From positions 1 through 64,000 of IMG/VR virus record IMGVR_UViG_3300025701_000006: DNA of 64,000 nucleotides, one strand, 5' to 3'. Both the position numbers and the translations under genes were made by a program. How positions within the stretch are numbered: the first letter of the stretch is position 1; every line of letters begins with the position of its first letter. Source of the DNA: a virus. Positions 1 through 64,000 of this stretch are shown here, piece by piece. The notes under the pieces were generated by a model. The model did not search any database. It saw only the letters and a program-made list of their open reading frames with translations, and was not told where the DNA came from.

Positions 1-48
1 TTTTAACATAAGAAAATAAGAAAGTATAGTTTTTTGGAGGATATATTG

Positions 49-141
49 ATGGAATGGTATGATTATTGTGCTGTAATAGTACTATGGCTGTTTGCCATAG
101 TGTATATAATAAAATCTTTAGACGACGATGAAGAGGAATAA
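49..141 (+). CDS. 30-aa single-helix membrane peptide
   Basis: The ATG follows a GGAGG Shine-Dalgarno (37-41) at 8 bases, and the frame closes with TAA at 139-141, three bases before the next start. The product has a hydrophobic middle (AVIVLWLFAIVYIIKSL) and an acidic tail (DDDEEE), so it should insert in the inner membrane with the tail on one side. It is too short for a family assignment. It is the first of several tiny membrane proteins in this region, consistent with host-modifying early phage genes. Confidence 0.65.
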   Translation: MEWYDYCAVIVLWLFAIVYIIKSLDDDEEE

Positions 142-144
142 TTA

Positions 145-432
145 ATGCTTATAAAGCAAAATGCAATATATACCAATGCAAAAGGTACTAAGTATTGGAT
201 AGAAAAAGAAAATGAGTTAACGTATTACCTTTGTTTAGAGCCTAAAACTCTTCATTCTCCTTGTTATAGAAGTAAGCATGGGGATACTGAGGTATTTTAC
301 TCTGACCTAGGGGGGTTTGAGCCTAGCGGTGGTCCTGATATATATTTAGGTGCAGGCTACGGTTTTGGTATTGTACGAAAATTAGCCAAAATAAACGATA
401 ATTGTCTAGAAATAACAGTATTTGAAGAGTAA
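145..432 (+). CDS. Hypothetical protein (95 aa)
   Basis: This soluble protein of mixed composition carries a short Gly-rich stretch (SGGPDIYLGAGYGFG) and has no membrane segment. I do not recognise the family. It sits 3 bases after the previous stop and 3 bases before the next start, so it belongs to the same operon of small genes. Function is unknown. Confidence 0.6.
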   Translation: MLIKQNAIYTNAKGTKYWIEKENELTYYLCLEPKTLHSPCYRSKHGDTEVFYSDLGGFEPSGGPDIYLGAGYGFGIVRKLAKINDNCLEITVFEE

Positions 433-435
433 TTT

Positions 436-669
436 ATGGATTCATTAATATTTGCACTAGAAATAGGACTGTATACCTATGTACCACTTACAGTTGCGGA
501 TGCTTTAATAAGTAAAAGTTCTAAAAACGATGACGACTTCATCACTTTTGGGGACAACGAAAAATCTTATTGGTCGTATTTTGTAGAAAATAACAAATGG
601 TCGCTTGGAACATGCGCTGTTTTATCACTATTGGCTTTAATATGCCATCACTTTGGAGTAATACCTTGA
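436..669 (+). CDS. Hypothetical membrane protein (77 aa)
   Basis: The N-terminal half is moderately hydrophobic (LIFALEIGLYTYVPLTVADALI). A polar middle with a DDD cluster follows, then a C-terminal hydrophobic helix (LGTCAVLSLLALICHHFGVIP). Two membrane passes are plausible. It overlaps the following TTG-started gene by 4 bases (TTGA), a typical translational-coupling arrangement. No family is recognised. Confidence 0.55.
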   Translation: MDSLIFALEIGLYTYVPLTVADALISKSSKNDDDFITFGDNEKSYWSYFVENNKWSLGTCAVLSLLALICHHFGVIP

Positions 670-767
670 AAAAATTTAACACAAAAAGACGTTTTGTAGT
701 ACTTAAAGACGTAATGGTAGCAATTATATTTGTATCTATGCTTTTTTCTTTAATTATATGGAAATAA
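666..767 (+). CDS. 33-aa membrane peptide, TTG start
   Basis: This short frame starts at TTG inside the stop codon of the preceding gene (TTGA overlap) and ends with TAA at 765-767. The N-terminus is very basic (KKFNTKRR) and is followed by a single hydrophobic helix (VMVAIIFVSMLFSLIIW), a positive-inside single-pass layout. The next gene starts one base later, so it fills the space exactly. The evidence is position, hydrophobic pattern and coupling only. Confidence 0.5.
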   Translation: MKKFNTKRRFVVLKDVMVAIIFVSMLFSLIIWK

Positions 768-768
768 C

Positions 769-897
769 ATGGAAACACTACTCGTAGCAATATTTATAGT
801 ACTACTTATAGGAGCAACAACAATACCTTTTTGGGTTTTGTACGCAGCTATTAAAGAAATAAAATTTACTTTAGACAAAAAAGATGAGGATATTTGA
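769..897 (+). CDS. 42-aa membrane peptide
   Basis: The ATG lies one base after the previous stop. A long N-terminal hydrophobic helix (LLVAIFIVLLIGATTIPFWVLY) is followed by a charged tail (KEIKFTLDKKDED), typical of small phage inner-membrane proteins. It has no recognised family. The stop (895-897) lies just before the ATG of the next gene at 899, and the GAGGA that should serve that gene is inside this coding sequence. Confidence 0.55.
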   Translation: METLLVAIFIVLLIGATTIPFWVLYAAIKEIKFTLDKKDEDI

Positions 898-898
898 C

Positions 899-1210
899 AT
901 GCCAGGTTCAGAATATTATGACGCAGAGTTTTACACAGACCCAAGCAAAATAAATCAAGAAACTACACCAATAACCCCAACAGGAAAAATAGTAACTAGT
1001 AACAAGTACTTACGTCCTTGTAAAGGTATTGAAATCGACGTGTACGACGTCCTAGAAGCATTTGACGTGCCATGTCATGCAATGGCGCATGCTATAAAGA
1101 AAATGCTTTGTAGTGGCTTACGTGGCTATAAAGACAGTCAGCAAGATAAAGAAGAAGCAATTAAATCTATACAACGTTCAATAGATATGGAGAAGAAAAA
1201 TGGGTACTAG
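899..1210 (+). CDS. Hypothetical phage protein (103 aa)
   Basis: I chose the ATG at 899 over one at 884 because GAGGA (886-890) is correctly spaced before 899. The second half (from GIEIDVYDVLEAF through HAIKKMLCSGLRG to a Lys/Glu-rich helix) resembles a short helical domain common in small phage proteins, in which an HAIKK segment is followed by a K-x-x-x-D-x-x-E-A-I-x-S-I-x-R helix. I recall such proteins as uncharacterised. There are no catalytic motifs, and the function is unknown. Confidence 0.6.
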   Translation: MPGSEYYDAEFYTDPSKINQETTPITPTGKIVTSNKYLRPCKGIEIDVYDVLEAFDVPCHAMAHAIKKMLCSGLRGYKDSQQDKEEAIKSIQRSIDMEKKNGY

Positions 1211-1472
1211 CGTATTTAATAAAACAGTAGAACTAGAATTAGATTCCTTAATCGTAGAAGTAGAGTACCTCTTGTACTACGTTTCAGGAAGCTTTAACGC
1301 TTTACCAGAAGATAGCTATCCTTCTGAATATGAAATAGGAGAATGGGTAATTACTAAAATATCACTTCCTCATTACGATATGATGTTAGATATAACTAGT
1401 GATTCATTAATTATCGTACTAAGCACCGTTCATAATAAAACTATTAGAGCAGCGTGTGTAGAAGATTTATAA
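1200..1472 (+). CDS. Hypothetical protein (90 aa)
   Basis: It overlaps the end of the preceding gene by 11 bases, with a purine-rich GGAGAAG upstream as ribosome site. The product is acidic, with beta-type composition and no membrane segment. No family is recognised. It is the last small gene before the metallopeptidase/VWA gene, separated from it by 20 bases. Confidence 0.55.
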   Translation: MGTSVFNKTVELELDSLIVEVEYLLYYVSGSFNALPEDSYPSEYEIGEWVITKISLPHYDMMLDITSDSLIIVLSTVHNKTIRAACVEDL

Positions 1473-1492
1473 CCTAAATGTAGGGAATTATT

Positions 1493-2752
1493 ATGTCCTC
1501 CAATCGCAAAGCGTTTGATGAAGCCGTATCTAATATGGCAATCGCATCTAGTCCTTTTTTTAATGATTACGTATTTTATTTACATGTACTATCACAATGC
1601 AAAGTAGTATTTAAAGAAGATTTACCAGCGCCTGCAGGAGTTACTTTTCATAATGATCATTATGTTTTATACATAAACCCAACAGAAGTTATTAGTACAT
1701 TACCTGACGGTACAGAATGGTTAGGTTTCTGTGAACGTATGCCTCTTGCGCATCGCATAGGTATTATTAAACATGAAATGTTACATATTGTACTTGGACA
1801 TCTATTCCGTTCTAAGGATCTAGAGCACTACAAATACAACTTAGCTAGTGACTGTGCCCTTAACCAGCAAATCAATAGCGACCATTTACCAAATGGTGCT
1901 GTATACCCAGAAAACTTTCCTAATAAAAAAGCAAAGGATCATCTTAATGAAACAGCAGAACTCTATTATTCTCTTCTAGAAAGTCAAGACAATAATCATA
2001 ATAATGATGATGATAATGATGATAATGATGATAATGAAAAAGAACCTTACGCTATAGATGACCATTCCGTATGGAAAGAAATTACAGGTGATCAATATGT
2101 ACAGCAAGAAATAACTAAAAAAATGACAGAAAAAGCAGCAAATGATACCCAAAAATCTAAGGGTAACCTGCCGCAAAACTACAGCCAAATTATAGATAAC
2201 CTAACACACAAAAGAGAAGTAGACTGGAAACGTGTGCTGCGTTCTATAGTAGGCAACAAAAAAGCAAATAAACGTAAAACTCTTATGAGAAGAGATAGAC
2301 GTCTTCCTTTTGCAAACTGGATTAAAGGCACTACTAAAGACCGTGTACTTGAACTAGGAGTGGTATCCGATGTATCAGGCTCTGTTTGTAATGAAGCACT
2401 ACATTCTTTGTGGGGAGAAATCATAAACATATGCAAAGTGTACAACACTCCTGTAACAATGGTACAAGTGGATACACAACCATCAAAACCACAAGAACTT
2501 TCTAAAGGTGTAAAAACTGTAGAAAGAAAAGCATGCGGAGGTACATACTTATCTCCCGCCATAGAAAAATTTAAAGAATACAAAGTTAATTATGATGCCC
2601 TTGTTATTACAACAGATGGCTATCTATTTGATGAAGATATTACGCCTTTTCAAGAACTTAACATACCTATTGTATGGTTAATAGAACCAAACGGTCAGCT
2701 TATGAGCCAAATGAACAATGGGAAAATGAAAGGTATTAAACTAAAAGAGTAA
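1493..2752 (+). CDS. VWA-like metallopeptidase-fold protein (N4 gp25-like)
   Basis: The N-terminal half carries a zincin-type HExxH motif (HEMLH, about residues 94-98, followed by IVLGH) as in the DUF2201 metallopeptidase-like domain. The C-terminal third is a von Willebrand A-type fold with a MIDAS-like DVSGS and a later TTDG. The two are joined by an Asn/Asp-rich linker encoded by a microsatellite. Such proteins work with a MoxR-type AAA ATPase, encoded 5 bases downstream, in a chaperone or remodelling pair. N4-like phages carry the same pair (N4 gp24/gp25). Whether the HEMLH site cleaves peptides is unknown for phage copies. The start is supported by AGGGAA upstream. Confidence 0.85.
   Translation: MSSNRKAFDEAVSNMAIASSPFFNDYVFYLHVLSQCKVVFKEDLPAPAGVTFHNDHYVLYINPTEVISTLPDGTEWLGFCERMPLAHRIGIIKHEMLHIVLGHLFRSKDLEHYKYNLASDCALNQQINSDHLPNGAVYPENFPNKKAKDHLNETAELYYSLLESQDNNHNNDDDNDDNDDNEKEPYAIDDHSVWKEITGDQYVQQEITKKMTEKAANDTQKSKGNLPQNYSQIIDNLTHKREVDWKRVLRSIVGNKKANKRKTLMRRDRRLPFANWIKGTTKDRVLELGVVSDVSGSVCNEALHSLWGEIINICKVYNTPVTMVQVDTQPSKPQELSKGVKTVERKACGGTYLSPAIEKFKEYKVNYDALVITTDGYLFDEDITPFQELNIPIVWLIEPNGQLMSQMNNGKMKGIKLKE
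1991..2036 (+). repeat. AAT/GAT microsatellite inside the VWA gene
   Basis: Alternating AAT and GAT triplets encode an Asn/Asp run in the linker between the metallopeptidase-like and VWA domains. Because the period is three, slippage would change linker length without shifting frame. Confidence 0.9.
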
Positions 2753-2757
2753 ACATT

Positions 2758-4059
2758 ATGAACATTCAAGAAGTTAAAGAGCTAATCGCAGCAGCTGACA
2801 TATGTGGACATGTGCCTCTTATCAAAGGTGTGCACGGTTTAGGTAAATCAGAATCAGCACACCAGTATGCAAAAGAAAACAACATGCATTTTGAACCTCT
2901 TATCCTTTCTTTAATGGATACAGGTGACATGCTAGGTTTGCCAGTAACTAGGGAAGTCAATGGTGTAATGTCTACGCAGTGGGCAGCACCTAGTTGGTAT
3001 ATCAATATCGTACAGGCAGCATGGCCTGCAGAACTAGATATTAGCAAACTAGAATTTACAGACAAAGACTTTCAAGAAAAAGCACTAAGAGTTATTTCTA
3101 ATCACAAACCTGTAACAACTAAGGTGCTAAATGATTACTACTGTAAATACTACAATGTTCCTAACGATAGACTACAACTATTACGTCAAAACAAAGTAAC
3201 TTACAAAGATAGCAAACGTTCGGTACTTTTTCTTGACGAGTTTAACCGTGCACCTGCAGACATCCTAAACGCTTCTCTACAGCTTATCTTAGACCACCGG
3301 CTACATACGCATGAATTGCCTATCGTAAACGGTCAGGAGACGCTTGTAGTAGCTGCTGTAAACCCTGCTGATGGTGATTACACCGTACAAGAGTTTGACC
3401 CAGCATTACTAGATCGTTTTGTAGATTGCGAAGTAACACCAGACTTTAAGTCTTGGCTTGCATGGGCTAAACAAAATAACATAAACCAAATGGTTGTAGA
3501 CTTTTTAGTAGATAACCAGTCTAAGTTTCATTTTAGTCCTAAAGATGGATCTAAAGGTACTTCTCCTCGTTCTTGGACAAGACTTGCTACATACATCGAT
3601 AACCTAAATTCTACACCAAAAGATATTATGCCACATTACTTAAAGGGCACTATTGGATCTAGTACTGCCGCACAGTTTATTATGTTTTATAATAACTATG
3701 GCAGCGGATTAACTATTAAACTACTAGAAAAGATGATTAAAGAGGAAATCACTAAACACAAAAAGACAAACCCAGAAGAAATTGCCGAGGCTGTTAAGCC
3801 CGCTGTAGAAAAACTAGAGGCAATTAGGATGATAGAATTTGCAGAAACTTTCGTAGAAAGTTATTTTGCAAAAACTACTACTAAAAATACGCTAGTGCCT
3901 ATTTCTTATTTGTATGCACTTCCTGTAGAATGCCTAGCTTCTGTGTTAAAAAGTCTGCAAACAAGTAACCCTAAAGCATATGCTAACCTAGCTTTAGCAG
4001 ACAAAACACATAACAACAAAAAACTATTTATGAAATTAGTATCACATCTTAAGGCATAA
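2758..4059 (+). CDS. MoxR-type AAA+ ATPase (N4 gp24-like)
   Basis: A Walker A motif (GVHGLGKSE, residues 24-32) and Walker B (VLFLDEFNRAP, near residue 158) are followed by an AAA+ sensor-1 region (AAVNPADGDY) and an Arg-finger region (DPALLDRF). MoxR ATPases assemble as rings and remodel a substrate bound by a partner VWA protein. Here that partner is the gene directly upstream, 5 bases away. The C-terminal ~200 residues are helical and specific to phage members. In N4 the equivalent ATPase/VWA pair lies in the middle-gene region, agreeing with its position here. The target is unknown. Confidence 0.88.
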   Translation: MNIQEVKELIAAADICGHVPLIKGVHGLGKSESAHQYAKENNMHFEPLILSLMDTGDMLGLPVTREVNGVMSTQWAAPSWYINIVQAAWPAELDISKLEFTDKDFQEKALRVISNHKPVTTKVLNDYYCKYYNVPNDRLQLLRQNKVTYKDSKRSVLFLDEFNRAPADILNASLQLILDHRLHTHELPIVNGQETLVVAAVNPADGDYTVQEFDPALLDRFVDCEVTPDFKSWLAWAKQNNINQMVVDFLVDNQSKFHFSPKDGSKGTSPRSWTRLATYIDNLNSTPKDIMPHYLKGTIGSSTAAQFIMFYNNYGSGLTIKLLEKMIKEEITKHKKTNPEEIAEAVKPAVEKLEAIRMIEFAETFVESYFAKTTTKNTLVPISYLYALPVECLASVLKSLQTSNPKAYANLALADKTHNNKKLFMKLVSHLKA

Positions 4060-4060
4060 C

Positions 4061-4738
4061 ATGAACGTAAAACTAATTGGATACACCCAACCAGCTGAAG
4101 GTTTAGACGAAGAATTAAACATGGAAAGTGTACAAGACTTAATCGCTTTCTGTGCACGCGTGTCTAATCCATCTAACCAAATCAATATGGAGACTACAGA
4201 AAAATTGCTTAACTACCTAGCAAAGCATAAACACTGGTCTCCTTTTGAAATGGCATCAGCTACATTAGAAATTGATACTACACGAGACATTGCACGACAA
4301 ATGCTACGACATCGTTCGTTTGCATTCCAAGAGTTTTCACAACGATACGCAGATCCCGCAGACTTTGGTGACCAGTTTATTATTCGTGAAGCACGACTAC
4401 AAGACACCAAGAACCGTCAGAACAGTATTGACGTAGAAGACGACAAACTCCAGCTAGAATGGGAACGTGAGCAAAAACGTGTCATCTGGATGGCTAAACA
4501 AGTATATGAATGGGCTATTAAAAATGGAATCGCTAAAGAGCAAGCTAGAGCTGTATTACCTGAAGGTAACACAAAAAGTCGTTTGTACATGCAGGGTAGC
4601 ATACGTTCGTGGATTCATTTTATTGAACTCCGTTCGGGCAACGGTACGCAGAAAGAACATATCGAAGTAGCACTAGCCTGTGCGGAAGCTATTGCTTCCA
4701 TTTTTCCTTTGGTACATGAGTATGTATCAAAAGATTAA
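4061..4738 (+). CDS. thyX: FAD-dependent thymidylate synthase ThyX
   Basis: ThyX makes dTMP from dUMP using methylene-tetrahydrofolate, with FAD and NADPH as reductant. The diagnostic motif is present as RHRSFAFQEFSQRY (starting near residue 84), where the RHR triplet and following Ser/Arg bind FAD and dUMP. The C-terminal GSIRSWIHFIELRS segment is also characteristic. At 225 aa it has normal family length. It starts one base after the MoxR gene. In the phage it would raise thymidine supply for DNA synthesis together with nrdAB downstream. Confidence 0.95.
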   Translation: MNVKLIGYTQPAEGLDEELNMESVQDLIAFCARVSNPSNQINMETTEKLLNYLAKHKHWSPFEMASATLEIDTTRDIARQMLRHRSFAFQEFSQRYADPADFGDQFIIREARLQDTKNRQNSIDVEDDKLQLEWEREQKRVIWMAKQVYEWAIKNGIAKEQARAVLPEGNTKSRLYMQGSIRSWIHFIELRSGNGTQKEHIEVALACAEAIASIFPLVHEYVSKD

Positions 4739-4763
4739 TATGGTTAGGGATTAGCTGTTGTAG

Positions 4764-4769
4764 TATAAT
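4764..4769 (+). promoter_or_regulatory. Possible -10 element before phoH
   Basis: A perfect TATAAT occurs in the 67-base gap between thyX and phoH, preceded by GTAG. No convincing -35 hexamer lies at the right distance. The same GTAGTATAAT string occurs on the minus strand at 44810-44819, which makes a shared promoter type possible. Confidence 0.35.
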
Positions 4770-4805
4770 TAGGGTTCACTTATAACCTATGGACTCTAAT
4801 TATCT

Positions 4806-5510
4806 ATGGCCAGACGTAAAGAAAGAAAATCCCTTCTTAGTGACAACCACTTAACTATGCACGAAATCCAACCAATGACTGAAAATCAGTCAATCTTCTT
4901 CCAGAACTACGAATCTGACAAATCACAAGTATTATTAGGCTACCCAGGAACCGGTAAAACTTTTATGGCTATGAATAAAGCCCTAGAAGAACTTAACGAC
5001 CCTACGTCGCCTTATAAACGCATTGTAATTGTACGATCTGCAGTTCCTACAAGAGATGTTGGTTTTCTTCCAGGTACACTAGCAGAAAAGTCAGCAGTAT
5101 ATGAATTGCCTTATCAATCTATATGCACTGAACTATTTGGTAGAAGTGACGCTTACGAAATAATGAAGAAGCATAGAACTATTGAGTTTATGACTACTTC
5201 TTTTATTAGAGGTATAACACTAGACAGGACTATAGTAATAGTTGATGAATTTCAAAACATGACATCACATGAAGCAGACTCTATTATAACTAGGGTAGGC
5301 GACTATAGTAAGATTATATTCTGTGGCGATATACTACAAAGAGATTTAAACAGAAACTCCGAACGCAACATAGAAATATTTTTAAAAGTCCTTAGAAAAA
5401 TGGATGATGTTTTTGACTTCACCTATTTTGATGAAGACGATATTGTTAGAAGCGGACTTGTCGCTAGCTATATTAGAGCTAAGCACAAAGAGTACCCAGA
5501 CGGGTATTAA
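4806..5510 (+). CDS. phoH: PhoH-family ATPase
   Basis: A P-loop ATPase with Walker A GYPGTGKT (residues 45-52) and Walker B IVIVDEFQNM, followed by the PhoH-typical FCGDILQ segment. PhoH proteins are widespread in marine phages. Bacterial homologues are linked to phosphate stress and RNA metabolism, but the phage role is unresolved. At 234 aa it is a compact core without extra domains. It has its own upstream gap with a possible -10 and is followed by a strong terminator, so it may end a transcript that begins upstream. Confidence 0.93.
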   Translation: MARRKERKSLLSDNHLTMHEIQPMTENQSIFFQNYESDKSQVLLGYPGTGKTFMAMNKALEELNDPTSPYKRIVIVRSAVPTRDVGFLPGTLAEKSAVYELPYQSICTELFGRSDAYEIMKKHRTIEFMTTSFIRGITLDRTIVIVDEFQNMTSHEADSIITRVGDYSKIIFCGDILQRDLNRNSERNIEIFLKVLRKMDDVFDFTYFDEDDIVRSGLVASYIRAKHKEYPDGY

Positions 5511-5533
5511 CTTTTAACATATATCTACAAAAC

Positions 5534-5558
5534 AAAGCCACTTTTTAGTGGCTTTTTT
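5534..5558 (+). terminator. Rho-independent terminator after phoH
   Basis: The stem AAAGCCACT / AGTGGCTTT has a TTTT loop (GCCACT at 5537-5542, AGTGGC at 5547-5552) and runs into a T tract on the plus strand. It is a textbook intrinsic terminator and ends the VWA-MoxR-thyX-phoH run. Confidence 0.92.
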
Positions 5559-5590
5559 ATTACGTAAATTTTAAATAAAAAGGTAAAATT

Positions 5591-5992
5591 ATGACTAAAA
5601 CTACAGTTACAACTACAACTACAATTAATAGCGCACCATCAAAAAATAAATGGACTTACGAAGAAGACCAAGTACTTAAAGCAGTAATTGCAAAAAAAGG
5701 TACAATAAAAGATGCAGCTAAAAAACTAAACCGTACTGAAAAAGCTATCAGTATGAGAGCTTATGTACTTAGAAATAGCGTTAATTCAGGAAATTTTTAC
5801 TTTGCTTCAAAAGCTAAAGGAAGACGTAAGACTACTAAAACAGTTCCAGCACGTCATACAGCAAAAGTAACCACTTTAAATTGTCCTGTACCTACAGTGA
5901 ATCAGGCAGCACCTGATATGCGTTCTGTAAACCTAGCAGCTTATGCGGTAACAACAGCTTCTATTGCTGTATTAGTAAGTCTATTACTCTAG
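5591..5992 (+). CDS. Myb/SANT-like DNA-binding protein with C-terminal membrane helix
   Basis: After a Thr-rich leader, residues ~20-62 form a Myb/SANT-like three-helix domain: KWTYEEDQVLKAVIAKKG, then AAKKLNRTEKAISMRA. The pattern (W-x3-E, A-x2-L-x-R-x3-A-I) matches small homeodomain-like DNA-binding folds. A basic linker (KGRRKTTKTV) follows. The last ~20 residues (VTTASIAVLVSLLL) are hydrophobic and could anchor it in the membrane, which is odd for a DNA-binding protein. A second gene at 13655 carries a similar domain. The role is unknown. The start follows AAAAAGG. Confidence 0.7.
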   Translation: MTKTTVTTTTTINSAPSKNKWTYEEDQVLKAVIAKKGTIKDAAKKLNRTEKAISMRAYVLRNSVNSGNFYFASKAKGRRKTTKTVPARHTAKVTTLNCPVPTVNQAAPDMRSVNLAAYAVTTASIAVLVSLLL

Positions 5993-5993
5993 T

Positions 5994-6185
5994 ATGGATA
6001 TTACTAAAGCAGAACTAGTGTCAAAAGAAAGACATTATATACTTGATGTACCACATGAAGAAATACCAGACTCTAATTCTTTATCCGGCAAAGACGTACA
6101 AATACTATTTGAAAATAAATACAAAAAAATAGCACGTTCTGTAGAATGGAGAGAAGACTTTTGGAGAATACATTTCTTTATGTAA
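5994..6185 (+). CDS. Hypothetical protein (63 aa)
   Basis: A short charged protein that starts one base after the Myb-like gene. It has no recognisable motif and ends 11 bases before the first tRNA. Confidence 0.5.
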   Translation: MDITKAELVSKERHYILDVPHEEIPDSNSLSGKDVQILFENKYKKIARSVEWREDFWRIHFFM

Positions 6186-6196
6186 CTACAAAATAA

Positions 6197-6272
6197 GTCC
6201 TTGTAGCTCAGTGGTTAGAGCACTCCGCTCATAACGGATAGGTCATTGGTTCAAATCCATTCAGGGACACCA
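6197..6272 (+). tRNA. tRNA-Ile (CAU anticodon; AUA-reading type)
   Basis: A complete cloverleaf: acceptor GTCCTTG/CAGGGAC (one G-U), D-arm GCTC/GAGC, anticodon loop CTCATAA with anticodon CAT, T-loop TTCAAAT, and an encoded ACCA end. CAT could be Met or Ile2. The D-loop (AGTGGTTA), the CTCATAA loop and the GGTC variable region closely resemble bacterial tRNA-Ile2, whose C34 is changed to lysidine so that it reads AUA. I therefore favour Ile2. This fits the frequent ATA codons in these genes. Confidence 0.85.
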
Positions 6273-6276
6273 TATT

Positions 6277-6353
6277 GCATCTGTAGATCAATTGGATAGA
6301 TCATCTGCCTTCTAAGCAGAGGGTTGCAGGTTCGAGTCCTGCCAGATGCGCCA
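6277..6353 (+). tRNA. tRNA-Arg (UCU anticodon)
   Basis: A complete cloverleaf with a perfect acceptor stem GCATCTG/CAGATGC, D-stem GATC/GATC, anticodon stem TCTGC/GCAGA, loop CTTCTAA (anticodon TCT, reading AGA), T-arm GCAGG/CCTGC with TTCGAGT, and an encoded GCCA end. It lies 4 bases after the first tRNA, so they are probably co-transcribed and processed. It supplies the AGA codon, which AT-rich phages use far more than most hosts. Confidence 0.95.
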
Positions 6354-6404
6354 ACTAACTAAACTAGTAAAAAGCTTAACGTTAGCGACCGTAATAAAAA
6401 TAAA

Positions 6405-6587
6405 ATGACTAAATTACAGCTATTAAAAAACGCAAAAAACTACAAATCAGACTGTAAAGCATATTACTCTCAATATCTAGAACTGCAGTCTGAGGGTTTA
6501 GTACAATGGTCTCTAGGGATGGCATTCTTAACCGAGAAAGGTGAATGGGAAATCACTAGATTGGAGATGACAGATGATTACGTATAG
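6405..6587 (+). CDS. Hypothetical protein (60 aa)
   Basis: A small soluble protein of unknown family that overlaps the next gene by 14 bases. The 51-base gap after the tRNA holds no feature I can name. Confidence 0.5.
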   Translation: MTKLQLLKNAKNYKSDCKAYYSQYLELQSEGLVQWSLGMAFLTEKGEWEITRLEMTDDYV

Positions 6588-6948
6588 CACAAACTTTATG
6601 GGCCCTATAAGCACACAGTGGTTCGTAGAACGAGGATTGACGAAGAAAGTCAAAAGAGTTCACCGCTCTAGTATTATTGCTGAAAAGTTTGGTGCGAAAG
6701 TCGGTGATGAGTATGAAATAGATGAACTGACCGAAAACTATGCTGGTGGTCGTATTGACATTCGTGATGATAGCAAAGAAGGTTATGACGGTTGGAATGA
6801 GTATGCTGTAAAGATTATGCACGGTGAAGATTGGAATGCATTGTCCGAGTACCTAGATGGCTTAGAAACAGAAACGTTAGTAAGTTATGACGAACTTATT
6901 AAACAGTTTGAAAACCAGTATGGTAAGAACATAAGATGGGCAGAGTAA
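6574..6948 (+). CDS. Hypothetical phage protein (124 aa)
   Basis: The N-terminus (MITYSTNFMGP followed by WFVERGL) matches a pattern I recall from uncharacterised proteins of several phages. The middle is acidic, with DDSKEGYDGWNEYAV. No enzyme motif is seen. GGAG upstream gives a proper ribosome site inside the overlapped gene. Its stop overlaps the preferred ATG of the next gene. Confidence 0.6.
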   Translation: MITYSTNFMGPISTQWFVERGLTKKVKRVHRSSIIAEKFGAKVGDEYEIDELTENYAGGRIDIRDDSKEGYDGWNEYAVKIMHGEDWNALSEYLDGLETETLVSYDELIKQFENQYGKNIRWAE

Positions 6949-7190
6949 TGAAACAAATAACTGATGCTGAATACGAACTATTCCAGCAACTACAAACTAT
7001 CTGGAAGCACGCAGTACCAGAACAATCAGGTCAATACTTCATCTGCGGGTCAGGTGGTGAAAAAGACGAACATGGTTTACCTGAAGTTATTATGGTTTGT
7101 CCTAGTGCAGGATTAAACTATTTTAAAGCATACAAGAGACTAAAAAATGGAAACAGCGCTAATATGCCTAGCTCTAAATATGTACCATGA
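6948..7190 (+). CDS. Hypothetical protein (80 aa)
   Basis: The ATG at 6948 overlaps the previous stop (TAATG). An in-frame ATG at 6936 is an alternative and neither has a strong Shine-Dalgarno. The product contains FICGSGGEKDEHGLPEV and no recognised domain. Its 3' end overlaps the cell-wall hydrolase gene by 44 bases. Confidence 0.5.
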   Translation: MKQITDAEYELFQQLQTIWKHAVPEQSGQYFICGSGGEKDEHGLPEVIMVCPSAGLNYFKAYKRLKNGNSANMPSSKYVP

Positions 7191-7548
7191 AGCTAGGGGT
7201 GAACCTCTTGCAGGAAGAATAGCAGTAACACAAGTAGTTCTTAATCGTACCAAATCACAGCAGTTCCCTAACACTGTTTGTGAAGTAGTAAAACAAGCTA
7301 GGTACCGTAACAACACACTTATACTTCACCAATGCCAGTTTTCTTGGTATTGCGATGGAAAGAGTGATAAGCCCACAGACCAAATAGAATGGGAAAAAGC
7401 TTTAAATCTTAGTACTTTTATACTACTAAACAATGTACCAGACATAACGGAAGGAGGGTTGTATTACCACGCTACGTCTGTTAATCCCTACTGGGCAGAA
7501 CATTACACACCAGTAGTAACAATAAATAATCACATTTTTTACCATTAA
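7147..7548 (+). CDS. SleB-type cell wall hydrolase (endolysin candidate)
   Basis: The protein is essentially one Hydrolase_2/SleB domain. ICLALNMYHEARGE (catalytic Glu region, residues ~7-19) is followed by AVTQVVLNRTKS, CQFSWYCDG and YYHATSVNPYW, the usual order of conserved blocks. Such enzymes cut the glycan strands of peptidoglycan. No signal peptide is present, so a holin or another route would be needed to reach the wall. N4 itself uses a different (muramidase) lysin placed among late genes. Here the gene sits with middle genes, so a role in wall weakening other than final lysis is possible. Confidence 0.85.
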   Translation: METALICLALNMYHEARGEPLAGRIAVTQVVLNRTKSQQFPNTVCEVVKQARYRNNTLILHQCQFSWYCDGKSDKPTDQIEWEKALNLSTFILLNNVPDITEGGLYYHATSVNPYWAEHYTPVVTINNHIFYH

Positions 7549-7559
7549 AGGAAAACAAC

Positions 7560-7802
7560 ATGAAACTAATTAAATTCGAAGCACCTTGGTGCGGACCTTG
7601 CAAAATGCTATCTAAAACTATGGAAACTATCGAAATCCCTTTCGAAGTAGAAGTAATTAACATTGATGAAACACCTGAACTAGCTATGAAGTATAGCGTC
7701 AGGGGAGTCCCTACAGTTATCTTACTAGATGACAATGGCGACGTAAAAACTACCCATGTAGGTGCTCTAACAAAAGAGCTATTTATTGAAAAATTCTTAT
7801 AA
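7560..7802 (+). CDS. Thioredoxin / glutaredoxin-like protein
   Basis: A short (80 aa) thioredoxin fold with active site WCGPC (residues 10-14) and a cis-proline in RGVPTVIL (Pro51). It is shorter than E. coli thioredoxin because it starts directly at the strand before the active site. The likely role is electron donor for the phage class I ribonucleotide reductase encoded downstream, as in other marine phages. A processivity role as in T7 is possible but not supported by the sequence. AAGGAAAAC precedes the ATG. Confidence 0.92.
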   Translation: MKLIKFEAPWCGPCKMLSKTMETIEIPFEVEVINIDETPELAMKYSVRGVPTVILLDDNGDVKTTHVGALTKELFIEKFL

Positions 7803-7829
7803 CTAACAGCAAAATAAGAGAGAGCTACA

Positions 7830-8099
7830 ATGCATTTAGATTGTTTAGGACATCCAATTAGAGTAGGTGATACAGTACTTACAGCAAGGTATTGTAGAGC
7901 TGGTTTTGATACTACCACTAAAGTACTAAAAGTAAACAAAAGCACTATTGTTTTAGCTATAGATAGATATACCTACGACTATTCTTTAGGGGACTATGTT
8001 AAAGAATCACACAGTATTAAACGGTTTCCTTACCAAATGGTAGTAATAGACAAACAATTACAACATAACCAAGAAGAATTTCCGGAGTATATGCTATGA
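7830..8099 (+). CDS. Hypothetical protein (89 aa)
   Basis: A small beta-rich protein whose start (LGHPIRVGDTVLTARYC) looks like a short SH3/KOW-type barrel, but the similarity is too weak to name. It overlaps the helicase/primase gene by 4 bases (ATGA), implying coupled translation. Confidence 0.55.
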   Translation: MHLDCLGHPIRVGDTVLTARYCRAGFDTTTKVLKVNKSTIVLAIDRYTYDYSLGDYVKESHSIKRFPYQMVVIDKQLQHNQEEFPEYML

Positions 8100-10357
8100 G
8101 CATGCTAGCCCAGACTAAAGACCTTCTACAAAAAGAAGGAGCTTTTACTGGAGAACAAAACAAATACCTACAAAACGTAATAGAAGCTATTAGTTTTCCT
8201 ACAATCGACCCTAGAATGAAATCAGTTGTAGCAGTAGCCCAAATTACTGCTTTTGCTAGTCAGTTTAGACGTAATATTAAATTATGGGATGAGCATACAG
8301 AAGTACCTATTAATGCTATCTCATTTGTTATTACAGGCTCTGGCGCAGGTAAAGATTCTTCTGTAAAAGCAGCACGTAAATGCTTTAAAAGTGGTTACGC
8401 ATTACTAGAAGAAGTTGCGCACAAAAAAGCAATCACCCTAGCTATAGAAGAAGCTAAAGCAGAAGACCAGCCTAACCCTTCAGATGAAGCAATCTACAGA
8501 TGTTACTTAAAACCAGTACCACCAGTAGATATTATGCCAACTACAGGTCCTGGTCTTATTCAACACATTAACGACATCGGTGATATCGGTATCGGTTCAG
8601 GTTTTATGTACTCCGGCGAGTTCTCTGATGAGCTAGCGTACAACCAAGACATGGTAGAAAACATTAAAACTCTATCGGAAATCTACGACACTGGTGACAA
8701 AGAAGTAAAATACACCAAGTCTATAGAGTACCGCTCTAAAGCTATTACTGGTCAACCAGTTTCTGCTTTGTTTGTTGGTTCTCCAGGTCATATTCTTTAT
8801 GACGAAGGCACTAAGAAAAAATTTAACATTGCATTTATGTCAAAACTAGCTCGTCGTAGCTGGTTCTGCTATGCACCTGATAAAATTGAAGAAGAAGTTT
8901 TTGACGACCTAGAAGCTTTCTGGGAGTACGAAGAAAACATCGAAAACGAGTCTAAACATGCCCGTGTAGGTATGGATATGACAAGTCATGCTATTGCACA
9001 GCACCACCTAGACAAACTAGGGCAAGATATTGAAGTATCTAAGGACGTAGAGCGCCTGTATAAGACGTACAAGCGTTATAATAACGACGTGGCTGATATG
9101 TTGCCTAACCAGGAATCTACGTATGCGTTGATCCGTAGGCACCTACAATGGAAAGCATTGAAGCTAGCCGGTGCGTTTGCTGTAATGGACAAAGCTGATG
9201 AAATCACCCCAACTTACTTTATTGAAGCTATTCGTTTTTGCGAAACGCTAGATAAAGACATGGAAGAGTTCGAGCGTGACCTTAACAAGTCCCCTCATGA
9301 GTTACTAGTTGACTTCTTCCATACAAAAACACTAGTTGATGGTACATCAGAAATTAGTACCCATGACCTTAAAAAGCAAGGCTTTATGAACAACGTTTCT
9401 AAACCTAAGCTTAGAGAAATGGTGTCACTATGTGCAGGCTATGACAAAGACTCTGTCTACTCTATTATTAATGATGGTTCAGCTATTCATTACGAACCTA
9501 TTATTAAAACAGATGTAATTAACGTTACGTACAAAGAGATTGACTGTTCAGCTCTTAATGATGCTATTGCAACAGGTGATTACGATAAAGTACGACAAAC
9601 AAAGCACAACATCGCATCTACAACTAACTATGGTTTTGAATCTGCAGACACTACGTTTGCTGATCTACCTTTAATGCTAGAGCACGACTATGCATTTTCT
9701 CCTTTCCGTTTTAAAGACGGCGTAAGAAGGAAAGAAAATCTAGAGTCAGGCACTAAATGGGTAGTACTAGATATAGATGATTCACCATTGTCTGCTGAAG
9801 AAGCACACATGATGATTGGAGATATCAATCACCACATTGCTCTTACCAGTGACAATAATAATCAATTTAAATTTAGAGTGTTACTAGAACTAGATTCTGA
9901 AGTGCATCTTAATTCTATTGCTTGGAAACATTTCTATCTTAAGATTGCAGATGATTTAGGCTTAAAAGCAGATCCACTGCCGCAAGCACAAATATTCTAT
10001 TCATATGGTGGTAGAGATATCTATAGTAATACAGATTCTAGCCCTATAGAAACTCGTGATTACTTGATGTATGCAAAAGACATGGCATCAGATAGAGAAA
10101 CACAAAACAAAATTATGTCTACTGCACAAAAACGTGCACAGCTTAATGATCCTACAACTACTTTTGAATATGCATTTGAAGCTAGGTACGGTGAAGGTTC
10201 TCGTAATATGTATCGCATGATGAGACACGCACAGGACCTAGGTGCAAGCCAAGAAGAAGTTATACAGCTACTCGAAGACGTAAACAATTATTGGGAATCA
10301 CCAATGAATGAGGAACGTCTAGATAAACTTAAGGATCAAGGCCAAAGACTTTTCTAA
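8096..10357 (+). CDS. Helicase-like / AEP-like primase fusion (753 aa)
   Basis: The N-terminal ~450 residues look like a DUF3987-type P-loop domain, with a Walker A-like GSGAGKDS (residues 81-88) and a helical C-terminal part. From about residue 530 the protein has an archaeo-eukaryotic primase-like core: VLDIDDS (aspartates near 559 and 561, candidate metal ligands), then HIALTSDNNNQFKFRVLLE and an FYSYGGRD segment. By position and size it corresponds to the primase of N4-like phages (N4 gp43). Primase-helicase fusions usually place the primase first; here the order is reversed. Priming and unwinding at the fork are inferred. Confidence 0.65.
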   Translation: MSMLAQTKDLLQKEGAFTGEQNKYLQNVIEAISFPTIDPRMKSVVAVAQITAFASQFRRNIKLWDEHTEVPINAISFVITGSGAGKDSSVKAARKCFKSGYALLEEVAHKKAITLAIEEAKAEDQPNPSDEAIYRCYLKPVPPVDIMPTTGPGLIQHINDIGDIGIGSGFMYSGEFSDELAYNQDMVENIKTLSEIYDTGDKEVKYTKSIEYRSKAITGQPVSALFVGSPGHILYDEGTKKKFNIAFMSKLARRSWFCYAPDKIEEEVFDDLEAFWEYEENIENESKHARVGMDMTSHAIAQHHLDKLGQDIEVSKDVERLYKTYKRYNNDVADMLPNQESTYALIRRHLQWKALKLAGAFAVMDKADEITPTYFIEAIRFCETLDKDMEEFERDLNKSPHELLVDFFHTKTLVDGTSEISTHDLKKQGFMNNVSKPKLREMVSLCAGYDKDSVYSIINDGSAIHYEPIIKTDVINVTYKEIDCSALNDAIATGDYDKVRQTKHNIASTTNYGFESADTTFADLPLMLEHDYAFSPFRFKDGVRRKENLESGTKWVVLDIDDSPLSAEEAHMMIGDINHHIALTSDNNNQFKFRVLLELDSEVHLNSIAWKHFYLKIADDLGLKADPLPQAQIFYSYGGRDIYSNTDSSPIETRDYLMYAKDMASDRETQNKIMSTAQKRAQLNDPTTTFEYAFEARYGEGSRNMYRMMRHAQDLGASQEEVIQLLEDVNNYWESPMNEERLDKLKDQGQRLF

Positions 10358-10369
10358 CAGGAAAATAAT

Positions 10370-12484
10370 ATGATTCAACAAGAATACAAAAACAACGTAA
10401 AAGAAGTAAGCTCACAAGTAAAGACTACAGGCTTCAATATTGAAGTAAATGAGTCTATGTTTCAAATGCTTACATCTAATATCTACAATGACCCAATGCT
10501 AGCAGTTATACGTGAGTGGTCTACAAACGCTTGTGACGCCTGCATAGCAGCAAATAAGCCAGTAGACTTCTTTGTACACTTGCCTACCCCAGAAAATCCT
10601 ACGTTCTACGTAAGAGACTATGGTACAGGCCTAGCACCAGAAAACATTGAAGGATTGTTTAGTAATCTAGGTGCATCTACAAAACGAGACTCTAACGACT
10701 TTAATGGTACATTAGGTATCGGTCGTATGGCAGGTCTTGCAGTAGCTGATGCATTTACTGTTGAATCATATTATGAAGGAACTCATTATTCTTACGTAAT
10801 TAGTATGCAGAATGGTATTCCTGTAACATTACATATGGGAAATACTGTTACACAAGAAAGCAACGGTCTTAAACTTTCTATAGCAGTAAGTAGAGATGAT
10901 ATTTTTAAATATGAAGAAAAAGCAGTAGAGCTTTATAAGTATTTTGACCATAAACCTACTACTAATAAAACAGATCTTAACTTTGATTTAGAAGTAAGTA
11001 GTGTTTCATCCGATGAATGGTATATAAAAAAATCAACTAGTAGGTATAACAGAGATAACTACGTAGTAATGTCTCAAATTGCATATAAAATAGGAACAAA
11101 CTCCGCAATTGAAGATCATGGATTTTCTAACGCAGTTATAAAAGCACCGCCAGGAGCTGTAACATTTAACCCTGGCAGAGAATCTCTTTCTTTAGATAAA
11201 AAAACTATTGAATATGTAAATAAAAAATTCAACCAAATTAAAGAAGAGTATACGCATGAAGCTATACTTGCTATGGCAGCAACAGAAAATGATATAAAGC
11301 TGTATGAAAAATACCAAGAACTTGTAGATAAAGCTCCTCATGGGATTGGTAAAGACTTATGTATAGAAGCATTTGCATCTAAAGCGTATACATCTTTATT
11401 TATGGAACAGAACCCTAGCTTTTATTTCTATAATGGAAATAAATTTCAACGGTTACAAGAAAATACAGCTTTTTATAGTTACACAAACAGTACTATAACT
11501 GGTTATTACAAAGAGCCAAATCATGTAAAAACAAAATCATTATCAAATATAGTAGTAGGAACATCAAAATTTTTTTCTGCTTCACATGTAATAGTAGATG
11601 TAAAATCAAACTATATAGAAGCATTAAAGCATGCCTATGAAAACAAACCTATGGTTAAATGGCAAAGATACGACAAAAACACTGATTTACTAGTTGCAGT
11701 ACAAACAGCTAAAGATTTCTTAAGCGAAATGGGTATATCATATGTTTTAGCTTCTACTTTATTAGAAGTTTATGAAAAAGAAGCACCTAAAGAAGAAAAA
11801 AAAGTTAGGCTAGCAGAAAATACTTATATCTCTAGTGTAGACAAAGCAGGTAATGTATATAATTCTGCTTATACATCTAAAGAAGAAATAGAGACTGGTA
11901 CATTTCTATATTTAAAACTTAGCAATACTACACCAGTAATAAAAAATACCTCATTAAGTTTTTATGACTACATTAATATTTACACTTTGCTTAAAAGTGT
12001 CTGCAAAGACACAGTAATACCTAAAATAAAAGGTGTAGCTAAAAAATACCAACATGTAGTAAACGACTTAGATAATTGGATAGATTTTGAAACTTATATA
12101 GAAGAAAAAGTAAAAAATACTACTATAAGAGTTCCATCACCTGTTGTATTACCTAGGGTAAGCGCTACGTATATTAATAGCGAAACCTGTAAAGATTTTC
12201 CTGTAGCTGTACAAGATTATTATACAGAAATTAGAGACTATAGAGAATTTATGAACTCAGACCAGTTTGTCAGAGACTACACGCTAATAGAGCTATTTAA
12301 AACTTTTGGAGGTTCTACAATTAACTATCAACCTACAAAAGATGTAGATATGGAGTACTTAGAGACAGTGTATGGAAAGACAATGCTATTAATGCACGAA
12401 CCTTATTCGTTAGAACAACTTCCGGATACGTTTTTACTAGATATAGCAAAGTTAGAGGAAAATTATGCAATACATAAAACTTAG
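10370..12484 (+). CDS. rIIA-like GHKL ATPase
   Basis: The N-terminal GHKL ATP-binding fold is clear. REWSTNACDA (residues ~48-57) is the N-box with catalytic Glu and metal-binding Asn, VRDYGTGL is the D-x-G-x-G box, and GTLGIGRMAG is the G2 lid. The remaining ~500 residues are family-specific. T4 rIIA associates with the inner membrane and protects against prophage-encoded exclusion. N4-like phages carry a related protein in this region. It overlaps the next small gene by 20 bases, which resembles the rIIA-rIIB arrangement. Confidence 0.85.
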   Translation: MIQQEYKNNVKEVSSQVKTTGFNIEVNESMFQMLTSNIYNDPMLAVIREWSTNACDACIAANKPVDFFVHLPTPENPTFYVRDYGTGLAPENIEGLFSNLGASTKRDSNDFNGTLGIGRMAGLAVADAFTVESYYEGTHYSYVISMQNGIPVTLHMGNTVTQESNGLKLSIAVSRDDIFKYEEKAVELYKYFDHKPTTNKTDLNFDLEVSSVSSDEWYIKKSTSRYNRDNYVVMSQIAYKIGTNSAIEDHGFSNAVIKAPPGAVTFNPGRESLSLDKKTIEYVNKKFNQIKEEYTHEAILAMAATENDIKLYEKYQELVDKAPHGIGKDLCIEAFASKAYTSLFMEQNPSFYFYNGNKFQRLQENTAFYSYTNSTITGYYKEPNHVKTKSLSNIVVGTSKFFSASHVIVDVKSNYIEALKHAYENKPMVKWQRYDKNTDLLVAVQTAKDFLSEMGISYVLASTLLEVYEKEAPKEEKKVRLAENTYISSVDKAGNVYNSAYTSKEEIETGTFLYLKLSNTTPVIKNTSLSFYDYINIYTLLKSVCKDTVIPKIKGVAKKYQHVVNDLDNWIDFETYIEEKVKNTTIRVPSPVVLPRVSATYINSETCKDFPVAVQDYYTEIRDYREFMNSDQFVRDYTLIELFKTFGGSTINYQPTKDVDMEYLETVYGKTMLLMHEPYSLEQLPDTFLLDIAKLEENYAIHKT

Positions 12485-12833
12485 TAACGATTCTTTTGCT
12501 ATTGCAACTAGTCAAGGAATGTACACATTAACTCGTCAGTCTTTTAATTTTAATAAGCTGCAAAGGTTGTTAAAAGAAGAAACAGACGAAGAAGCAGTAC
12601 TGGAATTGCTGCAGCCTGTAGATACAAAAGAAGGAGTATACGAGCTCTTTCTTACTGCACTAGATATACTGTATTACATACATTACGTAGGAACAAATAC
12701 AGAAGTAAAAATTTTATCTGATAGCTCTCCAGATTCTCCTGATTGTATTGTTACTCCTAAAGTCCATAAACTTTTAGGAGTATACACAAGTAAACAAGAT
12801 ATGATAGAAGACTGGCCAGAATATTTATTATAG
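12465..12833 (+). CDS. Small rIIB-like candidate (122 aa)
   Basis: It starts inside the end of the rIIA-like gene. The first ~60 residues (a short beta segment, then QSFNFNKLQRLLKEETDEEAVLELL) recall the N-terminus of rIIB proteins, in which an S-x-x-F-N-K-I segment leads into a helical repeat. rIIB proteins are usually about 300 aa or longer, so this would be a shortened form. The call rests on position and a weak pattern, and it may be unrelated. Confidence 0.4.
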   Translation: MQYIKLSNDSFAIATSQGMYTLTRQSFNFNKLQRLLKEETDEEAVLELLQPVDTKEGVYELFLTALDILYYIHYVGTNTEVKILSDSSPDSPDCIVTPKVHKLLGVYTSKQDMIEDWPEYLL

Positions 12834-12841
12834 GAATAGAT

Positions 12842-13651
12842 ATGACACAAAAAAATTATTTTGCCTACAATGTAGGTAAAGACATAACAAAAAACGCTTT
12901 TAGAATCGGCGCTTCACAAGTAAGTAAATTTTTCGATAGTACTGCAAATTGGTACCGAGAGCACCTACTTGGCGAAGAAGGATTTATAGGAAATACGGCA
13001 TCACACCTAGGTACTGTAGTACACGCAGGTATTGAGATGTTTGTAGAGACAGGAGAAGTAGACTATCAAGCTATTGAAGACTACGTACTGTCTATAGAAA
13101 ATCCAGAAGTAGATCAACAGCACATACTATCTCAGTATGGACCCATGCTAGATGTAGCTCTGCCTTTTGTAATGCAAAATATGCCAGACAAAGTAGAAGA
13201 ATTTGTCTTTCATGAAATACTTCCAGGAATTGGTGCTGGAGGCTCTATTGATGCCTTACGCGGCAATTCTATTATGGATTGGAAAACTACATCTGCAAAA
13301 ACTTTACCCACTAAATTTACTCGTAGTTACTGGTTTCAGCAAATGACGTATGCGTGGGTCTTAAAACAGCAAGGCCGCACAATAGACTACATAAAACTAG
13401 TGTATATTAGTAAGAATGAGACGGGCAGAGTAAGTGAAAAAACAGGCAAACCCCTAAAAGACTATCCGTCACAGATTAGCGTAGTCACAGAAGAAGTAAC
13501 AGAGGAAGGACTAGATCTTATAGGGTCTTGTCTAAAACTTATTGCAGAATCTGTACATACATGGAATGAAAACGAAGAATTAAGACACTTACTTGCACAA
13601 GATATGCGTCTTAAAGCTAAACCTAAACCTGTATTGTTTATAAAGGAGTAA
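12842..13651 (+). CDS. PD-(D/E)XK exonuclease (Cas4/RecB-like)
   Basis: A 269-aa nuclease of the PDDEXK superfamily. RIGASQVSKF opens the fold, TVVHAGIEMF carries the H of the RecB-type core, GSIDAL gives the motif II Asp, and MDWKTTSA gives the D-x-K pair. A following YWFQQMTYAW matches the Q-x-x-x-Y helix of RecB-family nucleases. No Fe-S cysteine cluster is visible. Lying before a Sak4-like ATPase and an ssDNA-binding protein, it probably resects DNA ends for recombination or degrades host DNA. Confidence 0.85.
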   Translation: MTQKNYFAYNVGKDITKNAFRIGASQVSKFFDSTANWYREHLLGEEGFIGNTASHLGTVVHAGIEMFVETGEVDYQAIEDYVLSIENPEVDQQHILSQYGPMLDVALPFVMQNMPDKVEEFVFHEILPGIGAGGSIDALRGNSIMDWKTTSAKTLPTKFTRSYWFQQMTYAWVLKQQGRTIDYIKLVYISKNETGRVSEKTGKPLKDYPSQISVVTEEVTEEGLDLIGSCLKLIAESVHTWNENEELRHLLAQDMRLKAKPKPVLFIKE

Positions 13652-13654
13652 ACT

Positions 13655-14146
13655 ATGAACTTAAACCTTGATACACCTGAAGATATTATTAAATATTTAG
13701 ACTTTTCACGTAATAAAGGCCAACTAGAGGCTGTAGTTACGACTTTAGTGCCGCATGTTGCAGTACCAAAACAAGACATTGAAGCTTACATATACTTTTG
13801 CTCCTCTGCTTCACACCCTGCTGAATACATTGCAGAAGAAGAAGAATTTGTACGAGACCCTGTACAAGAAGTAGCAAAGAAAAAAGGTTCTTCTAATGCT
13901 TCACCGCTTCTTGCCGTGAAAACAAAAAAACGTAACCAAGAAAAGGATAAATATCCAAATCTTAATAATCGTTGGGAAAAGAAAGAACTGGTAAGACTAA
14001 AAAACTTAATTAACGCTGGCGAAGATCTAGATGTAATAGCAAACAGGCTACAACGATCACCTAAATCAGTAACAACAAAAGCGTGGCATGAATTTAGTAT
14101 TACATTTGCTACAACTACAAACGAATGGAAATACAAACCCCGATAG
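13655..14146 (+). CDS. Myb/SANT-like protein (163 aa)
   Basis: The N-terminal ~60 residues are helical and acidic, and a Lys-rich linker follows. The C-terminal ~50 residues (NRWEKKELVRLKNLINAG, then IANRLQRSPKSVTTKAWHEF) form a SANT/Myb-like domain close in pattern to that of the 5591 gene. DNA binding is inferred. The gene is three bases after the nuclease and ten before the Sak4-like ATPase, so it may help load or position this recombination set. Confidence 0.65.
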   Translation: MNLNLDTPEDIIKYLDFSRNKGQLEAVVTTLVPHVAVPKQDIEAYIYFCSSASHPAEYIAEEEEFVRDPVQEVAKKKGSSNASPLLAVKTKKRNQEKDKYPNLNNRWEKKELVRLKNLINAGEDLDVIANRLQRSPKSVTTKAWHEFSITFATTTNEWKYKPR

Positions 14147-14155
14147 GAGTATATA

Positions 14156-14818
14156 ATGGCAGTAAAAATCTTAATATCAGCAGAAGCCAACTCAGGCAAA
14201 ACAACGCTGACAAAAAACTTAGAAAATTCTTTAGTTGTAAGTCACGACGGTAAACGTTACCCGTTTCCTGTCCCTCATGTACTTGTACCTGGTTTCGATA
14301 ATGTTCAAGAACTTATTGATACTACGATACAAAAAATTGAAGCATACAACGAAAAATTTAATGCATACCCAGATACTATCGTATTCGACTCTGTATCTAA
14401 AATATTTGACACTATTCATGCTAACTGTAATGAAAAATACAAAGGTTTTGTTATTTACAGTGAACTAGACAAAGAGATTGTAGCATTTACATCTTTTATC
14501 GAGAACTCACTGATTGCAAGTAACATGAACGTTGTTCTTATTTCTCACGCATTGTATGACAGCGATACAGCTAAATACAATCTAGTGGGTAAAGGTTCTT
14601 TTGCAAAACGTGGTGGTTTCTTAGCAGAAGTAGATGAAGCTATATTTATTGAAGTTAAAAGCAATAAAAGAACAGTACATCTTCGATCTACTAAACTACC
14701 TGCACGTTCTCTGCAAGAAGACTTGCCAGACAATGTAGTAGTTGATGACTTCAACTTACAACAACACATTGAACACTTGGCAAAAAATGCAAGCACTGTC
14801 GACGACTTTGCTCTGTAA
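14156..14818 (+). CDS. RecA-like ATPase, Sak4 type
   Basis: A 220-aa P-loop protein with Walker A in SAEANSGKTTL (residues ~7-17), Walker B DTIVFDSVSK, and a later VVLISHALYDSD. This matches the phage Sak4/RadA-core ATPases (AAA_24) that anneal or pair DNA strands in recombination. The flanking PD-(D/E)XK nuclease and ssDNA-binding protein strengthen the call, because Sak4 proteins are usually encoded beside an SSB. GGAG precedes the ATG. Confidence 0.8.
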   Translation: MAVKILISAEANSGKTTLTKNLENSLVVSHDGKRYPFPVPHVLVPGFDNVQELIDTTIQKIEAYNEKFNAYPDTIVFDSVSKIFDTIHANCNEKYKGFVIYSELDKEIVAFTSFIENSLIASNMNVVLISHALYDSDTAKYNLVGKGSFAKRGGFLAEVDEAIFIEVKSNKRTVHLRSTKLPARSLQEDLPDNVVVDDFNLQQHIEHLAKNASTVDDFAL

Positions 14819-14824
14819 AAACTA

Positions 14825-14840
14825 GGGGGAATAGTCCCCC
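14825..14840 (+). other. Stable hairpin between Sak4-like and SSB genes
   Basis: GGGGGA / TCCCCC closes an ATAG tetraloop. No T tract follows (GCATTTATTA), so it is more likely an mRNA stabiliser, processing site or weak attenuator than a full terminator. It could let the SSB be expressed at a different level from the upstream gene. Confidence 0.6.
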
Positions 14841-14875
14841 GCATTTATTATTAAACAACAAAAGGAAATAACACT

Positions 14876-15553
14876 GTGAAATTAACGGTATCCAAAAAAC
14901 AAGACGCTATCAAAGACGGTGGCAACGGCGGCAGCTTAATCAATAAATCTGGTATTTATGATGTTGTCTTAAACTACGTACAAATTGCTGAAACCAAAAA
15001 TGGTGCATATCAGCTTAACTTTAACGTAACTAATGAAGGCATGAGCCAAACTATTTGGGGTCCAATCCTCTTAAATAAAGACGGTCGTGTTAACGAAATC
15101 ACCCAAGGCTTGCTAAATCGCTTATGCATTATTGCAGGCATGGATGATGGTCAAGACATCGAAACAGAAACTCAAGAGTTTCCAGTAGGTCGTGACCAAA
15201 AAATGACTGAAATGGAAATTATCCCTGAGCTAATGGACATTCCAGTAAAAATGCGTGTGCAAATGGAATATTCTTTGTATAATGATGCATTGCAAGAAAG
15301 AAAAGCAATAAAAGCATTCTATCGCGAAGATGGAGCAACTGCTGCCGAAGCCGAAAGCGGTGAAAACATCGGTAGTCGTTTAGCTACAGATCAAGAGAAG
15401 TATGCGGACAACGTTACTTACAAAGATGGCCTAACTGAAGAAGCCGTAGCGGAGCTTATCAAAGAAAAAATTGATGCAGCAAAGTCAGGATCTTCTGCAC
15501 CAGCAGCAAAGCCTAAAGCTACACAAGCAAAACGCCCTTTGTTTGGTAAGTAA
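14876..15553 (+). CDS. Single-stranded DNA-binding protein (DUF669-like)
   Basis: The gene starts with GTG after AAAGGAAATA. The first ~140 residues form an OB-fold-like beta region (SGIYDVVLNYVQIAETKNG through TIWGPILLNKDG) of the DUF669/phage SSB kind. The C-terminus is low complexity and ends in a basic-hydrophobic tip (KRPLFGK) rather than the acidic tip of bacterial SSB. In N4 the SSB is needed for replication and recombination and also activates host RNA polymerase at late promoters. That second role here would fit the late -10 elements that lack good -35 boxes, but it is inference. Confidence 0.72.
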   Translation: MKLTVSKKQDAIKDGGNGGSLINKSGIYDVVLNYVQIAETKNGAYQLNFNVTNEGMSQTIWGPILLNKDGRVNEITQGLLNRLCIIAGMDDGQDIETETQEFPVGRDQKMTEMEIIPELMDIPVKMRVQMEYSLYNDALQERKAIKAFYREDGATAAEAESGENIGSRLATDQEKYADNVTYKDGLTEEAVAELIKEKIDAAKSGSSAPAAKPKATQAKRPLFGK

Positions 15554-15585
15554 TAAAATACTAACTTAAACGTAAGGAGCCCAGC

Positions 15586-16734
15586 ATGGCTAAGATAAGT
15601 GACAGCGCAATGGTTAAGCTGTGTAACAAGTTCTCTTTAGATGTATCTAAAATAGCAGAACAGATAAAGAAAGATTATCCAGGTTACATAGTAAGACCTA
15701 ACCGCATCGCCAAAAGAATCAACTCGCTGCGTACCAAAGGTAAGCTACCGTTAGATTCTGGAAACTACGTAAGTAGTGGCGAAGTCCTTAAAGGATCATC
15801 TACATTATACGACGATGAAGGCAATGTTAAACTTCAGTGGGTAAAAACAGATATAGATAAACAAACTGCGATAGATAATATCAAAGAATGGATAGATACG
15901 TGTGTTGAAAACCTGCCTAAGTTTAAAAAGAAAAACTACGAAGTGTCTAACACATCTAGTGACTTACTTGCTATTTATCCTCTTGGCGACCCTCATGTAG
16001 GGATGAAAGCGTATAAAGATGAAGCTGGTGACAATTGGGATTTAAACACCGCACAAGAAGTATTTTGTGGGGTGTTTGACAGGCTTGTAAAGACAGCTCC
16101 TCATTGCAAAGAGGCAATCATTGTTAATCTAGGTGACTACTTTCATAGAGATAACGTAGCTGGCGTAACAGAGCGCAGTGGACATAAACTGGACTCTGAC
16201 GGCAACTACCTCATGATGGTAGACACTGGCATAAAGATTATGATTCAAATGATTAATTCCGCACTTGAGCATCACGAAGTGGTCAAAGTAATTACTATTA
16301 TAGGTAATCACGATGATACTGGAGCTATGTTCTTGCAAGCAGCGTTAAAACATATGTATGCAAACGAACCACGAGTAAATATTGAGTGTACTGCTTCAGT
16401 ATTCCAGTATTTCCAACATGGTAAGTGCTTCTTTGGAGTACATCATGGACACACTTGTAAAGCAGACAAGCTACCACTAGTTATGGCAACAGATAGACCA
16501 AAAGAGTGGGGAAATTCCTCATTCCGTTACTGGCTAACTGGGCATATCCATCATGACAGCAAAAAAGAATACTCTGGATGTTCCGTGGAATCATTCAGGA
16601 CTCTCGCAGCTAAAGATGCTTATGCATATAACGGTGGCTATAGAGCTGGACAAGACAGTAAAGCCTTGGTAATACACAAAGAGTTTGGTGAAATTGAAAG
16701 ACACACTATCAATATAGCCCAAGTACTACCATAA
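15586..16734 (+). CDS. Metallophosphoesterase (SbcD/Mre11-like)
   Basis: All calcineurin-like motifs appear in order: GDPHVG (near 134), VNLGDYFHR, IGNHDDTG, VHHGH and TGHIHHD. These ligate two metals for phosphodiester cleavage. A ~100-residue N-terminal extension contains a helix-turn-helix-like stretch (KLCNKFSLDVSKIAEQI, then NRIAKRINSLRTKGKLP) that could bind DNA. The genomic setting (recombination genes before, helicase after) supports nuclease activity. A strong terminator follows. Confidence 0.88.
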   Translation: MAKISDSAMVKLCNKFSLDVSKIAEQIKKDYPGYIVRPNRIAKRINSLRTKGKLPLDSGNYVSSGEVLKGSSTLYDDEGNVKLQWVKTDIDKQTAIDNIKEWIDTCVENLPKFKKKNYEVSNTSSDLLAIYPLGDPHVGMKAYKDEAGDNWDLNTAQEVFCGVFDRLVKTAPHCKEAIIVNLGDYFHRDNVAGVTERSGHKLDSDGNYLMMVDTGIKIMIQMINSALEHHEVVKVITIIGNHDDTGAMFLQAALKHMYANEPRVNIECTASVFQYFQHGKCFFGVHHGHTCKADKLPLVMATDRPKEWGNSSFRYWLTGHIHHDSKKEYSGCSVESFRTLAAKDAYAYNGGYRAGQDSKALVIHKEFGEIERHTINIAQVLP

Positions 16735-16752
16735 GTTTTAACTTCCCTGTGT

Positions 16753-16776
16753 AAAGCCCTCTTATGAGGGCTTTTT
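16753..16776 (+). terminator. Rho-independent terminator after the metallophosphoesterase
   Basis: A perfect 9-bp stem AAAGCCCTC / GAGGGCTTT (16753-16761 and 16766-16774) with TTAT loop runs into T residues on the plus strand. Confidence 0.93.
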
Positions 16777-16785
16777 ACATTATAC

Positions 16786-16812
16786 TAATAATAATAATAA
16801 TAATAATAATAA
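16786..16812 (+). repeat. (TAA)9 microsatellite upstream of the helicase gene
   Basis: Nine uninterrupted TAA triplets lie between the terminator and the helicase start (16828), in the presumed promoter or leader of that gene. No obvious -35/-10 pair surrounds it; TATACT at 16781-16786 is a possible -10 overlapping the repeat start. Confidence 0.95.
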
Positions 16813-16827
16813 ATCGGAACTTCTTAA

Positions 16828-18261
16828 ATGAACCTAACTGAAGAACAACAAAACGTAGTAAATTACATTGAAAACATCACAGAGCCAGAACTAGTGCTTA
16901 TAGACTCTGTTGCAGGCAGCGGCAAGACTACGTTACTTACAGCTATAGCAAAAGAAGCCCCATTACCAAACAGCCTGTACCTTGCTTACAATAAAGCTAT
17001 TGCAACTAGTTCCAAGAAAAAATTTCCTTCATACGTAGATTGTCGTACTACACATTCTCTTGCGTATGGAAAAGTAGTGCACCCTAAAGACTTAAATGTA
17101 GGTTTTTTTGGTCCTAAAATGGTTAAAGAAAAAATGCCATTCTCTAATAAAGTAATGTTAGCAGAAGACATTAGAGAATTTTGCTTATCTTCTTATCTTA
17201 CTTACGAAGAATATGCAGAAGCAAACAACAGAGTAAACACTGCAATGGCTAAGCGCTATCTAGGGCTAATGGGCAGTGGAGCAATTGAATGTACTCATGA
17301 CTTCTATCTAAAAGAGTTTCATAAAGACCTTGCAAGTGGTAGCATCAAACTAAAACCTTATGGTGTAGTTATGCTAGACGAAGCAGGAGATCTAAACGAA
17401 GTCACACTAGAAATATTTAAACTACTACCTGCAAGTATTAAAATTGCAGTTGGTGACCCTTACCAAAACATATACTCTTTTAACTACACTATTAACTGTT
17501 TTGATAGGTTAAAAGACCAAGGTACTACCTTCAAACTGTCTAAGTCTTTTCGTGTGCCAACACACATTGCTTCGGCAGTACAAAACTTCTGTCAAAACTA
17601 CTTAAATCCTGACATGGAGTTTGAAGGTATCGAAAGCGACAAGACGGATATTAAAACTAGGGGTTATATCTCTAGGACAAATGCTGGTCTGATCAATAAG
17701 ATTATAGAACTTAATGATGACAATACCCCTTATGGGCTAGTAAGAAAAGCTAATATCATATTTAATACGCCTCTTATGGTATCGTCCCTTAAATACCAAG
17801 GCAAAGTTACAGACACTGCCTATCTACATCTGCAAGAAGATGTTAATGACTGGTTTGAAAACAAAGATGGTATTAAAACTAGTAATCCAAACATGTTAAA
17901 CTATTTGCGTAAAAAGTATGATGAAGATATCCAGTTAGTGCAGGCTATTAATTTAGTGATTAAGCACGGAAAAAATGGTATTTTTAATGCGTACTACAAA
18001 GCTAAAAACCATGAAAACAAAAAACATGCTTTTACGCTACTTACAGCACATTCTTCTAAAGGTCTAGAATTTGACGAAGTAACTTTTGCTCCTGATATGA
18101 ATACTTCAGTAGAAAAAATTATAGAAGATATAACAAGAGGACAGATTACAGGTGACAGTGATATTTCTGATCTAACCGTACAAGAAAGAGAATCTTTAAA
18201 CCTTTACTACGTAGCGGCTACAAGAGCTCTAGTGAGGCTTAATAACGCAGCTTATTTATAG
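16828..18261 (+). CDS. UvrD/PcrA-like superfamily 1 helicase
   Basis: SF1 motifs appear in order: Q-motif region at the start (LTEEQQNVV), Walker A VAGSGKTTLL (residues ~28-37), Walker B VVMLDEAGD, motif III GDPYQNIYSF, motif IV KSFRVP, motif V TAHSSKGLEFDEV and motif VI YVAATRAL. At 477 aa it is compact, lacking most of the 1B/2B inserts, as in phage Dda-like enzymes. It probably unwinds DNA at forks or in recombination and matches the helicase in the N4 replication block by position. It lies 10 bases before the polymerase exonuclease gene. Confidence 0.9.
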   Translation: MNLTEEQQNVVNYIENITEPELVLIDSVAGSGKTTLLTAIAKEAPLPNSLYLAYNKAIATSSKKKFPSYVDCRTTHSLAYGKVVHPKDLNVGFFGPKMVKEKMPFSNKVMLAEDIREFCLSSYLTYEEYAEANNRVNTAMAKRYLGLMGSGAIECTHDFYLKEFHKDLASGSIKLKPYGVVMLDEAGDLNEVTLEIFKLLPASIKIAVGDPYQNIYSFNYTINCFDRLKDQGTTFKLSKSFRVPTHIASAVQNFCQNYLNPDMEFEGIESDKTDIKTRGYISRTNAGLINKIIELNDDNTPYGLVRKANIIFNTPLMVSSLKYQGKVTDTAYLHLQEDVNDWFENKDGIKTSNPNMLNYLRKKYDEDIQLVQAINLVIKHGKNGIFNAYYKAKNHENKKHAFTLLTAHSSKGLEFDEVTFAPDMNTSVEKIIEDITRGQITGDSDISDLTVQERESLNLYYVAATRALVRLNNAAYL

Positions 18262-18271
18262 GTAATTACCA

Positions 18272-18946
18272 ATGGAAACAATAGAGCCTATCCAAGTATC
18301 TTATAAACATACTAATGATGCTAAAACCGCTAAGGCCTGGCTAGATAGTCTACCAGATCTTTTTGCTGCTGACTTTGAAGCAGCTATTAGGTATACTAAA
18401 AAAGATATAGAAGAAGCTAAAGCTATTGTTGAAGATGAAAGCATACCTAAAATAGAAAGAATAGAAGCTAGTTCAATAGCAACTGCTACAGCATTAGGTC
18501 ATCCTTACCACTGTACCATTACACATTGCAGTATTGCGTACACGGAAAAAGACGCTTATGTCTTTATTATCGATGCACAACCTATAGCAGATGTTGTTCT
18601 TAACTTTCTAACATCTACTGTAAGAACGCAAGTATGGCATAATTACAGCTATGATGGCAGGCTAATAAGGTATTACGCAGACAAAGACGCTATTAATGTT
18701 GAAGATAGCCAAATATTTGCAAAAACTCTAATAAACCATGTAGATACTTTTAAAGCTAAAACAAGACTAAAAGATTTAATGGGGGAGTTCTACGGAGACT
18801 GGGCAATATCTGCTGATAACTTTACATTAGAACAGCAATATGAAGAACATGTACTGCATTATGCAGCTATAGACGCATGCGCAACGTTTAAACTATGGGA
18901 ATACCTAAATGATTTCGCAAAAGAAAACAAAATACAGTCCGCATGA
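18272..18946 (+). CDS. 3'-5' exonuclease domain of family A DNA polymerase (separate gene)
   Basis: A DnaQ/Pol I-type proofreading domain. FAADFEA gives Exo I (D-x-E), WHNYSYDGRLI gives Exo II, and HYAAIDACATF gives the Exo III Y-x3-D. It ends at TGA 18944-18946, 38 bases after the polymerase gene has begun in another frame. In N4 and T7 the two domains form one protein. Here they would act as two subunits unless a +1 shift in the overlap joins them. Confidence 0.85.
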   Translation: METIEPIQVSYKHTNDAKTAKAWLDSLPDLFAADFEAAIRYTKKDIEEAKAIVEDESIPKIERIEASSIATATALGHPYHCTITHCSIAYTEKDAYVFIIDAQPIADVVLNFLTSTVRTQVWHNYSYDGRLIRYYADKDAINVEDSQIFAKTLINHVDTFKAKTRLKDLMGEFYGDWAISADNFTLEQQYEEHVLHYAAIDACATFKLWEYLNDFAKENKIQSA

Positions 18947-20744
18947 CCAGTTACCGGCACCAGAACCTAAAACAATAGAGTATGACGTAGATCACTTCTA
19001 CAAAAACACTGCTAGATACCTAGTTAAAGACACTGTGCGGGTTATGGACAACGGTTTAGCCATTGACTTGAACAAAGTTATTGAGCTAGAAGAAGTACTC
19101 GTAGAACAGCTTACAGAGGTAGATAAAGAACTAGCGTCTAATAAGTATATCGAACAGTATTTAAACCAACGCTATGCTACGCAAATAAAAGAGTATAAAA
19201 AAGACCGTAAATCTAAAATGCGTAATGCAGACTACTATTTAAAGGAATTTAAACCTTTTGATATGATGCATAGAAGTTACTTTATGGAAGAGTACGCAAG
19301 TGCTAAAGGCTGGAGTAAGCCCGAAGAAAAGCTTCCTACTGGTGTTAGTAAATGGCCTGCAAACCTTGTTAAAAAGTATGCAGCTACTAATAGGCTATTA
19401 AAATCTTTACTAGATAAGACTATACCACTAAATACACCAGCAGCTGTTAAAGCTATGGAAAAACTAGCCAAAGACAAAGCTGATATGTACAATCAAAAGT
19501 ACTTGGATCAGGTAAAGTCTCCTGATGTAAAATATCCAGTATTTAATCCGGCTTCTTCTACACAAAAACAAGAATTGTTTAAGATGCTAGGCTTTGTGTC
19601 ACAAAAAGTTTCTAAAAAAACAGGTTTACCTTCCTGGGACAGAGACGAAATAGAAAATATTAATAAATCTACTAGAGATGAGGATATAAAATCTTTTACT
19701 CAAAGTTTTATAGACCATTCTTTTGCTGCGATAGTAAAAAACAACTTTATTGCTGCTTTTTACAAATACACAGTACAAGGCAGATTATACGGCCAGTACA
19801 AACTTTTAGGTGCTAAAACAGGACGTTACACAAGCAGTAACCCTAACATGTTAAACATGCCTTCAACTAAATCTAGGTTTGCTAAACCTGTTAAAAAATG
19901 TTTTGTAGCACCAGAAGGTAAAATCATACTAGCTGCAGATTACAGTGCTTTGGAAGACAGAGTAATTGCATCTTTATCTAGGGATGTTAACAAATGTGAT
20001 ATATTCTTAAAGAATCTTGATGGTCATTCACTAAATGCACTAGGCTATTTTCTGCCAAGAATTGAAAACCTTATGGATATCACAGGAGATACACCTACTG
20101 ACGCTATTAATTTTAAAAAACTAGTGGACAGTGGTGATTCCGTAGCAGATGCAATTAGACAAGAATCTAAAGGTCCTACCTTTGGCTTGGCGTATGGTGC
20201 TTACCCACCTAAAATTGCTGCTACTCTAAAAATATCTTTAGAAGAAGCACAAGAAATCTTTGATAATTATCACAATGTACTGTATCCTGGTATAACAGAT
20301 TATAGACAAAACTACGTACTACCTACCGCAAAAACACAAGGTCAATTACATCTAGGATTAGGGTTTACCCTAAAAACAGACGACCCTGAAAAAGATATAC
20401 GTACGCTAGCTAACGCTACATGCCAGTTTTGGTCTATACTCACAGCATTAGTAATAAATAAAATGCATGTACTTATCGATCAGATAGGATACCAAGAAGA
20501 CGTAAAAGTAATATCAACTATATATGATTCAATATATTTTGAAGTTACAAACGACCCTAAAATAATTAAATGGGTTAACGATAATCTCATAGCTACTATG
20601 CTAGTAGATTTTATGGAAGATCAGACAGTTGTAAATGAAGCAGAAAGCGACATAGGTTTTAACTGGGCAGAAATGCTTACTATACCTAATAATGCTACTG
20701 TTGAATGTATTGAAGACACTTTAAAGAAACTACAAGAATTGTAG
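18909..20744 (+). CDS. Family A DNA polymerase, polymerase domain
   Basis: Motif A is AADYSALEDR (catalytic Asp ~344), motif B is R-x3-K-x6-F/Y in RQESKGPTFGLAYGA (Arg ~417, Lys ~421), and motif C is STIYDSIYF (Asp ~540). The usual motif C HDE is replaced by YDS, though the catalytic Asp remains. The first ~230 residues are a helical region linking to where the exonuclease would be. The ATG at 18909 is the earliest start because TAA lies immediately upstream in this frame; GGGAA gives a weak ribosome site. No 5'-3' exonuclease domain is present. Confidence 0.93.
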   Translation: MISQKKTKYSPHDQLPAPEPKTIEYDVDHFYKNTARYLVKDTVRVMDNGLAIDLNKVIELEEVLVEQLTEVDKELASNKYIEQYLNQRYATQIKEYKKDRKSKMRNADYYLKEFKPFDMMHRSYFMEEYASAKGWSKPEEKLPTGVSKWPANLVKKYAATNRLLKSLLDKTIPLNTPAAVKAMEKLAKDKADMYNQKYLDQVKSPDVKYPVFNPASSTQKQELFKMLGFVSQKVSKKTGLPSWDRDEIENINKSTRDEDIKSFTQSFIDHSFAAIVKNNFIAAFYKYTVQGRLYGQYKLLGAKTGRYTSSNPNMLNMPSTKSRFAKPVKKCFVAPEGKIILAADYSALEDRVIASLSRDVNKCDIFLKNLDGHSLNALGYFLPRIENLMDITGDTPTDAINFKKLVDSGDSVADAIRQESKGPTFGLAYGAYPPKIAATLKISLEEAQEIFDNYHNVLYPGITDYRQNYVLPTAKTQGQLHLGLGFTLKTDDPEKDIRTLANATCQFWSILTALVINKMHVLIDQIGYQEDVKVISTIYDSIYFEVTNDPKIIKWVNDNLIATMLVDFMEDQTVVNEAESDIGFNWAEMLTIPNNATVECIEDTLKKLQEL

Positions 20745-20757
20745 AATTTATTCTAAA

Positions 20758-20818
20758 GAGCAGGGTGCCTTCCTACCTTTTTAGCCTTTCCGGTGGGGTG
20801 TGCTCGCTAATCACCGGA
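20758..20818 (+). repeat. Pseudoknot unit 1
   Basis: GAGCA 20758-20762 can pair with loop TGCTC 20801-20805. GGG 20763-20765 can pair with CCT 20785-20787 (one wobble). The hairpin TCCGGTG 20789-20795 / CACCGGA 20812-20818 has 7 bp. The loop is 16 nt, two longer than in the other units. Confidence 0.8.
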
Positions 20819-20840
20819 CTTAATTTACCTGGTGGTAACT

Positions 20841-20897
20841 TAGCAAGGGGGGAGACCTCCTATTAGCCTTACTAATGGGGTGCTAGATAAACATTAG
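20841..20897 (+). repeat. Pseudoknot unit 2
   Basis: TAGCA 20841-20845 can pair with loop TGCTA 20881-20885, a compensatory change relative to units 1 and 3. AGG 20846-20848 can pair with CCT 20867-20869. The hairpin CTAATG 20872-20877 / CATTAG 20892-20897 has 6 bp. The linker holds GGAG-AC-CTCC; its CTCCTA (20857-20862) is complementary to TAGGAG in the rusA ribosome site. Confidence 0.8.
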
Positions 20898-20899
20898 AC

Positions 20900-20958
20900 G
20901 AGCAAGGTTCATAATACCTATTCCGCCTTCCCAGTGGGGTGCTCAATAATCACTGGGA
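20900..20958 (+). repeat. Pseudoknot unit 3
   Basis: GAGCA 20900-20904 can pair with loop TGCTC 20940-20944. AGG 20905-20907 can pair with CCT 20926-20928. The hairpin TCCCAGTG 20929-20936 / CACTGGGA 20951-20958 has 8 bp. It ends 7 bases before the rusA Shine-Dalgarno. Confidence 0.8.
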
Positions 20959-20965
20959 CTAATTT

Positions 20966-20980
20966 AGGAGCTATACCATT
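20966..20980 (+). promoter_or_regulatory. rusA ribosome site with ATT start codon
   Basis: AGGAG (20966-20970) is followed after 7 bases by ATT (20978-20980), which opens the RusA reading frame. An in-frame TAA at 20960-20962 and the absence of ATG, GTG or TTG between it and codon 25 leave ATT as the only start that keeps the conserved RusA N-terminus. Confidence 0.75.
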
Positions 20981-21388
20981 AAAATAGAATTACCAATTTA
21001 CTGGACACAAGAGTTCAAGACTAAAAACGACAAAACCGTTTTAGTAGGTATGAACTGGTACCGTAATGCGTTTTACCACGCACAAAACAAAATGAAAAAA
21101 GACTTCCAAGAACTAGTATATAAACAGCTAGGTGACGAAGTTATTAGTGATCAATTTACCTTAGATATAGGTATATATTACAAAAACGCTTCTTGCGATG
21201 GTGCTAACATAGCAGCACTAATAGAAAAATTTACCCTAGATGCGCTTCAAGAGAACAAAACTGTGGTTAACGACAACGTTAAATACCATGTAGGTAGTTC
21301 CTGGAAAATATTAGGGCAAGATAAAAATAATCCGAGATGCGAAATCTCGATAACAAAAAAATTAACAGAGGAGACTTTAAGTGCTTGA
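20978..21388 (+). CDS. RusA-like Holliday junction resolvase (ATT start)
   Basis: RusA-family resolvases cut four-way DNA junctions and act with phage recombination and packaging. From ATT the protein reads (M)KIELPIYWTQEFKT, then KTVLVGMNWYRNA, a strong match to phage RusA-type N-termini, giving 136 aa. Beginning at the internal ATG (21050) would remove these 24 conserved residues. The later DGANIAALIEKFTLDALQ and NDN segments carry the acidic residues expected for metal binding. It overlaps nrdA by 8 bases. AUU is a rare start codon, best known from infC, where it allows regulated initiation. Confidence 0.78.
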   Translation: MKIELPIYWTQEFKTKNDKTVLVGMNWYRNAFYHAQNKMKKDFQELVYKQLGDEVISDQFTLDIGIYYKNASCDGANIAALIEKFTLDALQENKTVVNDNVKYHVGSSWKILGQDKNNPRCEISITKKLTEETLSA

Positions 21389-23108
21389 TTTTGCAAAAGA
21401 GCTACTTAAGAAACATTATTGTAAGCCCAATGAATCTATTCATGAAGCTTTTAAACGAGCTAGTGACTGCTACGCTACTGACCAAGAGCAAAGTGAACGA
21501 ATACAAGACTATCTTAAGAAAGAATGGTTTATGTTTAGTTCGCCTATTCTAAGTAACGCACCAGCAAAAGGTGAAAAAACTAAAGGCTTGCCTATTAGTT
21601 GTTTTTTAACCTATGTACCAGACTCTATCAAAGGTCTATGCGATCATACTACTGAAGAACGATACTTATCGGTCAAAGGTGGTGGCGTAGGCGGACACTG
21701 GTCTGATGTAAGATCTATCTCTGATAAGACCCCAGGCGTTAATGGCTTTTTGCATACCGTCGATGCAGATATGGTGGCCTATCGTCAAGGTAAAACTCGT
21801 AGAGGCAGCTATGCTGCATACTTGGATGTTAGTCATCCAGAGATCATCGAGTTTATTAAAATGCGTACTCCTACTGGAGATCTTAACCGTAAGAACCTAA
21901 ACCTTCATCACGGTGTAAATATTACTGACGCTTTTCTTGAAGCAGTCAATGATGATTTAGAATGGTCTCTAATAGATACACATAATGGGGAAGTAGTAGA
22001 AACTGTACGTGCTCGTCATATATGGGAAGAGATTTTAACAACTCGATTCCGTACTGGCGAACCATACATTAACTACCTAGACGAAGCAAATCGCAAAATG
22101 CACCCAGCGTTACAGAACCTAGGTCTTAAGATCCACGGCAGTAACCTGTGTAACGAAATCCATTTACCAACAAACAAAGATCGTTCAGCAGTATGCTGTT
22201 TATCATCTGTCAACCTAGCTAAGTTTGACGAATGGAAAGACAATCCTGTGTTTATTGGTGACCTTATCGAATTGTTAGACAATGTTTTACAGTTCTTTAT
22301 TGACCATGCTCCAGACGCTTTAGAAAAAACACGATACTCCGCTATCCGTGAACGTTCTTTAGGCCTAGGTGCTATGGGTTTCCATGACTATTTAATGCAG
22401 CACTCTATTCCTTTTGAAAGTAGTTTAGCAATATCTATTAACAAAAAGATGTTTAGCAGTATTAAAAAGCAAGCAATAGCGAAGACTAAGGAACTAGCTG
22501 TGCTACGTGGCGAAGCTCCAGACGCTGTAGGTTACGGTGTACGAAACACTCATTTATTAGCTATTGCCCCCAACGCAAATAGCTCAATTATCTTAGGTGT
22601 TAGCCCATCTATCGAACCAAGAGCATCTAACTGCTACACCCACAAAACACGAGTTGGCAGCTTCTTAGTCAAAAACCCTTCACTAATCGCTGTACTAGAT
22701 ACATATAATCGAAATACAGAAGATACGTGGAAATCTATCATGAAAAGTGATGGCTCTGTACAGCACTTAGACTTTTTATCTGCAGAAGAAAAAGACGTAT
22801 TTAAAACTGCGTTCGAGATTGACCAAAACTGGGTAGTCGAAATGGCTCGTAGCCGTCAAGAATACCTATGCCAAGGACAATCTGTTAATATCTTTTTCCC
22901 TGCCGGTGCTACTAAAGGCTATGTAAATGCTGTGCACAGACGTGCTTTTAGACCTGCTGATGATGTAGGTGAACCACTGAAAGGTGTGTATTACTTACGT
23001 ACAGAAGCAAGTAAAAAGACTGAAAAGATTAACGTTAAAGTAGAGCGTAATGCTCTTAAAGATGGCGTACAAGGCTCTTTAGACGCCTGTATCGCATGTG
23101 AGGGATAA
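21381..23108 (+). CDS. nrdA: Class I ribonucleotide reductase, large subunit
   Basis: The catalytic subunit that makes deoxynucleotides from ribonucleoside diphosphates. SCFLTY holds the first redox Cys, SNLCNEI gives the Asn/Cys/Glu radical triad (near residue 255), VCCLSSVNL holds the partner Cys, and the tail ends CIACEG with the thioredoxin-facing Cys pair. At 575 aa it is shorter than E. coli NrdA because the N-terminal ATP cone is missing, so overall activity inhibition by dATP is probably lost. The start is GTG with GAGGAG upstream, overlapping rusA. Confidence 0.95.
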   Translation: MLDFAKELLKKHYCKPNESIHEAFKRASDCYATDQEQSERIQDYLKKEWFMFSSPILSNAPAKGEKTKGLPISCFLTYVPDSIKGLCDHTTEERYLSVKGGGVGGHWSDVRSISDKTPGVNGFLHTVDADMVAYRQGKTRRGSYAAYLDVSHPEIIEFIKMRTPTGDLNRKNLNLHHGVNITDAFLEAVNDDLEWSLIDTHNGEVVETVRARHIWEEILTTRFRTGEPYINYLDEANRKMHPALQNLGLKIHGSNLCNEIHLPTNKDRSAVCCLSSVNLAKFDEWKDNPVFIGDLIELLDNVLQFFIDHAPDALEKTRYSAIRERSLGLGAMGFHDYLMQHSIPFESSLAISINKKMFSSIKKQAIAKTKELAVLRGEAPDAVGYGVRNTHLLAIAPNANSSIILGVSPSIEPRASNCYTHKTRVGSFLVKNPSLIAVLDTYNRNTEDTWKSIMKSDGSVQHLDFLSAEEKDVFKTAFEIDQNWVVEMARSRQEYLCQGQSVNIFFPAGATKGYVNAVHRRAFRPADDVGEPLKGVYYLRTEASKKTEKINVKVERNALKDGVQGSLDACIACEG

Positions 23109-23112
23109 GATT

Positions 23113-24042
23113 ATGTTACAAGAATTAAGCAGAACGTATAAGCCATTACGATATCCACAAGCTGAAGAGTATCGCCTTCAGTCTGAAGACATCCATTGGG
23201 TTGTAAAAGAAGTCGAAATGAGTAAAGATTTAGAAGATTATAAATCTGCTTCCCCAGAGGAAAAAGAATTTATTAAAAACATTTTATCTATCTTTACACA
23301 ATCAGACTTTAATGTTGCCGCAAACTATTTGCCTTTAATCAATAAGATTAAAAACAATGAAGTACGTGGCATGCTGACTAGTTTTATGGCGCGTGAGTTT
23401 ATCCACCAAGAAGGTTACGCACACCTTAACGAATCTTTAGGTTTTCCAGATAGTTACTACTCTGATTTTTTAAAACATCAAGAAACCTTAGAAAAAGACT
23501 CTTACATGGCAACTACCACGTTTGAAAGCTTCGGCTTAAAACTGGCTAAAGGTATTCTGCTTGAAGGTGTTAGCCTCTTTGGTGCTTTTGTATTACTTAA
23601 GAACTATGAGCGAGTAGGAAAGTACCTAGGTACCTGTACAATTAATGAGTGGTCTTTACGTGATGAATCTCTTCACGTTGAAGGCAACGCATGGCTGTTT
23701 CGTACCTGGTGCCAAGAAAACCCGAAAGAAGTGAATGACTCTTTTAAAAAGCACATTTACACGATGGCTCGTGAAATTGTAGAACTTGAAAAAAAGTTTA
23801 TTGACTTTGCATACGGTGACTATCAACCTCCTAAGTTAGACAAAGAAGATGTAAAAAAGTATATCGAGTTTATAACCGATAGACGTTTATTACAACTAGG
23901 CCTTAAGCCGAATTTTGGTTGTTCTACTAATCCACTACCCTGGATGGATGAATTAAACAACGGAAGTTCGCATGCCAACTTCTTCGAAAAACGTGTAACT
24001 GATTACGCAGTTGCAGGGATGGAAGGTGATTTTACTTACTAA
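23113..24042 (+). CDS. nrdB: Class I ribonucleotide reductase, small (radical) subunit
   Basis: A diiron-type subunit. Its ligands are visible in QSDFNVA (Asp), REFIHQEGYAHL (Glu, His and the radical Tyr three residues later), LEGVSLF (Glu) and DESLHVEG (Glu, His). The conserved Tyr implies a class Ia-type tyrosyl radical. I chose the ATG at 23113 (MLQELSRTYKP) over an in-frame ATG at 23098 inside nrdA because GAGGGA is well spaced and family members begin at this point. A terminator follows, so rusA-nrdA-nrdB form a unit. Confidence 0.94.
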   Translation: MLQELSRTYKPLRYPQAEEYRLQSEDIHWVVKEVEMSKDLEDYKSASPEEKEFIKNILSIFTQSDFNVAANYLPLINKIKNNEVRGMLTSFMAREFIHQEGYAHLNESLGFPDSYYSDFLKHQETLEKDSYMATTTFESFGLKLAKGILLEGVSLFGAFVLLKNYERVGKYLGTCTINEWSLRDESLHVEGNAWLFRTWCQENPKEVNDSFKKHIYTMAREIVELEKKFIDFAYGDYQPPKLDKEDVKKYIEFITDRRLLQLGLKPNFGCSTNPLPWMDELNNGSSHANFFEKRVTDYAVAGMEGDFTY

Positions 24043-24063
24043 AGTAAACCACAACAGGTAAAG

Positions 24064-24087
24064 AAGGGGGCATTAGCCTCCTTTTTT
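24064..24087 (+). terminator. Rho-independent terminator after nrdB
   Basis: AAGGGGGC (24064-24071) pairs with GCCTCCTT (24076-24083) around ATTA, one G-T pair, running into T residues on the plus strand. Confidence 0.9.
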
Positions 24088-24110
24088 GTCTACTTTAGCG
24101 GAGAGCTGTA

Positions 24111-24392
24111 ATGACTAACAAATTCCATACAAGAGCTAATTTAAGTCAAGCGTTGTACAGTATTATACAACAACACTATACAAGTATGGCTGCTCAAGAA
24201 CAGATCATACCAAACACACTACCAGGCTTTGTATCAGAGGCTACACATCTTATGTGCTATGAACTAGCTGGTATAATAAACGATAACCTCTATGACATTA
24301 ATAGATGGGAAAATATAAAAACATACTGTGACGAAGTATTAACAGTAATTAACGAAGCAACCAAACAATCAACAAAAACAAAGGAAGAATAA
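24111..24392 (+). CDS. Hypothetical protein (93 aa)
   Basis: A helical soluble protein with no recognised motif, first gene after the nrdB terminator, with GGAGAG as ribosome site. It ends one base before the ClpP-like gene. Confidence 0.55.
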   Translation: MTNKFHTRANLSQALYSIIQQHYTSMAAQEQIIPNTLPGFVSEATHLMCYELAGIINDNLYDINRWENIKTYCDEVLTVINEATKQSTKTKEE

Positions 24393-24393
24393 C

Positions 24394-24972
24394 ATGTCAG
24401 ATTTAGCAATTTTTGAATTACCAAAAGAACCAACCCGTATTTGGGATTTATCAGTACCTGTAGTAACAAAAGGCAACGTTACGCAAGCATTTTTATCCAG
24501 TGCTATCGAAGATCCTAGCGAATACAATGAGCTATGCTACTTACTGCGTACAGCAGAAGAAGGTACTACAGTAATGCTTCACTTAAATACCCCTGGAGGT
24601 ATTATCGATTCAGCATTCATGATTGCCGATGCAATTATCAACTCAAAAGCACAAGTAGTGGCTAGGTTATCTGGTACTGTAGCGTCTGCAGGTACTATTA
24701 TAGCTATGGCTTGTGATGATGTAGAAACTAGTGCTCATTTATCTTTCATGATTCACAACTACTCCGGTGGTATGGCAGGTAAAGGTCATGAAATGAAAGC
24801 TAGGCAGAAGTTTACTGATGACCACTTGAATGACGCTTTTAAAGACTTTTATGCAGGATTCTTAAACGAAGAAGAAATGGATAAAGTAATTGAAGGTACA
24901 GACCTTTGGATGGGCACAGCAGAAGTAGCCGAACGTTGGGAACAGCGTAAAATCTATTTACAAGGGGAATAG
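24394..24972 (+). CDS. ClpP-like serine protease
   Basis: A 192-aa ClpP fold with LNTPGG (oxyanion loop), catalytic Ser98 in GTVASAGT, and catalytic His ~121 in FMIHNYSGG followed by KGHEMK. The spacing of Ser and His matches E. coli ClpP (97, 122). Phage ClpP-like enzymes often serve as prohead proteases, but this gene is on the opposite strand and far from the capsid genes. It lies with nucleotide-metabolism genes, so a role in host or phage protein turnover is more likely. No Clp ATPase gene is in the window. Confidence 0.9.
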   Translation: MSDLAIFELPKEPTRIWDLSVPVVTKGNVTQAFLSSAIEDPSEYNELCYLLRTAEEGTTVMLHLNTPGGIIDSAFMIADAIINSKAQVVARLSGTVASAGTIIAMACDDVETSAHLSFMIHNYSGGMAGKGHEMKARQKFTDDHLNDAFKDFYAGFLNEEEMDKVIEGTDLWMGTAEVAERWEQRKIYLQGE

Positions 24973-24973
24973 T

Positions 24974-25198
24974 ATGAATCCAGAAGATTCACAATCAATA
25001 CTACAAGAGTTTTTAAATCCTCTTACAGATATGACAAAAGGAGAGGACATAGAACTAATGCCTTCTACAGATGAAACAAAGTACTTTAATACCCGAGACT
25101 TGATTATGCGGCACATTGACGGTTTACTGCGTCAGCCTAAACTTAGTTCTGGCCAAGTAGAGCTCCTAAAAGCTCTTCTAAGCACTATTAAAGTATAG
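24974..25198 (+). CDS. Hypothetical protein (74 aa)
   Basis: A small acidic helical protein starting one base after the ClpP-like gene. No motif is recognised. Confidence 0.55.
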   Translation: MNPEDSQSILQEFLNPLTDMTKGEDIELMPSTDETKYFNTRDLIMRHIDGLLRQPKLSSGQVELLKALLSTIKV

Positions 25199-25207
25199 GA
25201 GGACGTA

Positions 25208-25555
25208 ATGGACCCTATAGAAGGTATTGTACAGTTTAACCTTGATAGAGGCCTTGTAGACTTTTGTCCTAAGGCAGAGTGTAAAATGCTGTTTGAAGAA
25301 CTCCAAGAGTTCATTACAGCAGCTGCGCAACATGACACACCTGAGATGGTTGACGCTTTATGTGATGCTGTTGTAGTAGCAGTTGGAGGGCTTAGTAAAC
25401 TAGGCTACGCTCCTGACACGGCCCTACAAGAGACTGTAAAAGAGATAAGAAGCCGTAATGGCTCTTTTAATAGTGATACAGGCAAGTGGGAAAAAGATCG
25501 CAACCAAGATCCGTCTACCCTATATAAAGCAGATTACACAAAAGCTAAGAGGTGA
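25208..25555 (+). CDS. MazG-like NTP pyrophosphohydrolase
   Basis: An all-alpha NTP-PPase fold: FEELQEF supplies the E-x-x-E pair on helix 1, EMVDALCDAVV the E-x-x-D metal ligands on the next, and SKLGY plus FNSDTGKWEKD the usual C-terminal segment. Such proteins hydrolyse (d)NTPs to monophosphates; marine phage versions are thought to alter nucleotide or alarmone pools. AGGAGG lies just before the ATG. It fits with the thyX, nrdAB and thioredoxin genes. Confidence 0.82.
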   Translation: MDPIEGIVQFNLDRGLVDFCPKAECKMLFEELQEFITAAAQHDTPEMVDALCDAVVVAVGGLSKLGYAPDTALQETVKEIRSRNGSFNSDTGKWEKDRNQDPSTLYKADYTKAKR

Positions 25556-25558
25556 TCT

Positions 25559-25885
25559 ATGGAATTTTTAATAATAGGTATAGTGTCTGCCTTAAACTTG
25601 ATAGTTATTGTACACAAGTTTAAAAAAGGCAGAGTAGAAGATGGTATATTTGATTCTATTCTATTTGGGTTAATGGCTACAATGTTTGCAGGATCTTACG
25701 GAGGTATGGTAGTTGCAATGGTAGCATCATTGATTATTTCAATATACTTATGGGCTAGTCCACCTAAGTTTTTTAAATCTTTTATAAAAAGTGAAGATGT
25801 CCAGTCTGTACTAAAAGATATAAAATCTACTGTACCTACTAGTAACACTAAACATAAAAACATTAAGGACCTAAATTTTGATTAA
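25559..25885 (+). CDS. Membrane protein, three helices (108 aa)
   Basis: Three hydrophobic segments (FLIIGIVSALNLIVIV, IFDSILFGLMATMFAG, MVVAMVASLIISIYLWA) are followed by a basic cytoplasmic tail. The small size and helix number would allow a holin-like role, but nothing specific supports this. It overlaps the next TTG-started gene by 8 bases. Confidence 0.6.
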   Translation: MEFLIIGIVSALNLIVIVHKFKKGRVEDGIFDSILFGLMATMFAGSYGGMVVAMVASLIISIYLWASPPKFFKSFIKSEDVQSVLKDIKSTVPTSNTKHKNIKDLNFD

Positions 25886-26057
25886 GTCTATCTTCCAGGC
25901 TATCGGAATTGTTTTTGTGTGTGTGCTGTTAGTAGTACTAACTATTGCTACAATGTACTTAAGTTACATACTAGGCATAGGCTTCATGCTTATATGCCTA
26001 GTAGGTATTACTTATTACTTGCTAAGACTATTTAGTCCCAAAAACATCCATACCTAA
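25878..26057 (+). CDS. 59-aa membrane protein, TTG start, overlapping the late operon end
   Basis: The TTG overlaps the previous stop and AAGGAC (25865-25870) lies upstream. Two hydrophobic helices (IGIVFVCVLLVVLTIATMY and YILGIGFMLICLVGITYYL) make up nearly all of it. Its last 30 bases overlap, on the opposite strand, the end of the 1412-aa gene, so the two convergent operons share sequence. A 35-base inverted repeat lies inside it. Confidence 0.55.
   Translation: MIKSIFQAIGIVFVCVLLVVLTIATMYLSYILGIGFMLICLVGITYYLLRLFSPKNIHT
25969..26003. repeat. Perfect 11-bp inverted repeat in the convergent zone
   Basis: TACTAGGCATA (25969-25979) and TATGCCTAGTA (25993-26003) are separated by 13 bases. 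No T tract follows on either strand. It sits where plus-strand middle and minus-strand late transcription meet, so it may act as a bidirectional stem-loop for RNA 3' ends. Confidence 0.7.
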
Positions 26058-29000
26058 GTTTATAAGTGGGGGCATAGCTACAGTTGTTATTATATCAACA
26101 GGTGTGTATATTGGTGTTAATCCAAACACACCGTACTCATCCCCCGCTTTAATTAGCAAAGATTGATCTTGAATCATTTCTAGATCTAACCCAATACCTG
26201 CTCCGGCTAGCGTTATGGCAGTCCTGACGGCATGCTGACTACCTGCCTGAGTAATTACATGCTGTATACGTTTTACGTATTTAGTAAACATCAACACACC
26301 AATCCTATTTAAATACTCCTCGCCTCTGCTGTTAGGTAAGTTATAATTAACAAAAGAGTTTAAAAGTTGCGTGTGTCTGCTTGTTTTAGCTGTAGCCAAA
26401 AATTGCTCTCTTTCTGCTTTACCTAGTACCCTTCTTCTATCTGCTTTACCCATCCTATTTATCTGCTTTCTATATGCTAAAGGCAGGTCTCTTTTCCCAT
26501 CCGCTTGTTGTTCTTCAATTATTTTTTGCTTTCTATTCATTACATCTCTAGCAATTAAATCAGACATTTGTAACACTTCTTGATTTACTTTATACCATGC
26601 AGTCTCTTTACTTAAGTAAAGCCACTGTAAAGGAGTTTTAATTAAAGAAGGCACCTTACCTAACAACTTGTCCATTCCATCGCTAATCTTATTAGTATCA
26701 CCCAGCTTATACATATTTACATCTTCTATTACAGCTTGGTACATTCCTAAATCAAACAACTCTTTAATATCACTTTCTGACATTTCTTTTTCTATACGTT
26801 TAATTTCATTACGTAGGCGAGTAGCCTTATCGTTATAGTCACTAATTTCTTCATTATTTTTAAATCTAGTAGTGCTGTACTCTGCCACCAAAGCGTTTAG
26901 TTCTACCTTTTTAGCTTCTACTTGTTTTTGTTTTTTCATAAATTTACGAACGTCTTTAAAGCTATTAGCATAAGCTCCAACAATTTCTGTTAAACCCATT
27001 CCTGTATTTAAGGCATACAAAACATTAGAAATTATGTTTACTATTAGTATCACAGGCATCTTAAGAAGTATGTTACCTTTAGCTACCTTAACAAGATCTA
27101 CAAAGTAAGCTTCAAAAATATTTATAATACGTTTAATAGTACTAGGTAACTTGTTTACTCCATAAGCATCTGTAAATCTGGCATGCGAGTAGCCAAAATA
27201 TTGGTCCATCAACATACTAGGGATAGGTAAGCTTTTATCTTCCCTGCTGTTAATAAACCTTTGAAAGGAACTAGGTAGCTGATTAAACAGTTTACGCATT
27301 TCTGGATCTGAAGATTCCGCACTTATTAGGCTATACTCCATTAAGTTATTTTTGCTGTTAGGATTATCGTAAACATCTCGTAGGTTTTGTTTAATAAGCT
27401 TTAACGCATTGTCATTTTGTTTTTCTCTAGCAACTTTGTCTATTAATGTACCTGAAGTCTTTGAAAGTACATCGACTATACTTTTATTTTGCTTTAAAAA
27501 CTTATTTTTATCTTGTTTGTTCATCATGTTTCGGTAATCTACTACATTACCTAGGGCGTCTAAAACAGGTACAGATCCTTTTGGTATATCTTTAAAAGAC
27601 TTACCGTTATAAAGTTCTTCATTTATGCGTATTGCTTTAGCATTTAACTGGTTTCTATCAGCTTCAAACCACGCTTGTGCATGTTTTTTAGAATCTTGAA
27701 ATTGTGCATACCTTGCTTCTCTTAGAGTCATACCACGACTACCAGGATTTCCTAGACCTACAACACCACTTTGTCTTTCAGGCCTGCTATAGGTATCACT
27801 AATGTAAAACCCTATAGGTTCTGCACCTGATATATCGTTACCATCAAACACTGATGCTAGCTTAAATCCTTGCTTTTCAAGCTCTTCTTGCTCTGATACT
27901 AAAGCGTATTTAGTCTCTATGCCATCATCAAACAACTGCTTTATGTAGCCTTCTATCATGTGCGATGAATCATTTTTAAACAGTGCCTTTTCTGAGCCTT
28001 GTTTAAACGCTTCATATAGATTAACTACAGTCCTTACACCAGATTCTTCATTATTAATAAGGTCTACTACTAGTTGCTTGCTAAGGCCTTTTTGTTCTTC
28101 TAAAGCACTTAAAGAAGCCATTTCTTCTATTAACGCTTCTAATTCTTTATTTGTAGGTAAAATGTCGCTAGTCAAATATCCTTTTGCTATATTTCTACTA
28201 CTAGTATTTTGTGCTTCATGTCCTTCACCCGTGACCATAAACTCGCCTAATCCTTTAGCTTGTGCTACTAGCCAATTACCTCTTTTAGGATCTAGTTTTT
28301 TTATTCTTTTCTCTAGACGGTTTATTGCTTTAACTCTATACGCATGATCACCTATTAGTTTACTTACCTGATCAGTTGAATAACCCTTACCGTAGTTTTT
28401 GTTTTTATCAAACAGACTACTGGCATTTGACTCTAATAGTATTTCTGTTAAAGCTATCTTTTGAGGGTCGTTAAGCTCCTTACTAAACGCGTTTGTTATA
28501 GCTGTAGCTACGTTACCTACATGAGTGTTTCTGTATAAATCAATGTTATTAGTTTTTAAACCTAGGAGTTCTACAGGTCCTGATATCTCTTCTGTTACTT
28601 TAGGAAGAATACTTCTAACAATTTCTCTTATAGAGTTATCTGGCTTAATACCGTAACCAGTAAAAAAAGCTCCTGCAGCATCTCGGTAGTAGTTGTTGTA
28701 TATAGCCTTAGCAAAAAACTTACTAAAGAAAAGAACCTTCTGTATATGGTTCATATTTTGCGGTATTTCTACTTTATTTTCTGTATCAAATACTTTTGAT
28801 GCTGCACCATCTAGGAACTCTTCAATTCTGCCGTCTGTACGGTCTATTAAATCGCTTACTTGTGTAAGTAAGTTAGGATTGTCAGTCAGTTCTTTATCTG
28901 CAGTATTGTTTATTTCCGCTAACTTAAACGCTAAAGTATGTACTTCTTTTCTAAGGCTTTCGTTTTTGTTTTTAAAAGTATAGTTACCCATAACTGCATT

Positions 29001-30266
29001 TATTACGTCTGAAAAGAATGTTTTAATGGCCTCAAACATACCTGTTTTTGTTTTATCTTTTAGTTTTACCCCTTCAAGTAGCCCCATAAACCCGGGATTA
29101 GTTAAAGAGTACGCTATAAACTCATCATTAGACGTTTCGCTATTAAATATGTAATCGTATCTGTCTTTAGCTTCCTTTGACGTTAGAGCAGGCTCTGCAC
29201 GTTTTATGTCTTGCCATGTGATGTTTTTACGTGCCTGTGCCATCAAAAAGTTAAGGCGCTCTTTTAACGACGTAGCCTCTCTGCCTTCACTTCTAAGAGC
29301 CCAAGCTGTCATTGTATGTACAGTTTCATGCATATACACTTCAGCGTTGCTCATATTAGAGCTAGTGAGTTTACTGGTGTTTAACAACATATGCTCTTTG
29401 TCTATATCAACCCATCCAGCAGCATGTTCTTGATTTTCATTAATAAAAATATTCATTCTTCTAAAGAAATGCTCATGCATGTTATCTAGTAAGCTGTTAT
29501 ACCAATAATACATCTTGTCAGTAGTAGGTTTACCTCCTATAGCGTGTAGATCTGCTAGCATATTCTTCATATCTTCTACACTACCATGTACGTAATTTTT
29601 CTTTAGGCTGCTTTTTTCATACCTAAAAGTTCCCTCATCAAACTGCTCGCTCGATTTTAAGATGTCCTCTGCACTAGCATCACTTTCTACAATTTTTCTC
29701 ATACTAGCTAAATGACTGTTGGCACTCGTAGCTAGCTCTTCTCTACGCAGCTCTCTACTGACCCCTGAAGTAGTGCTGGCTATAACGGACCCAATACTTT
29801 TAAACTGAGGTATATACATTTTTATTTGACGTTCTTTAGATGCCCTAGATTCGTTTCTATCTAAATCAAAAGTATAAGTCTGTATATTTTCTTTACCTTT
29901 CCTAGTAACTTTAAGTTCTATTACTTCTATATTATTGGCATCTTTAGTTACTAAAGCGGACTTAACTACGTAATCAGCTCTTTCAGTACCTTCAGTAGGG
30001 CGTTTGCTTACAGCAGCCTTAAACACTTGCCCTAGCTGTTGCTTAGCTAGAACAGTACTTACGTCGTTAGTAAGCTCTGCTCGTGCAAACTCGTCTAACG
30101 CTGTAAAATCTTTTTCATTTAACAATTTAAGGGCTTTTTTATTTCTAGCTATAGACTCAGATAGTACTTCACCTTCTTTAGTGACTAGCATAGTTTTTTC
30201 TAGCTTTTCAGCTCTTGTTATACTAGCCTTAAAGGCTTTTTCTACTGTATTTATATCACAAACCAT
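26028..30266 (-). CDS. Giant virion-associated protein with HETVH metallopeptidase motif (1412 aa)
   Basis: It begins at the ATG that overlaps the stop of the RNA polymerase gene (TAATG). A zincin signature HETVH (residues ~313-317) is followed ~70 residues later by NDEFIAYSLTNPGF, matching the H-E-x-x-H...E pattern seen in very large phage polyvalent proteins. A hydrophobic stretch near ILLKMPVILIVNIISNVLYAL and a long coiled coil (about KKQKQVEAKKVEL) follow. It is the last late gene. Its size equals the C-terminal packaging region of N4 virion RNA polymerase (about 1400 aa), so it may be that region as a separate polypeptide, or an independent injected protease. Confidence 0.65.
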   Translation of the reverse strand: MVCDINTVEKAFKASITRAEKLEKTMLVTKEGEVLSESIARNKKALKLLNEKDFTALDEFARAELTNDVSTVLAKQQLGQVFKAAVSKRPTEGTERADYVVKSALVTKDANNIEVIELKVTRKGKENIQTYTFDLDRNESRASKERQIKMYIPQFKSIGSVIASTTSGVSRELRREELATSANSHLASMRKIVESDASAEDILKSSEQFDEGTFRYEKSSLKKNYVHGSVEDMKNMLADLHAIGGKPTTDKMYYWYNSLLDNMHEHFFRRMNIFINENQEHAAGWVDIDKEHMLLNTSKLTSSNMSNAEVYMHETVHTMTAWALRSEGREATSLKERLNFLMAQARKNITWQDIKRAEPALTSKEAKDRYDYIFNSETSNDEFIAYSLTNPGFMGLLEGVKLKDKTKTGMFEAIKTFFSDVINAVMGNYTFKNKNESLRKEVHTLAFKLAEINNTADKELTDNPNLLTQVSDLIDRTDGRIEEFLDGAASKVFDTENKVEIPQNMNHIQKVLFFSKFFAKAIYNNYYRDAAGAFFTGYGIKPDNSIREIVRSILPKVTEEISGPVELLGLKTNNIDLYRNTHVGNVATAITNAFSKELNDPQKIALTEILLESNASSLFDKNKNYGKGYSTDQVSKLIGDHAYRVKAINRLEKRIKKLDPKRGNWLVAQAKGLGEFMVTGEGHEAQNTSSRNIAKGYLTSDILPTNKELEALIEEMASLSALEEQKGLSKQLVVDLINNEESGVRTVVNLYEAFKQGSEKALFKNDSSHMIEGYIKQLFDDGIETKYALVSEQEELEKQGFKLASVFDGNDISGAEPIGFYISDTYSRPERQSGVVGLGNPGSRGMTLREARYAQFQDSKKHAQAWFEADRNQLNAKAIRINEELYNGKSFKDIPKGSVPVLDALGNVVDYRNMMNKQDKNKFLKQNKSIVDVLSKTSGTLIDKVAREKQNDNALKLIKQNLRDVYDNPNSKNNLMEYSLISAESSDPEMRKLFNQLPSSFQRFINSREDKSLPIPSMLMDQYFGYSHARFTDAYGVNKLPSTIKRIINIFEAYFVDLVKVAKGNILLKMPVILIVNIISNVLYALNTGMGLTEIVGAYANSFKDVRKFMKKQKQVEAKKVELNALVAEYSTTRFKNNEEISDYNDKATRLRNEIKRIEKEMSESDIKELFDLGMYQAVIEDVNMYKLGDTNKISDGMDKLLGKVPSLIKTPLQWLYLSKETAWYKVNQEVLQMSDLIARDVMNRKQKIIEEQQADGKRDLPLAYRKQINRMGKADRRRVLGKAEREQFLATAKTSRHTQLLNSFVNYNLPNSRGEEYLNRIGVLMFTKYVKRIQHVITQAGSQHAVRTAITLAGAGIGLDLEMIQDQSLLIKAGDEYGVFGLTPIYTPVDIITTVAMPPLINLGMDVFGTK

Positions 30267-33200
30267 TATTTACACCCTTCAATTTTTTCTAATGCACTAA
30301 CTAGGCTATCTACGTCCGAGACACTAGATAACTCATCTACAATCTTACTCTGTACTGATGATTTTACCATAGATAACCCATCAATTACTTTATTAATAGC
30401 TTCAACTACTGTTTTATTTGTTATTTTTGTTTTTCTATTGTTGTAGTATGCTATTAACTTATCAGCTTTTTCAGGGTTTTGAATAATATCCTCTATAACA
30501 TTATCTGCGTTTACATTATCTACACCTAAACGTTTATTTAGTTCTTTAAGCAGGGCCCTAGGAGCGGCCTCAAACACTTTTTTTAGTTCTGCAGCTTTTT
30601 CTGCAGACCTATCTACAGGTACGTCTAATTTAACGGCTTTGTACATATTCTTAAGCGCGTTTTTGTAGCTAAGATCAGCAGAAGTCATACCTTTTTGGTA
30701 CACCGCTCCAGGTGTTCCAACTAGATTTCCGTAGTAAGCACCTTCCATTAAACCATTTTCCCCATACCATAATTCCCTAGCTTTTTTAATGCCGGAAATT
30801 TCGGTTTTTAGGTTGCCTAATACACTTTTAGCCAAAGCAGGAAATGCTTCTTTAACCTTAGGGTCTGCGGCTTTTAGTCCTAATGCTGTAACTTTTTCAA
30901 AATCTTTACTAAAGGTCGTACTACTTATTGTTTTTTCTAACCTATTTGCAAACTCCTGCAGCGCCTCTGCTAGTACATAGTTTTTCTTGCTGTTAATATC
31001 GCTAGGGTTACCTTCAGAGTTAATGGTTTCCATACCTTTTTGGTAAGCAAACCCTGCGTTGTCAGACTGGTTTAAAGGAGCAATTATTGCATCGTGTATT
31101 AAAGTTAAAGCACGTAACTGCAAATCGTTCATCATTAAGCTTATCTCAGCGCCATCAATAGCATGAAACGGTAATACAGAACCAGAACTTATTGCTTCTT
31201 CTAGGTACCTAACTAAAGGCGTTACAGTCCTAGTTTTAGTATTTTTGCCTTCTCCAAGCATAGTCTGTGGTTTTTTACGGCTTAGCTCAATCTCATTAGG
31301 AGATCTAGTGGACGTAGTGACTACAGCTATGACTGCTTTTTTCTCTTTAGCACCGGTAAGCGGGCCTACAAGGTATGGAAAGTCGTCCCATAACTCTTCT
31401 AGTACTTTTGCATGATCTTCTAAAGTAACTACGTTATTAGGGTTTCTTTTTTGAATATCCTTAAGCTTGTCTACACGTTTTTTATCAAAAATACGAAATG
31501 CTACTTTAAACCCATCGTTAATAGCGTTTTGTACTTTAATAAAAGGCTTAAAGTTTGTTTCAAAAACAGTTTTTACGGCTTCTCCGTATGTAGCACTTAC
31601 AGTAAACTCTAACAGCTGCTCTAAATTTCTAGCAGTATTAGTGCCTTTACGTGTTTGCGAAATAACCAATGGTACTTTAAGTTTAATATCTTTTAGTCTA
31701 AAGTCTTTTAGGGCTTGCTGGAGCTCTAATATATTTTTTATCTTTTTATCGCTTTTTGGGTATAAAAACTCTCCTCCTGCTGCCAGTAACTTTTCCGCTG
31801 TTTCTTTTGCAGTTAAGTCATTTTCAAAATCACTAGTCGCAATACCTTTTGCTATATCTTTAGCAACAGAAATACTTAAGTTTTTGACTATTCTTCCTAC
31901 GCTAGCACTGTAGTTGAATATCATAAACGGGTCTTTAAATAACGCACGTAATTTTTTGTCTATACTACTAGCAACACCTGAAGATCCAATAGTTTCACCT
32001 CCAGGGAGTAACTGTTTAATAGCTTCAAAGACTTTACTTCCAGACCTGCCTTCACCTCTTGATACCGTCAAAGAAGTACTGCCCGACGTTACTTCTTCAT
32101 TAACTAGGGTGATAGTGTCCGTAGCCATATTCTCATATGAATCTAAAAATCCTATCTCTCCTTTTTTTCCTGCAGCTAAAATATCCGCTGCAGACATACC
32201 TTGTGAAGGGTCAAATGGAATACCATCCCCTTTAAAACTAGACTGCAGTAGTACATCTTGATACGATTTAGTAATAATACCTACTCGGGCAAAATGAGAA
32301 TGCATATCATCAAGTATAGGCATCTGTTGTATTTTATTGGCAAAACCACTAGTTAATGAGTCAAACTCTAACGACAGTGCAGAAGTAACTTTACCATTAC
32401 CAGTAAGGGCATCTTGTACTTTTTCTAAAAAATCTAGTGCTTGTAATGCGTGGGAAAGATGTTCCGCTTCAAGTTCATACTCAATACCTTTCATATCAGC
32501 AGGATCTGCATCACTGCTACTGTCTGTATTAGCGTCACCAGTAACTTCGGTATTTAAGGTTTCAATTGTAAACTTGCCTGTAGACATAATAGACTTTTTA
32601 GCTTCTGCTATTTCTGCTTTATTCATACTAAGCACAGCATTACCATAGTCTATAATATCTTTAACATCCATCTTATCTACGCCCTTACCTAGGGCTTGTC
32701 CTAGAGCTAATCTCACAGTAAAGCTTTGATCTGCGTCCAAGGGGTCACTTACACCTTCTACGTTAAACTCTAAACCACCTTCTGTATTTGTATTTACATC
32801 ATAAGTAAGTCTATGCAGTTTAGGTACGATAAAAAATCTATGCAGTTTATCTGTTTGAGGTTGTGTAGTATTTGAATCTAGCATAAACCTATTGTTACTT
32901 GCATAAAAGTAAGGATAGTGCATAGATGGATCTAAGTTACCTACTCTATCCATTTTTTCTCTAAGTAATCTAAGCTCATCAATGCTTTTTTCTATGTCTC
33001 TATTTTTAGCTTCTTGTACTTCTTTCTCATCGTAAAACAGGCTATCAAATTTATCACTTGTTAAATCAATAAAGCCTAGTAACGTTTTGATGTTGCTTTC
33101 ATCTGCATCTACTGCTTCTAAGAACTCGTCAACAAGGTTAACATCGATACCATACTCGGTTTCCATAGCAAGCTTCATAGTCTCTTTAGCTTCCTCAGGA

Positions 33201-36200
33201 ACAGTTATACCTGCTATATCGTTACGAACCTCACTAACAGCTTTGTTGATACGATCTTTTGTAAGAGGAGAAAAAGAAGGCTCTTTACGCTCTGTAGTAG
33301 CCTCAGGAAACCCTTTTACTGCTCCTTCGTACTTTTCTACAAAAGCAGTTACTTCTTCTGTAAGAGCGTTATTAGTAAAGTTACCCTGACGTACCGGTCT
33401 ATCTTTCAGATGAATAAAGAAAGTTTTAGTTTCAATTTCTCTAACTTCTCCATCTTTAAATAACCTAGCTATGTCATTTGAACTAGGGCTAGTACTGTCC
33501 AATATTCCTTGTTCTTGTGCTATTAATACTGCCATGTTGCCAAGGTCAGCAAGTAATGCCTCGTACTCTGCTGAAGATGTAGTGCTGTTTTTCTTTTTAG
33601 ACAGACCAAGTTGCTTTAAGGTAGCTTTGCCCAAAGAGTTAGCTACAGTTTTAAGAAGTGCTCCGTTATCCCTAGCAAAATCACGCATTTCTTTAGTTAC
33701 TTCATGTGGCTGGAGGCCTAGCATGGTAGCTATATCTTCGTCAGACTTATAACCTCTAGACACCTTTGCTTTATCATTAGCAGCCATTTCGCCTATAGCT
33801 AGGTACATAGCAGCTAAAACTTCTTTGTTAGGTTTGCCTTTGTTGTTAAACACTAAACCTCTAGCAGGGGAGTTATGCAAAAACAAGTTACCAGGTAAGA
33901 ATTTACCATTTACTCTTATATCAGTTTGGTCTGATAGCTCTGCTTCACTAACTTTTGCTAAACTTTTATCTGCTGCAGTTACAAATTTATTTGCTGCTGT
34001 TTTTATGGCGTAAGGTAAGTTATCAAAAGATAGAGAATTAAGCACAGTAGTTTTGTCTGCTTTTACAAGCTTACCTGCATCCTGAACTACTTTTCTTGTA
34101 CCTAAGAATATATGTTCATTACCGTAGAATATAGTACCTCTACCTTTATTAGCGGCTTCATATCCTTCTATTGCTTTATCAGACAAAGGATCCCTAGATA
34201 GTTTTACTACAACTTCACCAGTCTTGGATTTTAAAAATAGTATCTCATACAGATCTTTTTTGTTTTTAGAAAAGGACTTCTCACCTAGTATACTGTTAAT
34301 AACCGATTTACTTGTATTGCCTATACTTTCTAATAACCTACTAACAGCTTTTTCTTTTTTATCAAAAGAAAGGTCTTGATCTATTATACCTTGCCAATCT
34401 TTTAAAGCTTGCTTACCTGCTTTTCCTTTTTCCTCTTGAGCTTCAATGTACTTGGTTACACCGGCCTCTAGCGCTTTATCTTTAAATGCGATTGGGTCTG
34501 GATCTGTAGCTCCAAGAACTGCTTCTGCTTCATTTTTTACATCGTCTATAAAACGACGTTCTAAAAAAGATGTTAGCCTATCACTTTTACTACTAAAGCT
34601 GTTGTCTTTTACTGTATCGAATAAAGTAGAATACTCTTTTTTAGCAGCAGCTTTGGCTTCATCAGTAAGGGCTTCGCCTGTAACAGAGTCGATAGATGTC
34701 TCTATAGATCTATAAAGAGTCACCAATGCCTCTTTGTTATCCTCACGAAACTGCGCAGCAGTATTGCTTTTCTCTAGTTTTTCTTTGTAATTACGTAAAG
34801 CTTTTTTATTATCCGCAGTTTCTTTAATTAAGATATGGCGAGACTTATCTTTTAGAATAGCGTAACCTTTATCCTTTATTTTTTTAAGCAACGCTTCTTT
34901 ACCTAGTGCTACTTCTTTGGTAAGTTTTCCTTGAACTAGGTCAGAGTCTAGTACAATAGTTGCTCCTGCTTCCATAGCAGCCACTAAGGAAGCTTCACCT
35001 TCTACACCTAAGTCAGGAACTTTAAAACCTTTTTTAATACTTTTAGTACCTACACTATTTATAAGTACTACGTCATCAGCAGAAAACTCTTCATTATTTA
35101 TTAAAAAACTATTAGATTTATAATAGTCACCTTTAAGAGCCCATTTAGCTGTAGTATCTTTTCCTAATATTACTTTGTTTACTTCAGATACTTTTTTGTT
35201 TAGGTCATTAAGAACTTTACTAACGCTACTTAAGTAACTGGTGTCTGCTTTACGTGCAGTTTTACTGCGTCCTTCTTTTACAGGTATAGTAATACTTCCA
35301 GACATAACAGAAATATCATCAGTTTTAAAACTAGCATTGCTGCTGATAGTCTGCATTTCTCTTTTTATATCTTTTAAGTATACAGATTTCCTAGCTATTA
35401 AATCTTTAGCACCCTTAATGTTAGGTACCATTTTACCGTTTTTAAACTCGACAGTAATTAGATAAGGGTCATCATACTTTTTAGTCTTATTATTGTACTT
35501 GTTGTACTCAGTTTTGACATATTGGGTTTTTTTAGACGTTAACGGTTTTTTATTTAAATCTGCTGCTACCCTTTTAGCTTCTTCTATACCTCTATTTAAA
35601 GATGTAACTGAAGCGCTAACAGAACTATTAATCCTAGATAAAGCTACCATTTCACTGTTTATAGCTTTTTTGTTGGGATTAGAGCTTTCTAGTAGCCCTT
35701 TAAGCCTAGATATCCTAGCTGCGTAGCCAGTACTTCCTTTAGTAGCTTCATCTTCGACCGTAGTATAACTTTTTACTAAACTGTCATAACGCTCTACACT
35801 TACATTGTTACGGGTAGCGAAGCTTTTCATTGTAGTAGTAAATGCTTCATCGTAAGACCTGCCACTACCTAGTAGTGTATTAACTATGCGCTCCGCGTCT
35901 ACACTACGAGTGTAATCTGTGTATTCCTTTTGCTCTTCATCAAGGTTAGGAGCTGACCCTAATACATTTCCACTTGTAGTAGTGCTATTTTCTACCGCAG
36001 TAAAATTCTCTATACTATTATTTCTAACAAAATCTTGAATAACATCATAAGTCTCTTCTAATGTCTGACTTGTTTTTCCGGTAAGTGCAGACTCTAAAGC
36101 AACTAATTCAGGAGCAACCGAATTTGGCTCTATAGAACTATTGCTGTAACTTCCTGATTTAAACGTTGATACTATGCTATCAAAAGCTTTTTCTGCGGTA

Positions 36201-38554
36201 ACATCATTACCGTCACCTAACACTTTTCCTAAATCTGTAATTGCGCTTTTAACGTTAGCAGGGACAGAATTAATAGTGTCTGCTTTAGTCTTTTCTTCTA
36301 GAGACTGTCGTATCGACTTACGAACTATTTTACCTGTAAGTTGGGTATTTTTGTTTTCACGAACAAACTGTTCAAGTCCGTCTAAAATTCTGTTGTATAC
36401 AGCTTCTCCAGCCTCTTTTTGTTCTTTAGGTGAAGAGTCAATAACGTATTTAGTAGCGTTAATTTCATCTATATCATCTAGTAAAGCACCTACATTGTTT
36501 GCGGTAACCCCTTCTTTAGCAGTAGTATTTGCCACTCTAGTTAATAAAGCTTTGTAAGCATTTTTGTCTGATACTATAGTATCTTCTGATAACGTTTCGT
36601 TAACGTCAGTATTAGGCAGTGTGCCTGGTACATTACCTTTAGCGGTGTTGCCAGTAATAGGCTGATTACCTTGCCCAAACATACCAAACCCAGTACGTAA
36701 AGAACCTACAGCCTCAAACTGCCCAGCACCACCTGCACCTAGTAAAGCAGCAATACCTGCTTCTGTTGTGTTTCTCTCATCTGTAATAAAGTCAGTAAAC
36801 GTTTCAACATCTTTAAATAGTTCTGTACCAAACCTAGTGTTAAATAGCTCCATCATTGTTTGTGAGTATTCTTGAGCAGCTTCTACTGTGGCTAATGCAC
36901 CTGACTTAATTACTCCTTTACCCATCATAAGAGTAGCATTTGCAAATTGTTTATTGGTTAGGTCTTTTATAGCAGGGGCTATAGAGGTAAGGATCCCTGG
37001 ATTCTTTATTATATTTATATTAACAAATTTATCTAGGTTCTGATTAAGCAGTTGTACACCTAAACTTCTTGCAAAGTAACTAGCTTTATCCTCACTATTT
37101 AATTCATTCCCATTATTATTCTTTACAAACTGTTCGTACTGATTGTTTACGTTACCTATAGCTGCTGTTAATTGTCCAGACTGGCTTACTAAAAGACTTT
37201 TAGCTCCATCTGTACTAGCCAGAGCTTTTAATTTTTCTGCTCTGCCTTGTCCCTTGGTGATTTTATTAGTATTTACAGCTTCTTCAATACTTTTAACAGT
37301 TTTACTATATTTTGTACCTGCACCTAGCAGGTTTAAAAACTTACCTGGACTAATCCAAGCTAAAAGAGCACCTAGGCTAGTCCCAAGCAATTCTGGGGTA
37401 GTGTAAATTTCTCCTAGTGCGCTAAACGCAGCACCTACTTTGTCTATCGTAGATGCTTCTTTATCTACCAATACGTCGTAGTAACCACCAACACTTTCGA
37501 CGGTTTCTTGTAGATTTTTTGGGTCATAACCAAAGAAACTGTTTACAGCAGAAGCTTTACTTTCTTGGTCACCAAGGTCATAAAGCCCTGTAAAGTCACC
37601 TAAAGCATCTAAAGGATTTACCGCTAGTTCAGACACAAAAGTAGCGCCAAAGCCTGAAAAAGCATTGCCAACTCTGTTTATGGCCTCTACAACCTTGTTT
37701 GTTTCCATAGTAGGTTCATAGTAACTAGGTTGCTTAAGGTCTGAAGCGTCTGTACTTTCTACAGGTTCAGCACCTCCTCCTTTAACTATTGCCATAGCTT
37801 TATTAAAACCAGCAATGACTTTTTCTTTATCTACTTTTTCAATATCATACGACTGGTTAGCCAAAGATTCTCTATTTATGTAGTACTCACTAGAGCCACT
37901 ACCAAACAGTGCATCTTTTTCTTCTTTGGTTATTGTACGAATACCTTGAGGAGAGTTATAATCGTATAGACCATCTTTTCTGCCTCTAATAACTCTGTTA
38001 TTAAAGTTATTTAAATTTGTGTGGTTTAAGCTTTCAAAAGCCTGTGCGGCGTATTTTTGAAGGTTGTCATCATACCTTTTATCATTTACATCAACACCAG
38101 CGGTACCTGAGCTCCACCCTTGTTCTTTTCCTGCTCTGATTAAGCCTTCTTCTTCCGCTTTCCCAGGAATGTAACGATAGTCAGATGAATTAAACCTGCC
38201 AGAAGATAAGCCAAGCTTTACAGGATCGTAGTTTTCTGGAGTAAAAGCCTGCGCAGGATCTATTGCTTTGCCTTCTTCTTTTACACCGTACATATAAGAT
38301 CTACGGTCATTTCGACTAGAGTCTGGTAAAGAATACCCTTCCCTAACTAAGTCATTTAAAAACCCCATTTCATCTTTAGACCAGTCTTCAGAAATACCCC
38401 AAATCTTGTTCCCATTATTTTCTATGTACCCATCACCTAGGTCCGTGTAAGTACTAGAATCAAGAGACTCAGAGGCATAACTACGCTCTGATAGATTTGC
38501 AATTTTTTCTTCTTTGCTCTTAGAAATACGGGAGAGTTTATCGGTAAATGACAT
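30266..38554 (-). CDS. Virion RNA polymerase (N4 vRNAP-like, 2762 aa)
   Basis: N4-like phages package a single-subunit T7-type RNA polymerase that enters with the DNA and transcribes early genes. The core motifs lie near the C-terminus here. The D-x-x-G-R region is SNNRFMLDSNT (Arg ~1889), motif A is LEFDSLTSGF (Asp ~2065), motif B is RALFKDPFMIFNY (Arg ~2203, Lys ~2207, Tyr ~2215), and motif C is PFHAIDGAEI (Asp ~2467). The R-x3-K-x7-Y spacing equals that of N4 (R666, K670, Y678), and the motif distances are similar. The first ~1700 residues have no domain I can name. I chose the ATG at 38554, preceded by AAGGA, over an ATG at 38596. About 300 residues follow motif C, far fewer than in N4. 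Confidence 0.83.
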   Translation of the reverse strand: MSFTDKLSRISKSKEEKIANLSERSYASESLDSSTYTDLGDGYIENNGNKIWGISEDWSKDEMGFLNDLVREGYSLPDSSRNDRRSYMYGVKEEGKAIDPAQAFTPENYDPVKLGLSSGRFNSSDYRYIPGKAEEEGLIRAGKEQGWSSGTAGVDVNDKRYDDNLQKYAAQAFESLNHTNLNNFNNRVIRGRKDGLYDYNSPQGIRTITKEEKDALFGSGSSEYYINRESLANQSYDIEKVDKEKVIAGFNKAMAIVKGGGAEPVESTDASDLKQPSYYEPTMETNKVVEAINRVGNAFSGFGATFVSELAVNPLDALGDFTGLYDLGDQESKASAVNSFFGYDPKNLQETVESVGGYYDVLVDKEASTIDKVGAAFSALGEIYTTPELLGTSLGALLAWISPGKFLNLLGAGTKYSKTVKSIEEAVNTNKITKGQGRAEKLKALASTDGAKSLLVSQSGQLTAAIGNVNNQYEQFVKNNNGNELNSEDKASYFARSLGVQLLNQNLDKFVNINIIKNPGILTSIAPAIKDLTNKQFANATLMMGKGVIKSGALATVEAAQEYSQTMMELFNTRFGTELFKDVETFTDFITDERNTTEAGIAALLGAGGAGQFEAVGSLRTGFGMFGQGNQPITGNTAKGNVPGTLPNTDVNETLSEDTIVSDKNAYKALLTRVANTTAKEGVTANNVGALLDDIDEINATKYVIDSSPKEQKEAGEAVYNRILDGLEQFVRENKNTQLTGKIVRKSIRQSLEEKTKADTINSVPANVKSAITDLGKVLGDGNDVTAEKAFDSIVSTFKSGSYSNSSIEPNSVAPELVALESALTGKTSQTLEETYDVIQDFVRNNSIENFTAVENSTTTSGNVLGSAPNLDEEQKEYTDYTRSVDAERIVNTLLGSGRSYDEAFTTTMKSFATRNNVSVERYDSLVKSYTTVEDEATKGSTGYAARISRLKGLLESSNPNKKAINSEMVALSRINSSVSASVTSLNRGIEEAKRVAADLNKKPLTSKKTQYVKTEYNKYNNKTKKYDDPYLITVEFKNGKMVPNIKGAKDLIARKSVYLKDIKREMQTISSNASFKTDDISVMSGSITIPVKEGRSKTARKADTSYLSSVSKVLNDLNKKVSEVNKVILGKDTTAKWALKGDYYKSNSFLINNEEFSADDVVLINSVGTKSIKKGFKVPDLGVEGEASLVAAMEAGATIVLDSDLVQGKLTKEVALGKEALLKKIKDKGYAILKDKSRHILIKETADNKKALRNYKEKLEKSNTAAQFREDNKEALVTLYRSIETSIDSVTGEALTDEAKAAAKKEYSTLFDTVKDNSFSSKSDRLTSFLERRFIDDVKNEAEAVLGATDPDPIAFKDKALEAGVTKYIEAQEEKGKAGKQALKDWQGIIDQDLSFDKKEKAVSRLLESIGNTSKSVINSILGEKSFSKNKKDLYEILFLKSKTGEVVVKLSRDPLSDKAIEGYEAANKGRGTIFYGNEHIFLGTRKVVQDAGKLVKADKTTVLNSLSFDNLPYAIKTAANKFVTAADKSLAKVSEAELSDQTDIRVNGKFLPGNLFLHNSPARGLVFNNKGKPNKEVLAAMYLAIGEMAANDKAKVSRGYKSDEDIATMLGLQPHEVTKEMRDFARDNGALLKTVANSLGKATLKQLGLSKKKNSTTSSAEYEALLADLGNMAVLIAQEQGILDSTSPSSNDIARLFKDGEVREIETKTFFIHLKDRPVRQGNFTNNALTEEVTAFVEKYEGAVKGFPEATTERKEPSFSPLTKDRINKAVSEVRNDIAGITVPEEAKETMKLAMETEYGIDVNLVDEFLEAVDADESNIKTLLGFIDLTSDKFDSLFYDEKEVQEAKNRDIEKSIDELRLLREKMDRVGNLDPSMHYPYFYASNNRFMLDSNTTQPQTDKLHRFFIVPKLHRLTYDVNTNTEGGLEFNVEGVSDPLDADQSFTVRLALGQALGKGVDKMDVKDIIDYGNAVLSMNKAEIAEAKKSIMSTGKFTIETLNTEVTGDANTDSSSDADPADMKGIEYELEAEHLSHALQALDFLEKVQDALTGNGKVTSALSLEFDSLTSGFANKIQQMPILDDMHSHFARVGIITKSYQDVLLQSSFKGDGIPFDPSQGMSAADILAAGKKGEIGFLDSYENMATDTITLVNEEVTSGSTSLTVSRGEGRSGSKVFEAIKQLLPGGETIGSSGVASSIDKKLRALFKDPFMIFNYSASVGRIVKNLSISVAKDIAKGIATSDFENDLTAKETAEKLLAAGGEFLYPKSDKKIKNILELQQALKDFRLKDIKLKVPLVISQTRKGTNTARNLEQLLEFTVSATYGEAVKTVFETNFKPFIKVQNAINDGFKVAFRIFDKKRVDKLKDIQKRNPNNVVTLEDHAKVLEELWDDFPYLVGPLTGAKEKKAVIAVVTTSTRSPNEIELSRKKPQTMLGEGKNTKTRTVTPLVRYLEEAISSGSVLPFHAIDGAEISLMMNDLQLRALTLIHDAIIAPLNQSDNAGFAYQKGMETINSEGNPSDINSKKNYVLAEALQEFANRLEKTISSTTFSKDFEKVTALGLKAADPKVKEAFPALAKSVLGNLKTEISGIKKARELWYGENGLMEGAYYGNLVGTPGAVYQKGMTSADLSYKNALKNMYKAVKLDVPVDRSAEKAAELKKVFEAAPRALLKELNKRLGVDNVNADNVIEDIIQNPEKADKLIAYYNNRKTKITNKTVVEAINKVIDGLSMVKSSVQSKIVDELSSVSDVDSLVSALEKIEGCK

Positions 38555-38584
38555 TAAAAAATCCTTAGTAGGTAATCTACAGGT

Positions 38585-38590
38585 ATTATA
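38585..38590 (-). promoter_or_regulatory. Possible -10 element for the RNA polymerase gene
   Basis: The minus strand reads TATAAT immediately downstream of the terminator T tract and 30 bases before the gene start. A -35 hexamer is not evident because its position lies within the terminator stem. It fits late promoters that depend on an activator. Confidence 0.4.
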
Positions 38591-38591
38591 A

Positions 38592-38631
38592 CACAAAAAC
38601 CCCCTAGTTCCATATAGAGACTAAGGGGTTT
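38592..38631 (-). terminator. Rho-independent terminator before the RNA polymerase gene
   Basis: On the minus strand AAACCCCTTAGT and ACTAGGGGGTTT form a 12-bp stem with one G-T pair around an 11-base loop, followed by TTTTTGTG. It ends the virion-protein transcript arriving from 38650 and would lower expression of the giant polymerase, which is needed in only a few copies per virion. Confidence 0.9.
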
Positions 38632-38649
38632 AGCAAACAGCAAATTTAG

Positions 38650-40713
38650 TTACCTAATATTACCGGACGCTAAAGACTGTGCACGAGTAGGAGGACCAAC
38701 AATAGGACTAGCATTAGAAGTCCTACGGACTAGTGCAGGTATCTCAAAAGTGGCCTCTTGCTGACGGGCTGTTCTAGCCGCTGCTTGTGCCGGAGTAGGA
38801 GGTCCGTAAGTATTACCCCCCTTAGCCCCTGTTCTATTAAACGCTCTATTACGACTAGCAGTATTTAGTTTAGCCCGTAACCCACCAATAAAACTACTAA
38901 TAGCCGCAGGATTTTTAAAACCGTTATAAAGGCCCATAAAACCGTTAAATGCTTTACGACCCCCATATACGTTCATAATGGGAGTACTCAGAACTAATGC
39001 TTGTTCCTCTTCTGTAGGAAGTGTAAGTTCATATCTACTTCCATCAGCGAAAACAGGATCAATATTACCTGATTGTACATCAGCTACTATTTTTTCAATT
39101 CTGTCTTTAGTTAATGGCTGTTCAGTACCATATGTCATGTTTAAAGCATCTATATTTTCTTTAACTGATAAATCTGTACTTCCGGCAACATTGGCAAACT
39201 CGTATAGATTAGCTAAAGCGTCTCTATCAGAATTAGGTCTGATGCTTAAATCACTTAAAGTTGTAAGATTATTAGGTTTTGTCGGTTTTACGTTTGAAAG
39301 TATCTGTTTAAGCTCTAAAGCGTTAACTACAGCAGTATCAGGATTTTTTCCTTGTTGTACTGCTTCTTGGCGTGTTTTAGTGATTTCCGCTGGAGTAAGA
39401 ACTGCCTCCCTGTTTTTAGGAGTAGGTAAAGAAGCATCCACAGTAGATGAACCACTATCAGTAGATTCTGAAGTTGTAGGCACTCTTATAGGAAATCCTA
39501 GTGCTTGAGGCATTAAGTCTCTTAAACCACCAGTAAACGCAGCCCTATTAGTGTTTACGTAATCAGGTGCAGCTACTACCTCAGGCATAAAACTATCAAC
39601 AAGCTCTTCACGAGTAAGCTCACCGTTTGAATTTTCTAGTTTTTGTATGCCTTTAGCAAAAGATGTAAAAGCATCCGAGCTGCCTTTCGGACTCTTAAAA
39701 AAGCCTACTGAAACAAAGTCTTTTAAAGAATTTTTTGCAATAGATGGGTTTACGCCTGCGTTTACAGCGTCTTTATACATGTTTAAAAGTGTAATATCAT
39801 CAAGAGGACCTGCATCAATTTCTTCTGCAATGTAATTACTTACATCTAGTTCACTTGTTTTTTTATCTCCAAATTTATTTTCTTTTGATTTATTAGCATT
39901 CCATACTTTAAAAGATATATCTGCAAGCTTATTAGCTTGCGTTTGTTGAGCCTTTTGCGCAGCAACAGCTAGTTTTGTCAAATTTGCCGTACTTTCATAC
40001 CCCATAGACAATTTATCAGCAGTAGTACTGGCTACTTGAGGAGATACCCCTTTAGAAAGTAAATCGTTATAGATTCTAATATTTTCATTTTCACGATACA
40101 CAGGCTTATTTGATACTACGTAGTTATCAAACTCTTTATTAAAATTAGCTAGTTGCTCATTAAAACTGGTATAGTCTTCTTTTGATATTTCACCGTTTTT
40201 GTAGTAATCCTGAATAGCTGCTAACGGATCTTCAGGCAAGTCTGCTTGAGTAGGAGAAAAATCTTCTCCATCATCTCCAAACATGCCGCGTATTGCCTTT
40301 AATTCATTACTATTGTTAATCTGATTAATAAAGAAGTTGTTTGCAAGAGTTTTTGCACCTTCAGCTCTACCTTGTTCAAGAATAGTTTTAAGCTCAATGT
40401 CATTATCTATTGCTGCATTTGCCGCACTTTTTCTGTCAAACATGCTCAGGTTACTAAGTGCTGCTCTTTCTGCTTGTTCTCCAGCTAGTTTAGCATTGTA
40501 CATGTCAGTTTGTCGCTTATCTAAACGCTTTTGTCTAGCTATTTCATCATTATACCTAGTAGTTTGACGCTGTTCTAAAAGGTTTTGACGGCTAAGTTGG
40601 TCTTGATACCGTTTTTCGTCAGCTTCTCTGTCTTTTCTTTGGTTGCCTTGCTTCCTATAACCACTAGCTATATCACTAAGAAGGCGACTGGTCGATTCAA
40701 AAGGGTCTATCAT
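38650..40713 (-). CDS. Virion protein, N4 gp51-like by position (687 aa)
   Basis: The N-terminal ~100 residues are highly charged coiled coil (repeated Q/R/K-rich heptads such as LLEQRQTTRYNDEIARQKR). The rest is helical with Ser/Asn-rich linkers and a Pro-rich end. There is no enzyme motif. It lies just upstream of the RNA polymerase gene, as N4 gp51 does, with a similar size. N4 gp51 is a minor virion protein thought to be injected with the polymerase. Equivalence is inferred from order and size only. Confidence 0.6.
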   Translation of the reverse strand: MIDPFESTSRLLSDIASGYRKQGNQRKDREADEKRYQDQLSRQNLLEQRQTTRYNDEIARQKRLDKRQTDMYNAKLAGEQAERAALSNLSMFDRKSAANAAIDNDIELKTILEQGRAEGAKTLANNFFINQINNSNELKAIRGMFGDDGEDFSPTQADLPEDPLAAIQDYYKNGEISKEDYTSFNEQLANFNKEFDNYVVSNKPVYRENENIRIYNDLLSKGVSPQVASTTADKLSMGYESTANLTKLAVAAQKAQQTQANKLADISFKVWNANKSKENKFGDKKTSELDVSNYIAEEIDAGPLDDITLLNMYKDAVNAGVNPSIAKNSLKDFVSVGFFKSPKGSSDAFTSFAKGIQKLENSNGELTREELVDSFMPEVVAAPDYVNTNRAAFTGGLRDLMPQALGFPIRVPTTSESTDSGSSTVDASLPTPKNREAVLTPAEITKTRQEAVQQGKNPDTAVVNALELKQILSNVKPTKPNNLTTLSDLSIRPNSDRDALANLYEFANVAGSTDLSVKENIDALNMTYGTEQPLTKDRIEKIVADVQSGNIDPVFADGSRYELTLPTEEEQALVLSTPIMNVYGGRKAFNGFMGLYNGFKNPAAISSFIGGLRAKLNTASRNRAFNRTGAKGGNTYGPPTPAQAAARTARQQEATFEIPALVRRTSNASPIVGPPTRAQSLASGNIR

Positions 40714-40751
40714 AAAAATACCTTAATAGTTAATAACTAATAAATTGCGCT

Positions 40752-41192
40752 TTAAATGTTACGTGGTTTGTTTAGGTTAGCTCTTTTGTCAGAGAGAAAC
40801 TTACGATTGTCTTGAGCATTAGCTAAATTAACTTTCCCTAAGGCTAGTTGTTGTTCCATAGCTTTTTTCCTATCACCGTACCCAAGAAGGTTAAGGGCTA
40901 AACCACCAATAGTCGCCATGTTGCTGATAGCAAACTCGTCTTTAAGCAAATTACCAAAATAGCTATCTTCACCTGGAGGAGCAATTTCCGTACCACCCGT
41001 AATTCTTTTTGTATTAGGATCTACTTTCAGGCCATCCAAAGCGTATGTTTTTCCTCCCATCCCCTCTAAAAGACTATTATCACCATAAGTTACCGCTTGT
41101 GCAGGTGTTACGGTACTGGGCTGATAGTTCATACCTTGCGTAAATGCACTAACCCCAACTGGTTTAGTAAAAAAATCATATTCGTCGTTCAT
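40752..41192 (-). CDS. Small virion protein, N4 gp52-like by position (146 aa)
   Basis: A small protein with an amphipathic, Gly/Leu-rich stretch (ATIGGLALNLLGYG) before a basic helix (DRKKAMEQQLALGK). N4 has a 15-kDa virion protein (gp52) at the same place in the order, which is the basis for the call. GGAAATAAA precedes the ATG. Confidence 0.5.
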   Translation of the reverse strand: MNDEYDFFTKPVGVSAFTQGMNYQPSTVTPAQAVTYGDNSLLEGMGGKTYALDGLKVDPNTKRITGGTEIAPPGEDSYFGNLLKDEFAISNMATIGGLALNLLGYGDRKKAMEQQLALGKVNLANAQDNRKFLSDKRANLNKPRNI

Positions 41193-41229
41193 TTTATTTC
41201 CATTATTATAATACTATCAATTATGTTAC

Positions 41230-41258
41230 ATTATACTATATTATGAATATACCCGCAA
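41230..41258 (-). promoter_or_regulatory. Sigma70-like promoter before the 146-aa gene
   Basis: On the minus strand TTGCGG (41258-41253) and TATAAT (41235-41230) are separated by 17 bases. The -10 is perfect and the -35 matches only its first three bases, like the promoter at 60303. Confidence 0.5.
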
Positions 41259-43173
41259 ATGCTGGGTCATCGTAGTTAGCTTTTCGCATAGCTTGTTTGG
41301 TAGTTCTTTGAATATTCCCTATAGCTAAATTACCACCACCCCTTTCATACGGAAAGTCAAAAACAGCGGCATATATAGACCAATCAGCAGTAGCTGGTTT
41401 TGCCTGTATATTTAAATAAGATCGAAATAGATCACTTTCTTGTGCAGTATCTTTCATTAAGTCTTCATACTCCGCCTGGACATCTTTAAGCTTGTCGTTA
41501 AGAGACTCTAGTTTCATATTTTGTAGCTTAGTTGTAGTATTAGCCACGGCGCTAACAAACGTAGCTGAAGCATTTGTATTAAAAGTCCCACTAAAGACGT
41601 CTTTGGCCCCTTCTATTATATTGTCTACAAAACCCTCAGCCGATGATAGTACCATTTCTGCAAGTACTTCACCTATTGTAGCTTCTACCCCTTCCGCTAT
41701 AACGTCCCCTGCTGCATTTTTAATAGGTGCTTCTAGGGCCGTTTTTGCGGTCTCGTATGCGTCCAAAAAACCTGTTACGGCAATAACAATTTGGGCGACA
41801 ATAACTAAAGGTTCTAATGTCTTATTCGCTTCCACTAGAGCTGAGGCCCATTCTTCAGATCCTACAGAAGAAAGAATAGCAGCTAGTAAATTACTTGCTA
41901 ATGACACGTACAAAATAGTTTTAGCTATAAATATTAAAAGTTTAGCGCCTTTTAAGCCTTTACCTAAAGTAACTACTGTTATAACTATGGCCAATATAAT
42001 TAAAGCAACAGCTATAGCTTTTTTATACCAAGGTACTTTTTTCTTTCTAAAGTCACCATCAATTAACTTGCCCAGGTACGGGCTTAGCTCTTTAAAAGTA
42101 AACCCATAAGACCTAGGGGATATAAACGGTGCAGTCTTTAGGTAATAAACACCACCATGTGATAACCATAAGGTGTCGAACCTAGAGCTCACTTCTTCAG
42201 CAATATCCTCCCATAGCGTGTAAGACCTAGTTATTACCGCACTATTTGCCTCTAAATCAGTAGAGTCCATAGAAACTATAGCTTTTTTTGTAAGATACCT
42301 ATTATCTTTTTCTTTGCCTCTATCAGAGTAAACTCTAGTAAGGTCATTTGCTATATACTCAACTACATTACTTGTAGGTGTAAAATTTTTGTAAGGTATT
42401 TCTATGTCTAATACAAAGGTAGTCGATGTGTTATCGGCTCGTCCTTCATTTACAGACTCAAAATACGTGTGAGTAGCCATACCTATAATTAATTCTTTAA
42501 CAGTACAGTCGACATTAGCTATGTCTCTTAACGCATTTCTCATTAGTGCAGCTAACCAAGGATCATCAGGAGTCAGATCATCGACGTCAGGTATATCGAC
42601 GTTATGTTCACTATCATGAATAACGCCTTTATACACTTCTCCTATACCTTCATGCGTTATAGTAACCATGTCCCATAATTCTTCGTAATTATCTATTATG
42701 GACTGTATAGCTACGTCTTTTTGCATCTCTATGTTAATTATTTCTCTAAATCTTTCAGGGTTTTTGTTAGCAAAAGCGTAAGAGTCTATAATTATACTAG
42801 ATGTAATGGTAAGCCCATCAGGTATTTCACCATCTTCAGAATTCCACCAAAGCTTATTTAGATTTTCAGAGACAAAATCTACATGTAGACCAGGTATTTC
42901 TGTACCATTATTTTTATTAAGGTACAACCACGCATCTTCTACACCTTCGTACTGTCCCTCTGTAACCCCGTAATAGGCCCCTATAAATCTAAATAGATTT
43001 TCAAAGTTGTCTTCTCTTTGTGCTTCAGGGTAATAGTACTGACGCCTTTTAAAGACTTCAGTACCATTTACTATTTCAGTGCCCCAACGATTTCTTATTC
43101 CATTACAGGTTTTTAAGTTTCCTATATACTCATTTCTAAGAAATTCATTAATGTTAGGTTGGGGCCTTTTCAT
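41236..43173 (-). CDS. Virion protein with central membrane-active region (645 aa)
   Basis: The first ~370 residues are soluble and acidic. A basic turn (FRKKKVPWYKK) then leads into strong hydrophobic helices (AIAVALIILAIVITVVTL, LLIFIAKTILYVSLASNLLA, LVIVAQIVIAVTGFL), and a coiled-coil C-terminus follows. Hydrophobic helices in a virion protein suggest insertion into the host membrane during DNA entry. It occupies the N4 gp53 position. No catalytic motif is visible. Confidence 0.6.
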   Translation of the reverse strand: MKRPQPNINEFLRNEYIGNLKTCNGIRNRWGTEIVNGTEVFKRRQYYYPEAQREDNFENLFRFIGAYYGVTEGQYEGVEDAWLYLNKNNGTEIPGLHVDFVSENLNKLWWNSEDGEIPDGLTITSSIIIDSYAFANKNPERFREIINIEMQKDVAIQSIIDNYEELWDMVTITHEGIGEVYKGVIHDSEHNVDIPDVDDLTPDDPWLAALMRNALRDIANVDCTVKELIIGMATHTYFESVNEGRADNTSTTFVLDIEIPYKNFTPTSNVVEYIANDLTRVYSDRGKEKDNRYLTKKAIVSMDSTDLEANSAVITRSYTLWEDIAEEVSSRFDTLWLSHGGVYYLKTAPFISPRSYGFTFKELSPYLGKLIDGDFRKKKVPWYKKAIAVALIILAIVITVVTLGKGLKGAKLLIFIAKTILYVSLASNLLAAILSSVGSEEWASALVEANKTLEPLVIVAQIVIAVTGFLDAYETAKTALEAPIKNAAGDVIAEGVEATIGEVLAEMVLSSAEGFVDNIIEGAKDVFSGTFNTNASATFVSAVANTTTKLQNMKLESLNDKLKDVQAEYEDLMKDTAQESDLFRSYLNIQAKPATADWSIYAAVFDFPYERGGGNLAIGNIQRTTKQAMRKANYDDPAFAGIFII

Positions 43174-43187
43174 GTAATATTACCTTA

Positions 43188-44045
43188 TTAATTAGAAGTA
43201 GTTGCGTTCTGCAGCTGTCCAACTAACTCTTTTACGGATGTAAGTAACTCTTTTTCTACAGACCCATCATTAAATAGTAAGACTTCAGAAGCAAGTGCTG
43301 TACCTACCATAGAAGAAGCTCCAGTAAGTGCGTTAGCCCATGCGTTATACGTATAACCTTTAGCCTGTTCTATAGCAATATCTTGTTGACTATCACTAAG
43401 AGTTTTATGAGTAGGGTCACCCCTAGTTACTGTAGTGATACCAGAACTAGATACGCCGCCATAGGTATAATGCCCGTAATTAGTGTAAGTATCCGCAACA
43501 ATTTTATGTACTGCTGCATGAGATTCTGTAATTTTCTGATTTAAAAGTAAATCTTCTGTTGTGGCTTTAGCTATTTGTTTATCAGTAAGCTCTATATCTT
43601 TAGCTACCTTACCGTCATCTAATAGAGACAGCAAGTTATCTTCGGTGTCAAATACAGCAGTACCGTACACTCTTTTAGACTCTACTTTAGCCAGACGTGT
43701 AGCATTAGATATTTGCTCTCCTTGAGCAGCTTTTACACTTATCTCTTCTTCTAGTATATCTAGTTGTTTTGCTAGCTCTAGTTTCTTAAGTGCTACTTCT
43801 TTTTCCGCATTAGCCCAAGACATAGCAGTGCTCATACTAGAACTCGTGATATTGTTAATAATACCACCCACTACACTACTAATAATTTCTGCTTTTTGCG
43901 CTTCATCAATAGCGCCACTAGTAACTAGGTCCTCAATGGTTTCTTTTGCACGTATGTAAGCAGAATTGCCTGCTAGAGATTGCTGTACGAGAATTTCGTA
44001 CTTCTCAGCTACGTCTAAATCGTTTGTAACAGTTATAGTTGCCAT
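43188..44045 (-). CDS. Coiled-coil virion protein, N4 gp54-like by position (285 aa)
   Basis: A long helical region (about residues 85-130: ANAEKEVALKKLELAKQL) with a Gly/Thr-rich central part. Predicted size is about 30 kDa, the same as N4 gp54, which lies in the same order in N4. It shares its helical, Lys/Glu-rich character with the next upstream gene, and the two may be distant paralogues. Role in the tail tube or injection apparatus is inferred. Confidence 0.55.
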   Translation of the reverse strand: MATITVTNDLDVAEKYEILVQQSLAGNSAYIRAKETIEDLVTSGAIDEAQKAEIISSVVGGIINNITSSSMSTAMSWANAEKEVALKKLELAKQLDILEEEISVKAAQGEQISNATRLAKVESKRVYGTAVFDTEDNLLSLLDDGKVAKDIELTDKQIAKATTEDLLLNQKITESHAAVHKIVADTYTNYGHYTYGGVSSSGITTVTRGDPTHKTLSDSQQDIAIEQAKGYTYNAWANALTGASSMVGTALASEVLLFNDGSVEKELLTSVKELVGQLQNATTSN

Positions 44046-44054
44046 TTGGTTATC

Positions 44055-44768
44055 CTATGGTTCGTATCTAGGTGTGTAAAGAGAGTTAGGGTTGCTTTGT
44101 CTTTCTGCTTCGGCAAGTTTTGTAGAGTTATCTAGGCCTAACTTAGTAGCTTGTTTGTCTTTTAATACTCTATCTACATAAGCTGTTTTAAGCTGTGCGT
44201 CAGCAAGCAACTGCTGTTTATCAGCCGTTTCTTTTTCTTCGTCTAAAAGAATACGCTGCTTAGCCGTAGTTTCTAGCTTATCAGTTAGTTCGGTATCATT
44301 ACGAACAGTAGCTGCTAATATTTCTGTTTTTTGTGCAGTTTTTATTTCTTCTTCTGTATCTAGTAAGATACGTTGTTTGGTTCCTGTAGCCTCTTGCTCT
44401 AACATACCACGCTCAGTTACATCAATGTCTTTTGTAAGTTTATCTCTTTGAAGAGGTAAAATACTTGCTACTTCAAAAGTCTTAGCCAACAACTCTTGCT
44501 GTGCTATATCTAGTTGCTTTGCTTTTAGGGCGTTGTCTGCAATTACACCGTCTACCTGAGCCTCTGTAAGCTCTTCTTGCATAGCAAACTGAATACTCTG
44601 AGATAGTGCAGCCTGTAAGCTACCTAAGTACACTGTGGCGTAGTCAGAGCCTGTAATTCTATTGCTAAGGTACTGAGTTTCGATCTGACCATTAATGCTT
44701 TCCATTAACTTATCAAAAACTCCGGTACCTCCAGAATTAGTTATATCATCTACATTAATGTCAGCCAT
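44055..44768 (-). CDS. Coiled-coil virion protein, N4 gp55-like by position (237 aa)
   Basis: After an N-terminal globular part, residues ~85-225 are continuous heptads with an internal repeat: KQRILLDTEEE and later KQRILLDEEKE. AAGGGA upstream supports the ATG. The near-identical repeat implies an internal duplication of about 40 residues. It is probably a structural or assembly protein. Confidence 0.55.
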   Translation of the reverse strand: MADINVDDITNSGGTGVFDKLMESINGQIETQYLSNRITGSDYATVYLGSLQAALSQSIQFAMQEELTEAQVDGVIADNALKAKQLDIAQQELLAKTFEVASILPLQRDKLTKDIDVTERGMLEQEATGTKQRILLDTEEEIKTAQKTEILAATVRNDTELTDKLETTAKQRILLDEEKETADKQQLLADAQLKTAYVDRVLKDKQATKLGLDNSTKLAEAERQSNPNSLYTPRYEP

Positions 44769-44809
44769 CTGGTTTTCCCTTAAAAATATGTATACATTAA
44801 AACGTTTTT

Positions 44810-44815
44810 ATTATA
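44810..44815 (-). promoter_or_regulatory. Possible late -10 element
   Basis: The minus strand reads GTAGTATAAT 42 bases before the 237-aa gene. The -10 hexamer is perfect; no -35 is recognisable (TAGATT at 17 bases). Confidence 0.4.
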
Positions 44816-44835
44816 CTACATTACTAGTTTTTAAT

Positions 44836-45282
44836 CTACGGAACAGTAGGCCAGGCTATATCGTCTAAAGACCTTTCTTTTCCTGTAAAAGTACTAGGTA
44901 AGTCTCTTAGTAGTTGTCTATAGGTTGCCCATTCCGCTTTTACTTCAGCATTTAAAGGAGAATCCGCTACTTGCGTCCAATCACTAATAGATAGGTAGCT
45001 GTCTCGTGCTGTTCTAAATGCTTTATCAAACTTTTCTTGTCTAAATTTCCAATTTGTAACTTCCCACTCATAAAAGTCGTTAGGTTTTTCTGGCATATCT
45101 ACAAAAGCAAATCCGTTCCAACGTTTGTTTGCGATGGCTTCGGAGCTAGTGATACTATCAGGCAGAATTTTTACTAAAAGCCCGTCTGCAATGCTACCAT
45201 CTTTGTACATAGCAGTATCTGAAGGACTGACAGTAAAATTAACAGTACCGTCAATAGGGTTTATAAAAGCATATGTAATCAT
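44836..45282 (-). CDS. Tail fibre assembly chaperone-like protein
   Basis: The C-terminal ~80 residues have the Phage_tail_APC pattern: an R-x-x-x-L-x-x-S-D-W-T-Q segment (RDSYLSISDWTQVADSPL), then WATYRQLLRDLP and a terminal IAWPTVP. These proteins help fold or attach tail fibres and lie downstream of fibre genes, as here. The N-terminal half (MITYAFINPIDGTVNF) resembles short fibre-associated domains. Confidence 0.78.
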   Translation of the reverse strand: MITYAFINPIDGTVNFTVSPSDTAMYKDGSIADGLLVKILPDSITSSEAIANKRWNGFAFVDMPEKPNDFYEWEVTNWKFRQEKFDKAFRTARDSYLSISDWTQVADSPLNAEVKAEWATYRQLLRDLPSTFTGKERSLDDIAWPTVP

Positions 45283-45285
45283 TAT

Positions 45286-45978
45286 TTAAGCTCCAAATAT
45301 TATAGTTCTAGCAGCTGTATTAGTGTCAGCAGAACGGTCATAAGTAGTACCGCCACCTGCTTGAGTATACGCTCTCATCAAATCTTCTGTTATACTTATA
45401 GAAGAAGTACCATCAAACTTAAGCATTCTTCCTTCCGTACGTATAAAAAACAACTGACCATTTTGTGTAGATGTTGTGCGATTAGGGACTTGAAACAAAG
45501 AAGCATAAATATTTTTTCCTGTTTCTGAGTAAGTAGCCCCATTACCTTCCAGTATAGCCCTTACTTTAGTAGTAAAATAGTCACCAGTAAACAGTAAAAT
45601 ACCTTCTTGTGAGTATATCTCAAAACCATATCCAGTACCTGCAGGTGTTTTATCTGAAGACTGCTCGAAAATTAAATATTCAAATTCGATGTTTCCAGGC
45701 ATAGAATATATAAGAAATCCATCACCATTATTTATAGGAGTGCCGTACACATTAACATCTCCTGTATAATCTTTAGGTTTTACAAAAACTAGAATCTCAC
45801 CGCCAGCACCTATACCGCTAACACTAGCGCTGCCAAAAGTAACTATATTAGTAGTATTAGTACTAGTTCCTGTAGTAACTGTTCCAGAAGATCTTAATAA
45901 GTAAGTAATTCTACTTGCATCATCTGAGTTAAGTATTAAATCGCCAGCAGCGTTAAAAGTTTTTATTCCGAAGCTCAT
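45286..45978 (-). CDS. Tail/fibre-associated protein (230 aa)
   Basis: The start SFGIKTFNAAGDLILNSDD is the same kind of motif as YGLEVYGPNGEVYLSITDR near the end of the upstream 1203-aa protein and YGFEIYSQEGILLF within this one. Such S-Y-G-L-x-V-Y-N-x-x-G repeats are common in tail-tip and fibre proteins of many phages. It is beta-rich with no enzyme motif. AGGAA precedes the ATG. Confidence 0.6.
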   Translation of the reverse strand: MSFGIKTFNAAGDLILNSDDASRITYLLRSSGTVTTGTSTNTTNIVTFGSASVSGIGAGGEILVFVKPKDYTGDVNVYGTPINNGDGFLIYSMPGNIEFEYLIFEQSSDKTPAGTGYGFEIYSQEGILLFTGDYFTTKVRAILEGNGATYSETGKNIYASLFQVPNRTTSTQNGQLFFIRTEGRMLKFDGTSSISITEDLMRAYTQAGGGTTYDRSADTNTAARTIIFGA

Positions 45979-45979
45979 G

Positions 45980-48900
45980 CTATATTCCTAGTACTAATAC
46001 TTTATAAGGGATACTCGTAGTAGAAGCACTGCTTCTGGCTATAGTAAGGCTGGTACTTGTTAAAGTAAAGTCCAAACTAGGGAGTGCTAATGACACAGGA
46101 GGATTTAACCATATAATATTAGTAGGGTTTCCTGTTAGGGGTATAACTACTGAGTTAGTACCTGCATTTAGCGTACCATCTACCATAGTATTAAAAATTG
46201 TTAATCTATCAGTAATACTTAGGTATACTTCACCATTTGGTCCGTACACTTCTAACCCGTAGCTACTACCAGAAGGAGGTACTACAGTATTCTCTTCTGT
46301 TGTAGTTACTACCACATCTTGGTTAGCCACTCCTCCATCACTATCTGTAACGGTAACTCTAAAAACTAGGGTGCCATTCTCGTCTGGAGCAGTAAACGAC
46401 GCAGATGCTGTAGCATTATTAGTGTCAATTCCTGTATTACTTGTAGTACTTAGGCTAACTGTAGTTCCAGACATTTGACTAATAACTGCACTTGCTATAG
46501 TACCATCAGTATCACTTAACCCTGTTGCATAAAGTGTAACAGCTTGCAGGCCTACCGTAGAGCTAGGGCTTGCTATAAAAGAGCCTATACTAGGGCCCTG
46601 GTTTACGAATTGTATTGTATAAGTTTGGGTATCTGTAGTAGTTCTTCCAAGAGAATCAGTAACTGTTACCGTCACACTAGCTGCACTATTCGTACTAACA
46701 TCACCAAAGTACACAATAGGGCTTTGCGTAGTAGTAGAGCTAAGACTTAAAGCACCTGTTGTAGTCCAAGCGTAAGAGGATATACTAACATCAGGATCTG
46801 TAGCGACAGTAGCTGTAACCTGATCTGATGTGTTTTCATTAGGAGTAGTGTCCCCTACAGACGTAATATCTACAGTAGTTGCAGTTGCGGCGCTTTCTGT
46901 AACTGCGAGAACGCTGCTGGTAACAACACCAGCAACATTGTCACTAGCTTGAGTTCTGTACCAGACAGTACGGCTACTACCAGAAATATGCGCTGTAGTT
47001 GCATATGTAACTGTTTTGGCGTCAGACGTACCAGTGGCTACTGTAGAAAACCCTGTAGTAGAGCTAGTGGTACTTCTTTGTAGCGTAGTAGTGATGGTCT
47101 GTCCAGCATCATCAGGATCACTAGAAGTAGCAGTTATCTCGTAGTCATCACCAGCCGGTATTGTATTACCCTGATTGCTTGTAGGGATATTAGCTACTGG
47201 AGGCTGGTTAACAAAGCCTATAGTAAAAGCCTGAGACTTAGTAATAGTCGCACCAAGGCTGTCAGTACATGTTACAGAAACAGTGCCTGTAGTATCTGCA
47301 GTGACGTTACCAAAAGAAGCAGTAATATCTCTAGTGGTAGTATCTGATAAGGATATTGCAGAACTGTCATCAGACCAAGCGTAACTTGTTATTGTTACGC
47401 CGTCATAGGTAGTATAATCAGCGGTTAAGTCTTGACTAGTATTTTCGTTAGGCGCTGTAGTAGTAACACCCGTCAATGTTAACGTAGACGCTCTAGGGTC
47501 TACTGTAAGGCTTACTGCACTACTTACTGTAGTATTTACAGAACTAGTGGCCCTAGCCCAGTAATAGTTTGTGGTGTTTCTAGTCTGCGTAAATACGCTG
47601 CTTGATTGCCATCCTGTCGTAGGAGCAACGTTAGTAGCAGTTTGTGCGTAGCTGGTAGTACCACCCGTAACACTCACATCAGACAGAGTTACTGTCACTG
47701 TTCCTGCGTTTGCGTCGTCATGTGAAGCGGTAGGGGTAGCTATATTGGCTATCTGCCTACCTACAGTAAACGTATCATTTGTAGCATCATACAGTCCATC
47801 ACCACCAGAAGCGGTACTTCTAGCAGCAAATATCTCGTAAGTAGTAATAGTACCGGCACTAGGTAAGCTATCAGTAAAACTAACATCGCCATTATCTACT
47901 ACTGTACCTAAATTATCAGTACCATTATTGACACGTACAGCATAAGTATCGTTACTGCTTCCACCGGCTATTGTAGTAGATGTAGTAGTTGCAGTGTTAC
48001 TTATAGTACTAGAAGTAGCTGTAACGCTTGTATCAGGTAACAAATATCCTACATATAGTGATTTACTTGCAGCTGTTCGTGATATCGTACCGTTTATATT
48101 ACTGGCCCAGTAGTACTTCGTAGTACCTCTTGCTTGAGAAAAGGTAGCACCAGTTTGCCATCCAGTAGTAGGTACAATGTTAGTACTTGTCTGCGCGTAA
48201 TGTAAAGTTCCATTAGACCCGCCAGAAGATGCTACTGTTACTGTTACACTGTCCTCAGCAACATCGTCAGAAACTGCAGTAGGACTGTTAGGTGCAGTTA
48301 CTATTTGTGTAGTCGTGTTTGCTGCTGCAGATGAGCCATTATCGTTTTCGCTTACATCTAGAGAAAACTCTACGGAAGAAGAGCTAGGGGCAGTGATACT
48401 TCCCGATACGCTTCCGCCTATAGTGTTAAAATTGCCCTGGCTTACTATTGCGTTAGTGTCGAGGCGTTTAATAACCCAAGATGCAACCTCTTGATCTTGT
48501 CCTGCCCAAGATACCGACCCACTTATGGATATAGTATCTCCATTACCTACTAAGGATGTAGATGTAAAAGACGTAATACTTATAGAATTAAGAGGGCGAG
48601 CTCTTTGAGTAGATGTACCTACTGTAAATACTCGTGCATACCCGTTTCTAGTAACAGTACGGAGCACACTAGCAGTTCTTACGCTAGAAGTGGTGTTATT
48701 GCTCCAAGTAACAGCACCTGTACTACTGTTTATAGTAGCTCCGGTACCAGAAATAGACCATGTACCTTCTGTTCCTGTAAATACTGGAGACCCAGTAGGA
48801 GATGTAGTGCCTCCAGTATAACCTTCTTGTGCATAACTATACGTACCGGAAACACCAGGACCGCCTAATCTAGACACTGTATAGTTTTCTGAGTACGTGC

Positions 48901-49591
48901 CTTCCGCGTTAGTAGCAGTAGCAGTTACTGTAGTAGATTGTGTAGAAGTACTACTATTTGCGTAAATCCAGGTAACAGCACCAGTATTACTATTAATAGT
49001 TATGTTAGAGGCGCTTTCTGAAAAACTATAAGCTATAGGAGCAGTACCATTTGCAACAGGAGACGTACTAATACTACTTATAGAGGAAGCCTCAGCACTA
49101 GCTACTGTCCAGACTGGGTTAGTAGTAAAATCAACAGGGGCATCAAAACCACCATTATCAGTTAGATAAACAGTATGAGAAGTCCCACTTGTCGATACAG
49201 CAGATTGCGACGCAGTATTCCAGCGGTAGCTGTGACCTCCTGTTATAGTATACTTTGTAGCGTCTACTCGTTTATAACTAGCTGTTTGATTTGATGAATT
49301 TTTAAGTTTTAGATCATACCATGAAGCAGAATCATTACTAATCTGAAAATGCAGGAAGTTGTCAGCACTGTTACTACGCTTATAGTTATACAGTCCTATT
49401 AGATTAGTATTTAATGAACTAATATAGTCTTGAGAAGTACTTCCGTCTATTGTACCAATATTACTACCAGGGTTAGTAGTAGAAGAAACAAATCCTGTTA
49501 AATCTATAACATATTGAAGACCTCCATAACTATCGTATATGGATGTACTACTAAACCCTGTTACTAACGCACTTTCATATATAGTTGCCAT
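45980..49591 (-). CDS. Ig-like/PKD repeat adhesion protein (1203 aa)
   Basis: The protein is almost entirely Ser/Thr-rich beta repeats. The N-terminal part contains He_PIG-like units (NSNTGAVTWIYANSS; NSSTGAVTWSNNTT). The middle has two matching units with YAQT-x-N-x-x-PTTGWQ followed by YYWA, and the rear has two PKD-like units with PNENTS and an FVNQ-x-P end. The C-terminus carries a YGLEVYGPNGEVYLS motif. Such modules form long flexible fibres that bind surface sugars. Repeats invite recombination and length change. The stop abuts the next gene by one base. Confidence 0.72.
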   Translation of the reverse strand: MATIYESALVTGFSSTSIYDSYGGLQYVIDLTGFVSSTTNPGSNIGTIDGSTSQDYISSLNTNLIGLYNYKRSNSADNFLHFQISNDSASWYDLKLKNSSNQTASYKRVDATKYTITGGHSYRWNTASQSAVSTSGTSHTVYLTDNGGFDAPVDFTTNPVWTVASAEASSISSISTSPVANGTAPIAYSFSESASNITINSNTGAVTWIYANSSTSTQSTTVTATATNAEGTYSENYTVSRLGGPGVSGTYSYAQEGYTGGTTSPTGSPVFTGTEGTWSISGTGATINSSTGAVTWSNNTTSSVRTASVLRTVTRNGYARVFTVGTSTQRARPLNSISITSFTSTSLVGNGDTISISGSVSWAGQDQEVASWVIKRLDTNAIVSQGNFNTIGGSVSGSITAPSSSSVEFSLDVSENDNGSSAAANTTTQIVTAPNSPTAVSDDVAEDSVTVTVASSGGSNGTLHYAQTSTNIVPTTGWQTGATFSQARGTTKYYWASNINGTISRTAASKSLYVGYLLPDTSVTATSSTISNTATTTSTTIAGGSSNDTYAVRVNNGTDNLGTVVDNGDVSFTDSLPSAGTITTYEIFAARSTASGGDGLYDATNDTFTVGRQIANIATPTASHDDANAGTVTVTLSDVSVTGGTTSYAQTATNVAPTTGWQSSSVFTQTRNTTNYYWARATSSVNTTVSSAVSLTVDPRASTLTLTGVTTTAPNENTSQDLTADYTTYDGVTITSYAWSDDSSAISLSDTTTRDITASFGNVTADTTGTVSVTCTDSLGATITKSQAFTIGFVNQPPVANIPTSNQGNTIPAGDDYEITATSSDPDDAGQTITTTLQRSTTSSTTGFSTVATGTSDAKTVTYATTAHISGSSRTVWYRTQASDNVAGVVTSSVLAVTESAATATTVDITSVGDTTPNENTSDQVTATVATDPDVSISSYAWTTTGALSLSSTTTQSPIVYFGDVSTNSAASVTVTVTDSLGRTTTDTQTYTIQFVNQGPSIGSFIASPSSTVGLQAVTLYATGLSDTDGTIASAVISQMSGTTVSLSTTSNTGIDTNNATASASFTAPDENGTLVFRVTVTDSDGGVANQDVVVTTTEENTVVPPSGSSYGLEVYGPNGEVYLSITDRLTIFNTMVDGTLNAGTNSVVIPLTGNPTNIIWLNPPVSLALPSLDFTLTSTSLTIARSSASTTSIPYKVLVLGI

Positions 49592-49942
49592 TTACCAAGG
49601 AACCCCAATCCCTCTAGTTCTGATAGGATCTTTTTCTAAGCACATAAGGTAAGCTTCATGCTGTAATTTATCTACAAGTGTCATTCCAGTTGTATTATCT
49701 CTAGGCTCTATATCTAATAAAGTTTGTTTTGTCCATCCTATTACATCTTCTTCCGTAAGAGCATCAAAAGGTATAAATTCTTCTATATTATCTACTTCTA
49801 GTTGTACATTTCCCCAAGTGTAGCCTTTGTAGCCTTCTTCATCTACACATTCAACCCAAAAGTGTACATTTCTTATCACTTTTGAATTACTATTGAGTTC
49901 TTCAATCCATTCTATATTTAGTACTTTCCAACTAAAATTCAT
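49592..49942 (-). CDS. DUF7936-like small tail-module protein (116 aa)
   Basis: The N-terminus (MNFSWKVLNIEW) and the segment FDALTEEDVIGWTKQTL match a phage protein family I recall as uncharacterised and often encoded beside tail genes, ending in a PW motif as here (GVPW). It overlaps the glycosyltransferase gene by 4 bases. The function is unknown; an assembly chaperone is possible. Confidence 0.6.
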   Translation of the reverse strand: MNFSWKVLNIEWIEELNSNSKVIRNVHFWVECVDEEGYKGYTWGNVQLEVDNIEEFIPFDALTEEDVIGWTKQTLLDIEPRDNTTGMTLVDKLQHEAYLMCLEKDPIRTRGIGVPW

Positions 49943-50694
49943 TTTTCTACCTTAATTACTTCTTCTGTAAAATTTAAATAGATGTTATCTAAGGCGTCAA
50001 ACTTTTTTATATCTGCTTGGCCTTCAGTATTTATCTCTTTCCAAGGCTTATCTAGCCAAGTACTTTCTGTGCAGTCTATATTTCTGCTATTGTTTACTGC
50101 TGAGCTATAAACTTCGTACACTTTGTAGCCCTTAGAAAGCGCTCGTTTAGGAAAATTTACGTCTTCTCCGTAAACTAATCCTCTTGAAGGATGGGTAATA
50201 AAGTTTGTATTAAAAAACAATTCCTCATTATACCGTTTTCTAAAGTTTTTTACTATAAAGCATCCAGTAATTATATGATTTGTAGTTTTAACTCTATGGT
50301 AAGTACTTAGATGATAAGGAGCGTAGCAAAGATTTCCATGTGTTACAGTTAATACATCCCCTATGTCTTTTTTTCTAAGTGTATCTATTAAATCGTCACC
50401 TTTTGCTATCCATGTATCATCATCAAGTATTAAGCAGTAGTCATCATCCGTACTATAAAAATGGTTAAGTGCGATATTACGAGCATGCGCAGGAGGCATT
50501 CTAAAATCAGAACGTATCCATTTAACCTCAGAAAATTTTTTATAGGCCTCTTCAGGCCACTCCATTGCTATAATGCAAGGAACTAGGTCCTTACTTTTGC
50601 ACCATTCTATGGATTGTTTAATAAGGTCTAGTCTCTGCTCTATAGTTTTTGAGTTACCTAACCAAGATATTATGTACGCAGTATTAAGTATCAG
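49939..50694 (-). CDS. GT-A family glycosyltransferase, non-AUG start
   Basis: A family 2-like nucleotide-sugar transferase. NTAYIISWLGNS opens the Rossmann-like half, ARNIALNHF follows, and YCLILDDDTW is the D-x-D metal/sugar-nucleotide site; ITGCFIVK and GEDVNF follow. The conserved N-terminus extends 43 residues upstream of the first ATG (50565). No ATG, GTG or TTG is available there. I placed the start at CTG 50694-50692, nine bases after GGGG and overlapping the stop of the fibre gene. ATA or ATT nearby are alternatives. It may glycosylate fibre or capsid proteins, or host surface sugars. Confidence 0.65.
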   Translation of the reverse strand: MILNTAYIISWLGNSKTIEQRLDLIKQSIEWCKSKDLVPCIIAMEWPEEAYKKFSEVKWIRSDFRMPPAHARNIALNHFYSTDDDYCLILDDDTWIAKGDDLIDTLRKKDIGDVLTVTHGNLCYAPYHLSTYHRVKTTNHIITGCFIVKNFRKRYNEELFFNTNFITHPSRGLVYGEDVNFPKRALSKGYKVYEVYSSAVNNSRNIDCTESTWLDKPWKEINTEGQADIKKFDALDNIYLNFTEEVIKVEK

Positions 50695-53600
50695 GAGATA
50701 AATCCCCTAGTCTTACTCTAATCTGCCCATTGTTGTACACAGATACTCCCTTAGTATCCATAATAGTTCCCGTATAGTCATTAGCTACAACAGGACGAGT
50801 ACCAGACAGTGATGTACTTCTAAAACTACCTGATCCTATCGCTTCTGCAGCTAGTGTGCCGTTTATGACTTGATTACCATTAACCGTAAAAGTACTAGTT
50901 GCTGCCCAGACTGTTCCAGAGTACTCGTATATGTGAGTCCATCCAGCAGCAGTGTCGGTGTTATTAAGTATAAGGGTATCGCCAGTTATTTCACCAGCAT
51001 AGGCAGCAGGGGCAGCAGTATCCCAGTAACCAGCAATTTTAGCTATAGTGCCTGCGTCTCCAGGCTCTGCATCACCTAAATCGCTAGCATTATGTGTAAG
51101 AGTAGCCGTACCTCTAGGACCTGTAACACTAGTTCCTTTATCACCTGTAAGTTTTACAGGGGTATTCCAAACAGTGTCACTACTAGTCCAATTACCTGTG
51201 CTGTCTATCTGTTTAATAGTTAAAGAGCTTCTCCATGTAAACTCTCCAGATGCTAAAGTTTGAGGGCTTACATACCATCCATCAGTACTTACTGCATTAC
51301 CGCTAGTTGAAAAAGACCCGCTTACTCCAGGTACTGTAGGGGTACTTGTTGCATTTTTATATAAAAATATTTCTTTATATGAAGTAGCACTATTGCCATC
51401 GATACCGGTTATAGCAACAGGCCCATTCCAGTTGTCATCTATAGCAGACCAGTTGCCGTCATTATCGACTTGACGCATTGTTATGTTTATTCTGTATATT
51501 TTTTGTGTAGCGGTAGTAGGTGCTATAGAACTTACTGTCCAATCACCAAACGCTATTGCATTACCTGAAGAAGCAGTAAATCCTTGTAACTTAGTAGGAA
51601 ATACTGTGGGTACAGCAGCTGCAGTCTGATATAAGAATATTTCTTTATAATTATCTGCAGCAGTACCTGTACTACCTTTTTCAAAAAATTTAGCTGGAGT
51701 GCTCCAATCACTTCCTGTCCAAGTAGTACTTGCTGACCCATTAGACAGTGTTTGTGTATAAACTCTTTTTGATACCCAAGTAATACTATCCGATGCTACT
51801 ACAGGATCATCTGACCATGTTCTAGTAACCTCACTAACGACTGTAGTAGGCATAGTCTCAGAAGTACCGTTGTAAGAACCGCCCGTAGGGACTCCAGGAG
51901 CTGCAGTATGCGTAAGGAATACGTAACTTACATAACTACCAACGCCATCGTTGTAGTCTGTACCTTTTACAGGAGTAGTACCATTTTCACCTCTAGCTCT
52001 AGACCACGCGTAGTCTTCTTTGTTTGTAGGAGCAGTATTACTAGTGCCTACGTATATACCTACATAAACCTTATCGCCTGGAACATCATTAAAGCCAGTA
52101 CCATCTGCGACATCGCTATAACGTATATGAAAATGCTGTTCAGAAGCCTCTAGACTAGCTAAAAACTCTGCTTCAGTTCCTGTATTGTCTGCAGCTACCC
52201 ACAATTCGTACGCACTGCTTCCATTAGTCCCGTCTATACGCTGGGCATATACAGATGGAGTAGACCATTTATCCTCTAGTGAAACAGATGTTTCTGTGAT
52301 GTTGCCTGAAGCTAGGGCTGTAATTCTGTATACTTTCTTGTTGTCAGGTACATCGCTAGGAAAGCTAGTACTCCATGAAGTATGATTTTCTGTTATAGTG
52401 TTAGTAGAAAAGTTATATGTAACTTCCGTAGTAGGTACAGCAGGTGCAGAGTCGACAGCAGCAGAATAAAGAACTACTTCTCTAACTATATCTGCTTCTA
52501 TTACTCTTTTATCGGAATACTCTACAGTACTTCCGTTATTAGTAGTTTTCTTTTTGATAGACCAAAGCTTGCCGCCACCTTCAGGCACTACAACGCTATT
52601 TACATCGGTGTACCAATTACCATCAGCGCCGCCAGGATCTTGAGGAACATCATCTTTTCTGATGAATAAAAAGTCAGTAAAGTCGCCTGTGATGCCTTGA
52701 ATACCTTTAGCACCTACAAACGCTACTTTTACTTCGTTAATACTTCCACCATCTCCTGTGGAAGACCACAACGCTATAGTGTTAGTACCAGTAACTAGGT
52801 TGTCTGCACCAAACTCATACCATCTGACTTGATTGTTATTTCCTGATAATGAGCCTAGGACTTCTCCGTTTAGAGCTACTTGAAGACCGCCTTCTGCATC
52901 AGTAGCATTAACTCTAAGGAAAGCGTTCCCTGCAAAAGCAGAGTCAAAAGTAAAAGTATGTGCACCGCCTATACCAGTAGACGTAGGCCATGACACGCTT
53001 CCTGCCCATTCAAATAATAAGGCACTTAAACCATCTTTAGCAGTAATCTGTACAGGTTCCGCCCATGAATACGTACCAGTACCGTTGGTTTGCTTGCCTA
53101 AGGATTGCCAAAGAGTATTATTAATGGTTGAAGGTATATCATCAACCCACCCTGTGTGAGCATCGTCAGTAGGAGCACTAGGTTTAGTTAGATTATCTTT
53201 ATACACATATTTATAAACATCTGCATCAATACCGTCTTGTCTAAATGCGTATACAGCAGGCTCAGACCAACTAATATCAACACTGGTTTGTGTATTATTA
53301 CCTGTGACTAAAGCAGTGCTTACATATATTTTGTGGTTATTAGTAGTAATACCAGGAACAAACTTGTTCCAGTCATCACTGTCAATGGTTAAAGTATCAG
53401 TACTAAGGTTGTATGTACTAGTTGTTGGAGCCGTTACTGCACCAGTAGTAGGATCACTGTATATAGTTAGCTCTCTAATCATAGGAGCTTCAATGATACG
53501 TTTATCAGTATACGTAGCTATTACTTCTCCAGCGTTTGTGACTTTTTTAATAGACCACAAGTCACCTTCACCAGTAGCATCAACAGCGTTTGTTTCCCAA

Positions 53601-56437
53601 TCTTCATTTGCAGGAGGATCGGTAGGAACGCCGACAGATCTGATAAACAGGAAATCAGTAGTTCCACCTGATAGCCCACTAGCACCAGAAAAAGCTACTT
53701 CAATCTTTTTAATAGAACCGCCATCATCAGATGTAGACCATATTTTTATTGAATTATCACCAGCAATTAAGTTATCAAAACTAAACTCATACCACTCTTC
53801 CGTGTTGTCTGCTAGTGATCTAGAGAAGGGTATAGCACTACCATCGTTTAGAGATAGTCTTACTCCGCCTTCTGCGTCATAGGCCAACACACGTATGATA
53901 GCATTACCGGCAAAAGAAGATGTAAACGTATGCTCATCTGCACTAGCAGAAGTAGTGTTTACAGGCCATGTATCAGTTCCTTCAAATTCGTACAATAAAG
54001 GAGATGTACCTTGTGCAGCAAGTAATTGCCATTTAGTGTCGTCACTGCCTGGAGTTACGCCTGTAACAGTCACACGAGCTACGTAACTAGAGTTATTAAA
54101 AGTTACTATATCGCCTTCAACATACTCTACTAACGCTGCATAAGAGCCTCTAGGCCTGTTTCTAGTAGCTTCTGTATGCTCTAGTCCTAAACTTATACCT
54201 GTGGCTGTTACTTGGAACACTGCTTCTATTTCTGGATAGCTAGGGCTTTTTAATACAAACCTTTCTGCGTTTACGTAAAACTCACTATCAAAAGCAGAAT
54301 CTTCAGATTCTCCTGTAGGAGGATTGGTCTCGTTTTGTGCAACACCAACAGTGTTCATACCAAAGCCAGACTTGTAGTACGCCCCATTAAGGTATATCAC
54401 ACTTTCATATTCAAACTTGTTTGTAACACCTGTAACAGCAGTATCTGTATAAGCTTCACTATCAATACGTAAGTCTACAAGTCCTTGAGCTACGCCATTA
54501 GGCCCTCTTACCGCAGTGTCTAGATCTAGGAAATAACTACTTTGCGATATAATACCGGTAGGGCCTGTGCGTTCCCATGCAGTACCATTGTAGGAGTAAT
54601 TAGAAATGTCTCCATCAGTAGGGTCGAATACAGTTACTATATCGCCTTCTGCTGCATATGCATTTCCTGTGCCGGCAGCAGTAGGTACTGCAGTCCATTC
54701 TGTTGATGGTTTATAATATAAAATACCGTCTGTTTTATACCAATATAAAAAGTTATCTGCAGATACAGTAACTTGATCTTCTACAGGATCTGAAGGGTTT
54801 CTTACGTAATCTGCAGGAGCAGCAGTACCACCCCAGGCATAAAATTGTGATACTTTACCGTCTGCAGCGCCTTGGGCTGTTGCAGCATCTTGTAACGCTT
54901 GATACATAGACGTATCTGTCACAGTTAGCCAGGCAGGAGTGCTTGCTTGATACCAGTAAGCATTAGTAGTATCTTTAAAGTAAACTATATTACCGTTCGC
55001 AGCGTCTTTTAGTTCTGGAGTACTCCAAGTATTATCTATTATGTCTAAAGCATCAGCCTCATTAATAGCTTCTACTTCGCTAACATCAAGTACATCAGCA
55101 AAAGTATCATAGAAATAGTACTCTATTTTACCGTCTAGCTGTCTATGTATAGCAGCGCTATCAGGGGTATATGTATTATCTATAAAATATTGAGCTTGTT
55201 CGTCCGCAACTGCCCAATCTCCTGCGTTATACGTATTTGCTCTTGCTGTAGTAGCTACTTTAACTACACTAGGGGATGTACTGTTATCTACCCAAAGGTC
55301 ACCTTCGTCATAAGGAGCAAAAGGAATAGCTACAAATACTCTTCTTTTTTGGTCTGCTAAGTCTGCCGCATTAAGTGCTGCTACGTAAGCAGATTGTGAA
55401 TCCGTGTCTGTTACTAGCGCCCAAGTATACCCTTGCGGGTCTGTAGCAAAAGGAGAAGTTGTATCTTGAGCAGTTTTTATAAACTTGTAGGATTTTACGT
55501 AATTACCGGTGCTTGCATCGTATTGGATATACACGTCACCTACGTGAGCAGAGCGTTCTGCTTCATCATTATTAGTAGTATCTGTAGCTATCCAAGTAGC
55601 GTAAGGCTCCGCTGCAACATCTAGCTCATCGTCATCTAGGTTGGAATCCCCAGGGCTTACACCTGTCATTACATCGTACGTACCTGTAGTGTACTCTATA
55701 ACCCCATCATTTTGGTTTTCTAGTACTTGGACACGCGCTAGCATCCCTGTACCGTTAGGATCGTTAAAGGCTGTCAAACCTACATAGGTACGTAATCCAT
55801 CTATTGCATCTGATGTACCCGCTAACTCGCCGTCTTGACTAACTACTTTACCGGTAAGAACATCGATACGTTGTCCTAAAGCAGTATCAGCAGAAGTATA
55901 ACCAGATGTTATATTGGTAAAACGGCTTTCGTTATTGTCAAATTCTGCTCTAAGATCGCTTACCCTAGCAGTAACAGCTTCACTTGCGGTAGCCCTTACG
56001 GTGTCTATATCTACAATACTACTAGACACAGCCCCAACAGTGGCGTTAAGACTTTGAAACGTACTGCCTACAACACCTTCTACAGAAGTTGAAAAATCGA
56101 CTTTTTTTACAAAAGTATTTTTTGCTATATCAATAGAATCTACAGCACTTCTAACATCCCCCACCAGCTCTGTGTAATTCTCAAATCGTTCTCTTGTACT
56201 ATTTTCTACTACGGTATCAATTATAGAAACAAGCCACTGTGGAGCTTCATCGGCCCCGATAGAAGCATACAGACCATCTCCTACTATAGAGTATTCTTTT
56301 TTAATACCTGTAATAGTAGGGCTGTCTTCGATTTCTACACAATGCGTATTGGTACCAACTAGGTCTTTAGTAACGCTAGGGGTTATCTCTGTAGTGTCTG
56401 GAGTTACTTCTATAGTGGTAGTAGTTTTAATCGACAT
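50684..56437 (-). CDS. Giant tail fibre / receptor-binding protein (1917 aa)
   Basis: The N-terminus (~190 residues) includes helical heptads typical of a fibre base. Several short repeats with W-x-x-Y/VG-D elements follow. Two tandem ~260-aa units come next (DNA about 54000-53215 and 53020-52230), each with a jelly-roll-like part (SFAGNAIIRVLAYDAEGGV; AFAGNAFLRVNATDAEGGL) followed by FLFIR and LWSIKK. Two shorter units beginning YKEIFLY and a C-terminal part resembling lambda J-type tail-tip proteins end it. The ATG at 56437 (MSIKTTTT), preceded by AGAAG, is preferred to an ATG at 56491. It lies beside a glycosyltransferase and chaperone. Receptor binding is inferred. Confidence 0.75.
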   Translation of the reverse strand: MSIKTTTTIEVTPDTTEITPSVTKDLVGTNTHCVEIEDSPTITGIKKEYSIVGDGLYASIGADEAPQWLVSIIDTVVENSTRERFENYTELVGDVRSAVDSIDIAKNTFVKKVDFSTSVEGVVGSTFQSLNATVGAVSSSIVDIDTVRATASEAVTARVSDLRAEFDNNESRFTNITSGYTSADTALGQRIDVLTGKVVSQDGELAGTSDAIDGLRTYVGLTAFNDPNGTGMLARVQVLENQNDGVIEYTTGTYDVMTGVSPGDSNLDDDELDVAAEPYATWIATDTTNNDEAERSAHVGDVYIQYDASTGNYVKSYKFIKTAQDTTSPFATDPQGYTWALVTDTDSQSAYVAALNAADLADQKRRVFVAIPFAPYDEGDLWVDNSTSPSVVKVATTARANTYNAGDWAVADEQAQYFIDNTYTPDSAAIHRQLDGKIEYYFYDTFADVLDVSEVEAINEADALDIIDNTWSTPELKDAANGNIVYFKDTTNAYWYQASTPAWLTVTDTSMYQALQDAATAQGAADGKVSQFYAWGGTAAPADYVRNPSDPVEDQVTVSADNFLYWYKTDGILYYKPSTEWTAVPTAAGTGNAYAAEGDIVTVFDPTDGDISNYSYNGTAWERTGPTGIISQSSYFLDLDTAVRGPNGVAQGLVDLRIDSEAYTDTAVTGVTNKFEYESVIYLNGAYYKSGFGMNTVGVAQNETNPPTGESEDSAFDSEFYVNAERFVLKSPSYPEIEAVFQVTATGISLGLEHTEATRNRPRGSYAALVEYVEGDIVTFNNSSYVARVTVTGVTPGSDDTKWQLLAAQGTSPLLYEFEGTDTWPVNTTSASADEHTFTSSFAGNAIIRVLAYDAEGGVRLSLNDGSAIPFSRSLADNTEEWYEFSFDNLIAGDNSIKIWSTSDDGGSIKKIEVAFSGASGLSGGTTDFLFIRSVGVPTDPPANEDWETNAVDATGEGDLWSIKKVTNAGEVIATYTDKRIIEAPMIRELTIYSDPTTGAVTAPTTSTYNLSTDTLTIDSDDWNKFVPGITTNNHKIYVSTALVTGNNTQTSVDISWSEPAVYAFRQDGIDADVYKYVYKDNLTKPSAPTDDAHTGWVDDIPSTINNTLWQSLGKQTNGTGTYSWAEPVQITAKDGLSALLFEWAGSVSWPTSTGIGGAHTFTFDSAFAGNAFLRVNATDAEGGLQVALNGEVLGSLSGNNNQVRWYEFGADNLVTGTNTIALWSSTGDGGSINEVKVAFVGAKGIQGITGDFTDFLFIRKDDVPQDPGGADGNWYTDVNSVVVPEGGGKLWSIKKKTTNNGSTVEYSDKRVIEADIVREVVLYSAAVDSAPAVPTTEVTYNFSTNTITENHTSWSTSFPSDVPDNKKVYRITALASGNITETSVSLEDKWSTPSVYAQRIDGTNGSSAYELWVAADNTGTEAEFLASLEASEQHFHIRYSDVADGTGFNDVPGDKVYVGIYVGTSNTAPTNKEDYAWSRARGENGTTPVKGTDYNDGVGSYVSYVFLTHTAAPGVPTGGSYNGTSETMPTTVVSEVTRTWSDDPVVASDSITWVSKRVYTQTLSNGSASTTWTGSDWSTPAKFFEKGSTGTAADNYKEIFLYQTAAAVPTVFPTKLQGFTASSGNAIAFGDWTVSSIAPTTATQKIYRINITMRQVDNDGNWSAIDDNWNGPVAITGIDGNSATSYKEIFLYKNATSTPTVPGVSGSFSTSGNAVSTDGWYVSPQTLASGEFTWRSSLTIKQIDSTGNWTSSDTVWNTPVKLTGDKGTSVTGPRGTATLTHNASDLGDAEPGDAGTIAKIAGYWDTAAPAAYAGEITGDTLILNNTDTAAGWTHIYEYSGTVWAATSTFTVNGNQVINGTLAAEAIGSGSFRSTSLSGTRPVVANDYTGTIMDTKGVSVYNNGQIRVRLGDLSPDT

Positions 56438-56801
56438 AGACTTCTGGCACCTTAGCAATAAAATTACCGTTATTTGCAGTATTACACTCAATAATCAGTC
56501 TGTACGTAGGACGTAAGTAATAACGATCCGTTTTCGCACCTTTATCACTTACTAAGGCAAGAGTAGAACTTTCTGGAATATCTAAAGTAACCTTACCAGA
56601 AAGTAGGTTACTAGGTAGTGTTAATGGGACAGCAGAAAGACCTGTAGTAGTATCTTCAGGGTCTAGAGGAACTAGGTCAGCAACAAACGTATCTGTTCCT
56701 GTAATTTCCATAGGAAGAGTAGAGCCGTCAGCTTTAATGGTGAAAAGGAAGGTATTATCTACCCCTTTAGTGATAGTAAATTTAGCTACTGAGCAGCTCA
56801 T
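56427..56801 (-). CDS. Small structural protein (124 aa)
   Basis: A beta-rich protein beginning SCSVAKFTITKGVDNTFLFTIKADGST, a pattern I associate with small head-tail or fibre-base proteins encoded just before giant fibre genes. It overlaps the fibre start by 11 bases. AAGGAT precedes the ATG. The function is not established. Confidence 0.55.
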   Translation of the reverse strand: MSCSVAKFTITKGVDNTFLFTIKADGSTLPMEITGTDTFVADLVPLDPEDTTTGLSAVPLTLPSNLLSGKVTLDIPESSTLALVSDKGAKTDRYYLRPTYRLIIECNTANNGNFIAKVPEVYVD

Positions 56802-56830
56802 AGTCTAATCCTTCATTATGTATAAATGTA

Positions 56831-56851
56831 AAAGGGCCCGTAGGCCCCTTT
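56831..56851 (-). terminator. Hairpin terminator/attenuator after the 164-aa gene
   Basis: On the minus strand AAAGGGGCC and GGGCCCTTT pair around TAC with one internal G-G mismatch, then TTACATTT. It starts one base after the upstream stop codon. The T tract is short, so partial read-through into the fibre module is likely. Confidence 0.65.
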
Positions 56852-56852
56852 A

Positions 56853-57347
56853 TTAAACGTTTTCGTATGAAATCGAATAACGGGGACGCATCTTAACCAT
56901 AGACAGTCCTGATTTGTTATCACGTACATGCAGCGGAATTTTTACTTCTGCCAGTGTACGGATATGACCCATAGATACTTCAATCTTTTCGTTTAAAGGT
57001 AAAATTCTAGTACCTAGGTCGAAATAAGAGTTTGAGCAGTTAACTACGCAAGTCGTAGTCTGGTTATTAACTCGTTGATCATTATCAATAATAGTAACAA
57101 TCTTAGTTTCTCGTGCAGCTTTTTCACGAGCAATACGCTTAGCTACTTTTGGATCTTGTGCATTGTCAGCCTTTTTAGGTGCTGCTTTTTCTTTTTCTGC
57201 AACTACTGCTTCTAAAGCAGGTCCAGAAGTTTCTCCAGCTTCGTAAAAAGCTTCAATCTTTTCAGCAAGTTTACTGGCACCAATGTTTTTGTTGTACGTT
57301 AGGCCAAGCTCATCTGCTTCTTGTTTCATTTCTTGTAATGTAGACAT
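56853..57347 (-). CDS. Capsid-associated protein with LEM/HeH-like N-terminus (164 aa)
   Basis: Residues ~8-35 (EADELGLTYNKNIGASKLAEKIEAFYE) form a short helix-extended-loop-helix motif as in HeH/LEM domains. A Lys/Ala-rich linker and a beta C-terminal domain follow. It is the first gene after the coat gene and has its own sigma70-like promoter. It could be a decoration or head-completion protein. Confidence 0.6.
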   Translation of the reverse strand: MSTLQEMKQEADELGLTYNKNIGASKLAEKIEAFYEAGETSGPALEAVVAEKEKAAPKKADNAQDPKVAKRIAREKAARETKIVTIIDNDQRVNNQTTTCVVNCSNSYFDLGTRILPLNEKIEVSMGHIRTLAEVKIPLHVRDNKSGLSMVKMRPRYSISYENV

Positions 57348-57401
57348 TTTCTAAGTCCTTACTAGGTTATTTAGAGGTTAAAAGGTTATTCTTGCTTGTC
57401 T

Positions 57402-57430
57402 ATTATATAAAATACTGCAAATAATGTAAA
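57402..57430 (-). promoter_or_regulatory. Sigma70 promoter after the coat gene terminator
   Basis: On the minus strand TTTACA (57430-57425) and TATAAT (57407-57402) are separated by 17 bases, 5/6 and 6/6 matches to consensus. It lies only a few bases after the coat gene terminator and 55 bases before the 164-aa gene, so it restarts transcription for the fibre module. Confidence 0.72.
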
Positions 57431-57433
57431 GCT

Positions 57434-57464
57434 ATAAAAAAACCCCGCCGAAGCGAGGTTTTTA
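57434..57464 (-). terminator. Rho-independent terminator after the coat gene
   Basis: On the minus strand AACCTCGC-TTCG-GCGGGGTT (8 bp, one G-T) is followed by TTTTT. The TTCG tetraloop makes it very stable. It confines strong coat expression to the upstream genes. Confidence 0.95.
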
Positions 57465-57488
57465 CTTAGTGTCTTAAAAGACTAGTTA

Positions 57489-58631
57489 TTATGCAGAAGC
57501 AGAAACTAGGATCTTAAGCAACTTCTCTTCTTCAAGGATAATACCTGCGTAGAAGAAGTTGTAAGAGAAGAAACCGTTAGTACCGTACGGGTTAGCATTC
57601 TCTACAGACTCTGGAGACTTAGAGTTAAACTTGATTTTGCCCTGACCTTTAAGACCAACAGTTGCAAAACAACCTTGAGTTGGGAATAAGATAGGGAACA
57701 CATCGAAGTTACTACCAGTAGTAGATAAACCACCAGTGTGACCAGTAGAATCTGCGCCTTGACCTGCATATACAACTGCAGACTCAGACTCGATGAAACG
57801 CACTTCGTGCATTGCACCAACTTCACCTTCAGCTAAAGTAGTAGCAGAACCATACTTGTGTGCTGGGATGTAGACAAACTCAGTTGCACCGTTGTCAGCA
57901 ACAGTACCACGAGTAAGAGTTTCTAAATCGCCTTTAACATTAGCGCCGATAACAGCGTAGAACGCTTTAGCTACTGTGTTAGTATCGATTTTAGTAGAAC
58001 CAGTTACTAGTTGAGTGTTTTTCTGTGCACGGTTGCGAACTAGTTTACGAACAGCCTTACGGATAAGGTCATAAGAAACAGTAGAGTCAGCATCGATCTC
58101 ACCAATTGCAGTTGCATCACCAGCGTACATTACGGTAGGAGTAGCAAGCATGTCTAATTGAAGTAAATCTTCCATACGAGAGTTTGCTAATTCACCTAAC
58201 TCTTCACGGTAGCGTACTTGGATAGCATCTTCAGAGAATAACTCTACTTCATCAGTATAGTCAATCATCTCGCCGTAACGAGCTAAAGAAGTTTCCATTG
58301 TAACTTTCTGTAAAGATTTTTTGTTAACCGCACCAGCGCCTTCAGCTAAAGTAGCAGAAGTTAACGCAGTGTTTACATCGTCGATGTCACGAGCTGATAA
58401 AAAGCCTTTTTCAGCGAACGCGGCATCAGAGATAGCACGGTCATACATGTGTAAGAACTTAGAGATCTTAAAAGTCTTACCCATTTTAGTAGGCATAGAT
58501 TTGCGATCTGCGAATTGACCGTAGACGTTAGTGCGGTTAGCCGCTTTAACACCTGCACGATCATAAAAATGAACGATAGTATTAGCACCCGCTGTGCTAT
58601 TTGTACCGTTACCATAAACATTAGTAGCCAT
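57489..58631 (-). CDS. Major capsid protein (N4 gp56 family)
   Basis: A 380-aa coat protein. The central SLARYGEMIDYTDEVELFSED and RYREELGELANSRMEDLLQLDM segments match the N4 gp56 family, in which a YG-x-x-I/D-x-T-D stretch precedes an acidic long helix of the HK97-type fold. The ATG at 58631 (MATNVYGNG) has AGGA eight bases upstream; a TTG at 58646 is less likely. The codons are cleaner and the local terminator is strong, both expected for the most abundant virion protein. It is preceded by the scaffold gene. Confidence 0.88.
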   Translation of the reverse strand: MATNVYGNGTNSTAGANTIVHFYDRAGVKAANRTNVYGQFADRKSMPTKMGKTFKISKFLHMYDRAISDAAFAEKGFLSARDIDDVNTALTSATLAEGAGAVNKKSLQKVTMETSLARYGEMIDYTDEVELFSEDAIQVRYREELGELANSRMEDLLQLDMLATPTVMYAGDATAIGEIDADSTVSYDLIRKAVRKLVRNRAQKNTQLVTGSTKIDTNTVAKAFYAVIGANVKGDLETLTRGTVADNGATEFVYIPAHKYGSATTLAEGEVGAMHEVRFIESESAVVYAGQGADSTGHTGGLSTTGSNFDVFPILFPTQGCFATVGLKGQGKIKFNSKSPESVENANPYGTNGFFSYNFFYAGIILEEEKLLKILVSASA

Positions 58632-58659
58632 TGTAGTTGTCCTCAATATAAGCTATTAA

Positions 58660-58675
58660 GGGGATTTTACTCCCC
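58660..58675 (-). other. Hairpin between scaffold and coat genes
   Basis: GGGGA / TCCCC on the minus strand closes a 6-base loop, followed by TTAATAG. There is no T tract, so it is probably an mRNA-stabilising or processing hairpin ahead of the coat message. Confidence 0.55.
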
Positions 58676-58689
58676 AAACAAAAAGATAG

Positions 58690-59901
58690 TTAAATATCGT
58701 TCTGTAGTTTTGTATACCACTCATCAAAGTCAACATCTGACGCATCTAAGTAATCAACTACATCCCGACTTGCTACTGCATTCTTTGTAGGTGCAGCGGC
58801 TTTGCGCTTTGCAGAGGCTTTAGTTGTAGCTGTACGCTGTTGCGACTTAGCTTTTACGTGAGCTAGGCGGGCTTGTTCTGCCTCCCTGGTCTCTAGTTCC
58901 GCTTGTCTTGCAGCTCTACGCTCCGATAAAGCATCTTGCTCTGCGACTTGAGTAAAGTGCTGTTGCGCAGCCTCTTTATAATAATCTAAATCAGATTTTT
59001 TACCGCCATCATAGACTTTTAGCTTTTCTGCTACTGGCTGTAACGTTTGAAACATGCCAGATTTAACGTCTGTGTGTAGTAACCTAATCATCTCAGGGTT
59101 CTGTGTCATGGTTCCCCATGAAGCATCATCCCATTCTTTAGATAGAATATTATGAGTCGTTGCATACTCTTGGTCTCGGCTAATATCGTCAACGATATCT
59201 TTAATTGCCAAGGCACTGTCATCGCGACCATAATCCTTAGCTACATAGGGGTCATTGTCATCTGCATCTAAGTCGAGGGTATCAGTACCTGTTCGCTTTA
59301 ATACTTCTGCAATTGCGCCTTTGTCGCCCTTCAGTACATCAATCATTAGACTCACGTCTTCATGCTTTAAGTCTGCACCTTCTATAGCATCAATAGTCTT
59401 ACGCCAAGGTTTGATGGTTTGCATCTTTTTGGTGTAGTCCATTGCTTGACCAAAGATTTTAGGGAATTGATCTACGATCTCTTCACTAGAAAACTCATAG
59501 TCTTTGCCGTTGGCTTTAAACTTATAGTTTTGTACTGGTTGCTCTTCCTCGTCTTCATCTTCAGCGTCATCAGAACTAAATTCTTCATCTTCATCAGAGT
59601 CCTCGTCAGGAGCCTCGTCATCAGTTTCGGAATCGTCTTCTTCTTCAGCTTCGTCTGTGTCAGATTCGTCGCTAGTATCATGGCCGGAGTCCTCAAGGTC
59701 ATCTTCAGGTTGCTCAGGACCATCGTCAAATTCTTCTTCAGCAGGTTCCTCTTCATAAAGGTCTGCATCTTCATTAAATTCTTCTTCAGGCATTTCTGCC
59801 TCTAAATCTGTATCTGGGGATTCTTGATTTGCTTGCGCTTCTTTAAAAGCTGCTTCAAGCTCATCATCAGACATATCCCATAAATCTGCTTCGCTACTCA
59901 T
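58690..59901 (-). CDS. Scaffolding protein (capsid assembly)
   Basis: The N-terminal ~125 residues are extremely acidic (runs of D/E such as EEEDDSETDDEAPDED). The middle is a globular helical part, and the C-terminus is basic (coiled coil QAELETREAEQARLAH, then KAKSQQRTATTKASAKRK). An acidic N-terminus with a basic coat-binding end, directly before the coat gene, is typical of phage scaffolds. GGAGGGG precedes the ATG, a very strong ribosome site. Confidence 0.8.
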   Translation of the reverse strand: MSSEADLWDMSDDELEAAFKEAQANQESPDTDLEAEMPEEEFNEDADLYEEEPAEEEFDDGPEQPEDDLEDSGHDTSDESDTDEAEEEDDSETDDEAPDEDSDEDEEFSSDDAEDEDEEEQPVQNYKFKANGKDYEFSSEEIVDQFPKIFGQAMDYTKKMQTIKPWRKTIDAIEGADLKHEDVSLMIDVLKGDKGAIAEVLKRTGTDTLDLDADDNDPYVAKDYGRDDSALAIKDIVDDISRDQEYATTHNILSKEWDDASWGTMTQNPEMIRLLHTDVKSGMFQTLQPVAEKLKVYDGGKKSDLDYYKEAAQQHFTQVAEQDALSERRAARQAELETREAEQARLAHVKAKSQQRTATTKASAKRKAAAPTKNAVASRDVVDYLDASDVDFDEWYTKLQNDI

Positions 59902-59916
59902 GGTCTACCCCTCCAG

Positions 59917-60216
59917 TTATTCGACGTCGTCGTCTTCATCTGTAGGCATAGTACCTAAATTTTCAATAGTGACAAAAAAGTCTTCTAAGCTAGATATGGC
60001 GATTAGGTCTTCCATAACAGCAGTTCTGTGGCCACCTGCAACAATTGCATCTTGTGCCAATAAACTAACGCCGTTAACAGCCTTATCTTTAAAGTAACCT
60101 TCTAGAACTACTCGCTGAAAATCTTTATTTTCTTTTAAGCGTTCTAAAGAACTCCACATATCCGCCCAATAACGGTTTTCTACTTCTAAAAGTTGCTGAT
60201 CATTAAGGTTGTTCAT
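59917..60216 (-). CDS. Hypothetical protein before the scaffold (99 aa)
   Basis: A small helical protein (DFQRVVLEGYFKDKAV, then VMEDLIAISSLEDFF) with an acidic tail. The same motif order occurs in small proteins between portal and scaffold in other podoviruses, as I recall. AAAAGGA precedes the ATG. The role is unknown. Confidence 0.6.
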   Translation of the reverse strand: MNNLNDQQLLEVENRYWADMWSSLERLKENKDFQRVVLEGYFKDKAVNGVSLLAQDAIVAGGHRTAVMEDLIAISSLEDFFVTIENLGTMPTDEDDDVE

Positions 60217-60302
60217 AAATGAATCCTTTTGGTTGTGTTAATATAAAGTAAATTTACTAGTATTAGCGCACTGTAGTGATAGCTAGTACTAACCTATTCG
60301 GT

Positions 60303-60332
60303 ATTATACAACAAATCAGTTACTTAGCGCAA
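60303..60332 (-). promoter_or_regulatory. Sigma70-like late promoter for scaffold and coat
   Basis: On the minus strand TTGCGC (60332-60327) and a perfect TATAAT (60308-60303) are separated by 18 bases. It lies in the ~100-base gap ahead of the 99-aa gene, which holds no other feature I can name. Confidence 0.6.
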
Positions 60333-60493
60333 CCCCCGGAACACCCGCATTTCTTTTTCTTTCTTGGGGTACCAGGAGATTTACTAGAACATCCGCAACT
60401 AGAAGCTTTCTTTTTCTTGCCTGCATAATAGTGTTTAGTGTTTTGGCCTTGGCCATCCCCATACACCATTTGCTGTGCTAGTCCTTGTTCCAT
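60320..60493 (-). CDS. 57-aa Cys/Lys-rich protein
   Basis: The frame runs from ATG (AAAGGA upstream) to TAA. The product has a short start (MEQGLAQQMVYGDG), then two KKKK-type runs each followed by Cys-Gly-Cys (SSCGCSS and KKCGCSGGC). Paired CGC motifs suggest metal binding or disulfide formation. No family is recognised. Confidence 0.6.
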   Translation of the reverse strand: MEQGLAQQMVYGDGQGQNTKHYYAGKKKKASSCGCSSKSPGTPRKKKKCGCSGGCAK

Positions 60494-60495
60494 TA

Positions 60496-60927
60496 CTATT
60501 GTCCTTTAAGATATGTAGCTAAACCTGCATCTACTGGTTTACTTGGCTGTGAAGCCCTATCTATTAAAATTCTTTCTAAATTATCGGCTGTATTACGTTC
60601 AGGTGCAGGTATTTTATACACTTCTTCACCTTTTCCCCAAAAAGGGCTTTTACCTTGAGCTATGCGCTCTCTAGCGTGCAGTATAGCTTTTTTTACTATA
60701 GTGTTTGATGGATCATTACCACTTCGTAAATAATCTAATTCTACTCTAGTTAGCGTAGGTACTACTGAAGGTATTTCCACTTCTCCTGAGCCAAGATCTA
60801 CACCCACAGAAAATTCTGTCATGTCTCTATTGGTTCCGTCTAAAGTCTTAAAGGCCCCAAAAAACCCTGTAGACTTAGAAGTACCATTTTTTCTTAAGCT
60901 ATTGTCTTTAGCTTTAGATTGTTCCAT
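60496..60927 (-). CDS. Hypothetical virion-region protein (143 aa)
   Basis: It contains GFFGAFKTLDG, FSVGVDLGSGEVEIPSVVPT, LDYLRSGNDPS and ARERIAQGKSPF, a motif order I recall from uncharacterised proteins in several podovirus structural regions. No enzyme motif is seen. It shares its first residues (MEQ) and a possible coupling point with the neighbouring small genes. Confidence 0.6.
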   Translation of the reverse strand: MEQSKAKDNSLRKNGTSKSTGFFGAFKTLDGTNRDMTEFSVGVDLGSGEVEIPSVVPTLTRVELDYLRSGNDPSNTIVKKAILHARERIAQGKSPFWGKGEEVYKIPAPERNTADNLERILIDRASQPSKPVDAGLATYLKGQ

Positions 60928-60929
60928 TA

Positions 60930-61058
60930 CTAGTAACCACCGCCACTAGGAGAAGTCTTAGCTACTTCTTTTTTAGCCATAGGTTTCTTATCCTTAGCTA
61001 GGCATCTACCTTTTTGGATACACGCTTTAACAGTTTTACAGCCTTTACATGGAGTCAT
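60930..61058 (-). CDS. 42-aa Cys-rich basic peptide
   Basis: From ATG to TAG the product begins MTPCKGCKTVKACIQKGRC, four cysteines in a C-x2-C-x5-C-x5-C pattern that could form a small zinc knuckle. A Lys-rich part and a Gly-rich end follow. It fills the gap between the LysM gene and the 143-aa gene. Confidence 0.6.
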   Translation of the reverse strand: MTPCKGCKTVKACIQKGRCLAKDKKPMAKKEVAKTSPSGGGY

Positions 61059-61085
61059 TTTACTTTCCTATATTTAAAGTTATTG

Positions 61086-61814
61086 TTAACGGCCTTTACG
61101 CATTAAAGGGCCATATCTATCTACAGGTTTTTTAGTCTTAGGTACTTCACTAATACTTTCTGCTAATCCCGGCTCACTAGGTAAATCAGTAATTGTGACT
61201 CTTCCTGAAGGGACTCTACTTTTGGTTATATCTTCTGTAGTCGGTTTAGGTGCTTTTGCTTTTTTACTTACATCAGGCCCTTTTACATTTTTATCTGTAT
61301 TTTTATTAACCGCTCTAGAAGCTTTCTTATCATTAGTATCAAACTCTCCTGAAGAAAGCTCTTTTTTACTGATACTTTTATAAGGATTTTTATTGTTTCC
61401 TTTACCGATAGAGATCTTCTGTCCTGCTTTAATATCATTGGAGTTGCTGATACCTGTATTCATTTCCATTATCGTATTAACAGATGTACCAAAACGTTTA
61501 GCAACTTCAGATAATGTATCGCCACTTTTTATGGTATATGGTTTAGTAGAACTAGGTTTTTTAGCTGCAGGCTCTTTTTTCTTTTTCTTAGGCATCATTC
61601 TACGAGGAGTAGAGTTAGGGTTTCTAGCAGCTACTACTCTTTTTTCTTTCTTCTTTTCTTCTTTTTCAGGGGCTGATAGGTTAAGCACAGCACCTATACG
61701 TATTTTATCAGGGTTAGTGATACTAGGGTTCATAGAAAGCAAAGCTTTTAAACTAAGACCTTTTCTTTTAGCAATTTGCGACAATGTGTCGCCTTTTTTG
61801 ATTGTATAACGCAT
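61086..61814 (-). CDS. Double LysM-domain protein (242 aa)
   Basis: Two LysM modules are plain: YTIKKGDTLSQIAKRKGLS at the N-terminus and YTIKSGDTLSEVAKRFGTS around residue 92. Each has the Y-x-I-K-x-G-D-T-L start and an IRIGAVLNL/IKAGQKISI end. LysM binds peptidoglycan or chitin-like glycans. There is no signal peptide or catalytic domain. In a phage structural operon it is probably a virion component that attaches to the cell wall during entry, or a lysis accessory. Confidence 0.85.
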   Translation of the reverse strand: MRYTIKKGDTLSQIAKRKGLSLKALLSMNPSITNPDKIRIGAVLNLSAPEKEEKKKEKRVVAARNPNSTPRRMMPKKKKKEPAAKKPSSTKPYTIKSGDTLSEVAKRFGTSVNTIMEMNTGISNSNDIKAGQKISIGKGNNKNPYKSISKKELSSGEFDTNDKKASRAVNKNTDKNVKGPDVSKKAKAPKPTTEDITKSRVPSGRVTITDLPSEPGLAESISEVPKTKKPVDRYGPLMRKGR

Positions 61815-61834
61815 TTTAATACCTTAAATATTAG

Positions 61835-62080
61835 TTAGGATTCTCTAGTTACTTTTGCTTTCTTAGTGTTACTTACAAACTGTTCTTTGCCGCCTTTAGC
61901 ACCAGCTTTTTTCTTTTTAGCTGTAGCAGCTCTTTCAGACTTGCTGAGGCTCTCTGCTTTCTTTCTAGGTAAGCATCTATCAGGGTTCTTCTTGTTTTTA
62001 GATGTACCACAAGCTCCTGCAATGTTTCCACTGGAGTTAATGCGTACCCAATCTTCAGACAACCATGCAGCTAGGCTCAT
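61835..62080 (-). CDS. 81-aa basic protein, DUF5872-like
   Basis: The pattern W-x4-W-V-R-x-N-S-x-G-x-I-x-G-x-C-G followed by DRCLPRKKA and a Lys-rich tail matches a short family seen in marine phages and some bacteria (a W..EKWVD-type domain with two Cys). The role is unknown. It overlaps the previous gene by 4 bases. Confidence 0.6.
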   Translation of the reverse strand: MSLAAWLSEDWVRINSSGNIAGACGTSKNKKNPDRCLPRKKAESLSKSERAATAKKKKAGAKGGKEQFVSNTKKAKVTRES

Positions 62081-62262
62081 TTTGTTTTCTTCCCTTTACT
62101 GCCTTTGGCGTAGTTTGGATCTTTACAATACTTAGAAGCCGCTAGGTTTGCATACGCACTAGGGTACTTATCAAAAGTACGCTTAGCCCAAGATATACCA
62201 GCAGCACAAATCTTGTTGCTTTTTTCTTTTTTGCCAATAGTTTCTGCTAGACCTTTAGCCAT
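62077..62262 (-). CDS. 61-aa basic protein
   Basis: The product begins MAKGLAETIG and contains ICAAGISWAKRTFDKYPSAYAN, a motif recurring in small basic phage proteins that follow the portal gene. The ATG at 62262 overlaps the previous stop (TAATG); an ATG two codons earlier (62268) is possible. No function is known. Confidence 0.6.
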   Translation of the reverse strand: MAKGLAETIGKKEKSNKICAAGISWAKRTFDKYPSAYANLAASKYCKDPNYAKGSKGKKTK

Positions 62263-62528
62263 TACCATTTCGCCTTGTCAGCCCAGTACGCTGCAGACAT
62301 CTTGCCTTTCGCAATATTCTTAGCGTGGCGTGCTTTAAAAGATTTTCTACGTTTACGTGCAGCCTCTGACTCGCCATCTTTTTTAGGTGAGCCACTAACA
62401 CCTTGTTGTCCAAAACGTATAGTTTTTTTCTTGCCGCCTTCACACGCTTTAACTACGTGTGATTTAGTCTTATGGCTAGGTGTACGTTTTGGTGAGTTAC
62501 ACGCTAGTTCTTCAGCTAGTCCAGACAT
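62262..62528 (-). CDS. 88-aa basic protein
   Basis: The motif order RTPSHKTKSHVVKAC, IRFGQQGV, KRRKSFKARHAKN and KGKMSAAYWADKAKW is one I know from small proteins of marine podoviruses and cyanophages. It is rich in Lys/Arg with no enzyme site. A nucleic-acid-binding or virion DNA-associated role is possible. AGGAG precedes the ATG. Confidence 0.65.
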   Translation of the reverse strand: MSGLAEELACNSPKRTPSHKTKSHVVKACEGGKKKTIRFGQQGVSGSPKKDGESEAARKRRKSFKARHAKNIAKGKMSAAYWADKAKW

Positions 62529-62537
62529 ACCTACTCC

Positions 62538-62711
62538 TTATTTCATTTTTGCTTTACCTACGTTTAACGCAAGTAAATCAACAATTTTGTAAAGTTTAGC
62601 TACAACTTTGTCATCTTTTGGTGTATCTGTAAGAGAAGCAATTGTAGAAGCAATAGCCACTGCTAAAGTGACATAATTTACCCAGTCCAGTACTGTACTA
62701 ATAATATCCAT
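62538..62711 (-). CDS. 57-aa small membrane protein (holin-like candidate)
   Basis: The frame runs from ATG to TAA with one hydrophobic helix (WVNYVTLAVAIASTIASL), then TPKDDKVVAKLYKIVDLLALNVGKAK. The TPKDD and ALNVGKAK segments are shared, as I recall, with small membrane proteins in other podovirus structural regions, sometimes labelled holin-like. No strong Shine-Dalgarno is seen. Confidence 0.6.
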   Translation of the reverse strand: MDIISTVLDWVNYVTLAVAIASTIASLTDTPKDDKVVAKLYKIVDLLALNVGKAKMK

Positions 62712-62720
62712 AACTAGGTG

Positions 62721-62993
62721 CTACATCATAGATTGCGCTAAGCCTTGAGGGGCTTGCTGCATAGGTTGTGCTGCTTGTTGTTGACCTTGAGCTGCTAGTT
62801 GTTGCTCTAGCATATCAATAGCCGCCATAATAAGTTCAGGGGGTATGCCTTGCTGGATTAGCTCTTCTGGGTCAACTCCTTGCATAAGCATTGCAATAAT
62901 CTGTTCGATCATAGCCATCTGTTCTTGACCACCACCTTGTGGGGCCATTTGTTGTGCAGGAGCACCTGCCATTTGTTGTGCTAAGCCTTCCAT
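62721..62993 (-). CDS. Gln-rich small protein (90 aa)
   Basis: Composition is dominated by Gln, Ala, Met and Pro, with a central GVDPEELIQQGIPPELI segment often seen in low-complexity phage proteins next to the portal. The start overlaps the upstream stop. Probably a minor structural or assembly protein. Confidence 0.55.
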   Translation of the reverse strand: MEGLAQQMAGAPAQQMAPQGGGQEQMAMIEQIIAMLMQGVDPEELIQQGIPPELIMAAIDMLEQQLAAQGQQQAAQPMQQAPQGLAQSMM

Positions 62994-63466
62994 TATTTGT
63001 ATCCTTGTAGAGTTCTGTCCGCTTCTTGAGCTGCCTTGTTTACTTTATCTTGTTCTGCTAAGAGCTCTCTTTCAGCAAATGCAGATAGTTTCGGTGTTTC
63101 TTTTGAAGGGGCAAACAGGTTACCTACAAGCCCTTTTACTTTATCGTAAATACCAGGGCCAGTATTTTGATTCTTCAAAGATTGTGAGTAGTTTGCAGCA
63201 GCCATGTCTGCATCCGTAGCCCCGCCGTCAGCCATATACCTAGTTTCCTGCAAGAACTCAGCACTATCAATTCCTGTGTAAGGGCTGTAAGGAGTTCTAG
63301 CCCTATCACGAAGTAAACTGTCAATAACAGCTTGATTGCGCGCTCTTTCTTCTAAAGCAGCTGCGTTAGTTAAAGCTGCTATAGTATCATCTGCCTGCCG
63401 GGCTCGAAAAGCTTTTAGCTCTTCTTTATCCATAGCATTCTGCTTAGAACGTTCAATATAACTCAT
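62993..63466 (-). CDS. Hypothetical structural protein (157 aa)
   Basis: Mostly charged helix at both ends (AFRARQADDTIAALTNAAALEERARNQ; ERELLAEQDKVNKAAQEADR) with a Gly/Ala-rich middle. It overlaps the portal stop by one base. There is no recognised domain. The location suggests a head-tail connector or virion component. Confidence 0.55.
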   Translation of the reverse strand: MSYIERSKQNAMDKEELKAFRARQADDTIAALTNAAALEERARNQAVIDSLLRDRARTPYSPYTGIDSAEFLQETRYMADGGATDADMAAANYSQSLKNQNTGPGIYDKVKGLVGNLFAPSKETPKLSAFAERELLAEQDKVNKAAQEADRTLQGYK

Positions 63467-64000
63467 TACATAACTCCAATATTTTTATCGCCAGCTAGTC
63501 GCTGAGCCATCATTTGTTCAAGGTTAGCACGATGCTTAGCCATTTCTGCTTCCATCTTTTGTGCATGCTTAAGGTCTTCAATCTCTACTTTTTCTAGATG
63601 TGAAAATCCTTCGTCTTCTTTAATAAACCTAAGGTCAGTCATATCAGCTTCACTAGTTAGCTTACGTGCTTTAGCTGCTTCTACTGCTGCTTTGTTACGT
63701 TTAAGCTCTGCATCAATAGTATTCTCTTGAGCACGGGCATTCTTATCAGCAATGTCAGCTTTAAGTTTTTCGTTCTCTAGCACTAAACGCTCTAGTTCTA
63801 GCTGCTTAAGCTGTTCTTGTACAGGATCTTGCGGTGCCTGGTAATCACGAATACGCTTAGCTTGATCCGGCATACGCATAAGTTCCATAATATCTGCCAT
63901 AAGAGTACGACGAATTACAGGATCTTCATTAGGACCTAAGGTCTGTAACAAAAACGATAACTCTTGCGACTTAGCCGCATTGTCTTCTGCAGTAGAAATA
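63466..64000 (-). CDS. Portal protein, C-terminal part (truncated by window edge)
   Basis: The frame is open to the right edge (reading ISTAEDNAAKSQELSFLLQ before GPNEDPVIRRTL), so the start lies outside the window. The visible ~177 residues are a RMPDQAKRIRDY-type segment followed by a long coiled coil (LKQLELERLVLENEKLKADI), as at the C-terminal barrel end of podovirus portals. The call rests on this pattern and on the order portal-scaffold-coat. N4 has gp59 in this place. Confidence 0.65.
   Translation of the reverse strand, partial: ISTAEDNAAKSQELSFLLQTLGPNEDPVIRRTLMADIMELMRMPDQAKRIRDYQAPQDPVQEQLKQLELERLVLENEKLKADIADKNARAQENTIDAELKRNKAAVEAAKARKLTSEADMTDLRFIKEDEGFSHLEKVEIEDLKHAQKMEAEMAKHRANLEQMMAQRLAGDKNIGVM

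Follow-up and report, generated by a model that had tools for sequence, protein, structure and literature searches.

The question raised by this locus is why three similar short units, each apparently able to form a pseudoknotted RNA, lie between a DNA polymerase gene and a Holliday junction resolvase gene in a viral genome. The window analyzed here is a 64-kb part of a 78-kb virus record that encodes an N4-type virion RNA polymerase (phrog_2206) and belongs to an N4-like marine phage. A 2776-aa ORF with no PHROGs match adjoins the virion RNA polymerase (30266-38596, minus strand). The initial annotation had described three tandem, covarying copies of 57-61 nt upstream of rusA, nrdA and nrdB, and the observation as a whole is confirmed: the stems that it quoted are all present, the units measure 61, 57 and 59 nt with start-to-start distances of 83 and 59 nt (Table 1), and a covariance model finds exactly these three in the window (48-69 bits, the next match scoring 6.5 bits). 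The copies are divergent, however, and do not form perfect tandem repeats, and the loop motif GGGTGCTN attributed to all three is not literally shared, since the loop of unit 1 reads GGG-TG-TGCTC. A pattern made of the conserved loop bases, which leaves the pseudoknot stem and the outer P1 pairs open, identifies window units 2 and 3 and has 0 matches in 100 dinucleotide-preserving shuffles.

Table 1. Coordinates in the window of the RNA units, their helices and the adjoining genes (PK, pseudoknot stem).
Feature	Paired segments	Position	Strand	Remarks
Family A DNA polymerase		18909-20744	+	PF00476, E 1.4e-34; stop codon 14 nt before unit 1
RNA unit 1		20758-20818	+	cmsearch 69.3 bits; all helices paired in field parse
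Unit 1 P1	GAGCA / TGCTC	20758-20762 / 20801-20805	+	
Unit 1 P2	GGGT / ACCT	20763-20766 / 20775-20778	+	
Unit 1 P3	CCT / GGG	20785-20787 / 20796-20798	+	
Unit 1 PK	TCCGGTG / CACCGGA	20789-20795 / 20812-20818	+	
RNA unit 2		20841-20897	+	cmsearch 48 bits; all helices paired in field parse
Unit 2 P1	TAGCA / TGCTA	20841-20845 / 20881-20885	+	
Unit 2 P2	AGGGGG / CCTCCT	20846-20851 / 20856-20861	+	
Unit 2 P3	CCT / GGG	20867-20869 / 20878-20880	+	
Unit 2 PK	CTAATG / CATTAG	20872-20877 / 20892-20897	+	
RNA unit 3		20900-20958	+	cmsearch 68.2 bits; all helices paired in field parse
Unit 3 P1	GAGCA / TGCTC	20900-20904 / 20940-20944	+	
Unit 3 P2	AGGT / ACCT	20905-20908 / 20916-20919	+	
Unit 3 P3	CCT / GGG	20926-20928 / 20937-20939	+	
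Unit 3 PK	TCCCAGTG / CACTGGGA	20929-20936 / 20951-20958	+	
A+U-rich spacer and Shine-Dalgarno		20959-20977	+	AGGAG at 20966-20970; separates last unit from rusA start
rusA-like Holliday junction resolvase		20978-21388	+	phrog_1682, E 3.8e-32; putative ATT (AUU) start
nrdA and nrdB, class I ribonucleotide reductase		21381-24042	+	downstream of rusA

The units almost certainly constitute a new family of 55-65 nt RNAs in N4-like phages with one shared fold. Its topology, as shown by covariation, is a three-way junction, in which helix P1 encloses the hairpins P2 and P3 (CCU/GGG), and the loop of P3 pairs with sequence 3' of P1 as a pseudoknot stem of 5-9 bp, the loop that returns across P1 being NNUAAU-like. 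P1 corresponds to the pairing that the initial annotation took for the pseudoknot. The CCU/GGG helix, overlooked in the initial annotation, makes the fold a three-way junction plus pseudoknot; the RGG/CCT pairing recorded there is present, but is only the base of a longer P2 hairpin (AGGT/ACCT in unit 3, AGGGGG/CCTCCT in unit 2), which spans 3-6 bp in the family and takes forms that include AGGC/GCCT, AGGT/ACCT, AGGTG/CACCT and AGGGTA/TACCCT. The near-invariant bases of the junction are RGG/CCU, CCU/GGG and the UAA of the return loop. An HDV-like topology was rejected for this RNA on the ground of helix order.

Comparison with other viral genomes places the element in a restricted group of phages. 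In IMG/VR, the records of which are fragments, the loop pattern matched 72 contigs. Those matches that keep P1 complete and have, at the expected distance, a pseudoknot stem of 6 or more pairs stand apart as a group, all members of which are relatives of the window phage. After widening through polymerase, RusA and ligase searches and covariance models R1 and R2 (E-values from a short calibration being rough), the final set comprises 19 distinct units from 16 phage types (the L085 unit differs from the L084 unit by one base). The cultured Alteromonas phages AD45-P1 to P4 carry the element in a stretch that is unannotated there (at NC_021532 85502-85561 in AD45-P1), and BLAST of a unit in phage and plasmid collections returned the AD45 phages only, the plasmid matches being due to chance. 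Each genome has one element locus, usually with a single copy; tandem copies occur in only 3 of the 16 phage types (three units in the window and two in each of two others), so that cooperativity, as suggested in the initial annotation, is not a general feature. No element was found in distant N4-like relatives (polymerase identity of 62% or less) or in most RusA-bearing relatives, the exceptions being L094, L102 and the L104/L136 genome. In GTDB, an exact-pattern scan of one genome per species, by which divergent members would be missed, gave 45 matches, none clearly combining P1, P2 and the pseudoknot stem; the best scored 21.8 bits by model and has an incomplete P1 in place. Rfam 15 has no match over the units at E-values up to 10, nor any in six relatives at E-values up to 0.5, and at the gathering threshold the whole window contains two tRNAs only. 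The view that the RNA fits no described class thus holds for Rfam, and no description of it was found in the open-access literature.

P1, P2, the 3-bp P3 and the pseudoknot stem are all fully paired in 19/19 distinct units (field parse), which upholds the proposal that covarying hairpin and pseudoknot reflect a conserved RNA fold; the covariance-model search for homologs that had been suggested as a check yielded relatives that keep paired substitutions. In alignment A5, pairing in P1 is 100%, and four of its five pairs show double changes, as do six of the seven pairs of the pseudoknot stem; P3 shows one compensatory change (CCT/GGG to CGT/GCG in L090b). Over the whole structure 98.2% of cells are paired, versus a shuffled mean of 88.1%, and 11 pairs have double changes, versus a shuffled mean of 3.9, neither value being equaled in any of 500 shuffles, a control that ignores the relatedness of the phages. 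When the partner is slid by one column, pairing falls to 36-50%. P1 occurs as GAGCA/TGCTC, GGGCA/TGCCC, TAGCA/TGCTA, TGGCA/TGCCA, GAGTA/TACTC and GAACA/TGTTC, and G-U pairs are tolerated in the stems. In the polymerase tree, many forks of which are unresolved, the GGGCA/TGCCC type is carried by L086, which branches within the GAGCA phages, and also by L088 and L090; because this type recurs across the tree, the P1 changes are not a single inherited event. RNAfold predicts the three-way junction from units 2 and 3, and favors other folds for unit 1 and the 5' part of L094, so that single-sequence energies are not strong support.

Every copy is located on the sense strand of the next gene, which argues for a role in cis and, on the orientation check that had been proposed, against a DNA element. 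In most relatives 5-89 nt separate the polymerase stop codon from the unit downstream of it, but the polymerase is not the upstream neighbor in L094, L102 and L136. L094 has two genes between the polymerase and the unit, the one directly upstream of the unit encoding 202 aa, and the unit lies 23 nt before the TTG start of rusA, which no ribonucleotide reductase (RNR) gene follows. In L102 and the L104/L136 genome, the unit is preceded by an SSB gene (phrog_743) and followed, after 20-24 nt, by the ATG of a gene for an ATP-dependent DNA ligase (phrog_114, an assignment tested on L136), and these two distant phages (L102, L136) have no RNR within the locus examined. The SSB gene of the window (phrog_743) is ~5 kb upstream of the RNA units. 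Downstream of rusA, the window has a class I RNR, L005 another type of class I, and L006 and L079 the AdoCbl-dependent RTPR, an exchange in place of class I NrdAB types and RTPR (class II) among close relatives at one locus. A tie of the element to the polymerase or to RNR was rejected on the contexts in L094, L102 and L136. What stands of the initial interpretation is therefore a conserved, covarying, pseudoknotted cis-RNA, with support for its placement before rusA; the link to nrdA and nrdB or to a nucleotide metabolite lacks support, because the element is kept where the RNR class is swapped or RNR is absent (L094), and where ligase follows instead.

Of the 10 cases measured that have no inserted cassette, 9 have 16-24 nt between the last pseudoknot stem and the rusA or ligase start codon, and this gap is 62-83% A+T with a Shine-Dalgarno sequence. 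The exception is AD45, with a gap of 61 nt; in AD45-P1 (L093, ~5407-5467), an extra hairpin, AAATCCTCC CTAG TGGAGGATTT, between the unit and rusA accounts for it. The apparent rusA start is ATT (AUU) in the window (20978-20980) and in the close relative L083 (5407), with the Shine-Dalgarno AGGAG 7 nt upstream and ATG, GTG and TTG not near; in the window, none of these three is nearer the Shine-Dalgarno than the putative ATT. Elsewhere rusA begins with TTG (L094) or ATG (the others), and the rare start codon may contribute to control of the gene that the RNA precedes. L084-L087 and L089 have a DUF5856-type cassette between the unit and rusA, which is moron-like, with a TATAAT-like -10 promoter and in several cases a terminator-like hairpin, and is inserted directly after the RNA unit, so that several hundred nt lie between unit and rusA; L079 and L088 have an endonuclease VII-like gene between the unit and rusA. 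A possible second structured element, found in three contigs only and without an Rfam match, is present upstream of the unit in L084 (5325-5398), L085 and L087 (5304-5377), and consists of GTAAACCTGAGAGAG...TAACAGTTG enclosed by a stem that varies between phages (ACCACAGG/CCTGTGGT versus CACAACA/TGTTGTG).

The element is a real conserved RNA that probably controls the next gene, and action in cis on the downstream start is favored, if not strongly. The upstream gene is not fixed, because the polymerase gene, the 202-aa gene (L094) or the SSB gene (L102, L136) may precede the RNA. Since the RNA precedes genes for unrelated proteins, RusA and ligase, control by the product of the gene that comes next is unlikely, and a shared factor, of the phages or the host, is the more economical assumption. 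The preferred reading, a tentative one to which a probability of about 0.45 is assigned, is that of a protein-type translational operator read by a shared trans factor. The pseudoknot stem of the last unit ends 7-13 nt ahead of the Shine-Dalgarno sequence that serves the next DNA-processing gene, which is rusA, or ligase in the distant phages. A trans factor common to the phages or supplied by the host, with phage SSB as the first candidate, would bind the knot and extend over, or clamp, the A+U-rich ribosome-binding region, keeping levels of resolvase or ligase down until the factor was titrated by ssDNA or by intermediates of recombination; extra tandem units would raise affinity. Sequestration of the Shine-Dalgarno by the P2 loop was rejected, complementarity between that loop and the leader being no better than shuffled. 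Against the operator, the cassette or endonuclease VII-like gene separates the RNA from rusA in L084-L087, L089 and L088, which rules out a position of the RNA at the ribosome-binding site of rusA in L084-L089.

The nearest functional analog is the operator of T4 gene 32, where binding of SSB nucleates at a knot and then spreads along a leader rich in A+U (PMC3014915, PMC535899). As in gene 32 of T4, T2 and RB69, a pseudoknot precedes the ribosome-binding site of a phage gene for DNA metabolism, and an A+U-rich stretch runs into that site (PMC3014915, PMC535899). In contrast, the T4 knot is a ~28-nt, two-stem fold 67 nt upstream of the AUG that controls the SSB gene itself, whereas the new RNA is a 55-65 nt junction plus pseudoknot with four helices, 16-24 nt upstream, sometimes in tandem, that precedes rusA or ligase. 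Because size, fold and target gene differ, the new RNA is not filed as a member of that class, to which it is unrelated in fold (sequences were compared via Rfam only). The E. coli rpsO (S15) operator is also a pseudoknot just upstream of its gene (PMC3014915), but it serves ribosomal-protein autoregulation, and the new RNA has no match to a leader in Rfam.

The strongest rival to the operator is a 3'-end or intercistronic stabilizer, in which the knot would stop 3'-5' exonucleases or mark a site of processing. It would thereby protect the mRNA of the upstream gene, polymerase or SSB, and set different levels of expression within the operon. This role fits the position almost as well: in many phages the unit starts 5-22 nt past the upstream stop codon, which also weighs against the operator, and where a promoter-bearing cassette has been inserted behind the unit, the unit has remained next to the upstream gene. 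It is nevertheless unlikely, given that the upstream gene varies (polymerase, 202-aa gene, SSB), that a stabilizer would not be expected to conserve a distance of 16-24 nt from the start codon, and that a simple hairpin would suffice without two interleaved covarying stems. Compact pseudoknots also serve as riboswitch aptamers, the SAM-II, preQ1 and glutamine classes being small knotted cis-RNAs before genes. A riboswitch that senses a metabolite such as a nucleotide or cofactor, cooperatively through its tandem copies, would account for the compact three-way-junction pseudoknot, its near-invariant junction bases and the cis position of a conserved, structured, aptamer-like RNA. It is rather improbable, however: the new RNA has no Rfam match to those classes, and its targets are recombination and repair enzymes (rusA and ligase, with endonuclease VII-like and DUF5856 genes also downstream) that form no metabolic pathway, while the RNR class is swapped or lost. 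Moreover, nearly all invariant bases are in helices or in the P1-crossing loop, leaving no obvious unpaired pocket, and no alternative expression-platform pairing was found. A phage-specific riboswitch or sensor RNA that would read the state of DNA replication through a nucleotide or second messenger and gate recombination and repair enzymes, cooperatively where tandem, is likewise improbable.

Action on transcription, either as an attenuator or as put-like RNA antitermination on the operon's polymerase, would suit the intercistronic position and the A/U-rich stretch that several units have behind the 3' stem, but few uridines directly follow the stem and there is one locus per genome; an intrinsic terminator was rejected, none being matched at the window units, and this explanation is quite improbable. 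The tandem pseudoknots, with a copy number that varies between phages, recall the ToxI antitoxins, which are repeated pseudoknots, the one of E. coli being an array of repeats with a 25-nt pseudoknot core (PMC8860590), and suggest a trans-acting decoy, an RNA that would be released from the transcript, mimic a type III antitoxin (ToxI-like) or another host RNA, and neutralize a host RNase. ToxI has smaller, short tandem repeats before a toxN-type toxin gene, whereas the new units are 55-65 nt, divergent in sequence, usually single and fixed in position before the start codon of a resolvase or ligase gene, with no toxin and no Rfam match, which makes a decoy very improbable. Location in the replication module of the genome would be consistent with an element that acts as DNA, for instance a replication origin or inverted repeats bound by a protein, but crossing covarying stems have no explanation in DNA, G-U pairs are tolerated and the coding strand is always used, so that this reading is scarcely credible.

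The presence of the element in the cultured Alteromonas phages AD45-P1 to P4 opens it to direct study, and the natural arrays of one, two or three copies provide a ready dose series. A 2010 review of post-transcriptional control in T4 considered the gene 32 knot possibly still the only viral pseudoknot in translational autoregulation (PMC3014915). If the operator is confirmed, a second, unrelated knot, supported by covariation and placed before recombination and ligation genes of N4-like phages, would mean that such operators arose more than once.
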